Part shown: positions 1 through 33,645 of the stretch, in pieces | Position numbering within the stretch: position 1 is the stretch's first letter | Layout of the letters: each line of letters begins with the position of its first letter | IMG/VR virus record: IMGVR_UViG_3300034198_002565 | Span: 1-33,645 of that record | Direction: 5' to 3' (one strand) | DNA length: 33,645 bases | From: a virus | The notes under the pieces: generated by a model | The model's database searches: none | What the model saw: only the letters and a program-made list of their open reading frames with translations | What the model was told of the DNA's origin: nothing | Position numbers and translations under genes: made by a program

Positions 1-87
1 CGCACCATCTCGTCAGACTGAGTAAAAATCCTTAGTAATTGTGGCAATGCACCATCAACTACTTCAGCAACTTCACCAGTAACAATC
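1..87. repeat. 87-bp terminal direct repeat (circular closure), left copy
   Basis: These 87 bases are identical to positions 33559-33645. An open portal reading frame continues across the join, so the window closes into a circle of 33,558 bp. This is most simply an assembly overlap of a circularly permuted or circular genome. A packaged short terminal repeat is less likely because the repeat lies inside a coding region. Confidence 0.95.
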
Positions 88-236
88 TGAGAGCGCCCTT
101 CTACTTCGTTACCATACGGTTCACGATTGTAGTATTCAATAGCCTTTGAACGCTCATCAGTAGTGTCTGTTTGAATATAGCCCAGAGAGTTATCAATCTC
201 TGCATCTAGTATTCCTTTGAGTTTTTCTTGATCCAT
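1..236 (-). CDS. Portal protein, N-terminal part (continues at 33558)
   Basis: This is the 5' end of the portal gene; the rest lies at the other end of the window. It starts with ATG at 236 (protein begins MDQEKLKGIL), sharing one base with the terL stop (TAATG), which implies coupled translation. These 236 bases give 78 codons plus two bases. Joined to 33558-31764 they form one 676-residue protein. The N-terminal segment is acidic, and its phrase 'YYNREPYGNE' resembles the start of podovirus-type portals. The portal forms the dodecameric ring at the head vertex through which DNA is packaged and ejected. Confidence 0.88.
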   Translation of the reverse strand, partial: MDQEKLKGILDAEIDNSLGYIQTDTTDERSKAIEYYNREPYGNEVEGRSQIVTGEVAEVVDGALPQLLRIFTQSDEMV

Positions 237-1489
237 TAGACGATCCATTTTGTGTTAATTTTAAGGGACTTATTCCATTCATTAGGCTTCTCATCAAGCC
301 CTACTGCGACATACCGCCAAGCATCAGCAGCATGGGAATGTTGGTCATGCAAAGGTTTATCGCTAAACATCTTAGTATCAGGGTCTACAGCATATCTGTA
401 GTGTCTTAAAGCCTGTAATCCTTCAGCGCATTTATTCTGGTCAAAGTAGCATCTGTTCATTAGCATCCTAGCAGAGTTAATGCCATCAGCAATGGACAGT
501 TTAGGAGTAATCCTAACTGGTAATCCCATGCCTTCAATAATTTCTTTAGTACTTCGACCTGTCATATTCTTGTGTTCTGCATCATGGGGTAGCCAATGAT
601 CCCTATAGGTATAACCCTTATTCTGAAGCACTTGAACATAATGGTCAATGGTTTTCTGACAGTTCTGGTAGAAGTCTATGATTCTTACTTCACCACCGGC
701 TACTGTCTGCACAAACCAGATACTAGTCATATCACTCCAGCCCAAGTCCCAAAAAGTTGAAACTGGTATGGACATATCTACTTGCACATCTTTAATTCTG
801 TTTTCTTCTTGAGCCTTTCTTAGCTCATTGGCATAGACTGCGCCATCTAATACTTGTCTTGTATTGCCTTCCCAAACATTTAGGTAGGCATCTATATCCC
901 TAGCCTTTAAATCTTCCATCTCGTCTCTTAAGACTTTAGGAAACCAAGGATTGTCAGAGTAATTAACTTTAACTACTTTGGAATTGCTCGGTGGCAATAC
1001 TACAAACCGCTTGTAAGTCTCATCTGTATCTAACTCAGGATTGAAAGTAATCCATATCTCTGAGTTTTCTTTACGGATTGTGGGAATCAATACATCCCAG
1101 CTAGACTTAGAAGTAGTCTGTGCTTCTTCTACCCAACAGACATCTACACCCTCAAAAGACTTAATCTTTGTGACATTGTGCTTTAGTCCTGCGAACAAGA
1201 ACTCTGTACCATTCTTGCCATATATAGCTGTGTTCTGTACTTCATAGAATGACTCTAAGTTCATCTTCTTTATCTGGTCTGCTAGTAGGGCATGAACAGA
1301 ATCGCTGATAGAATTCTGGAACTCTCGAGCGCATAATATTCTTAATGGTTTTTGTGCGCCTAAAGCCAATAAAGCTATAGATGCACCCCAAGACTTACCA
1401 GATCCTCGACCACCGTAAGCCACCTTGTATCTGTGTGGCTCAAACAAGAAGCTCATCTTCTCTGGTAACTCTAAATTGAGTTCACTCAT
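236..1489 (-). CDS. terL: Terminase large subunit, PBSX type
   Basis: The packaging motor ATPase and nuclease, 417 residues, a usual length for this family. The ATPase domain shows a Walker A motif GGRGSGKS (26-33), a Walker B motif VDVCWVEEA (115-123) and the coupling motif ITFNP (147-151). The nuclease domain has the expected acidic residues in FWDLG (D248), PHDAE (D303) and HAADAWRY (D389). It overlaps the upstream small-terminase candidate by 4 nt (ATGA) and the downstream portal by 1 nt. The small terminase, large terminase, portal order is the standard packaging module. The family (Terminase_3/Terminase_6, XtmB-like) is recognised from motifs; its end-generation mechanism cannot be read from sequence. 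Confidence 0.97.
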   Translation of the reverse strand: MSELNLELPEKMSFLFEPHRYKVAYGGRGSGKSWGASIALLALGAQKPLRILCAREFQNSISDSVHALLADQIKKMNLESFYEVQNTAIYGKNGTEFLFAGLKHNVTKIKSFEGVDVCWVEEAQTTSKSSWDVLIPTIRKENSEIWITFNPELDTDETYKRFVVLPPSNSKVVKVNYSDNPWFPKVLRDEMEDLKARDIDAYLNVWEGNTRQVLDGAVYANELRKAQEENRIKDVQVDMSIPVSTFWDLGWSDMTSIWFVQTVAGGEVRIIDFYQNCQKTIDHYVQVLQNKGYTYRDHWLPHDAEHKNMTGRSTKEIIEGMGLPVRITPKLSIADGINSARMLMNRCYFDQNKCAEGLQALRHYRYAVDPDTKMFSDKPLHDQHSHAADAWRYVAVGLDEKPNEWNKSLKINTKWIV

Positions 1490-1809
1490 TCAGGCTTCTT
1501 AAGATTAATATTGATAGAAGTTATTGTTTCAATTGCTCCACCATCCAAGCCAGACATCTCTGTAACCTGAATTGCTTTGCCATCTACCCTATCCATAATT
1601 TCTTTAACAGCCCAAGGCTCTCCATCTTGAGCAGCCTCTACTAGCTTTCTAGCAATCATTCTTAGTTTGACTGCATCCTCTTGGACTAGCTCTTTTCTAA
1701 GCTGGTCAAAGAATAGTCTACCCTTCCTAGCATTATCATTGCCTTTGGGCGCACCTACTGAGTTAATTGTTTCAATAGGCAGTTTGTTGTTTTCGCTACT
1801 GTTTTCCAT
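1486..1809 (-). CDS. Putative terminase small subunit (DNA recognition)
   Basis: A 107-residue protein directly upstream of terL, overlapping it by ATGA. ATG at 1809 is preferred over an in-frame TTG 12 codons upstream because it follows a GGATTGGA purine stretch. It opens with the 'GAPKGNDNARKG' type of motif (about residues 19-30) seen in many small phage proteins beside terL. A helical segment (about 34-75) ends in 'AVKEIMDRVDGKA', a phrase common in proteins annotated as small terminases or DUF5681-like. The role, recognition of phage DNA for TerL, is inferred mainly from position; no classical helix-turn-helix is evident. Confidence 0.65.
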   Translation of the reverse strand: MENSSENNKLPIETINSVGAPKGNDNARKGRLFFDQLRKELVQEDAVKLRMIARKLVEAAQDGEPWAVKEIMDRVDGKAIQVTEMSGLDGGAIETITSININLKKPE

Positions 1810-1861
1810 TCCAATCCAAACGGTTATTGGTTGATGATGTTGCAAATATACAACAGTTTTA

Positions 1862-3232
1862 CTAATCTAGCAAACCTTGATTCATTAATGACTTTCTTCT
1901 AAGAAGGTCTGCACCCTCATTCCATATCAAGGCATCTTCTGGGTTTATATCTAATCCAAACTTTCCTTCCTTAAATGGGAAGTTTTCTAATCTTTGCTGT
2001 GGAGTTAAATCTATTCTAGTTTGGGCTAATCTTGCTTCAGCCTCTCCAGCTAAATTGTTATACATTTCAAATGGGCTGTAAGGAGTAGATCTTTTATCTA
2101 GACCATATAAAGTTACTAAGTTTTGCAACTCATTGTTTGGTTGTCCACCTACATCAGATACTATTTCCATAGTTTTCTTGTCTATAGGAGACATATCTAA
2201 CTTTTCAAACATTTCTTTTACTGTTTTAGCTCTATCCTCAAAAGGGATTGAAGATGGAAGTCTATTTATCTCATCCCTCATCATCAATACTTTTTTAGCC
2301 AATAAAGCATCATCCTGTTGATTAAAATAGTTAAAGTGACCGCCTCTATTCCAATCTTCTATCTTTTGAACACCATGCTGTAATTCATGGATTAATGCGC
2401 TTTTCTGCTCTTTTGCATACTCAGATCCTGTTGCACCTTCTGGTCTTGGTGATACTGTGTATTCATTAGTTCTTTGATTAAAGGATGCGCCACCTACTTT
2501 TGGTTTACCCATAAAGTCTCTAGTAAAAACAGCCTCATCAACACCAACTGGAGCATTTGACAATATGCCACCATAGTTCTTATAAAGCTCTTTATGACCT
2601 AGAACATTTTGCATCTGTGGATAACTTGCAAGCTCTTTAGCTGTACCGTAAGACAATACAGGAATATCTTTATCTGATATTTCTTGTCTCCAGTTATTAT
2701 CTAAGCCTCTAACAGTACCTGTTTTTTGCCAAATTTCTTCTGGAGTTTTTCCAGCTTTTTCCATTTTTGATGCTTCAAATGCTGCCTTTTTATCAAAGTT
2801 TTTAGCACTTGCGCCAATAAAAATCTGTGATGGATTGTAAGCACTAGCATAATCAATGACTTTTGCTCCAGTAGCCATTGGGTTTCCAGTAATAGTCTGC
2901 ACTAACTTATCGCTTAATTTTGTTGCACCAGCACCCACAAATGGGCTTGCTATGGCAGCATAGCCAAATGGTTCACCAGTTTGATAGCCTTCCATATAAG
3001 CCCTATTTCTAGGATCTAATACAGATAAGTTTTCTCTTTGTGGTAAACCAGCAGCACCTTCAGCAAATCCAGCTTCTCTAGGCATTGCTGTCTTGCCAGT
3101 TGTTGCATCAACAAAAGCAGTAGGGTTTACTAAAAATCTGGCTGCACTTGTAGGCACATCCAATAAGCCTTGTAACTTATCACCAAGTAGCGATAGATAC
3201 TGGCTTTTTCGGATGTCATCTAACAATGCCAT
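1862..3232 (-). CDS. Polyvalent-type protein with HELQH metallopeptidase-like motif
   Basis: 456 residues, with AAGGA before the ATG. Residues 1-110 are Gly/Ala-rich and resemble tails of internal virion proteins. The C-terminal half has 'SALIHELQHGVQ' (278-289), whose HELQH (282-286) fits the HExxH zinc site of zincins, and 'GEAEARLAQTR' (396-406), which could supply a third ligand or a structural core. This pairing is typical of large polyvalent protein-associated domains (LPD23-like or MPTase-PolyVal) in phage proteins thought to be injected with DNA. It sits directly upstream of the terminase genes. A protease acting on host or virion proteins is inference; the exact family is uncertain. 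Confidence 0.6.
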   Translation of the reverse strand: MALLDDIRKSQYLSLLGDKLQGLLDVPTSAARFLVNPTAFVDATTGKTAMPREAGFAEGAAGLPQRENLSVLDPRNRAYMEGYQTGEPFGYAAIASPFVGAGATKLSDKLVQTITGNPMATGAKVIDYASAYNPSQIFIGASAKNFDKKAAFEASKMEKAGKTPEEIWQKTGTVRGLDNNWRQEISDKDIPVLSYGTAKELASYPQMQNVLGHKELYKNYGGILSNAPVGVDEAVFTRDFMGKPKVGGASFNQRTNEYTVSPRPEGATGSEYAKEQKSALIHELQHGVQKIEDWNRGGHFNYFNQQDDALLAKKVLMMRDEINRLPSSIPFEDRAKTVKEMFEKLDMSPIDKKTMEIVSDVGGQPNNELQNLVTLYGLDKRSTPYSPFEMYNNLAGEAEARLAQTRIDLTPQQRLENFPFKEGKFGLDINPEDALIWNEGADLLRRKSLMNQGLLD

Positions 3233-3255
3233 TTCTTATCCTTAATGAATTTGTG

Positions 3256-3546
3256 TTACCACTTAACCTTGTCAGCCCACCAACTCGCTGACATCTTGCC
3301 CTTCGCTATATTCTTAGCATGTCTAGCCTTAAATGACTTTCTTCTAGCTTTATCAGCCTCGGACTCACCTTTCATAGCCGGTGATCCTGATACTCCTTGC
3401 TGACCAAAGCGGATTGTCTTGGTCTTATCACCCTCTTTTGCCACTACTACATGGCTTTTAGTAGGATGATTTGGTGTTCTTTTAGGTCGATTAAATCCCT
3501 CTACCCCAATTCTCTCAAGAATCTTGGCAGCTTCCCTAATTTTCAC
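3256..3546 (-). CDS. Small basic phage protein (DUF5872-like C-terminus)
   Basis: 96 residues, very Lys/Arg-rich, with the C-terminal phrases 'SFKARHAKNIAKGKMS' (about 71-86) and 'WWADKVKW' (89-96). Near-identical phrases are common in small proteins of T7-like and aquatic phages. The start is GTG at 3546, overlapping the stop of the upstream 51-residue gene by GTGA, so translation is probably coupled. The tail resembles DUF5872. Its function is unknown; the charge suggests nucleic-acid binding or packaging with DNA, which is inference. It is one of three consecutive small basic proteins at the start of the late operon. Confidence 0.75.
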   Translation of the reverse strand: MKIREAAKILERIGVEGFNRPKRTPNHPTKSHVVVAKEGDKTKTIRFGQQGVSGSPAMKGESEADKARRKSFKARHAKNIAKGKMSASWWADKVKW

Positions 3547-3698
3547 TTTTTGACTTTCATAGGTTTGTTTTTATAGCCTTTATCTTCTTTAGTCATTTTC
3601 TTCGCAGTTGCTTGTGGAATACCTAATTGCTTAGATAACTCTTTATTGCCCGCTACTGCATACATTAGTTTTGCTTGAGCTTTAGATTTGAATGGCAT
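3543..3698 (-). CDS. Small basic protein, 'MPFKSKAQ' type
   Basis: A 51-residue gene starting at ATG 3698 and ending in TGA at 3543. The opening 'MPFKSKAQAKLMYAVAG' matches a widespread family of short phage proteins beginning MP-x-KS-x-AQ-x-x-x-M-x-A (DUF3008-like). The rest is Lys-rich, including 'IPQATAKKMTKED'. It overlaps the next gene by 4 nt (GTGA) and starts 2 nt after the stop of the preceding gene, so it belongs to the same transcript. No biochemical role is known to me. The tight gene packing and family-like opening support it as real despite its size. Confidence 0.7.
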   Translation of the reverse strand: MPFKSKAQAKLMYAVAGNKELSKQLGIPQATAKKMTKEDKGYKNKPMKVKK

Positions 3699-3700
3699 AG

Positions 3701-3859
3701 TTATTTCTTAGCCTTGTATGGTTTGGCTGTCTTTGCAGCAGCCTTGAAGTCTTTAGCACTAGGAGCAGCCTTGCTACCTACCTTGTTCATCTTTTCGCCA
3801 GATCCTTCAGCGATTCTCTTGCGCTTTGCATGGATATTGCCGTAGAGACTATTCTTCAT
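3701..3859 (-). CDS. Small basic protein, 'MKNSLYGNIHAKRKRIAEGS' type
   Basis: A 52-residue gene from ATG 3859 to TAA 3701. The first twenty residues, with the Lys/Arg run AKRKR (11-15), resemble a very common short phage protein of unknown function found near terminase or small basic genes. The remainder is Ala/Lys-rich ('APSAKDFKAAAKTAKPYKAKK' split over 32-52). Its start overlaps the end of the upstream Cys-rich gene by 11 nt. Strong positive charge suggests DNA or RNA binding, which is inference only. Confidence 0.7.
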   Translation of the reverse strand: MKNSLYGNIHAKRKRIAEGSGEKMNKVGSKAAPSAKDFKAAAKTAKPYKAKK

Positions 3860-4208
3860 ATTCATCTTCCATTTCATCTTCTTTGGTCATTACTTCAAAT
3901 TCTGAGCAGCCATTCTTTTCTGAACAAGTAAACTCGAACTTGTCGCAGTAACCCATGCCCTTACCCATGCCACAAGTCGGCATATCTTTAGATGGGCAGA
4001 AATACTCACAATCCATGCACTTTGCTACTGGCTTGTCTGTGTAGTTAGCAATCACTATCGCTTTGCGCTTGTTGCCATCATTAATTACTTTGTCTTGTGT
4101 TGCTAATGGACAAGCAGAGACATCACTCTCAAGAAGTCCACCCTCTTTTTTACCAGCCATCTTAGGCTTATCACCTAGTAGACCTACCATGATTGTTGTC
4201 TTGTCCAT
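3849..4208 (-). CDS. Cys-rich putative zinc-binding protein, first gene of late operon
   Basis: 119 residues from ATG 4208, chosen because AGGA lies 7-8 nt upstream. Longer in-frame versions would have to translate through the terminator hairpin at 4219-4244. Residues 1-60 include 'TTIMVGLLGDKPKMAGKKEGG'-type Lys/Gly-rich sequence and 'ACPLATQDKV'. Residues 64-101 hold seven cysteines: CMDC (64-67), then C71, C79, C88, C95 and C101. They could hold one or two zinc ions. The tail is very acidic (EDEMEDEYEE). I do not recognise the family. As the first gene after the presumed late promoter and terminator, it may be the first late protein made. Confidence 0.72.
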   Translation of the reverse strand: MDKTTIMVGLLGDKPKMAGKKEGGLLESDVSACPLATQDKVINDGNKRKAIVIANYTDKPVAKCMDCEYFCPSKDMPTCGMGKGMGYCDKFEFTCSEKNGCSEFEVMTKEDEMEDEYEE

Positions 4209-4218
4209 GAAAATTCCT

Positions 4219-4244
4219 AAAAAAAAGCCCAATTTAATGGGCTT
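4219..4244 (-). terminator. Intrinsic terminator before the late operon
   Basis: On the minus strand AAGCCCA pairs with TGGGCTT (7 bp) around a TTAAAT loop, followed by an uninterrupted run of eight T (two of them in the stem end). The next gene's AGGA follows at once, with its ATG 11 nt after the run. It would stop leftward transcripts leaving the early operon and those from a promoter-like site at 4308-4336 unless antiterminated. Confidence 0.8.
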
Positions 4245-4307
4245 AAATCTCTGTGAAGGAGAAAAATGAAAAAAATCAGGAAACTTTAGATACATTTTCC
4301 CAAGGCA

Positions 4308-4336
4308 ATCTTACTACATTTTTAGAAAAGCAACAA
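4308..4336 (-). promoter_or_regulatory. Candidate late promoter (pR'-like), leftward
   Basis: On the minus strand TTGTTG (4336-4331), 17 bases, then TAAGAT (4313-4308) give a moderate sigma70 match with ideal spacing. Transcription would start near 4301 and run about 80 nt to the terminator at 4219-4244. It lies in the gap after the Q-like and zinc-ribbon genes. Promoter calls in A/T-rich DNA are weak alone; position is the main support. Confidence 0.45.
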
Positions 4337-4341
4337 CTTTT

Positions 4342-4524
4342 TTATCTATGGTTTCTTTTTTCATAACAATGGCAGCAAAACCACTTTTGCCTAAACTCAC
4401 CTACCATGACAAAGTTACCTGTATGCTTTGGCTTTTTAACTCTGCAATTATCGCAGTACCTTGTCTCTTGATAGCTTCCTGTTAAGCTCTTTGTTAATTC
4501 TTGTTCTGGCTTCTTGTAGGTCAT
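4342..4524 (-). CDS. Small zinc-ribbon protein overlapping the Q-like gene
   Basis: 60 residues with two cysteine knuckles: C24-x-x-C27 ('YCDNCR') and C50-C-H-C53 ('FCCHCY'), 22 residues apart. This is a classic zinc-ribbon layout. It overlaps the 3' end of the preceding gene by 77 nt in another frame, which is long for this genome. The paired CxxC motifs make chance unlikely, although the true start could lie downstream. Its 3' end lies just before the candidate late promoter, so it may work with the antiterminator or in transcription, but that is inferred from position only. No strong ribosome-binding site is visible (ACTAGAGA before ATG). Confidence 0.6.
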   Translation of the reverse strand: MTYKKPEQELTKSLTGSYQETRYCDNCRVKKPKHTGNFVMVGEFRQKWFCCHCYEKRNHR

Positions 4525-4837
4525 TCTCTAGTTTCTTTACATTAATTCTAAGGTAGTTAGCGATAGAATGGTTACTCTGGTATGGATGGCTTACATAAAA
4601 TGCCTTTAAAGCCCTTCTATGGTGTTCTGGTAGCTCTTTCATACAAGACTCTACTAGTTCACCATCTTTCCAGTCAATACTCGGCATATCAGGGTAATCT
4701 TCTTCCATGACATTACCTAGCTCTGGATTGTAGTTCTTTTCAAAAGAGCGACAGGTAGAAGGTTGCTTTGGAGATGGATCTTCTAGCCACATAGTGACAT
4801 AGTATGACCAATTAAGAAGCCTCTCATGAATACTCAT
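4448..4837 (-). CDS. Putative Q-type late antiterminator
   Basis: 129 residues. The N-terminus 'SIHERLLNWSYYV' resembles the start of phage 21-type Q proteins. The C-terminal two-thirds has a sigma70 region 4-like helix-turn-helix (about 62-112): acidic start, 'ELPEHHRRALKAFYV' (68-82), 'SIANYLRINVKKLENDL' (91-107), then 'ARTRIN'. This resembles the Phage_antitermQ (PF06530) arrangement, recognised by eye. Q proteins bind near the late promoter and load onto RNA polymerase so that it ignores terminators. The gene is near the end of the early operon, with a promoter-like site and an intrinsic terminator just downstream, as expected. A simple DNA-binding regulator is the alternative. Confidence 0.62.
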   Translation of the reverse strand: MSIHERLLNWSYYVTMWLEDPSPKQPSTCRSFEKNYNPELGNVMEEDYPDMPSIDWKDGELVESCMKELPEHHRRALKAFYVSHPYQSNHSIANYLRINVKKLENDLQEARTRINKELNRKLSRDKVLR

Positions 4838-4839
4838 AT

Positions 4840-5520
4840 TTACCCAAAAAATCTTTCATACAGTTCTGGTCTGTTTTCTTGTATCCATTGCTTTGAGGCA
4901 TCATTACAGGCTTTGTAATCTCTCCCATAAGTCATGCTTCCAACATGATGCACATAAGACCTAGATACATAATGTTTACATCCATTGTTAATCATGTCAA
5001 GACATAGTATATCGTCAGAAAACCAATCTATCGGAACAAGTGGGACATAGGTATCTTTTGAAACTGTATTAAATATTCCTGCTACATAGTCTACTTCTAC
5101 AATCTTAGACTCCCCCTCATAAGCCATGCCGACTAACTCTCCCTGACCATATCTAATATTTTGCCATCCCTTAGCATAGTTAGTTCTTGCAGCTAAAATA
5201 CCTACTTTTTTGCCAACTTGCAATAAAATCTCTAAATCCTCTATCAGTTGTTGGTAGCTATTTGGGTTTAATACGACATCATCAGCACAGGCTACACCAT
5301 AGTCATGGTTCTTGAATACCTCTTGTGTCATAAACTCCCAAGCCTTGCCACCAGTATCATAGGTGTGTTCAAAGTTATGAGTTTTGTGATTTGGCAGCTT
5401 GTAATCTGATCCGCAGATATATATTTCAACATCCTCTGGGACATACAATTCAATAGACTTTAACAAGACTGGTAAAGGTTTACCTGTTTTTGAGCTAATA
5501 AAAATTGGTGGATTTTTCAT
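4840..5520 (-). CDS. GT-A-type glycosyltransferase-like protein (early operon)
   Basis: 226 residues. It has a beta-alpha start 'PPIFISSKTGKPLP', a metal-binding acidic pair 'ACADDVVLNP' (77-86, D80/D81) in place of DxD, a second acidic patch 'WFSDDI' (166-171) and 'YVHHVGSMTYG' (189-199), whose His could complete the metal site. This order fits small phage family 2-like (GT-A) glycosyltransferases. The gene overlaps the upstream HNH gene by ATGA. The product could glucosylate DNA, host surface glycans or virion proteins; the sequence does not say. A second member of this kind lies at 28562-29188. Confidence 0.7.
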   Translation of the reverse strand: MKNPPIFISSKTGKPLPVLLKSIELYVPEDVEIYICGSDYKLPNHKTHNFEHTYDTGGKAWEFMTQEVFKNHDYGVACADDVVLNPNSYQQLIEDLEILLQVGKKVGILAARTNYAKGWQNIRYGQGELVGMAYEGESKIVEVDYVAGIFNTVSKDTYVPLVPIDWFSDDILCLDMINNGCKHYVSRSYVHHVGSMTYGRDYKACNDASKQWIQENRPELYERFFG

Positions 5521-5780
5521 AGTAGTTCCTGTGTTTTCTCTAATAAATCTTCTTCGGTTAGTTCATACTTCTTTTCAAATGCTTTTCTACCAAGTCCATG
5601 AATTCCTGTATCTCCTCGATGGTGTTCTGGGCAGAGTCCAATAACAGGTGCTGTGTTTCTTTTCCCTGCTCGTCTAATATGATGGATTTCACAAGGGGTT
5701 TCTCCAAGTTCGAGATGTCTACATAATATGCACCCAAGTCTGGCAACTTTGTCATAGTGTTCCTTTTCTGCTTTAGTCAA
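5517..5780 (-). CDS. Ref-like HNH nuclease (RecA-dependent nuclease family)
   Basis: 87 residues resembling the core of phage P1 Ref (RecA_dep_nuc, PF16786). 'VARLGCILCR' carries the C17-x-x-C20 knuckle, 'CEIHHIRR' (30-37) the catalytic-site histidines, then 'IGLCPEHHRGDTGIHGLGRKAFEKKY' in pieces at 47-72 with C50, H53, H54 and H61. Ref cuts DNA held in RecA displacement loops; smaller homologues occur in many phage recombination modules. It overlaps both neighbours (8 nt and 4 nt). A role in recombination or in processing replicative DNA fits the nearby nuclease genes. A general HNH endonuclease is the alternative. Confidence 0.75.
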   Translation of the reverse strand: MTKAEKEHYDKVARLGCILCRHLELGETPCEIHHIRRAGKRNTAPVIGLCPEHHRGDTGIHGLGRKAFEKKYELTEEDLLEKTQELL

Positions 5781-6210
5781 GATTCAAAGTCCTGTATTTA
5801 ACCCCATCGTTCCATTGCTTATCCTCTGCCATCTGATATAGTTCAATCACTTGGTCAGGGGTTCTGAAGGTAGGAGTATTTTGCCCAGAAAAGCAGAAGG
5901 CATACCATAAAGGACATTCTCTACTGTGATACCACTCAATAAATTGAGGAATCATGGCTATTTCAGATGCTTTGAAATTTGCAGTACCTTTGACACTAAC
6001 CAATCTTGTGCCTTTGTTACTAGAAACGATATAGTCAGGAAGATTCCTAACAAGAGGGTTAAGGGTATAAAAATTAGGAATAGGATCTTTCTTTTCATCA
6101 AAGCCAAGCCTTCTAAAAAATACCTGTTTACTTTCACAGTATTGCTCAAATAACTCCTCACCTAGATTTCTACCAGAGTTTCTCTGAGTATAGGAGCTAT
6201 TGCCATTCAT
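5773..6210 (-). CDS. PD-(D/E)XK-like putative nuclease
   Basis: 145 residues. Features suggest a restriction-endonuclease-like fold: an N-terminal helix with E19/E22 ('LGEELFEQYCE'), 'NLPDYIV' (56-62, P58-D59), and 'LVSVKGT' (70-76) in which K74 follows two hydrophobics at the place of the (D/E)xK motif. The acidic residue of that motif appears to be Ser72, so the site may be degenerate or use another acid. It overlaps the genes on both sides (4 and 8 nt). Resolvase-like or VRR-like activity is inference. I do not recognise a named family. Confidence 0.5.
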   Translation of the reverse strand: MNGNSSYTQRNSGRNLGEELFEQYCESKQVFFRRLGFDEKKDPIPNFYTLNPLVRNLPDYIVSSNKGTRLVSVKGTANFKASEIAMIPQFIEWYHSRECPLWYAFCFSGQNTPTFRTPDQVIELYQMAEDKQWNDGVKYRTLNLD

Positions 6211-6563
6211 CTTACAGCTCGATCCTGTGACCGATTAGATGCCTCTGTAGTGCGCCAGATTTCAGCCCTTAGTTTGGCAGCCTCTAGGAAGTATTTGAGC
6301 TTTTCTTCCTCTAGCATAGCTACCTTGATACCTTCAACAATAACCAAGTAATCAGGATGAGCCAAGGCATAATGCTCTGCTCTGGTAATAGTGTTTTCAT
6401 TGCATTTCATAACTAAGTCAGCCTTCTTTATTTTCAAGAAGTTCTCTAGGTAAACCCTTTGGCTTTTAGCCTCGGCATACTTTGGTGCATTTTCAATGAT
6501 GAAACTAACAGCCTTGTTAGGGTTAATTGTTGTCATTGACTCATTTATTTCATTCTTATCCAT
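6207..6563 (-). CDS. Conserved helical phage protein of unknown function
   Basis: 118 residues from ATG 6563. AAGGAG stands 10 nt upstream, so this start is preferred over an in-frame TTG three codons earlier. The protein is mostly helical and ends in 'KLRAEIWRTTEASNRSQDRA'-like sequence (about 98-117), a tail recurring in phage early-region proteins between replication and recombination genes. An 8-nt overlap with the homing endonuclease upstream and a 4-nt overlap downstream tie it to the operon. No catalytic motif is visible and no function is proposed. Confidence 0.7.
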   Translation of the reverse strand: MDKNEINESMTTINPNKAVSFIIENAPKYAEAKSQRVYLENFLKIKKADLVMKCNENTITRAEHYALAHPDYLVIVEGIKVAMLEEEKLKYFLEAAKLRAEIWRTTEASNRSQDRAVR

Positions 6564-7017
6564 GATTTGCAAACTCCTTGTGATATTTATGCCTTGCTTC
6601 TTCTGCTACAAACTCTGCCAACTCTAAATCATTGTAAGCACCTAAAAACTTAGTTTTCTTGTTAATTGTTATTTTTGCAATCCATTTTCTTTTGTCACTA
6701 GCCCAATGAATATTTTTTAGACCAGACTTATTTGTCACTCTTAATTTTTGATTACAATTGTTTTCAGACTGAGTGGCTTCTCTAAGATTTTCAATCCTAT
6801 TGTTTAGAGGATTACCATCTATATGGTCTAAGCATTTAGGCAAATAACCATAGTGCATCATAAAAATAATGCGGTGCATCAAATATGTTTTTCTTTTAAT
6901 ACAAATCTGCATATACCCATTAGGTCTTAAAGTGCCATATTTTTTACCATTTTTTCTGTTGAACAAATTTCCATCAACATATTCAAACTTTTGATTTAAA
7001 ATTTCTTTTGTGACCAT
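6556..7017 (-). CDS. HNH homing endonuclease with AP2-like DNA-binding domain
   Basis: 153 residues. The N-terminal part has an HNH_3-type site: 'LMHRIIFMMHYG' (46-57, H48) and 'CLDHIDGNPLNNRIENLR' (62-79) with H65, N69 and N73. The C-terminal 97-150 region, 'SGLKNIHWASDKRKWIAKI', is an AP2-type DNA-binding domain. This is a free-standing selfish endonuclease of the kind scattered through phage genomes. Its 5' end overlaps the upstream small gene by 22 nt. Its codons look more A/T-rich than flanking genes, consistent with recent arrival. Cleavage of phage genomes lacking it, at a site near here, is known behaviour of such enzymes. Confidence 0.88.
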   Translation of the reverse strand: MVTKEILNQKFEYVDGNLFNRKNGKKYGTLRPNGYMQICIKRKTYLMHRIIFMMHYGYLPKCLDHIDGNPLNNRIENLREATQSENNCNQKLRVTNKSGLKNIHWASDKRKWIAKITINKKTKFLGAYNDLELAEFVAEEARHKYHKEFANHG

Positions 7018-7181
7018 AATTCAGTTAATCCTTCCTTTAGTTTGTCTAGGGCTACAACACCCCTCTTTTCTAAAACTTTACCTAAATATCTTCTTCTTTC
7101 TGATAACTTCATGCTTGCAATATATCTTAGCTCGCACTCATACCGGTATTGCTCACTACTTGTATCTTTAAATAAGTCCAT
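6996..7181 (-). CDS. Small conserved phage protein, DUF7696-like
   Basis: 61 residues. The core 'RYECELRYIASMKLSERRRY' (13-32) and 'LGKVLEKRGVVALDKLKEGL' (33-52), ending near 'ELW', resembles small phage proteins of the DUF7696 type found beside replication and methylase genes. It shares one base with the methyltransferase stop (TAATG) and overlaps the homing endonuclease start by 22 nt. The protein is highly charged and helical. Its function is unknown. Confidence 0.65.
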   Translation of the reverse strand: MDLFKDTSSEQYRYECELRYIASMKLSERRRYLGKVLEKRGVVALDKLKEGLTELWSQKKF

Positions 7182-7888
7182 TAAAACAATGTCACTTGCC
7201 TTTGTGCATCTTCTATTCGCTTACAAGCAATATCAAAATATTTTTGTTCTTTTTCAATTCCAATAAATTGTTTTTTTGTGTTTACACAAGCTACACCAGT
7301 TGTTCCTGACCCTGCATACGGGTCTAAAACAGTTTCACAATCTACAACAGCAATAATATTTTCAGGCAAAGAAACAGGAAAAGCTCTTGTATGCTCCGAA
7401 TTAGTGCCACTAACACCAAAATATTTTTTTAACCAAATATCGGTAAGACCTAACATATTATTAATTACAGTATTTGTTTTTGATAACCAATAAATTCTTT
7501 CAGAAAAAGGATAAAACCTAATTTTGTCAAAGTTTTGACTGCCTGTTTCCCAACAAATTTCTTGCTTTAGTTTAAATTTTGACTTTAATAACCATTCATA
7601 AGGTGTAATGCAAAAGCCATTTTTTATTCTATTTTTGTGGTTATAAAATAAATTTCCACCTTCATTCAAAGAGTCATATAACAAATTTAATATTTGTAAT
7701 TGTTGTTCTTGGTAAATAATTTCAGGAAGATTATCTTCATAAGGGTTGTGTTTTTTATTGCCAGTATGATGGTTATTTCCCAAATTATAAGGTGGGCTAG
7801 TAATAACTAAATCAATATTTTTAATTGTTGGCAATATTTCAGCACAATCTCCAAAGTAAAGGGTTGCATTACCTATTTCAACTTTCAT
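7181..7888 (-). CDS. DNA methyltransferase, amino-group (N6A/N4C) class
   Basis: 235 residues. The catalytic motif IV is TSPPY (30-34) and the AdoMet-binding motif I 'DPYAGSGTTG' (189-198) comes after it, the beta-class order of the DNA_methylase (PF01555) family. The middle region (about 40-180) would carry target recognition. SPPY occurs in both N6-adenine and N4-cytosine enzymes, so the base cannot be decided. No cognate restriction enzyme is seen, suggesting an orphan phage enzyme that protects DNA or marks replication state. It is noticeably A/T-rich compared with neighbours, like the homing endonuclease two genes away. It overlaps the replication gene by ATGA. Confidence 0.93.
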   Translation of the reverse strand: MKVEIGNATLYFGDCAEILPTIKNIDLVITSPPYNLGNNHHTGNKKHNPYEDNLPEIIYQEQQLQILNLLYDSLNEGGNLFYNHKNRIKNGFCITPYEWLLKSKFKLKQEICWETGSQNFDKIRFYPFSERIYWLSKTNTVINNMLGLTDIWLKKYFGVSGTNSEHTRAFPVSLPENIIAVVDCETVLDPYAGSGTTGVACVNTKKQFIGIEKEQKYFDIACKRIEDAQRQVTLF

Positions 7889-8736
7889 TGCATTGCTTTC
7901 TTGGCCATTACTAGCAAAACTTTGTCTTTTAACTGCTGGTGGTTTTGAATACCATAATCATTAACTCCCAGCTCCTTGGCTTTAGCTTCTATACCTTGAT
8001 TGCTAAACATCCAAGACTTATCATCCATCTGTTTGCTTACAGGATTCTTACCAAAAGACCTTCTTACCCAGTTTCTCCAAGTGGCAAACCAATCAGCCCT
8101 TATACCTTTAGAAGATGGCTGTGCAATCCAATAATCTTTAAATTCATGAAAAGTTGCATTAGGATCTAACTCAGGTCTCTCTTGTTTACAAAAGCTAACC
8201 CATTCATTTGGAATCTCAACTAAATCAAATCTAGAACCTTTATTAGATTTATATTTATTAGATTTAGGTTCTACTTCAGGTTCTACTTCAGGTTCTAGTT
8301 CAGGTTCAGACTGCTGTGCAACAGATGCATAACTGCTATCCAACTGTTGCGTAGCTGTTGTTTTTGATGCTAAGAGCTTGAGTTTATTAAACTTTTCTAT
8401 TGCATCTTCGTCATCTATATATAATGACTCTGGTGGAATAGGATACTTAATCCTCTTGATTTGTAGTCGCTGTCTAAACTTAGGAATAATTCCAAAAGTC
8501 TTTTTGCCATCAGAATATAACCTGATTAAGTCTACATCATTAAGCATTGAAAGCAATCTTTGAATATGCTCTTTCTTTAAATCAGCTCGTCTTGCCAATC
8601 TAAACTCAGTAGCCTCAAATAACCCCATATCATCTGCTGTAAGGCAAATAGCAATATAAAGCCATCTAGCTTCTATTGTTAATGACAATACTGCTTCAGA
8701 CTCAAGCAATCCATCTCTTATAAGTCTATTAGGCAT
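7885..8736 (-). CDS. Replication initiation / helicase-loader-like protein (winged helix + DnaT-like)
   Basis: 283 residues. Residues 1-100 look like the winged-helix replication protein of phages ('RLIRDGLLESEAVLSLTIEA' split, then 'LFEATEFRLARRADLKKEHI'). A low-complexity linker (125-168) contains an EPE(L/V) repeat and KSNK repeats. Residues 170-228 match the DnaT-like domain ('WVSFCKQERPELDP', 'FKDYWIAQP', 'DWFATWRNWVRR'), which helps recruit the host helicase. The phage would therefore borrow the host replisome, in keeping with its lack of a DNA polymerase. The linker DNA has direct repeats that could be an origin (8240-8307). Confidence 0.82.
   Translation of the reverse strand: MPNRLIRDGLLESEAVLSLTIEARWLYIAICLTADDMGLFEATEFRLARRADLKKEHIQRLLSMLNDVDLIRLYSDGKKTFGIIPKFRQRLQIKRIKYPIPPESLYIDDEDAIEKFNKLKLLASKTTATQQLDSSYASVAQQSEPELEPEVEPEVEPKSNKYKSNKGSRFDLVEIPNEWVSFCKQERPELDPNATFHEFKDYWIAQPSSKGIRADWFATWRNWVRRSFGKNPVSKQMDDKSWMFSNQGIEAKAKELGVNDYGIQNHQQLKDKVLLVMAKKAMQ
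8240..8307. repeat. Short direct repeats inside the replication gene; candidate origin
   Basis: On the plus strand a 12-nt unit TTATTAGATTTA occurs at 8240-8251 and 8255-8266, an almost pure A/T stretch. It is followed directly by GGTTCTACTTCA (8267-8278), the same unit (8279-8290), GGTTCTAGTTCA (8291-8302) and a partial copy. Iterons beside an A/T-rich unwinding tract within the initiator gene match the layout of the lambda origin inside gene O. They may instead simply encode the repetitive linker. Confidence 0.4.
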
Positions 8737-8845
8737 AATTACTCCATTTGGTAGCGGGCTTGGGGACTAGCCAAGCAGATACAGAAAGCCCTAGAGGAAG
8801 CCTTTTATATCCTTTTCCGCTATCAAATAAAAAAATTGTTTGCAT
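8729..8845 (-). CDS. 38-residue ORF ahead of the replication gene
   Basis: ATG at 8845 follows a good AGAGGA, and the frame ends in TAA at 8729, overlapping the replication gene start by 8 nt. This is the same type of coupling seen through the operon. The product begins MQTIFLFDSGKGYKRLP and has no recognised motif. It may be a true small protein or a leader peptide coupling translation to the initiator. Confidence 0.45.
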   Translation of the reverse strand: MQTIFLFDSGKGYKRLPLGLSVSAWLVPKPATKWSNYA

Positions 8846-8891
8846 GATTCCTCTAGTTAAGATGATGGGTAGTCAGCCCAATAACTCCACT

Positions 8892-9167
8892 TTAAACCAT
8901 ATTTTTTACAAAATCAATAGCTTCTTGTGGATTATTTATTCTTACTACCGGTGATCCTTGCCAAGTCCTTTGGAACTCTAGCTGCGCTGGGGTAAATGAT
9001 GCCTTGTCATCTCGCTTGACTTCAATAAGGTAAGTCTGGCCATTCATTCCAGCCAACAAATCTGGGCAGCCTTTGCCGACTTCGTGCAAGTGGAATATAG
9101 ACATCCCCATAGCTCTTAGGTGTTCAACTATGGCTTTTTGGTTAATATCTACTCTCTTAGCTCTCAT
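8892..9167 (-). CDS. VRR-NUC domain nuclease
   Basis: A 91-residue stand-alone VRR-NUC protein of the PD-(D/E)XK superfamily. It shows an N-terminal helix with E15, 'GKGCPDLLAG' (31-40, P35-D36), 'LIEVKRDD' (47-54, E49-x-K51) and Q66 in the following helix. This is a full set of active-site positions. Such small phage proteins act as structure-specific or junction nucleases with a dedicated helicase or in DNA replication and repair. It is the first gene of the leftward operon; its ATG has only a weak GGAAAA upstream. It lies just downstream of a good promoter candidate (9209-9238). Confidence 0.9.
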   Translation of the reverse strand: MRAKRVDINQKAIVEHLRAMGMSIFHLHEVGKGCPDLLAGMNGQTYLIEVKRDDKASFTPAQLEFQRTWQGSPVVRINNPQEAIDFVKNMV

Positions 9168-9208
9168 TGTTGTTTTTCCGCAACTTAGGGTTTTCCTTAC
9201 TAATTATT

Positions 9209-9238
9209 TTTATATTGTAAGGTTATTGTAAGTTTCAA
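9209..9238 (-). promoter_or_regulatory. Leftward early promoter candidate
   Basis: On the minus strand TTGAAA (9238-9233), 18 bases and TATAAA (9214-9209) form a near-consensus sigma70 promoter about 40 nt ahead of the VRR-NUC start. The tandem repeat at 9214-9235 occupies its spacer, so a bound protein could block it. A comparable promoter for the divergent plus-strand operon was not found. Confidence 0.55.
9214..9235. repeat. Tandem 11-bp repeat in the divergent control region (possible operator)
   Basis: ATTGTAAGGTT (9214-9224) is followed without gap by ATTGTAAGTTT (9225-9235), 9 of 11 bases the same. The period is one helical turn, putting both copies on the same face. In addition CCTTAC (9195-9200) is the inverse of GTAAGG (9217-9222). 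This is consistent with binding sites for a regulator such as the winged-helix protein at 12095; that pairing is a guess. Confidence 0.4.
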
Positions 9239-9292
9239 AAATTAAATTATTCATGTAGGAAGTTTTTTTGTTTAACTGTTTAGGAGAATCAA

Positions 9293-9439
9293 ATGGAATA
9301 TATCACTAAAGATGGTTGGGTAATTACACAGGCAATGTATAACGAAGTCAAAGAAATTTGTCCAGACTTAAGTTTTGATGAAATTCTTAGAATGGTAGAT
9401 CTTATAAAGTCAAATAGCATTTATCCATCAATCAAATAA
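9293..9439 (+). CDS. 48-residue hypothetical protein, first gene of rightward operon
   Basis: ATG at 9293 follows TAGGAGAATCAA, a strong ribosome-binding site repeated almost exactly before the gene at 9573. The protein begins MEYITKDGWVITQAMYNEVK, is helical, and contains 'CPDLSFDEILRMVDLIKS' (23-40), which may be a small helical bundle. No family is recognised. It is the first gene in the rightward direction after the control region, so likely among the earliest expressed. Confidence 0.65.
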   Translation: MEYITKDGWVITQAMYNEVKEICPDLSFDEILRMVDLIKSNSIYPSIK

Positions 9440-9442
9440 GGG

Positions 9443-9458
9443 TAGGGCGAAAGCCCTA
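9443..9458 (+). other. GNRA-capped hairpin between small genes
   Basis: TAGGGC, GAAA, GCCCTA make a perfect 6-bp stem with a stable GAAA tetraloop, starting four bases after the 9293 gene stop. No T-run follows, so it is not a classical terminator. It could be an mRNA stabiliser or processing or pause signal. A similar stem (AGGGCT, TGT, AGCCCT) occurs at 11110-11124 inside a short gene. Confidence 0.5.
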
Positions 9459-9481
9459 TTCATTAAGTTTAAGGAGTTTGT

Positions 9482-9562
9482 ATGAAAGTTACTAAGTTAG
9501 ATATTTTTGGTGCAGCAGTTTTAGGTGCAGTTATTGGTTCAATGTTTGCTTTGTTTATTTAA
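9482..9562 (+). CDS. 26-residue single-pass membrane microprotein
   Basis: ATG at 9482 preceded by AAGGAG with ideal spacing. The product MKVTKLDIFGAAVLGAVIGS (first twenty) is a short basic start followed by a Gly/Ala-rich hydrophobic segment (8-26) able to span one membrane. Small xxxG repeats (G10, G15, G19) could favour helix packing. It may modulate a host membrane protein, but no function is known. The strong ribosome-binding site and operon position support expression. Confidence 0.6.
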   Translation: MKVTKLDIFGAAVLGAVIGSMFALFI

Positions 9563-9572
9563 GGAGAATCAG

Positions 9573-9776
9573 ATGAATAAAAGATTTAGCAAAGACACTA
9601 TGTTGTCTCATATTTCAAAACAAATGGAATTGTTAGAAAAAGAATGGAACTTTGATCCTAATAATGGTTCTGCACAGGTTAGAAATTCTAATCCAAATAG
9701 AGTAATGGCTTATGGTGAATACAATGCTTTAGATGATTTGTATGACCAAATTGCTTATGGTTTAGTTAAAGGTTAA
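9573..9776 (+). CDS. Small hypothetical protein, 67 residues
   Basis: ATG 9573 is chosen because AAGGAGAATCAG precedes it. The in-frame codons upstream overlap the membrane microprotein and lack such a site. The protein starts MNKRFSKDTMLSHISKQMEL, continues with an Asn-rich stretch, and ends 'YNALDDLYDQIAYGLVKG' (50-67), a Tyr-containing helical tail. No motif or family recognised. Confidence 0.7.
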   Translation: MNKRFSKDTMLSHISKQMELLEKEWNFDPNNGSAQVRNSNPNRVMAYGEYNALDDLYDQIAYGLVKG

Positions 9777-9786
9777 GGAGAAGATG

Positions 9787-10089
9787 ATGAGTTACGACAG
9801 ATGGTTAGAACAGCCTTATGCAGATGAGACTCAAAGAGAAGATGAGTATTGTGAGGCTTGGTATGAACAGTATTCATATATTGAAGATTGCTTTAAATCT
9901 AACAAACCCATCTCTTATGGTCAGAGACAGGTTAGTGCAGATAACTGTGACTTCTATGACTTTGTTGCTAGAGAGCAAGTAGAGATCCTTAGACTCATGG
10001 CAAATAAAGATGATGCTGGCTTACTCAAAAAGATGAAAGAAATCTATGAGAGCAATATGGCTAGTTTGATTGACCTAACTATAGGCTAA
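9787..10089 (+). CDS. Hypothetical acidic, Tyr-rich protein, 100 residues
   Basis: Two adjacent ATG codons (9784 and 9787) could start it. The second lies 6 nt from AGGAG and is preferred. The protein is acidic and rich in Tyr and Asp in its first half ('DEYCEAWYEQYSYIEDC' about 18-34) and helical in its second half. No conserved motif is recognised. It is a phage accessory protein of the rightward operon of unknown role. Confidence 0.7.
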   Translation: MSYDRWLEQPYADETQREDEYCEAWYEQYSYIEDCFKSNKPISYGQRQVSADNCDFYDFVAREQVEILRLMANKDDAGLLKKMKEIYESNMASLIDLTIG

Positions 10090-10091
10090 TT

Positions 10092-10199
10092 ATGATAACC
10101 AAATACCGCAGACTACGGATGTCAGGATTGTGTAAGTCTACAGCTTTATATTTTTGTTGGCGCAGTTTTTTAAATAGGTTTTTAAGGAGAAATAAATGA
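10092..10199 (+). CDS. 35-residue basic ORF coupled to the Sak gene
   Basis: ATG at 10092 begins two bases after the preceding stop, and the frame ends in TGA sharing ATGA with the Sak-like gene start (10196-10199). The predicted peptide is strongly basic with seven Arg and two Cys (MITKYRRLRMSGLCK...). Its ribosome-binding site is poor, so it may be made by reinitiation. The AAGGAG of the Sak gene lies inside it. Exact coupling at both ends is the main support. Confidence 0.45.
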   Translation: MITKYRRLRMSGLCKSTALYFCWRSFLNRFLRRNK

Positions 10200-10726
10200 G
10201 TAAATATGCAGAATTAAGAAAGATTGATGTCTCAAGCAAGATTGAGAAAAAGAATGGTCTTAGCTATTTGTCATGGGCTTGGGCTTGTGACCAATTGCTA
10301 CAGCAAGATCCTATGGCTACTTGGAATTATGGTCAGCCAGTATTATTTGGTGAGACTGTGATGGTATTCTGCACAGTCAATGCTTTTGGCAAGTCTATGA
10401 CTGCACAATTACCTGTGATGGACTATCGCAATAAAGCCATTCCTAACCCAGATGCTTTTGCAGTTAATACTGCTATGCAGAGATGCCTAGCCAAAGCTAT
10501 CGCATTGCATGGTATAGGCTTGTATATCTATGCTGGTGAAGATTTGCCACAGGAAGATGCAGAGCCTGTAGATGTTACAGAGCTAGAAGAAATGATTGTC
10601 TTGTCAAAAGATATGGATGAGTTAAAGAAGAACTTTGCTCATGGCTACAAGGTAGCAAGCAAAGACAAGGCAGCTCTAGTCAGGATCAACAAAGCAAAAG
10701 AAGATAGAAAGGCACAATTATCATGA
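10196..10726 (+). CDS. Single-strand annealing protein, Sak family (DUF1071)
   Basis: 176 residues, AAGGAG upstream. It shows the family signatures 'LSYLSWAWACDQLL' (22-35), 'AQLPVMDYRNKAIPNPDAF' (70-88) and 'NTAMQRCLAKAIALHGIGLY' (91-110), then 'IYAGEDLP' (111-118). This is diagnostic for the SSAP_Sak / DUF1071 group (PF06378). These proteins bind single strands and anneal complementary DNA in phage recombination, often with an exonuclease. The YqaJ exonuclease is three small genes downstream. The C-terminal 55 residues are charged and may contact SSB or the exonuclease. Confidence 0.92.
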   Translation: MSKYAELRKIDVSSKIEKKNGLSYLSWAWACDQLLQQDPMATWNYGQPVLFGETVMVFCTVNAFGKSMTAQLPVMDYRNKAIPNPDAFAVNTAMQRCLAKAIALHGIGLYIYAGEDLPQEDAEPVDVTELEEMIVLSKDMDELKKNFAHGYKVASKDKAALVRINKAKEDRKAQLS

Positions 10727-10884
10727 ACCACTTAGACAATATTGATAAACCATATATTCCAGCAGCTAAGACAAATATTATGGAAACACTAAGAAAGCTA
10801 GGGTGGACACCGCCTAGCGAAGATAAAAGATTTCAAGAGAAATTTCAGACTTATAAACACTTAGCATGGAGAAATGAGCAATGA
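10723..10884 (+). CDS. 53-residue hypothetical protein between Sak and exonuclease genes
   Basis: ATG 10723 overlaps the Sak stop by ATGA and its own stop overlaps the next gene by ATGA (10881-10884). The peptide contains 'METLRKLGWTPPSED' (20-34), a phrase like the 'LGW-x-PP' motif of small phage proteins with helix-turn-helix-like or zinc-free folds. It ends in a charged helix. Function unknown. The exact chain of overlaps supports expression. Confidence 0.65.
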   Translation: MNHLDNIDKPYIPAAKTNIMETLRKLGWTPPSEDKRFQEKFQTYKHLAWRNEQ

Positions 10885-11063
10885 AGATTGATGATAGACG
10901 AGACTACTCTGGTGTTTGGATTGACCTAATGGCAGAAGTAAAGATGTTGCACCACTACTGCATATCCGGTGACTGGACTACCGCAATTAAGACAGCCAAG
11001 AACTGTAGCAGTTATGCAGATGAATTATCCCTTGTTCTAAAAGAGATGTCTGAGGTAAAATAA
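10881..11063 (+). CDS. 60-residue hypothetical helical protein
   Basis: Coupled upstream (ATGA) and downstream (TAATG with the membrane microprotein at 11063). The sequence 'GVWIDLMAEVKMLHHYCISG' (11-30) and 'DWTTAIKTAKNCSSYADELS' (31-50) suggests two amphipathic helices. It lacks recognised motifs. Its place inside the recombination cluster suggests an accessory role there, without direct evidence. Confidence 0.65.
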   Translation: MKIDDRRDYSGVWIDLMAEVKMLHHYCISGDWTTAIKTAKNCSSYADELSLVLKEMSEVK

Positions 11064-11149
11064 TGGTTACCATCATAGTTGTTTTATTGTTGGGTTTATT
11101 AATGGGGGTAGGGCTTGTAGCCCTTATTCTATGGTTAGGGGGTAGATGA
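11063..11149 (+). CDS. 28-residue membrane microprotein
   Basis: TAATG coupling with the previous gene and ATGA coupling with the exonuclease gene. Nearly the whole peptide is hydrophobic (MVTIIVVLLLGLLMGVGLVA, then LILWLGGR), one transmembrane helix with a basic end. Its DNA includes the hairpin AGGGCT-TGT-AGCCCT (11110-11124). It is the second such microprotein in the operon (see 9482). Unknown role; membrane targeting is inferred from hydrophobicity. Confidence 0.55.
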   Translation: MVTIIVVLLLGLLMGVGLVALILWLGGR

Positions 11150-11778
11150 TGGAACAAAGAACAGAAGAATGGTTCGCAGCCAGACTAGGCAAAGTAACTG
11201 CTAGTAAGGTTGCTGATGTCTTGGCTAAGACTAAAACAGGGGTTAGTGCCTCTAGAGCTAACTACCTAAGTGATTTAGTTGTAGAAAGACTTACAGGGCA
11301 GCAAGCAGAGTTCTACCAGAATGAAGCTATGCAATGGGGAACTGAAACAGAGCCTCAAGCAAGAATGGCTTATGAAGCCTATAAAAATGTCTTGGTTGAT
11401 GAGGAAGGGTTTATTGACCATCCTACCATTGCTAACTTTGGCTGTAGTCCTGATGGGCTTATAGGAGTTGATGGGTTGATTGAGATCAAATGCCCAAACT
11501 CTAAGACCCATATTGACACCTTGCTTAGTGGCAAAGCTCCTAGTAAATATATTCCACAGATGCAAACTCAGATGGCAGTAACTGGTAGACAGTATTGTGA
11601 TTTTGTATCTTTTGATCCAAGGCTTCCAGAGGATTTGCAGTTGTTTGTTGTCCGAGTAAATAGAGACGATGAATATATTGCAAATCTCGAAGAAGAAGTA
11701 GTAGCATTTTTAAATGAAGTAGAAGAAACAGTAACTAAATTGAAAGGTTTACGAGATGGCAGTCAAAAAGCAGCTTAA
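11146..11778 (+). CDS. YqaJ-family viral exonuclease (recombinase partner)
   Basis: 210 residues. Start 'EQRTEEWFAARLGKVTASK' (3-21) is the classic YqaJ/lambda-exonuclease opening. The active site follows: 'GTETEPQAR' (65-73), 'GCSPDGL' (99-105, D103), 'LIEIKCP' (111-117, E113-x-K115) and 'QMQTQM' (138-143). It digests one strand of double-stranded ends to feed the Sak annealing protein, the lambda Red logic with a different annealase. An adjacent second ATG at 11149 is equally possible as start. It overlaps the next gene by 23 nt. Confidence 0.93.
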   Translation: MMEQRTEEWFAARLGKVTASKVADVLAKTKTGVSASRANYLSDLVVERLTGQQAEFYQNEAMQWGTETEPQARMAYEAYKNVLVDEEGFIDHPTIANFGCSPDGLIGVDGLIEIKCPNSKTHIDTLLSGKAPSKYIPQMQTQMAVTGRQYCDFVSFDPRLPEDLQLFVVRVNRDDEYIANLEEEVVAFLNEVEETVTKLKGLRDGSQKAA

Positions 11779-11992
11779 AGCAAAATCAGGAACTTACACA
11801 AACAAACAGGGAGAAGAAAAAACTCGCTATGTCAATGTAGGTGTTTTATTGGAAACCAGCAAAGGTGAGATGCTAAAGATTGAATCTTTGCCTGTACCTT
11901 TTGATGGCTGGATCTACTTTGCAGATTTAGAGAAGCGAGAAGTAGGACAAAACCCTACAACAGCACCAGTAGAGCAAGACATTCCCTTCTAA
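11756..11992 (+). CDS. Small putative ssDNA-binding protein with SSB-type tail
   Basis: 78 residues. 'KAKSGTYTNKQGEEKTRYVN' (8-27) and 'IESLPVPFDGWIYF' (42-55) give the look of a small OB-like beta barrel. The C-terminus 'VEQDIPF' resembles the acidic -D-D-I-P-F tail that SSB uses to bind partner proteins. Similar short proteins accompany YqaJ/annealase genes in phages. Function in ssDNA handling is inferred from the tail and its position directly after the exonuclease, which it overlaps by 23 nt. It is shorter than a full SSB, so it may be a tail-bearing mimic. Confidence 0.6.
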   Translation: MAVKKQLKAKSGTYTNKQGEEKTRYVNVGVLLETSKGEMLKIESLPVPFDGWIYFADLEKREVGQNPTTAPVEQDIPF

Positions 11993-12025
11993 TTAACAAT
12001 GGGCGAAAGCGGATGCTAACAAACT

Positions 12026-12055
12026 AGGATTGCCCTTATATACAAGGATTGCCCT
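12026..12055 (+). repeat. Direct repeat in the 102-nt gap before the winged-helix gene
   Basis: AGGATTGCCCT occurs at 12026-12036 and again at 12045-12055, 19 nt apart, in the gap 11993-12094. The gap also has a GCGAAAGC mini-hairpin (12003-12010). Both lie upstream of the regulator gene at 12095, so they could be its own operator or an RNA element. Confidence 0.4.
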
Positions 12056-12094
12056 AAGTTAGTGCAGCGAGTAGCTTAGTTTTGAAAGGTTTAT

Positions 12095-12472
12095 ATGAGT
12101 CAAAGAGAAATGAAACAAAAAAGAATCCAGTATTTATTACTCAGGATGCAAAAAGAACCCATGAACTGTCACCAGATGGCAGATGCAGTTAATTTGAGCC
12201 ACAAGTCATTTACCAAGTATTTGACAGAGATGCGCTACAAAAAGCAAGTCTATATAGCTCACTACAACAGAAGTGCAACAGGTGCATATACTATTTTCTA
12301 TCAGACTGGCAACTTGCCTGATGCAGAAAAGCCATTGCCATTTAGTCAGGAAGAATACAATAGAAGGTATAAAGAAAAGATGAACCCACAGTCAATTAGA
12401 AAGCCAGCTAAATTTATTGCTAGACCAGACTATGCTGCTCATTGGCTTTTTAATCCGATAGCAGAGATTTAA
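12095..12472 (+). CDS. Winged-helix DNA-binding protein, possible regulator
   Basis: 125 residues. The N-terminal 10-50 region forms a helix-turn-helix: 'QYLLLRMQKEPMNCHQMADA' (12-31), turn, and 'LSHKSFTKYLTEMRYKKQVY' (34-53, recognition helix), followed by a wing ending 'GAYTIFYQTGN' (63-73). The C-terminus 'RPDYAAHWLFNPI' (110-122) resembles the tail of small phage regulators ending in -AAxWLFNP-. It is the only clear HTH regulator outside the replication protein, so it is the leading candidate for control of the divergent operons. No lysogeny repressor features are visible. Confidence 0.7.
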   Translation: MSQREMKQKRIQYLLLRMQKEPMNCHQMADAVNLSHKSFTKYLTEMRYKKQVYIAHYNRSATGAYTIFYQTGNLPDAEKPLPFSQEEYNRRYKEKMNPQSIRKPAKFIARPDYAAHWLFNPIAEI

Positions 12473-12619
12473 ATGATTATTGATCCTGTAGATTTGGCAG
12501 ATAGACTATATGAACTTTTGCAAGCTAAGAATACTAATGGTGGATATGTTGTAAAAAAACAACACAGACAGACTGTGATTGAAGCAGAGCATTTACTTAG
12601 GGAGTTATTTAAAAGATGA
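12473..12619 (+). CDS. 48-residue hypothetical protein
   Basis: ATG directly follows the regulator stop (TAA-ATG) and its stop overlaps the next start by ATGA. The helical peptide 'DPVDLADRLYELLQAKN' (4-20), a Gly-Gly turn and a basic C-terminus resemble small DNA-binding or adaptor proteins, but no family is recognised. No good ribosome-binding site is visible, so translation probably depends on reinitiation. Confidence 0.55.
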   Translation: MIIDPVDLADRLYELLQAKNTNGGYVVKKQHRQTVIEAEHLLRELFKR

Positions 12620-12735
12620 GTTTTGATGTCTATACACAATCAGGTATGCACTTTGTTATTTGGTTTGATAGCATTGAGAAGCTATTGGAAAGTATGCTAG
12701 AGAACCCTAACGACACTTATCATAGAAAGAATTAA
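12616..12735 (+). CDS. 39-residue hypothetical protein
   Basis: ATGA overlap with the previous gene; the stop lies three bases before the next ATG. The peptide MSFDVYTQSGMHFVIWFDSI (first twenty) continues with 'EKLLESMLENPNDT' and resembles no family I know. Its existence rests on consistent overlaps and an uninterrupted frame. Confidence 0.5.
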   Translation: MSFDVYTQSGMHFVIWFDSIEKLLESMLENPNDTYHRKN

Positions 12736-12738
12736 GAA

Positions 12739-12990
12739 ATGAATGAAGAATTAATGAAAGACTTTTGGAGTCAGGTCAATGAAATTGAGCAGTTAAGCTG
12801 CAAAATCAATAGCTGTCAGTCTATAATCACCATCTGCGCAGAAAGAGCTTTAGGTGATGACTCTGGCGCATTGTGGGCAGCAGCAGATATTCTTAGCGAT
12901 ATAGAGTCCAAAATGGATGACAGAGTTCACAAGCTATGCGCAATCTATAGACAACTTAAAGAACCAGTTGAAAAGGCTAAAAAGAAATGA
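12739..12990 (+). CDS. Helical hypothetical protein, 83 residues
   Basis: Almost wholly helical, with alternating hydrophobic spacing suggesting a coiled coil or helical hairpin ('NEIEQLSCKINSCQSIITIC' at 14-33; 'ILSDIESKMDDRVHKLCAIY' at 51-70) and a Lys-rich tail. It has four Cys but no zinc pattern. Its stop overlaps the next gene by ATGA. Function unknown. Confidence 0.65.
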   Translation: MNEELMKDFWSQVNEIEQLSCKINSCQSIITICAERALGDDSGALWAAADILSDIESKMDDRVHKLCAIYRQLKEPVEKAKKK

Positions 12991-13088
12991 ATTTAGAGAA
13001 AGACTTTACCCTGTCAGAAGATGAATTAGAAGTAATCAGAGCAGCAATTAGAAAAACAATGGCTGAGTATTTAGCTAACCAGAAATGA
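12987..13088 (+). CDS. 33-residue hypothetical protein
   Basis: Coupled at both ends by ATGA overlaps (12987-12990 and 13085-13088). The peptide is a charged helical segment, 'SEDELEVIRAAIRKTMAEYL' (10-29), with no recognised motif. It may be a small helical partner of a neighbouring product. Evidence for expression is the overlap pattern only. Confidence 0.5.
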   Translation: MNLEKDFTLSEDELEVIRAAIRKTMAEYLANQK

Positions 13089-13294
13089 TTAGATGGTCAG
13101 GAACTATACTGTGTTTGATAGGTATAGCCCTGACTAGTCTCAATATATACCCTTTAAACCTCTTATTTGGGCTTGTAGGCAGTTTTCTGTGGACAGTCCA
13201 AGGCTACCTATACAGGGACAATGCTTTGCTCTTGGTGGAGCTTGTAGCAGTTTTTATTTATCTAGTAGGTATAGTTAGTATATTTATATATTGA
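13085..13294 (+). CDS. Small three-helix membrane protein (DUF6552-like)
   Basis: 69 residues forming three hydrophobic segments: 'GTILCLIGIALTSLNIY' (6-22), 'LLFGLVGSFLWTVQGYLY' (26-43) and 'ALLLVELVAVFIYLVGIVSI' (47-66), separated by short charged turns (YRDN). The pattern, including 'NLLFGLVGS-x-LW', resembles the DUF6552 group of small phage-encoded membrane proteins. It is the last gene of the rightward operon. No clear terminator follows before the convergent late operon ends at 13334. Confidence 0.7.
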   Translation: MIRWSGTILCLIGIALTSLNIYPLNLLFGLVGSFLWTVQGYLYRDNALLLVELVAVFIYLVGIVSIFIY

Positions 13295-13333
13295 TTAAAG
13301 TTTCATGCACTTTTGTATAGAATAAGAAACAAA

Positions 13334-14338
13334 TTACACAGTCCAGATCTTGCCTCGGAAAGTAACCTCACCTTTATCTTCATCCCAGACTTGAATTAAC
13401 TCAGGTGGTAGCAACTTGCCATCAACAAAGGTTAGAACTGCGAATCCACTTCTCCAGTCTTTAGGGTTGTCCTCTGTGTAATCTACAAACTGGTCTCCCA
13501 TTGGATTAGCTAAACAGCCGGTTTGAACACCATAGCGAGTTCCCTTGTAGTCTGTAAATGGTTCTACCTTTAACTGGTGAGTGTGACCTGTGATGATAGA
13601 AGTACCGGCAAAAGTTGTATTGTTCGATCCTGCATAGCGACCACCCTTCCACCTGTGTTTAATCACAGTATCGTCATTAACCCAAAATGACCAACAAGGC
13701 TGCCATAGCGGAAAATGGTCTTTAAGGGTAAATCCTTGGACTCCTTCATAGTGCGGAGCTTGTGCTGCCAAGAAGTTCTCGAATCTAGCATCATGGTTTC
13801 CAAGAGTCCAGATAAGGTTAGACTTGTGGACTGAGGCTTCTTCGATAGCAGTTAGATGCTCTTGGACAGCTTTGAGTTCTTCTAGAACAGAAGGTTTAGA
13901 ATCCCAGCCGATTCTAGGGTGTCGGCTAATAGATGCGCCATCAAAGGCATCACCATTATTAACAATGACTTGAGGCTTGTGGGCTTTAATGAAGGTTAGC
14001 AATGCTCTAAAGGCTGTGCTGTAATCATCTGGATAGAAGTGGGCATCAGAGAAAACAACTACTGTGCCATTCTCAATGACTGTTCCTCTGCGGACAGAGT
14101 GCCTAGTTTCTTCTAACTTTTCTGTTAGTTTTTGCTTGGCATCAGCTTTATTAAAATTAATAGTTTGTTTTAATGGATTGTTTGTGGCTAAGGTTATATT
14201 GTATTTACCTTCTAGGAAGTTTCTGCGCCTCATAATGGCTCGAACATCCACACCAACAGCTTTGCTCATTGCAGTTGGTGATTGAATTTGTTTCCATAGC
14301 TCTATAAATTCTTGATCGGTGCAAGATCGCTGTGTCAT
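13334..14338 (-). CDS. Calcineurin-like metallophosphoesterase with N-terminal helix-turn-helix
   Basis: 334 residues. The N-terminal 1-45 region looks like a small helix-turn-helix ('LWKQIQSPTAMSKAVGVDVR'). From residue 93 a metallophosphoesterase domain has its complete metal site: 'FSDAH' (96-100), 'NNGDAFDG' (127-134), 'LGNHDAR' (179-185), H228 and 'ITGHTH' (249-254). The fold hydrolyses phosphodiesters or phosphomonoesters with two metal ions. Similar phage proteins occur near the end of late operons, and roles in DNA end or nucleotide metabolism are possible. It shares one base (TAATG) with the SprT-like gene. It is the last gene of the late operon in this map. Confidence 0.9.
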   Translation of the reverse strand: MTQRSCTDQEFIELWKQIQSPTAMSKAVGVDVRAIMRRRNFLEGKYNITLATNNPLKQTINFNKADAKQKLTEKLEETRHSVRRGTVIENGTVVVFSDAHFYPDDYSTAFRALLTFIKAHKPQVIVNNGDAFDGASISRHPRIGWDSKPSVLEELKAVQEHLTAIEEASVHKSNLIWTLGNHDARFENFLAAQAPHYEGVQGFTLKDHFPLWQPCWSFWVNDDTVIKHRWKGGRYAGSNNTTFAGTSIITGHTHQLKVEPFTDYKGTRYGVQTGCLANPMGDQFVDYTEDNPKDWRSGFAVLTFVDGKLLPPELIQVWDEDKGEVTFRGKIWTV

Positions 14339-14679
14339 TAAAGTTCCTTGGGGTCGTAACCCAATTGAGTAGCTACTTTGTTTGAAAGTTGATTAAAGAC
14401 TACATCATGCTTATCCCAAGACTTACTGCCCTTCATATATAACCTCATATGGATTAATTCATGGGCAGTCGTACGGACACAATGGTCTAGGAACGATAGT
14501 TTGGCAGATGAGATTCTAATGGTATGTGGTTCTGGTTCATATTCACCATAACAATTTTGGTCATTAGTAACTTCAAAATTAACTTTGGATGATGGGGGAA
14601 GATTCCACCGATTAAAGGGTGGGAGTTGAATTAACATCTCATAAATTGCTTGCACAGTTTGTGGGGTGACTAATTTCAT
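14338..14679 (-). CDS. SprT-like zinc metallopeptidase domain protein
   Basis: 113 residues with 'TTAHELIHMRLYMKG' (70-84) containing HELIH (73-77), the HExxH zinc site, and H91 ('DKHDVVF') fourteen residues after H77, which fits the third ligand of SprT-like zincins. This is shorter than cellular SprT. Phage versions are of uncertain target. It overlaps the metallophosphoesterase gene by one base and follows the endolysin after about 30 nt. A role in virion or host protein cleavage during infection is inference. Confidence 0.78.
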   Translation of the reverse strand: MKLVTPQTVQAIYEMLIQLPPFNRWNLPPSSKVNFEVTNDQNCYGEYEPEPHTIRISSAKLSFLDHCVRTTAHELIHMRLYMKGSKSWDKHDVVFNQLSNKVATQLGYDPKEL

Positions 14680-14710
14680 CTGCCTAGTATCCTAGTTAAT
14701 TATGACAATA

Positions 14711-15187
14711 TCAAGACTCAAACATCTCTTTCTCATGGGTTCTTCTAATAACCAAACCTTTTAAAACCTTGCCACCGGCTTTAGTCCAGACTAGGAATTG
14801 TTCAGCAGCACCCTCATAATCACCCCTATTTACCTTCATTCTTAGGGTAGAGTTCTGTAGATTACCTAGTCCGACATTAAAACTAAAGCTAACCAAGGCA
14901 TCAAATTGACCTTGAGTCATAGGCACTTTAATCAATCTCAATACACCAGCTTCAAACCTAGTAAGGTCTTTTCTAAGTATTTCATCAATCTCATCATTGC
15001 TTAAAACCCTATCCCAGCCTGTAGGTATAGGTAGTTGTTTTCTATCAGCAAATGGAACTTTAGCATGGTTAGGGTCAATGACATGACCAACTCCTATAGT
15101 CCAGAGCAAGGCAGGGCATTGGTAAGCCTTATTTCTAACACCCTCATCTTGCTTGATTTGTTGAATACACTTTTGACTTACTTTCAC
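14711..15187 (-). CDS. Endolysin, GH24 lysozyme (muramidase)
   Basis: 158 residues; cleaves the peptidoglycan glycan chain. The catalytic triad reads E15 ('DEGVR'), eight residues, C24 ('YQCPALL'), five residues, T30 ('WTIGVGH'). This is the E-8aa-(D/C)-5aa-T pattern of T4-type lysozymes, with Cys in place of the usual Asp. 'SFNVGLGNL' (102-110) and 'EKEMF' near the end are family landmarks. No signal peptide or anchor is apparent, so export should depend on the upstream holin, whose gene it overlaps by 4 nt (ATGA). Confidence 0.95.
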   Translation of the reverse strand: MKVSQKCIQQIKQDEGVRNKAYQCPALLWTIGVGHVIDPNHAKVPFADRKQLPIPTGWDRVLSNDEIDEILRKDLTRFEAGVLRLIKVPMTQGQFDALVSFSFNVGLGNLQNSTLRMKVNRGDYEGAAEQFLVWTKAGGKVLKGLVIRRTHEKEMFES

Positions 15188-15687
15188 TTTTTAGACCAGC
15201 CTCTTGAACCAAACCAGTAGCCAATAATAGCGCCAAGCATAGCCATCTCATCTTCGCTAAATATCATATCTGTAGCTTTAAGGAAGTCATCGACATTGGT
15301 AATCAAAGTGCCATGAGTGAACAAATACCAGCCAATACCGATATTAATAATAAACAACTCAGCCACAAACAAATAGGTTACTACTGGTCTTACTGTGGCT
15401 ACAAAGGTAGAAGCCCAAGGAGAAGCTCTCTCTAGGACTTTGGCATCATGGGCATAGGCAGCCTTGGTCATCTCTGCATCAGTCTGCATCATTACTTGGT
15501 CTGTGCGGATTTCTTCTACTTTGGCTTGAGCAATGAACCCTCGCTCCATCATCTGCAATTCTCTGTCAGTCTGCATCTGAGCTAGTTCTAACTCATGCTT
15601 CTTGTCAGACTTGTCTTGAAAGAATCCTAATAGGCTTGGCAGTCCTGATACCAATAGACCGCCTAGTGTTGAAATTAATGAAAACAT
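15184..15687 (-). CDS. Holin, 3TM type (PF11351-like)
   Basis: 167 residues. A hydrophobic N-terminus (1-22), a charged helical stretch (25-95), a long hydrophobic segment 'VTYLFVAELFIINIGIGWYL' (102-121) and a C-terminal 'MLGAIIGYWFGSRGW' (149-163) fit the holin_3TM family. 'ERASPWASTFVATVRPVVTY' (86-105) is the family signature. It overlaps the endolysin start by ATGA, the normal lysis pairing. It forms inner-membrane holes that release or trigger the endolysin. Confidence 0.85.
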   Translation of the reverse strand: MFSLISTLGGLLVSGLPSLLGFFQDKSDKKHELELAQMQTDRELQMMERGFIAQAKVEEIRTDQVMMQTDAEMTKAAYAHDAKVLERASPWASTFVATVRPVVTYLFVAELFIINIGIGWYLFTHGTLITNVDDFLKATDMIFSEDEMAMLGAIIGYWFGSRGWSKK

Positions 15688-15695
15688 ACCTACTC

Positions 15696-16118
15696 CTAGT
15701 TATTTGATAATGGGTTATCTAAGGCTCGCTTAATCTTGTTATCTGTTTCTTTGCGCATTTCTCTAAGGTCTTTATCTACTTCTCTAGATAACTGCTTGCC
15801 ATCTCTCTCAACTTGCTCAACTACCTTCTCAAGTCTGCGGACATCATTCTTAATGTCATTCTTGATGTCTCTAGTGTAGTCATTGACCTTGGCTGAAGAT
15901 TCTTCGAGTAGGGCTATTTTCTTGTCATAGTTAGTAAAGTCTGGGCTGACATAGTTTTGTATCGCAGAGCGCATACTCATATAGTCGTTATAGAACTCGA
16001 AAGCTCCCCAGAAAGCACCACCGACCACAGGAGCGATAGTTATAACCATTATCATTAGCTTATTAGTTAGTTTAAAACTAAAGCCAGCAACACTAATCTC
16101 TTTTTCTATATTGTCCAT
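15696..16118 (-). CDS. Membrane-anchored coiled-coil protein in the lysis region
   Basis: 140 residues: short N-terminus, one transmembrane segment (about 22-43, 'MIMVITIAPVVGGAFWG'), then a long Lys/Glu/Asp heptad-like coiled coil (about 70-135, 'DYTRDIKNDIKNDVRRLEK', 'LSREVDKDLREMRKET'). The N-in, C-out, coiled-coil shape is reminiscent of an i-spanin, which would join the two membranes at lysis, but no o-spanin lipoprotein was found. A related holin or tail-anchoring protein is the alternative. Its start overlaps the secreted protein gene by 26 nt. Confidence 0.6.
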   Translation of the reverse strand: MDNIEKEISVAGFSFKLTNKLMIMVITIAPVVGGAFWGAFEFYNDYMSMRSAIQNYVSPDFTNYDKKIALLEESSAKVNDYTRDIKNDIKNDVRRLEKVVEQVERDGKQLSREVDKDLREMRKETDNKIKRALDNPLSNN

Positions 16119-17286
16119 CTACCATTTCCTCATGCTTAATTTGACTGTTTTTTGTTAAAAAGTAAAAAGCCTTGCCATTGTCCTGTATAGGTTTCTTGAC
16201 AATCTGTAGGTACAACAAATCCACAATCTGAGGCGATTGAGGAATTGGTCTATCTACAACTACTGCTACAGCTTCTGGTGCTTTTGCTTTAATGGGTGCT
16301 TTTGGGTGTGTTTTTGGTTGTTCTTTTTTATCTTCCTTTTTTTCCTCTTTCTTCTCGGTCTGACTAGTTAGCTGACTAGTTACCTGACTAGGGGTATTCT
16401 GTCGAGCAATAACACTAGTAGGACTAGTTTGGCTTGTAGAGGAAGGAGCTGCGATAGCTTGGTTTACTACAGGATCTGCCACCAATTGCTGTTCTACTGT
16501 AACTGTTGTAGGTGCGCTAGGTGTAACAATATTGGCTAAAGCATAGGCTTGTGCATACCCATCACAATCTCTATTAAAGAGTGCATTAATACTGCATTGG
16601 TTATTAAAGTAGGCTTGCTGATAATTAGGGCATTGTGCGCTATACAACTGCGATATAGAGCATTGTTGAGCTAGGTAGGCTTCTTGGTATCCTAAACAGC
16701 TAGAACTGTGTAAAGGATTAAGCAGACATGGATCACCAGTAGAGCCTGTTATATAGCTAAAAGGTGTGTTTGTAGAGTACCCAGCTCCATGATAATACTG
16801 AGTGTATTCACCGACATCCCCTGTCATACCCATTGTGATAGTTCTATTAGGGCTGATATTCACCTTTTCATAGTGCATACCAATAAAGCCACTAGGTTTA
16901 ATCTCTACACCAAAGGTATTTAGATTCTGTGGAACTCCATACTCGGAGATATTTTCCCAGACATATCGCTGATATTGTGGTGTGCCTTCAGTTAAGAACC
17001 GACCTGAGTAGTTAAGCAAGTCAGTCTGCAAAGGCATAATGGCAAAGCTAAATGGAGTGCCATTGTTAGTTCTTAAGTCAAATCCTGAACAACACCAACT
17101 ATTTGTCGGATTGAGAAAGCCAACAACACCATTGCTGAACATATAAGATTCAGTAAAGACCCTACCATAGTAAGGAAAACTAAACTGGAGTGGAACTCTG
17201 ACATATCCATCATCACTAATTCTATGCTCCGTTACCTGTGCCTGTGCTATGCCAATACAGGCTAGAAAGGCTACTAGCCACTTCAT
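16093..17286 (-). CDS. Secreted protein with NIDO-like domain and three 22-residue Cys repeats
   Basis: 397 residues with a signal peptide (1-16, cleavage near AQA-Q). Residues 20-180 read like a beta-sandwich with 'PLQFSFPYYGRVF' (32-44) and 'MFSNGVVGF' (49-57), recalling NIDO-type domains. Residues 187-249 hold a repeat of exact 22-residue period: C187, C197, C209, C219, C231 and C241, with 'GYQEAY', 'NYQQAY' and 'GYAQAY' between. The rest is Ser/Thr-rich, then Lys/Glu-rich (EKKEEKKEDKKEQ). The product probably crosses the inner membrane and may bind or alter the cell surface. No function is known. Confidence 0.75.
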   Translation of the reverse strand: MKWLVAFLACIGIAQAQVTEHRISDDGYVRVPLQFSFPYYGRVFTESYMFSNGVVGFLNPTNSWCCSGFDLRTNNGTPFSFAIMPLQTDLLNYSGRFLTEGTPQYQRYVWENISEYGVPQNLNTFGVEIKPSGFIGMHYEKVNISPNRTITMGMTGDVGEYTQYYHGAGYSTNTPFSYITGSTGDPCLLNPLHSSSCLGYQEAYLAQQCSISQLYSAQCPNYQQAYFNNQCSINALFNRDCDGYAQAYALANIVTPSAPTTVTVEQQLVADPVVNQAIAAPSSTSQTSPTSVIARQNTPSQVTSQLTSQTEKKEEKKEDKKEQPKTHPKAPIKAKAPEAVAVVVDRPIPQSPQIVDLLYLQIVKKPIQDNGKAFYFLTKNSQIKHEEMVDGQYRKRD

Positions 17287-17735
17287 TTAATCTTTGGTCG
17301 GTCTGGAATCATCTTAGGGTTAGCAAGCCAGTAATCTTTAGCCTGAACCCCTACCATTCCCTCTACAGGACAATAAGTACCGGCATCCCACATACCCCAC
17401 CAGATAGCAGAGTCTTGGCACATCACCGATACAGCAGCAGTTTTCATCTGCATTAAAAACAATGATTCAGCTTTGACAATCATCTCGCAGTTAGAGTCCT
17501 TCACAGTAGCTCCAAAAGAAATACCAAGGATCTGAGTCTGAGTTGCTCCTGAGATACCAGTAGAGCAGTTCTTATTGTTAATTGTGGTGATGTTAGGAGA
17601 GATAGCAGAAGGTGGTGGAGACTTAACTGTAGTCTCAGACCTACTTGTAGAGTCAGTAATAATAGGGTCAGCTAAAGCAATGGCAGATATACCACCTAGA
17701 GCCATACCCATTACAAAATAAAGAAATAGTCTCAT
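17283..17735 (-). CDS. Secreted or periplasmic protein of unknown function, 150 residues
   Basis: N-terminal signal peptide (1-22, cleavage near ALA-D, hydrophobic 'FVMGMALGGISAIAL'). The mature part is Ser/Thr-rich with C57, C83, C105 and C121, possibly two disulfides, and 'GATQTQILGISFGATV' (63-78). Proteins with this middle segment are seen in aquatic phage genomes beside lysis or tail genes. It is coupled by ATGA to the Cys-repeat protein downstream and to the membrane protein upstream, so the trio is likely one module exported at late times. Confidence 0.65.
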   Translation of the reverse strand: MRLFLYFVMGMALGGISAIALADPIITDSTSRSETTVKSPPPSAISPNITTINNKNCSTGISGATQTQILGISFGATVKDSNCEMIVKAESLFLMQMKTAAVSVMCQDSAIWWGMWDAGTYCPVEGMVGVQAKDYWLANPKMIPDRPKIK

Positions 17736-17920
17736 TTGAGATGACCATTACCAGCTAACCAAGTAACAAGAGCAAGAACACCTATACCAATAATATAAAA
17801 GGCTTTCTTTACTACACCTTTGCCAACTGAAATATATACATTGTCAATAACCTTCTCGGTTACTCTTTCAACAATAAGCTCAATCTGCTCATCAGTTAAA
17901 GGAAGGTGATTTTCGCTCAT
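17732..17920 (-). CDS. Small C-tail membrane protein, 62 residues
   Basis: The first 30 residues are acidic and helical ('LPLTDEQIELIVERVTEKVI' 6-25), followed by a short basic patch and one hydrophobic segment (40-57, 'AFYIIGIGVLALVTWLAG'). It may be a one-pass membrane anchor for another protein. It overlaps the following secreted protein gene by ATGA. The 42-nt gap upstream is A/T-rich with several TTAA motifs and no convincing promoter. Function unknown. Confidence 0.65.
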   Translation of the reverse strand: MSENHLPLTDEQIELIVERVTEKVIDNVYISVGKGVVKKAFYIIGIGVLALVTWLAGNGHLK

Positions 17921-17962
17921 TTATAGCTCCACTATAGATAGGTTAAGTAGTTAAAGGGTTAA

Positions 17963-18763
17963 TTAATAGCCTATAGCAATCCACCGATAACTATCAATTG
18001 CACTATCACCATCAGTATTTCTAACTGTAAAACTTGATAAACCACTAATACCAACAAAAGGAAGACTCATTTCTTCATTAGCTCCTGTAAAATCTTGTAC
18101 AGCAATATTTGCATAAACAAAACCTGATGTAAAAGCTATAGGTAATGTAATAGTTACTGTAGTATTGGCTGCTACACCACTAGTCAGTCCCCATTGAATC
18201 AATAAGCCACTAGGTAATTTCTGATAACCATTAGCAGTAAGAGATTTATCAAATCCAGCTATAGTGCCAATAGCAGCAGAAGTCCATGATGTTCCATCTG
18301 AAATTAAGACATTATCATCTGTGCTTGGAGCTACACTATTAATGCCACTTGTACCATTACCCACTAAAACAGCATTAGCTGTGAGTGTTGAGCGACCTGT
18401 TCCACCATCAGCCACAGCTAAATCTGTAATACCTGTGATTGTTCCACCAGTAATATCTACAGCAGTCTTATTTTGATTAGCCATATTACCTAAAGCAGAA
18501 CCATTGACTGTAGAACTAAACACTACAGCACCAGTAAAAGTAGTAGCTCCAGTATGTACAGTAGTTCCTGTTACTGCAAGGTTTCCACCTACAGTAAAGT
18601 TATCTCCAGATGCACCTGTTTGTTGCTCTTTCAAATCAGACATTAGCTGACGAATAGCATTATTGATACCGCTAGGCGCACAGCCTTCAGCAATATTAAT
18701 ACTGTTAATGTCAGTATTGTTAGATGGGTCTACATCAAATTCACTAATCTTTGTCTTTGGCAT
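17963..18763 (-). CDS. Tail fibre protein with gp53-like C-terminal domain
   Basis: 266 residues. N-terminal 'PKTKISEFDVDPSNNTDINS' (2-21) and 'NIAEGCAPSGINNAIRQLMS' (23-42) is a common fibre attachment start. Residues 55-150 are Gly/Thr/Val-rich repetitive beta structure ending in an 'ADGGTGRSTLTANAVLVGNG'-type collar. The C-terminal part starting 'NGYQKLPSGLLIQWG' (179-193) matches the putative tail fibre gp53-like C-terminal fold that binds host receptors. It follows the larger virion proteins and precedes the secreted module. Confidence 0.85.
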   Translation of the reverse strand: MPKTKISEFDVDPSNNTDINSINIAEGCAPSGINNAIRQLMSDLKEQQTGASGDNFTVGGNLAVTGTTVHTGATTFTGAVVFSSTVNGSALGNMANQNKTAVDITGGTITGITDLAVADGGTGRSTLTANAVLVGNGTSGINSVAPSTDDNVLISDGTSWTSAAIGTIAGFDKSLTANGYQKLPSGLLIQWGLTSGVAANTTVTITLPIAFTSGFVYANIAVQDFTGANEEMSLPFVGISGLSSFTVRNTDGDSAIDSYRWIAIGY

Positions 18764-18771
18764 TTTGCTTC

Positions 18772-20397
18772 CTATTTAAGCTGATTTAATTCTTCTTCAA
18801 TAATCTGTGGTGACAGCAAGCCTCTTATAGCAGTTTGTGGCACTAAACCTGTTCTTGATTGAATTACATTCGGAGTTCTTCCAAGAGCAACTAAATCTTG
18901 AATGTCTCTCATATTCTGTAAGCCCATTCGAGTAGCAGCATATCTTCCAGCTCCACCAATTACAGGAAGAACAGCAGCACCAGTTGCACCACCAGCAAGA
19001 TAACCAAGACCGACTGCACCACCACCAGCAATAACACTAGTAGGAGCTAACTTACCAACATATCTTAAGAAGTTCTGTAAGTTTCCACCTTTGGCAGCAG
19101 CAATGATTGCATCTTTTTCAGTTTGATTAAATCCAGCAAGCCTTTTTTTATTTTTAGCTAATGACTTAAGTTCTTGTCTTAAAGCATTTTCTAAACCTGA
19201 TTGAGTGTAATTAGCACCAGCAGTAATCTCTGCTCTTTCTATTAAGTCAGCAATGGTGTCTGATTTGATACTCTTAGAATAAAGGCTTCTTGCTTCCTTT
19301 AAGCTATTAATAGCATCTTTACTAGCTACTTTTGGAGACATAGCATCTTCAACTTCTATGACACCATACTTACCTAAGTCTACTGATTTCTTAGGAACAG
19401 CCAAATCTTTATCTGATAAGTTGGCAATATAGTTATCAAACTCATCTAATAACTTATAAGCAACTCTTTGTTGATCTGGATTGTCAAAAGTCTTTGTAGG
19501 CGCTCTAACAATTCTTCTTAGAGTATCTAATTCTTGCAATGTCTTAGGAGCTTGACCTTCTTCTGCTAGTCTATTTAAAACTATATTCACTTGAGGGTGT
19601 AAATCAGGATCAAATCCAGCTTCTTTTACAGCATTGGTAAATGTTGGATAGGTATCTTTTAAAGACTGAGGGCTGATAACTACACCTGCTTTATTTGCTC
19701 TATCGTAAGCCTGTGTAGCCTGTATCTTCAATTGCTCTGCAGTAGGAATTACCTCTGTTTTTCTTGGTCTAACACCACCTGCTGCGCCTGTAGTAGTACC
19801 AGCAATCATACCAGCAATAGGACTTCCTGTAGCTTCTGTAACTGATTGAGCTACCATTGATGCAGGAGCAGATATAGCAGTTTGTCTAACAGGAGCTTGA
19901 GCCATCTGAGCAGCGACATTTCTAGTTACAGCAGATGCTCCTTCTTTAGCCAATTGAGTTAATGCAGGTAATTGAGTTCCTGCGCCTGATAATCCTGCTC
20001 CACCAGCCTCAATAACTCTTTCTGTTGTTGAAGTAGGTTCTGCGCCTAAACCAATATTTTCCATGCCTTTAGAAACCATGCTAGATACCATTGGTAATTG
20101 CATAGGTTTTGCAGTTTGCTCTCTACCCATTAATCCACGGATATAGTTTTCTACTGCTGTATTACCTTTAGACAATTCATTAACAATAGTATTAAGAGCA
20201 TCGCCAATAGGAACTGCCATTGAGCCAACTAAAGATCCTGCTGGACCAGCTACAGAGCCTATAGTAGCTCCTGCAATTGTAGGAGCAGCACCTCTAGATA
20301 ATAGCTCACCAACTCTACCTGTTGTTAATGGCTTTGTATCAAATTGGTCAAATGGATTTGCACCTGTTTGCTCAAGTTGGTCAAAAGGATTTGCCAT
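18772..20397 (-). CDS. Putative internal virion (ejection) protein, 541 residues
   Basis: Starts with a repeated 'NPFDQ' motif (MANPFDQLEQTGANPFDQFD, 1-20). Residues 25-75 are Ala/Gly-rich and hydrophobic ('GAAPTIAGATIGSVAGPAGS'), residues 160-205 are Ala-rich, and a helical, charged segment spans about 225-425. The C-terminal region has a further Gly/Ala-rich hydrophobic stretch (about 450-485). This pattern resembles the large injected proteins of podovirus-like phages, which form a trans-envelope channel. The call is from composition and position beside other structural genes; no catalytic motif is visible. Confidence 0.55.
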   Translation of the reverse strand: MANPFDQLEQTGANPFDQFDTKPLTTGRVGELLSRGAAPTIAGATIGSVAGPAGSLVGSMAVPIGDALNTIVNELSKGNTAVENYIRGLMGREQTAKPMQLPMVSSMVSKGMENIGLGAEPTSTTERVIEAGGAGLSGAGTQLPALTQLAKEGASAVTRNVAAQMAQAPVRQTAISAPASMVAQSVTEATGSPIAGMIAGTTTGAAGGVRPRKTEVIPTAEQLKIQATQAYDRANKAGVVISPQSLKDTYPTFTNAVKEAGFDPDLHPQVNIVLNRLAEEGQAPKTLQELDTLRRIVRAPTKTFDNPDQQRVAYKLLDEFDNYIANLSDKDLAVPKKSVDLGKYGVIEVEDAMSPKVASKDAINSLKEARSLYSKSIKSDTIADLIERAEITAGANYTQSGLENALRQELKSLAKNKKRLAGFNQTEKDAIIAAAKGGNLQNFLRYVGKLAPTSVIAGGGAVGLGYLAGGATGAAVLPVIGGAGRYAATRMGLQNMRDIQDLVALGRTPNVIQSRTGLVPQTAIRGLLSPQIIEEELNQLK

Positions 20398-20398
20398 A

Positions 20399-21661
20399 TT
20401 ATTTTTTCCCTAATACTTTGTTGGAAGCACCCATGCCATATTTTTCATCAAAATACTGCGCTAAATTTGGATTGCTTTTTAATAAATTAACAGCATTTTG
20501 TGGTATTGCAGGTAGGTTTTCTCTTGGTGCTTGAGGAGTAATAGTATCATTAGGCTTTACTTTTAGAACAGAAACAGCACCCATATTCTGAATAATTCTG
20601 CTCAACTCTGAAGCCTGAGTATCAATAACATCCTTGCCAACAAAAGCGCCAGAGAATGAAGTTGGATTAGTAACAATAGATTCCAAGATGCTCAAGTCTG
20701 GTCCATTCAATACACCCAAGTTGTAGGCTTCTTTAGCTTGTAAAAGCATATTTCTATACTTGGTGTTCATGGTAGCTCTTGCAGATGGGCTTAATGCACT
20801 CCATCTAGTAAAGTTTGGCAACTCATCTCTGAACTCTTGAATAGCATTAACTGTATTCTTGATGCCAACAACTTGCTTCTGTTGTTCTGCAGGAATCTCT
20901 AACTTCTTAGCATCTCTTTCAGCTTGAGCAATATCTCTAGTAAGTTGTCTATCAGCTTGGTTTTCTTTTCTGCTTAAGTAAGAATCTTCCATCTTGCTTA
21001 ATGACTCAATGCGCTTATAGGCAGTTTCTTCATCAATAGTTCCTTGTTCAAAACCTTTTTGATAAGTCTGAGCTAACTGTCTAACTTGTGGGCTTTGAGC
21101 CATAACATATGGAGCGAATGGACTAGGAGCATTTTGATCTCCCATCAAGCCAGATTGGCGAAGTGCTTTTTGAGATTCAGCAATACCTTTTAACTCATCA
21201 AATCTACCCATTGCCTGTAAAGCAGGAACAATCTGCTTCATATCATATTTATAACCAGTCAAAGTCTTTTGCTCTGGAGTAGTACCATAAGTAGGCATAT
21301 TCATCTCATCAAGCATTGTTTGACCTTCAGGAACTACTGCAGGAGTTGTTTGATACTGAGGAGTCATTGCGCTTGCATATAGTTGCTTTAAAGCTGCATC
21401 TTGCTTTTGCTTGTCTAACATCTGCTTAACTTGTGCGCCCTTAAGCATATCGCTTAATGCTCGATCCATTTGACCTTGATAGCCTTGGTTAAATGCAGCT
21501 AAACCTTGAGACAATCCACTACCTTGTGGCATCAATGAAGGCGCACCAGCCTGTGACAAGGCTTGACCAAGACCAAGTAACCCCTGAGAGATACCCTGAT
21601 AGCGAATATCAGACATCTGCTCTGGAGAAAATAAACTGTCGTAATAATTAGGTATTGCCAT
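20399..21661 (-). CDS. Putative internal virion protein, 420 residues
   Basis: Begins MAIPNYYDSLFSPEQMSDIR and continues with Gln/Gly-rich helical sequence ('LGLGQALSQAGAPSLMPQGS' about 30-49), a long charged helical region (about 230-300) and a C-terminal globular-looking part. Related proteins occur in podovirus-like genomes next to proteins of the kinds at 18772 and 22293. With these it probably forms the ejected core. No enzymatic motif is seen and identity is uncertain. Confidence 0.5.
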   Translation of the reverse strand: MAIPNYYDSLFSPEQMSDIRYQGISQGLLGLGQALSQAGAPSLMPQGSGLSQGLAAFNQGYQGQMDRALSDMLKGAQVKQMLDKQKQDAALKQLYASAMTPQYQTTPAVVPEGQTMLDEMNMPTYGTTPEQKTLTGYKYDMKQIVPALQAMGRFDELKGIAESQKALRQSGLMGDQNAPSPFAPYVMAQSPQVRQLAQTYQKGFEQGTIDEETAYKRIESLSKMEDSYLSRKENQADRQLTRDIAQAERDAKKLEIPAEQQKQVVGIKNTVNAIQEFRDELPNFTRWSALSPSARATMNTKYRNMLLQAKEAYNLGVLNGPDLSILESIVTNPTSFSGAFVGKDVIDTQASELSRIIQNMGAVSVLKVKPNDTITPQAPRENLPAIPQNAVNLLKSNPNLAQYFDEKYGMGASNKVLGKK

Positions 21662-21668
21662 ATTTGCC

Positions 21669-22283
21669 TCAGATAAGTGTTGGTCTATATGCTTTTAAAG
21701 CTACTGCTGGGTCTAACAAGCTAGATAGAATAGATTGTGGAATTGCCTGACCTTTTCTCATTCCACCACCAGAATCACCGCCTTGATTAAATTCAGCTAA
21801 CTGTTGAGCTGCTTGTTGTTGAGCAGACTTGCCAAAATCAGGCATTGATCTACCAGCCATTCTTTCTTGTAACAATGACATATCACCCATGCCTTGAATA
21901 GATGAGATTTGGCTAGGAGACATACCTGAAGGTTCAAAGATATTACCGCCAGAAGTAGGATACATCTCTACCATTCTGCTGTAGTCATTACCCATTGGAG
22001 CTAACTCAGAGCTGCCACCAAAGATGTTTGATAAGAAGTTTGTTCCACCGCTAGTAGCTCCAGCAGTTTCAGGGCTAAATACAGTCATCTCTCCGCTAGG
22101 AAGAAACTCAAACCCAGTAGCTCCAGCAGAGCCTTCAGCTCCACCAGTAGGCATACCATAGGCATTAGCACCAACTAATGCAGCTATTGTGTACCATCCC
22201 CCCGGAATTTCATCATTAACAAAGTCATCAGTTTGAGAAAGTAAGCGTCTTGTTTCATCATCTAATTTATTAAAGAATCCCAT
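21669..22283 (-). CDS. Putative virion protein, Gly/Ser-rich, 204 residues
   Basis: An acidic N-terminus ('GFFNKLDDETRRLLSQTDDF', 2-21), then a Gly/Ala/Thr-rich middle ('VGANAYGMPTGGAEGSAGAT' about 37-56) and a Gln-rich C-terminal part. It lies in the run of putative ejection proteins between the 420-residue and 274-residue proteins, each within 10 nt. No family recognised. Structural role is inferred from position and composition. Confidence 0.5.
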   Translation of the reverse strand: MGFFNKLDDETRRLLSQTDDFVNDEIPGGWYTIAALVGANAYGMPTGGAEGSAGATGFEFLPSGEMTVFSPETAGATSGGTNFLSNIFGGSSELAPMGNDYSRMVEMYPTSGGNIFEPSGMSPSQISSIQGMGDMSLLQERMAGRSMPDFGKSAQQQAAQQLAEFNQGGDSGGGMRKGQAIPQSILSSLLDPAVALKAYRPTLI

Positions 22284-22292
22284 TATTTATCC

Positions 22293-23117
22293 TTAACCGA
22301 AAGGCTTAAAGCCAAGAGATCCAGCAGTACCAGCAAGGGATAACAAATTACCAAATCCCTGTTGAGAAGGATTAGAATAAATAGGTCTTTCTTGAACAGA
22401 GCCACTAGGCGCACCATAAACACCAGTTAAGAATGTAGACAAGCGAGTCTCTGGCATCTCATATTGATAGCGAGCAATTTGGTCTGCAATTTGAGCTTGT
22501 GAGTAACCTTCTCTTGCCAAGCCAGCAGCCAACAACTTAGATGGATCTGTGTAATCAGCAGCAGCCAACTGAGGTGCAGCAAGGATTGCATTAGCCTGTC
22601 TAGTTCTTTCGTCACCATAGTTCTGATAAGCCAACTTCCCACCAACATCAGATAATCTGTTAGCTAAAACATCAGCAGCTCTAGCTTCTAATTGTGTTTG
22701 TGCGCCAGAGCCATATCTACCGGCAGATGAAAGATTGGAGCGAATACCCATGATATCTTGACCAAACTGGTTACTAATATCTCTTGTAGCACCTTGGAAA
22801 GCACCTGTAAAGAATGGGTTACCTGATAGGTAGTCACCAGAAATTGTTTTTTGTAACTGAGCTTGTGCAGCAGGAAGGAGTGGGCTTCCAGCAGTTGCTC
22901 TTTGCTCAATGCTACCTAATGCAGATAAAGTCTGCTGTGATGGATCGACATATGTTTGGAATGGAGCATAAGGAGTAGGGCTTTCATATAATCTTCTTGT
23001 TTCGCTTAGACCAAAATCAACATAAGGTCTTAGCATTGGATCAATCTGATTGGTTACAGTTTGAGTGCCGGTTTGTTGTGAACCACCACCACCAAAAATT
23101 TTAGTTATGCCACTCAT
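22293..23117 (-). CDS. Putative internal core / tail-associated protein, 274 residues
   Basis: Begins 'SGITKIFGGGGSQQTGTQTV' (2-21), a Gly/Gln-rich start often seen in phage internal virion proteins. A region 'FFTGAFQGATRDISNQFGQD' and 'IRSNLSSAGRYGSGAQTQLE' (about 101-145) resembles proteins that cooperate with a larger ejection protein. A Gln/Tyr-rich helix and a hydrophobic Gly-rich C-terminus follow. The next gene, a GNAT-like protein, lies directly upstream with no gap, as in T7-type cores. Confidence 0.5.
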   Translation of the reverse strand: MSGITKIFGGGGSQQTGTQTVTNQIDPMLRPYVDFGLSETRRLYESPTPYAPFQTYVDPSQQTLSALGSIEQRATAGSPLLPAAQAQLQKTISGDYLSGNPFFTGAFQGATRDISNQFGQDIMGIRSNLSSAGRYGSGAQTQLEARAADVLANRLSDVGGKLAYQNYGDERTRQANAILAAPQLAAADYTDPSKLLAAGLAREGYSQAQIADQIARYQYEMPETRLSTFLTGVYGAPSGSVQERPIYSNPSQQGFGNLLSLAGTAGSLGFKPFG

Positions 23118-23510
23118 TTACAACTCCTTTATCCATTTTCTAGGGATAAACCCTAATTTACTAGCTGTTTTACTCCATCCTTTTCTATAAGAATCAAAGG
23201 TTATGAAGCGATCCCCACCATTTTTTGCAAGCTCTTGGATATGATTCCATGCTTCTAAGAAAGGGTGATTGTTTATAAAATAAAGACACCAAATATGCAG
23301 AGTGCCTTGATTTGGTTGCAGAACCGAGAATCCTACTGGTCGGTTGTCCTGCTTGTAGATCCACAACATTGCCTGTTGATTCAGGCACAGAGCATATACA
23401 TCTTCAGGTATCCAAGACTCAGGACTTTTCTCCTGTATCTTTAGAAGCCCACTCCTAACAAAATCCCAATACTTTCTGATTTCTTCAGGATTTATATATA
23501 TATGCTCCAT
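23118..23510 (-). CDS. GNAT-fold acetyltransferase-like virion-region protein
   Basis: 130 residues from ATG 23510; an in-frame TTG three codons earlier is less likely. The core 'PEDVYALCLNQQAMLWIYKQ' (about 40-59) and 'RPVGFSVLQPNQGTLHIWCL' (63-82) resembles the beta strands and bulge of GNAT acetyltransferases, followed by 'YRKGWSKTASKLGFIPR', a typical C-terminal GNAT strand. T7 gp13, an internal virion protein, is related to this fold in position. The usual Q/RxxGxG acetyl-CoA loop is not evident, so activity is doubtful. No good Shine-Dalgarno is seen. Confidence 0.55.
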   Translation of the reverse strand: MEHIYINPEEIRKYWDFVRSGLLKIQEKSPESWIPEDVYALCLNQQAMLWIYKQDNRPVGFSVLQPNQGTLHIWCLYFINNHPFLEAWNHIQELAKNGGDRFITFDSYRKGWSKTASKLGFIPRKWIKEL

Positions 23511-23554
23511 ATAGCACAATTTTATCTTGTTTTGTAGAAAAAAACATACTTTTT

Positions 23555-23857
23555 TTAGCCTACTACTACATATTTATAGGTTTTCCCACTAGCATTATTA
23601 GCAGTATGGGTTATTACAGCAGAGCCATTAGTAATGCTAGATATATAAAACAAGGTAATTGCAGAGACATCCGCATAAGCAGTAAGTAAGATAACTGAGT
23701 CTGCACTTATCCTAGGATTTGAAATAGTTGTAGTTGTTGCTCCACCAGTAGCTAAAGTAACAGTCCCAGTATTATTTGTTTTGCCATCTATTACACCATT
23801 GAGAATCTCAGCTACTGCTCTTTGGTCACCGCCTTGTGGTGGTAATCGTCTAAACAT
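23555..23857 (-). CDS. Small virion protein, 'FRRLPPQGGD' type
   Basis: 100 residues beginning MFRRLPPQGGDQRAVAEILN. This opening is common to small phage structural proteins that sit after the tail nozzle gene. The remainder is Thr/Ser/Val-rich and beta-like ('NTGTVTLATGGATTTTISNP' about 29-48), suggesting a decoration or tail-tip protein. It shares one base (TAATG) with the upstream 473-residue gene. The 44-nt gap downstream contains an A7-GTATG-T7 A/T hairpin, too weak to call a terminator. Confidence 0.7.
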   Translation of the reverse strand: MFRRLPPQGGDQRAVAEILNGVIDGKTNNTGTVTLATGGATTTTISNPRISADSVILLTAYADVSAITLFYISSITNGSAVITHTANNASGKTYKYVVVG

Positions 23858-25278
23858 TATCTGCCACCTGTAGGAACAATAGTAATGTCAGTACCTACTG
23901 CTGATTTCCAGTTAGCACCAACAGGGTAAACCCTAACTCTATGATAATTACCACTAGACCTTAAAGATACTCTATTCTCAGAATCAGATGATGTAGCAGT
24001 TCCAAATGTCGGTACTTCTGTCAATAGGTTTCTAGAAAACACAGCTACACTAGAAGTTCCATTATCAATCTTTGGCTTGGCTAGAGTAATAATAGATTGA
24101 CTACCATTGCCAATATCACCAGTAGTTATATACCCTGTCTTTGGCTGACCTGTAAAAGTAATAATCTTAGTTGCTTTTGTGCCGGCACTTACAAACTTAC
24201 CACCAGCCCAAAGTCTACTGTCAAATGAAGTAGATATTGTGTCCATATTTCCATAAGTATCCAGAGCTTCTAAGGTAATACCAGCACTAGCAATAGGAGC
24301 TAAATAGGTAGAAGTAGTCTCACCTTCTGACCATTTTTTAGCTTGCCAGTTGTAAATCATTAGTCTTTTACGAGCAAATATGTCAGTAAATTGCCAGATA
24401 ACTAACTTTCTAATCACATCAACAGTAGCAGACATCTCATTTATTTTTGATTGATCTACATTAGTAAAGAAATATCTATCTACTTTTTCAGCACCAATAG
24501 GCACTACTGTTTGACCATCACAGGCATAAAATCCATCATCAGATAGAAAAAATGTTAAATTGCCAAACTGAGCAATAGAGTTAGCCTCATAACACCCAAT
24601 ATTCTTAGCAATGGTATCAAACTGGAAGAATAATGGAGAGCCTACATAGCTCATGCGAGAAATAGACTTTTCTAGCAATACTATGCCAAACTCACCGCCT
24701 GTAATACCTCTTATGTCACCACCATCAGGGATAATCTGGTTATCAGACTGACTTGTAGCTCCAGAAGTCCAATCTGTCTCATCATTAATATCTGACCAGT
24801 AAACAGTAGAAGGAGCGCTAGAAGTGTTAGCAGCTACAACAAAGTCTCTAATTACTGTCACATATTTAGCAGTAGGAGCAGCAGCAGCCAAATCAGCAAA
24901 TGCTGTTGAGCTACCTAAGTCCCATCCCTGTAGCTTTGCATTGCCGTTAGCAGCAATTAATCTCTGACCAAACTGAGCAAAATAGAATCTATCAGCAGTT
25001 GTATATCCACCAGTCTTAGATACATCATCAAGGCTTAAATCTGTAGAATCAAACTTAAACAGTTTAGTTGTGCCAGCAGCAAATAAGGTTGTTGTACCAC
25101 CAAATTTAGTAGCAAAAACATTGGTTAAGTTTTCACTAGCAGCACCAGATAGCTCTACCAATTCTGGCAAAGCACCATAGCCTATAGCTTGTGGCACTAC
25201 ATTGTAAGCCTCTTGAATAGCACCAGTAACACCAGCTTGGTCTGGCATCCATTCGCCAAATTCTATTGTTGTAGCCAT
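23857..25278 (-). CDS. Tail nozzle / hub protein (P22 gp10 / T7 gp12-like)
   Basis: 473 residues, beginning MATTIEFGEWMPDQAGVTGA and rich in beta-propeller-like stretches: 'GGTTTLFAAGTTKLFKFDST', 'RDFVVAANTSSAPSTVYWSD' and 'GGDIRGITGGEFGIVLLEKS', with regularly spaced Trp and Gly. Length and pattern fit the P22 gp10 or T7 gp12 class, the ring that continues the portal-adaptor channel in short-tailed phages. The gene follows the adaptor candidate and fibres in transcription order. The closest named family is uncertain. Confidence 0.68.
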   Translation of the reverse strand: MATTIEFGEWMPDQAGVTGAIQEAYNVVPQAIGYGALPELVELSGAASENLTNVFATKFGGTTTLFAAGTTKLFKFDSTDLSLDDVSKTGGYTTADRFYFAQFGQRLIAANGNAKLQGWDLGSSTAFADLAAAAPTAKYVTVIRDFVVAANTSSAPSTVYWSDINDETDWTSGATSQSDNQIIPDGGDIRGITGGEFGIVLLEKSISRMSYVGSPLFFQFDTIAKNIGCYEANSIAQFGNLTFFLSDDGFYACDGQTVVPIGAEKVDRYFFTNVDQSKINEMSATVDVIRKLVIWQFTDIFARKRLMIYNWQAKKWSEGETTSTYLAPIASAGITLEALDTYGNMDTISTSFDSRLWAGGKFVSAGTKATKIITFTGQPKTGYITTGDIGNGSQSIITLAKPKIDNGTSSVAVFSRNLLTEVPTFGTATSSDSENRVSLRSSGNYHRVRVYPVGANWKSAVGTDITIVPTGGR

Positions 25279-25871
25279 TGATTGCTTCCTGTAGTTTTAT
25301 CTGTCCAACTATTATTTGATGTAGAAACTGGTGTCCATGAGTTTGATTCTACAGACTTATTTGTCCAATTATTAGAGCTTACAGATGATGCTGTCCAAGT
25401 GTTAGGAACTTCAGTTACATCAATCCATTCCTCACCTATGATGTAAGAAACACCTCTAATTGTTGCAATGCCATTAATAACTCCAGCTCCACTTGCATTT
25501 TTTGTAGCAAATCCTGTAATTGATCCTATGCCATTAATTGAGCCAAATCCTTCAGCAACAATACCGCCAAGACCTACTATAGTTCCTGTACCAATAATGC
25601 TTGCAGAGCTTAATCTTTGTCTTATTCCAGAGCCATCTAAAGAACCAGTTGCATTTAAAGAGCCATTAGCTAATCTTAATCTAATGCCTAAACCATCAAT
25701 AGAAGCTATGCCATTAATAGAACCTTGACCAGCTCTAATAGCATTAGGTATTCCAGAGATACTTGCAATACCATTGATTGAGCCAGCTCCATCTGTAGCA
25801 AGGACATCTCCTTCAGCATAGATATAATCCCAGTATCCATACAGAACATATTGGTCTGTATATTTACTCAT
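25263..25871 (-). CDS. Repetitive tail-associated protein with two repeat types
   Basis: 202 residues. From about residue 28, six imperfect units of about 20 residues follow the pattern GxGSINGIASIxG ('GAGSINGIASISG', 'GQGSINGIASIDG', 'GFGSINGIGSITG', 'GAGVINGIATIRG'). This suggests a beta-solenoid or trimeric fibre shaft. From about residue 157, five 10-residue units carry a Trp-Thr motif ('NTWTASSVSS', 'NNWTNKSVES', 'NSWTPVSTSN', 'NSWTDKTTGS'). Both suit a fibre or linker protein. It overlaps the nozzle gene by 16 nt and is coupled to the S74 fibre gene by TAATG. Confidence 0.65.
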   Translation of the reverse strand: MSKYTDQYVLYGYWDYIYAEGDVLATDGAGSINGIASISGIPNAIRAGQGSINGIASIDGLGIRLRLANGSLNATGSLDGSGIRQRLSSASIIGTGTIVGLGGIVAEGFGSINGIGSITGFATKNASGAGVINGIATIRGVSYIIGEEWIDVTEVPNTWTASSVSSNNWTNKSVESNSWTPVSTSNNSWTDKTTGSNQWLQQ

Positions 25872-27541
25872 TATTTAGCCTCTAGTATTTCAATTCTAGA
25901 TTTAAGGTCTGTAATGATGGCTTGTTGTTCTTGAATGGCAGCTGTTAGTGTAGCCACTAAAAATGAAGTATCAATGCCTTGGTACTGTGGGTTTCCTTCA
26001 TCATCTACAGCATCTTTCTCGCCAGTTACGCAGTCAGGTGCTACTTCTTGCAATTCGTGGGCAATAAAGCCTTGACCATTAGAACCGTCAGATTTCCAGT
26101 TGTAAGTTACAGGCTTTAACGCAGCTACTTTAGACAAAGCACCTGTCATTGGTGCTATATTTTCTTTTAAACGATAATCTGAATTTGAATTGTATCCAAC
26201 ACTATTTGAACCTGTTGTAATTGTTCCACATTCTCCAACGCTATTGCTAAAAGCTACTTGATATGTTGATACTCCAACTGTGTTTTGCATGGCTATAACA
26301 GGACCACTAACACTAGATTTAAATGCAGCTATGCCTGTACCACCATTAACTCTAAATGTTTCACCACCTCTAATTAATTGGGTAGTAGTGTTAAACATAG
26401 CAACCCCACTAGCATCAATACGCATCCGTTCCGCACTAGCATCTACATCATTAATTACAAAACTAAAATCTGATGAAAGAGAACCTAAAGTAAAGGTACG
26501 GTTTGTAGATTGAAACCTAGCATATCCAGTTGTTGTTCCATTAATATGGAATTGATTTTGAGGGCTAGTTGTCCCAATGCCTACATTACCTGAGCTATCA
26601 ATACGCATTGACTCAGTACCACCTTCTGTAAAGGCAATAGTATCTGCTGCTGGGAAGAATATACCTGTATTAGTATCGCCAGTAGTCGTAATGGCTGGTG
26701 CTGATACTGAACCAGCAGCTACTGTAGTTACTCCAGTTGCAGATAAAGTAGTAAAAGCACCAGTAGAGGCTGTAGTAGCACCAACAGTACCATTAATATT
26801 AATTGAGGCTGTACCAGTTAGGTTTGTTACTGTTCCGCTAGATGGAGTTCCTAAAGCACCACCTGTAGAATACTTACCGTTAAAAGTATTCCAATCGGTA
26901 GATGTTAAGTAACCATTTACTGATGTAGTTGCTGCAGGTATGCTAATAGCTGGAGTGTTGCCACCGCTTGAAACTATTGGTGCTGTTCCGCTAACAGATG
27001 TAACAGTTCCTGTTGTTGGTGTTGTCCAAGTAGGTGTTGCACCTGTACCAGCAGATGTAAGAACTTGACCTGCTGTGCCTTGGCTACCATCAAATGATGT
27101 TGTGCCAGTAACGCTTAAATTAGTAAAACTACCAGCTAAAGGTGTTGTGCCACCAATAACCATATTGTTCATTGTTCCAGCATTAGTTGGTGCAATTTCT
27201 ACTCCACCTGACCCACTAGGTTTTATATGGACATGACCTGTACCTGTAGGACTAATGTCAATTTGTGCGTTTGCACCATTAATATTTGTAGCTACAGCAA
27301 TAGTGACATTATCGCCACCACCAGCACCCATGCTAATTTGTGTTGTTCCAGCAGAGTTTTTAAGTGCTAATCCAGCAGAACTTGCAGCTTGTACTGATGG
27401 AGTAGTTAGTGCAGTAATAGTTAATGCAGCAACAGTATTCCCAGACTGTATTTTGTCAGTATTGAGATTAGTAAAGTTATTGTCTACTTCTGTATGAGTA
27501 AGTGGTGAGCCTTTACCAGCTCTAGTTACGATTGTAGACAT
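25871..27541 (-). CDS. Tail fibre/spike with C-terminal Peptidase S74 self-cleaving chaperone
   Basis: 556 residues. The N-terminal region (about 1-60) contains 'TRAGKGSPLTHTEVDNNFTN', a common fibre start. A long Thr/Gly/Ala-rich beta-structured shaft follows (60-450, including 'GNVGIGTTSPQNQFHINGTT', typical of trimeric fibres). The last 103 residues are a Peptidase_S74 intramolecular chaperone: 'SDYRLKENI' (454-462), 'GFIAHELQEV' (491-500) and a final coiled coil. The chaperone drives trimerisation and then cleaves itself at the conserved Ser near 454. It is probably the receptor-binding protein. Confidence 0.93.
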   Translation of the reverse strand: MSTIVTRAGKGSPLTHTEVDNNFTNLNTDKIQSGNTVAALTITALTTPSVQAASSAGLALKNSAGTTQISMGAGGGDNVTIAVATNINGANAQIDISPTGTGHVHIKPSGSGGVEIAPTNAGTMNNMVIGGTTPLAGSFTNLSVTGTTSFDGSQGTAGQVLTSAGTGATPTWTTPTTGTVTSVSGTAPIVSSGGNTPAISIPAATTSVNGYLTSTDWNTFNGKYSTGGALGTPSSGTVTNLTGTASININGTVGATTASTGAFTTLSATGVTTVAAGSVSAPAITTTGDTNTGIFFPAADTIAFTEGGTESMRIDSSGNVGIGTTSPQNQFHINGTTTGYARFQSTNRTFTLGSLSSDFSFVINDVDASAERMRIDASGVAMFNTTTQLIRGGETFRVNGGTGIAAFKSSVSGPVIAMQNTVGVSTYQVAFSNSVGECGTITTGSNSVGYNSNSDYRLKENIAPMTGALSKVAALKPVTYNWKSDGSNGQGFIAHELQEVAPDCVTGEKDAVDDEGNPQYQGIDTSFLVATLTAAIQEQQAIITDLKSRIEILEAK

Positions 27542-27549
27542 GGTTTACC

Positions 27550-27936
27550 TTATGCCAAAGTAACAGTTACGCTACCAGCAGCGAACTTGAATACATCACC
27601 AGTTTCAATAGTTTTGGAAGTGGTTAGTGCGCCATGATAGAGCATATTACCAGTAGTTAAAGAATCAAATAAGGCAAAGAAAGGGATTGTTCCCCAGTTG
27701 CCTGTAGCTTGGTCAAACTCTACAGCAGCACTATTAACTGATGCACCATTGCTAGGAGCATTAAAAGCCATAGACTTTCGAGCATAAGAACCACCGCTTA
27801 CCTCATTACCTGTCCCAGCATCTGTAGGATCTGTAAGAAACAAACCAACATAAACTGTAGTTGGACTTGTGTAAGCAGTATTGCGGAGAGTTGCATTGAT
27901 TAGAGCATTTTCTAAGTAGTTTGATAAAGCTGCCAT
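27550..27936 (-). CDS. Phage structural protein (fibre- or decoration-like), 128 residues
   Basis: Begins MAALSNYLENALINATLRNT; 'SPTTVYVGLFLTDPTDAGTG' (24-43), 'GSYARKSMAF' (49-58) and 'ATGNWGTIPFFALFDS' (about 77-92) match a widespread small virion family often labelled head fibre or tail fibre protein in podovirus-like genomes. The sequence is Thr/Ala/Gly-rich and beta-like. Position between the adaptor and the S74 fibre supports a structural job; exact location in the virion is unknown. Confidence 0.68.
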   Translation of the reverse strand: MAALSNYLENALINATLRNTAYTSPTTVYVGLFLTDPTDAGTGNEVSGGSYARKSMAFNAPSNGASVNSAAVEFDQATGNWGTIPFFALFDSLTTGNMLYHGALTTSKTIETGDVFKFAAGSVTVTLA

Positions 27937-27944
27937 GATTGTCC

Positions 27945-28565
27945 TTAGCGATTAGTTAATTTCATTTGTAGTGGTACACCATTGTATTCTGAGCTGTCAT
28001 CAGATGTAGCAATGAGTTCTAGTGTGCTTGCATACAAAGAAGCCCAAGTTGCTAATCTTGCATCATTCATTAAATATGGCTCGGCTTGTGCCAATGAACC
28101 ATAAAGTAATAAATCAGGGTAGTTCGCTAAGAATACATTTGAAGCATTTGAGGTAGATAGTACATCTGGCTTGTAGTAGTAAAGCATTTCAAGGACATAA
28201 GCACCATCAGGAATGGGAGCAAAGTTCATCTCTGATCCAATAACTGAGTAATCTACTGGTCTGCCTGACTCTGTTGCTCTAGCATTTCTAGTAAAGGCTG
28301 ATGGAGACATATAGCTAACAGGCATCCTTGGATTGCCCTGAGTAAACAAATCTCGCATCTCTAAGAAGTCTGTAGGTAATCCGATTGTGTTGTCACCACC
28401 TGTCATAGTTGCAGTTGCTGACTTTAGCATTGGTCTTGTTCTTAGCTCTCTTTGTAGACGAGCTTCAGCCAAGGTAATGAAAGTAGGAATCATTGCTGTT
28501 AGATCTGTGCGACCTAAGTAACTAGCAATAGTAGTCTGTAGTGCTGAATAGTTAGAAAAGCTCAT
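27945..28565 (-). CDS. Head-tail adaptor protein
   Basis: 206 residues. 'SNYSALQTTIASYLGRTDLT' (4-23), 'FITLAEARLQRELRTRP' (29-45), 'LPTDFLEMRDLF' and 'YYKPDVLS' match the phage adaptor family (SU10/T7 gp11-like) that docks under the portal. Its gene overlaps the glycosyltransferase upstream by 4 nt (ATGA). Its size and helical head-domain pattern are normal for the family. Confidence 0.72.
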   Translation of the reverse strand: MSFSNYSALQTTIASYLGRTDLTAMIPTFITLAEARLQRELRTRPMLKSATATMTGGDNTIGLPTDFLEMRDLFTQGNPRMPVSYMSPSAFTRNARATESGRPVDYSVIGSEMNFAPIPDGAYVLEMLYYYKPDVLSTSNASNVFLANYPDLLLYGSLAQAEPYLMNDARLATWASLYASTLELIATSDDSSEYNGVPLQMKLTNR

Positions 28566-29188
28566 AGTATGTCATGCCATCCATAGGTATAATTTCCGAC
28601 ATGACCTATCTCTTGAGATAAATCATGGTCTATATAAGTATCAATTCCCACATCTTTTGCCTTGATACAGAAGTAAATATCCTCACCCAAGAGCTTATTC
28701 TCAGGCAGTAATTCAAAGAAGAACCAAGGCTTTTCTATAGCATTTAGAGTCTCTTTGCTAATTAGCATCACTCCGCAGCCTATTCCATCAGCCTGTTGTA
28801 TTCCTGTTTTATTCTTAGAAGATATTTGCTTCCAGTTGCAAGTGCCATCTGCATCGATTTCTAGTGTCTTGGCAGTAGCCTTGACTGGTGCAGAGCGAGT
28901 TGTTGCATTTACCCCAATAATTCCCTTGTCATGGCTCAGTAGCCTTTCAAGAGTATCTTTAGGGAATCTCATGTCAGCATCAATAAACAGGACATAATCT
29001 GCGCCTTCTTCTAAGGCTGACTCGACCATATTGTTTCTTTGGTCAAATATCAGAGTACCCATAGAAGTGTAGAGATTGACTTGGTGTTCTGTGTTTCTTG
29101 CTACATGATTGACCATTCTAGCTAGGTCAAAAGCTGTTCCTACTTCCATCTGTCCTCTAGCTGGGATGCAGATTGCGACAGTAGCCAT
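28562..29188 (-). CDS. GT-A glycosyltransferase within the structural gene block
   Basis: 208 residues with 'VAICIPARGQMEVGTAFDLA' (4-23), a DxD metal motif 'FIDADMRFP' (68-76, D70/D72), 'DGIGCGVMLI' (134-143), 'GED' (168-170) and 'IGHVG' (194-198). This ordering fits a family 2-like GT-A transferase, as seen in other phage genomes next to structural genes. It would transfer sugar to capsid or tail protein, or to the host surface. Its acceptor cannot be told. It shares one base with the gene at 29188 and four with the adaptor gene. Confidence 0.82.
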   Translation of the reverse strand: MATVAICIPARGQMEVGTAFDLARMVNHVARNTEHQVNLYTSMGTLIFDQRNNMVESALEEGADYVLFIDADMRFPKDTLERLLSHDKGIIGVNATTRSAPVKATAKTLEIDADGTCNWKQISSKNKTGIQQADGIGCGVMLISKETLNAIEKPWFFFELLPENKLLGEDIYFCIKAKDVGIDTYIDHDLSQEIGHVGNYTYGWHDIL

Positions 29189-29514
29189 TAGATTTGACCC
29201 CCTCGAGTTCTAAATACTCGGTTATCAGGATCATTTAACCATCTTTTTAATGCTGGCATATCAATGACTTGATAGCCCTTCATAATATTTTTCTTGTTTA
29301 AATCACCAATAATCTCTGGTGGTATACAAGCTATATGATTCTTAGGATCGTATGGAATATCTCCCCATCCCTTAGAACCACTATTCTCTTTGTATACTTG
29401 CTTGGTAGCTTCAGCAAAATCACTTAGATTTAGCTTAGTTTCAATAATAAGACCGCCTTCTCCATCGGAGTAAGCAGTTTTATTTTCCCCAAAATCACCT
29501 AGTAACTTTGACAT
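29188..29514 (-). CDS. Virion-region hypothetical protein, 108 residues
   Basis: Start at ATG 29514 is preferred: GGAG lies 5 nt upstream, and the longer GTG-initiated form would span the terminator hairpin. The protein starts MSKLLGDFGENKTAYSDGEG; acidic and Asn/Gly-rich in its first half, it has 'NHIACIPPEIIGDL' in the middle and a basic C-terminal helix ('MPALKRWLNDPDNRVFRTRG', about 86-105). It follows the capsid gene in the transcript. No family recognised; capsid-associated role is inference. Confidence 0.65.
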   Translation of the reverse strand: MSKLLGDFGENKTAYSDGEGGLIIETKLNLSDFAEATKQVYKENSGSKGWGDIPYDPKNHIACIPPEIIGDLNKKNIMKGYQVIDMPALKRWLNDPDNRVFRTRGGQI

Positions 29515-29523
29515 TAAATCTCC

Positions 29524-29550
29524 AAGAAAAGGGGGCAGTTTCCCACCCCC
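29524..29550 (-). terminator. Terminator-like hairpin after the capsid gene
   Basis: On the minus strand GGGGG pairs with CCCCC; two wobble pairs and a G-C extend the stem to 8 bp, closed by a GAAA loop, and TTTTCTT follows. It starts about 16 nt after the capsid stop and ends just before the next gene's GGAG. A partial terminator here would let capsid mRNA exceed tail mRNA, as T7 does after gene 10. Confidence 0.68.
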
Positions 29551-29565
29551 AATTCTACTCACTTA

Positions 29566-30516
29566 TTAACTTGCTGACAAGTCAAATACACCGCCATGAG
29601 CAGCTTCGTTCTTAACTTCAAGAGTTAATTCAGCCAAGATTTGAGTCTTTTCTGAGTCACCTGTTTTAGCCAAGTCGATAGTCTGGAATGGGCGCAAATA
29701 TGCTAATGCTGCATATTCTGGGTCTAGTACCAAAGCATCGCGAGTACGCATGAAACGGTTAGGAACAATTGATACAACACCAAAGTCTGACTGGTAAAGG
29801 TCAGCACCGGCTAGGATTGTAATTTCACCAGCAGTAGTGCTGTTGTAACGATGTTGTGCCAAACCTGTAAAGCCTGAAACAACTTGCTTCAACGCTGGAG
29901 AAACCATCAATACTGAAGGTGTGCCACCTGATGTAAATACCTTAGAAACTACATCTTTAAGCATAGCTTCTGTGAAAGTACGAGTTGTACCATCTGTACG
30001 AGTAGATACACCAATAGTTGTTGGATCTGCACCAGCAGTTGTACCAGAGCCTTTGTTTGTGTTTGTCTTGATGTAAGACAACAAAGAACCCATAACACGA
30101 GCGGTTGAGCTTGAACCAGCAGACTGACCTTGGTTAGCTGTGATGATACCTTCGATGTCTCGCTTCAATTCAGCAGAAGCCTTAGCCAACTGGTAAGCCT
30201 TCTCAGACTTACGACCAGCCTTATCTACTGACTCCAAAGTACCAGAAACTTGCACAGTCTTACCAACGATTTGTGTGTAGTTACCAATACGAGTTGTAGC
30301 TGACAAAGTAGCAGCAGTAGCATCAGCACCTTCAACAAGTGCATTGCTTGTGTTTACAGATGCCAAAGCATCAGTCTGCCACTCATGGTAAACAGCTTTA
30401 GCTGATGTCTTACCAATAGAGGACATAATAGGTGTGTCTTGTGGGCTGATGTTGTAAATTACATCAGATAAATCTTCACGAGCGCCAACGGCATCGTATC
30501 TTGTAAATGTAGGCAT
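29566..30516 (-). CDS. Major capsid protein, SU10/DUF5309-like (HK97 fold)
   Basis: 316 residues, beginning MPTFTRYDAVGAREDLSDVI and containing 'NISPQDTPIMSSIGKTSAKA' (22-41), 'VYHEWQTDAL' (42-51) and 'RDALVLDPEYAALAYLRPF' near the C-terminus. This is characteristic of the SU10-like capsid family PF17236. It is placed directly after the scaffold gene and before the adaptor, the canonical order. It assembles the icosahedral head with the portal at one vertex. Expression is probably high, aided by the terminator after it. Confidence 0.93.
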   Translation of the reverse strand: MPTFTRYDAVGAREDLSDVIYNISPQDTPIMSSIGKTSAKAVYHEWQTDALASVNTSNALVEGADATAATLSATTRIGNYTQIVGKTVQVSGTLESVDKAGRKSEKAYQLAKASAELKRDIEGIITANQGQSAGSSSTARVMGSLLSYIKTNTNKGSGTTAGADPTTIGVSTRTDGTTRTFTEAMLKDVVSKVFTSGGTPSVLMVSPALKQVVSGFTGLAQHRYNSTTAGEITILAGADLYQSDFGVVSIVPNRFMRTRDALVLDPEYAALAYLRPFQTIDLAKTGDSEKTQILAELTLEVKNEAAHGGVFDLSAS

Positions 30517-30528
30517 TTCTAATTTCCT

Positions 30529-31515
30529 TTAAATAAATTTTTCAAATAGTTTAGCTGCATCTGACTTCTTGCCAGATTGCTTGAGTTTTTGCATCTGTCT
30601 CTTAGTTGCATCATTCTCAGCATTAACCTGACCGCCATTTCCAGCCTTGATTGTTCTTGGAGCATCCTGTACCTTTTTTGTAGCTACAGATTTGCCCTTC
30701 ATTAACTTTTCATACATCATTGCATTGTAGAGAGTCTTAACTGCCCTAGAGTCATACACTTGGCTTAGTTCTTCATCACTAAAACCGACAGATTTGGCAT
30801 AGGTTCTAATATCTTTCCTAGCTATCTCAGCTTTAGCTTCATCCCTAAACTCAGGAATCATCTCCCTCAGTTTTACTGCTTCTTGTTGCAAATGACCTTG
30901 CAGAGCTTGCTGTTTTTCAGAGTCTTGCTGTTGAGCAATACGCTGTCTTTCAGCTTGAACTGCTTGCAGTTGCTTTTCTTTCTCTGATCTCTCTGCGATC
31001 TTAATGGCATAACCAATAGGATCTGACTCTCGTAACTCGGATAGATTCTCATTGTCAGGGTTCTGATTGAGCATCTGTTCGATTACTTGCAGTCTTTGAG
31101 CATAAGTGTCTCGCATCTGCTTGGCTTCTTCGATTCTCGCTCTTTCTGCTTCTACAGTCTTGCGAGTCTCAGCTAAAGCCTGAGTTTTCTTTGTATAGTC
31201 TTTTGTGCGACTGTAACCTTGTTGAAGCTCCTCTAAGGTGACCTCAACTTCTTCATTGTCTACCTTGACTTTGAATCGCTGTGGTTCTTCGGTTTCTTCT
31301 TCTTGGTACTCAGTTTCTTCTGCGCTTTCATCTGTGTAGTCCTCTTGCTCTCTAGATTGTCCATCAGATTGATCTGATTCTTCCTCTGATTGAGCTTGAT
31401 AGCCTTCCTCTGGTTGAGCTTTCGCTTCCTCAGTTGGTGAGTCCATCATAGATAAAAACGCATTAGCTGCTTGACCTACGGTTACACTTCCTTGCGGATT
31501 GGTGTTTTCACTCAT
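30529..31515 (-). CDS. Capsid scaffolding protein
   Basis: 328 residues. N-terminal 28-80 is extremely acidic and Ser/Gln-rich ('EESDQSDGQSREQEDYTDES'), residues 85-105 carry 'VKVDNEEVEVTLEELQQGYS', residues 105-215 form a charged coiled coil ('LQAVQAERQRIAQQQDSEKQ'), and the C-terminus is basic (270-328). That build is typical of podovirus scaffolds, whose basic tail contacts the capsid. Its position between portal and capsid genes agrees. No protease gene to remove it is evident. Confidence 0.9.
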   Translation of the reverse strand: MSENTNPQGSVTVGQAANAFLSMMDSPTEEAKAQPEEGYQAQSEEESDQSDGQSREQEDYTDESAEETEYQEEETEEPQRFKVKVDNEEVEVTLEELQQGYSRTKDYTKKTQALAETRKTVEAERARIEEAKQMRDTYAQRLQVIEQMLNQNPDNENLSELRESDPIGYAIKIAERSEKEKQLQAVQAERQRIAQQQDSEKQQALQGHLQQEAVKLREMIPEFRDEAKAEIARKDIRTYAKSVGFSDEELSQVYDSRAVKTLYNAMMYEKLMKGKSVATKKVQDAPRTIKAGNGGQVNAENDATKRQMQKLKQSGKKSDAAKLFEKFI

Positions 31516-31536
31516 TTTTGATACCTTTTATGGTAG

Positions 31537-31767
31537 TTAAAAAATCTTCCACTTCTTAGCATTAATTTGCTTATCGTCTGCGATAGCTTGGATTGATGCC
31601 TCGAATTCCTCAATAGCTTTTAGTTTGATTAAAGATCTCTCTCGAAAATCTACATCATCTTCTGCACTATTGAATATGTTGTTTTTATACAACAGTTTTT
31701 GGTTTTCCACAAGCTCCATGAAAAACTCATCTGTTAAATAGATATTTGCTCTTTCAGCTTTGTTCAT
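31537..31767 (-). CDS. Small helical protein between portal and scaffold genes, 76 residues
   Basis: ATG at 31767 overlaps the portal stop by ATGA. The protein is helical and charged ('YLTDEFFMELVENQKLLYKN', 'RSLIKLKAIEEFEASIQAIA'), with no cysteines. Small proteins at this spot occur in related gene orders, but their function is unknown; a portal- or scaffold-associated chaperone role is only a guess. Twenty-one bases separate it from the scaffold gene. Confidence 0.7.
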   Translation of the reverse strand: MNKAERANIYLTDEFFMELVENQKLLYKNNIFNSAEDDVDFRERSLIKLKAIEEFEASIQAIADDKQINAKKWKIF

Positions 31768-33645
31768 AGGACATTCGGTATATTAGCTGTTGGACTTAAC
31801 TTAGCACCGATTTGCATAGCTTTCAATTGGGCTTCATATTCAAACTCTTGTTGCTTGAGAGCCATCTGTTGTTCAAACTTCTCTCGCTCTAACTGCATCT
31901 GAGCTACTGCCTTCTCTCTAGCCAATTGCATCTCTGCTTGAGCCTTCATCTGGTCAGCTTGGATTTGAGCCTGAACTTGAGCCATATAAGCCTGAACCTG
32001 TGGATCTTGTTGCTGTTCTTGTGGTTGAGCCATCATCTGTAGTTGCTCTGGGCTAATCTCTTTGAAGAACTCGGTTGAGTCTTTAAAGCCAGCAGACTCT
32101 ATAAATCTACCCAAAGTATTGCGATACTGTCCTAGGTCTACCAATGGGTTATTAACTCCGATTGTCTTGAGGATTTCTTCTTGCTTACCTAGAACCATAG
32201 CAATCATAGTCATCTGCTCTTGTTTGTTACCTGTTCCAAGACCTACATTGATAGACATATCGAACTGGTTAGTCCACTCTCTAGGATCAATAGAGACATA
32301 TTTGCCTCGTAAGCGAATCACTCTAGCCTTGTCTTGGTACTTGCACAGAAGCTGTAGAATCTTCTGGAACAGGTCTTTTACCCCAGTTTCAGCAAAGATT
32401 CGAGCAATCAATTCAATCCTACCTGCTGCTGCTGATTGCATAGCTGCTACTGCTGTAGCTGTAGTGTTTTGTAGAATGTCTGGGTTTAAGCCTTGTTGAG
32501 CATCATTTACACCAGTTCGCTTAGTCTGAACTACATCTAAATACTCAAGCAATGGGAATGACTGTGCAGCAGTTGCCGGTACTGTCAAAGGAACAATTGC
32601 ATTAGGGTTCTTAATGCGAACCACTCCATTAGCTGTAACGGTTAGCAAGTCATCTAGGTTTACTTGACCTTCAACAACACCCATTCTAGGGCTGTTAGTC
32701 ATATACATATTGTCTAGAATCTGTCTTGTAACAGTAGACTTAATCAACTGAATGTCCATTGAACGGTCTGCCAAGCTATGACCAAAGAACTTATGAGGCA
32801 TAGGAATAGGGCAGATTGAGCAGAATGGCACAAAGTCAATCTCTGTATCGTCTAGAATCTCGCTACCTGCATAGACTACCTTGCGGAGTTCTGCAATGCC
32901 ATCTCCATCCATATCGACCTTGAGATAGCACTCATAGACTTCAATATCTTCCATTGCTGGATCGAGTGTGCTGTTGTTTACATCAGGGTTTTCACCATTG
33001 CTGTAGCGAGCAACTCTTTCCTGTGTGTAAGTTAAGTCAGACCAAGATGGTAAGTCCTCAACAATCTTCTTGTTAAAGCCCATGCCAATCAACTCAGAGC
33101 GAGTAATAAGCCTTCTGTGAGCCACAAACGGAGAATCACCAATAGTGCGAGCCTTCTTAGAGATCAAGAACTCCTCTGGTGGGACATTCTCAATAACTAC
33201 CTTGCCTGTCTTGTTTGTCTTTTTGACTGTGACATTGTATGAGAACATTGGAATTACCATACCTGTCATTGGGTCTTGGTAAGAATCTACCTCAATCTGC
33301 TCTTGCTTAGATACCTCAATAGAGTCATCAGACAAAAGCATTGTTAGCTCTTGCTCATTTAGGTCTTGATACTTCTCTTTGGTGACATTTACTACTTCAT
33401 CCCAGTAGACCTTAATAATGCCATTCTTCTGCAACAAGGCATCTTTGAACCAAGTGTGTAGCAAAGATACACCATCATTATCTCGGTTCATTACCCAGTT
33501 CACATACTCTGTAGCCTGTAAAGCCTTTTGCTCATCATCAAATGATCTAGGCTCAAAACGCACCATCTCGTCAGACTGAGTAAAAATCCTTAGTAATTGT
33601 GGCAATGCACCATCAACTACTTCAGCAACTTCACCAGTAACAATC
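31764..33645 (-). CDS. Portal protein, main part (gene continues through window start)
   Basis: The portal reading frame enters from the window end; codons at 33559-33645 are the duplicated closure. With 1-236 the product has 676 residues. Visible features include 'FKDALLQKNGIIKVYWDE' near the start of the stem region, the wing and clip regions, 'ILDNMYMTNSPRMGVVEG' and 'NDAQQGLNPDILQNTTATAV' (typical portal phrases), and a long Gln/Met/Glu-rich C-terminal coiled coil ('AQVQAQIQADQMKAQAEMQL'). This is a podovirus-like portal that anchors DNA packaging and tail assembly. Its stop overlaps the next gene by ATGA. Confidence 0.9.
   Translation of the reverse strand, partial: IVTGEVAEVVDGALPQLLRIFTQSDEMVRFEPRSFDDEQKALQATEYVNWVMNRDNDGVSLLHTWFKDALLQKNGIIKVYWDEVVNVTKEKYQDLNEQELTMLLSDDSIEVSKQEQIEVDSYQDPMTGMVIPMFSYNVTVKKTNKTGKVVIENVPPEEFLISKKARTIGDSPFVAHRRLITRSELIGMGFNKKIVEDLPSWSDLTYTQERVARYSNGENPDVNNSTLDPAMEDIEVYECYLKVDMDGDGIAELRKVVYAGSEILDDTEIDFVPFCSICPIPMPHKFFGHSLADRSMDIQLIKSTVTRQILDNMYMTNSPRMGVVEGQVNLDDLLTVTANGVVRIKNPNAIVPLTVPATAAQSFPLLEYLDVVQTKRTGVNDAQQGLNPDILQNTTATAVAAMQSAAAGRIELIARIFAETGVKDLFQKILQLLCKYQDKARVIRLRGKYVSIDPREWTNQFDMSINVGLGTGNKQEQMTMIAMVLGKQEEILKTIGVNNPLVDLGQYRNTLGRFIESAGFKDSTEFFKEISPEQLQMMAQPQEQQQDPQVQAYMAQVQAQIQADQMKAQAEMQLAREKAVAQMQLEREKFEQQMALKQQEFEYEAQLKAMQIGAKLSPTANIPNVL
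33559..33645. repeat. 87-bp terminal direct repeat, right copy
   Basis: An exact copy of positions 1-87, lying within the portal gene. It proves that the sequence continues from 33558 to 1 and should be counted once; the two copies should not be read as separate loci. Confidence 0.95.

Follow-up and report, generated by a model that had tools for sequence, protein, structure and literature searches.

A probable Q21-type antiterminator and an overlapping zinc-ribbon gene at a putative late switch in a metagenomic phage family

The stretch of DNA analysed here, referred to as the window, is the 33,645-nt virus record IMGVR_UViG_3300034198_002565 (39% GC). Its two ends overlap by 88 bp (1-88 = 33558-33645), so the record is probably a complete, circular map of ~33.6 kb. 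The late genes read leftward, from 4208 through terminase and then across the ends of the record to portal, scaffold, capsid and lysis genes, as far as about 13334. The proteins that were scanned showed no integrase or repressor. A terminator-like hairpin that is readable on both strands (9440-9461) lies between divergent operons. Ahead of the late genes there is a q-like gene, a zinc-ribbon ORF with four cysteines (Cys4), a promoter-like site and a terminator (Table 1), all on the minus strand, as an earlier sequence-only reading of this DNA had described. Their placement also stands, with small corrections to the spacing: the predicted leader measures 83 nt from +1 through the terminator rather than the estimated ~80 nt, and the T-run is 10 nt, not 11 nt, from the ATG of late gene 1 at 4208.

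Table 1. Features of the late-control locus and of the late operon in the window
Feature	Position	Strand	Description or basis
q-like gene	4448..4837	-	ORF, 129 aa; 28 close and 80 listed distant relatives
Cys4 zinc-ribbon ORF	4342..4524	-	60 aa, CDNC-X22-CCHC; overlaps q
Late (pR'-like) promoter, TTGTTG-N17-TAAGAT	4308..4336	-	conserved position
A-tract in spacer (-22 to -18), candidate part of a Q-binding element	4319..4323	-	profile of 62 promoters
Hairpin H1, 5' end of the late RNA (+1 to +24)	4278..4301	-	folding against shuffles
-10-like hexamer TAAAGT (+14 to +19), candidate sigma-dependent pause element	4283..4288	-	family counts
Intrinsic terminator (tR'-like), AAGCCCATTAAATTGGGCTTTTTTTT	4219..4244	-	conservation, covariation
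AGGA, likely ribosome-binding site of late gene 1	4215..4218	-	sequence; adjoins the T-run
First late gene	3849..4208	-	ORF, 119 aa
Second terminator-like hairpin, just past the major capsid gene	29531..29550	- (late strand)	similar hairpin elsewhere

How widely is this arrangement found? Close relatives of the Q-like protein, at 61%–98% identity, are encoded on 28 IMG/VR contigs, and late gene 1 has 47 IMG/VR relatives. A search with late gene 1, and then with distant proteins, gave 171 IMG/VR relatives, 80 of which were retained and read as the distant set. The Q-like protein has no relatives in 84,980 bacterial and archaeal genomes, and none among the INPHARED phage records. A glycosyltransferase-like gene that lies upstream of q in the window (4840-5520) has another place in many distant relatives (e.g., L106, L107, L112 and L121), where it follows the zinc ORF and precedes the late promoter.

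The late promoter consists of TTGTTG (4336-4331), a 17-bp spacer and TAAGAT (4313-4308), with a predicted +1 at 4301. It has 7 of 12 consensus matches, is absent from the promoter scan listing and, by pattern alone, is no better than chance. The same holds for the terminator, since the region has 11 terminator-like sites and shuffled sequences are expected to have 10.9. Such chance-level patterns would suit a reading in which an ordinary end-of-operon terminator lies beside a weak or spurious promoter, with no late control at the locus. Strong conservation of both elements makes this highly improbable, and it is because of conservation across relatives, not pattern, that we accept the two as real. 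The promoter is recognisable in 28 of 28 leaders of the close family, window included, and all 27 close relatives whose sequence is complete have a terminator directly before late gene 1. In the terminator stem, 92.7% of cells are paired and compensatory changes occur; its covariation score is 0.385, compared with 0.137 for shuffles (0 of 500 shuffles score as high). The T-run is followed by AGGA, GGGA or TGGA in close relatives. The close-family DNA alignment combines a conserved promoter, a variable leader, a compensated terminator stem and a late gene 1 that is either the same or replaced. Moreover, promoter and terminator are retained together when genes are inserted upstream of them. In four loci a tRNA-Thr (TGT) gene separates the zinc ORF from the late promoter (L014, 4219-4292; L016, 6494-6567; L019, 3965-4038; L020, 560-633), and six have an HNH gene there (L010, L017, L018, L046, L047 and L048). 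No other observation argues as strongly for a single functional unit of promoter, leader, terminator and late gene as this persistence of the block despite an insertion just upstream.

What else is conserved around the start of the late RNA? The profile of 62 distinct promoters contains the A-tract (1.4–1.7 bits at −22 to −19), the −10, GGG at +1, its dyad partner CCC, and AAAATTT. No clear direct repeat of the kind bound by Q was found between −35 and −10 in these promoters. A −10-like hexamer, defined as A2 plus T6 with at least 4 of 6 matches within +1 to +26, occurs in 55 of the 62 distinct leaders versus 22.8 expected, and in 44 of the 55 it lies at +14 or +15; the leaders are related, so the counts overstate independence. 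An alternative −10-like hexamer in the window is GAAAAT (4299-4294, minus strand).

The first 24 nt of the late RNA can form a hairpin, H1. All 19 distinct leaders of the close family fold here, 14 of them with p ≤ 0.05 against shuffles; the corresponding count for the next 24 nt is 0 of 18. Covariation in the distant set is modest because pairing is mostly retained through G-C to G-U changes. H1 may act as RNA, as a DNA site or as an RNA stability element. A more radical possibility is antitermination by RNA alone, with H1 giving rise to a put-like element that works without a protein. This would fit the observation that a hairpin at +1 is possible in nearly all leaders even though its sequence differs between groups. 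We consider it very unlikely, given that close-family leaders have a single short conserved hairpin besides the terminator, whereas HK022 put is a two-stem RNA that binds the zinc-binding domain of the polymerase (PMC9378689). Furthermore, an Rfam search gave no match, the window's own H1 is weak (p = 0.18), and the constant q gene would be left unexplained. Attenuation by a leader peptide was rejected, as no ATG-started frame is retained across the relatives' leaders.

The 129-residue protein had been described as Q-like, with an HMM search against PF06530 suggested as a check. This check fails: the match is 12.9 bits (E 0.11) against a curated cut-off of 26 bits, and the best value among relatives is E 0.027. 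The protein falls outside PF06530 by sequence, and its link to Q is therefore structural. The commonest Pfam match is Sigma-70 region 4 (18 of 49 family members, E ≤ 0.1), and 5 of 20 match PHROG 79, “anti-termination protein Q-like.” Profile comparison with hhalign gave no significant match to eight phage proteins, mostly annotated as Q, or to E. coli QuuD, alone or together with other phage Q proteins, and a sequence search of solved structures recovered no Q.

A first structure model, built from 16 close sequences, was poor (pLDDT 53) and was replaced by one from a 49-sequence alignment (pLDDT 77.1, pTM 0.66). The latter has helices at residues 3-18 (H1), 32-35 (H2), 56-66 (H3), 71-83 (H4), 89-96 (H5) and 100-128 (H6). 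Confidence is low over much of residues 20-48, the counterpart of the flexible loops that flank H2 in 21Q. Published 21Q has six helices, with a short H2 within flexible loops and with H3–H6 resembling sigma region 4 (PMC6606751). A Foldseek search of the PDB with the model was headed by sigma region 4 chains, and none of the E-values was significant (Q21, 6p1c, E 0.67). When Foldseek's own candidates were aligned with VIA-align, Q21 chains took ranks 1–4 and 7 and were aligned across residues 1-129, and sigma region 4 chains mostly matched only residues ~54-123. The Q21 chains have Z scores of 10.8 (6p18_Q, 112 residues aligned), 10.1 (6jny_B), 9.7 (6p1b_A) and 9.6 (6p1a_C), although a Z near 10 is possible among unrelated helical proteins. 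This ranking, together with the published resemblance of 21Q H3–H6 to sigma region 4 (PMC6606751), supports a predicted Q21-type fold, with an N-terminal helix, loops that include a short H2, and a sigma region 4-like H3–H6. A predicted fold alone is no proof of function.

In our view, the protein is likely to be a distant antiterminator of the Q21 type that acts at a pR'/tR'-like late switch. The Q/pR'/tR' logic proposed from the sequence has thus gained support from conservation, from the predicted fold and from the conserved −10-like pause sequence. Specifically, the early leftward operon would encode both the Q-like protein and the zinc-ribbon protein, the latter read in the overlapping frame. 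RNA polymerase would start at 4301 and, as long as Q is absent, halt at the terminator (4244-4219). The Q-like protein would bind the late promoter through its sigma region 4-like C-terminal half, and load onto a polymerase held by sigma at the early-transcribed −10-like sequence. Its N-terminal helix and loops would then narrow the RNA exit channel like a nozzle, such that terminator hairpins are barred and the late operon is transcribed by read-through.

Could the protein instead promote initiation? As an activator of the late promoter, or a substitute for sigma region 4, it would compensate for a poor −35, and the terminator would merely end the early operon. The fold and the Pfam matches are shared with sigma region 4, the close-family −35 is the non-consensus TTGTTG, and some distant relatives retain q and the promoter without a terminator, all of which would be expected of an activator. 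We nevertheless regard activation as unlikely. Because a terminator sits downstream of the promoter, and does so in every close relative, activation alone would yield only an 83-nt RNA. In addition, the full-length structural match is to Q21, N-terminal helix and short H2 included, the −10-like pause sequence is conserved, and many distant promoters have a perfect TATAAT.

The antitermination reading was originally extended to the suggestion that late expression needs antitermination. This fits the window phage and its close relatives, and it does not carry over to the whole family, in which the promoter-proximal terminator is optional: about half of the distinct distant leaders retain q, the zinc ORF and the promoter without an immediate terminator. 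Of 48 distinct distant rows, a script scored 25 as having a terminator immediately ahead of late gene 1, and in a few of the rows scored negative the downstream gene is not the late gene; one further terminator, with a short loop, was identified by eye in L127. On a tree of 49 proteins, at least four changes between having and lacking the terminator are needed. The loci without an immediate terminator that were checked have no perfect-stem terminator within the next 2–3 kb. A hairpin on the late strand, 8–9 kb in, similar to the one past the capsid gene of the window, is also present in L207, L209, L210, L211 and L212, three of which lack tR'. Neither this second terminator nor the hairpin at +1 featured in the sequence-only reading.

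The zinc ORF, a constant overlapping companion of q, appears from comparative sequence analysis to be the main new feature of the locus. In the window, the overlap is 77 nt, q stop included, and a Cys4 ORF overlaps the end of q at 109 of 109 loci (the window, 28 close and 80 retained distant relatives). In the close family, the part of the zinc ORF that lies beyond the overlap is under purifying selection (dN/dS 0.06 pooled, 0.16 median pairwise; q, 0.10 and 0.06), with synonymous sites near saturation in these estimates and the distant-set value for the zinc ORF unreliable. Family scans gave scattered weak zinc-ribbon matches, including the anti-sigma proteins Gin and Fin, that do not discriminate between families. 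A programmed frameshift from q into the zinc ORF was rejected; separate initiation is simpler because the zinc ORF retains its own ATG even when displaced. A literature search for a Q–zinc protein pair found none. We tentatively suggest, as a possible but doubtful role, that the Q complex has the zinc protein as a second, obligate subunit, which would be made from a frame overlapping q and would correspond, in split form, to the built-in finger of lambda Q. The +1 hairpin would emerge at the downstream pause and aid loading, for example by blocking backtracking.

Which known systems does the locus resemble? The order q–promoter–terminator–late genes is that of lambda Q/pR'/tR', and in both a zinc-binding motif is associated with the system. 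The lambda leader is longer than the 83 nt of the window, and the fold of lambda Q differs from that predicted here. In lambda the zinc finger lies within Q (PMC9371919), whereas in the window family the motif is in a separate overlapping ORF that has no significant hhalign match to lambda Q; the spacing of 22 residues between the CxxC pairs is alike. The resemblance to phage 21 Q and its pR'21/tR'21 region (PMC6606751) includes the six-helix plan, the early-transcribed −10-like sequence and, for the window phage, a terminator placed between the late promoter and the late genes. Unlike phage 21, the window family has a pause-like hexamer that lies farther from the start site (+14/15), lacks recognisable direct repeats of the kind found in the phage 21 binding element, and has an overlapping zinc-ribbon gene and a hairpin at +1; there is no significant sequence match between the two proteins. 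AlpA of Pseudomonas aeruginosa and GafZ of Caulobacter, compared here by description, are likewise small antiterminators that bind DNA and do not belong to the classic families of Q sequences; AlpA relies on a −10-like pause with a terminator a short way downstream, and GafZ is predicted to carry a sigma-like HTH (PMC7969949, PMC11150451). In contrast to the phage protein, both are host-encoded and have other targets, and the accessible portions of these two sources report no overlapping zinc ORF (PMC7969949, PMC11150451). The Methylophilales phage Venkman has a portal protein 51% identical to that of the window, and its gp37 is annotated “antitermination-like” and matches PF06530 weakly (E 0.0086). 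However, the gp37 gene is in another, oppositely oriented cluster, and gp37 is at most a candidate homologue of the Q-like protein of the window.

What would such a switch imply? First, the range of Q21-type antitermination, described in phages and prophages whose hosts are cultured, would be extended to a large family found here only in metagenomic contigs. Second, the constant q–zinc overlap makes a two-protein antitermination complex directly testable. Third, natural variants could separate the functions of promoter, pause, hairpin and terminator.

Some loci of the family carry further features. The inserted HNH genes share one insertion place and a hairpin leader, AAAGCCCT...AGGGCTTT, with a compensated pair change in L018. 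They also share a CTAAACA.AACAACT-like sequence and a GGAGTTGATATG start region. The q gene of L018 looks recombinant: its N-terminus resembles that of the window's group, and its C-terminus and promoter resemble those of the L042/L049 group. The late gene of L018 resembles that of L015/L043.
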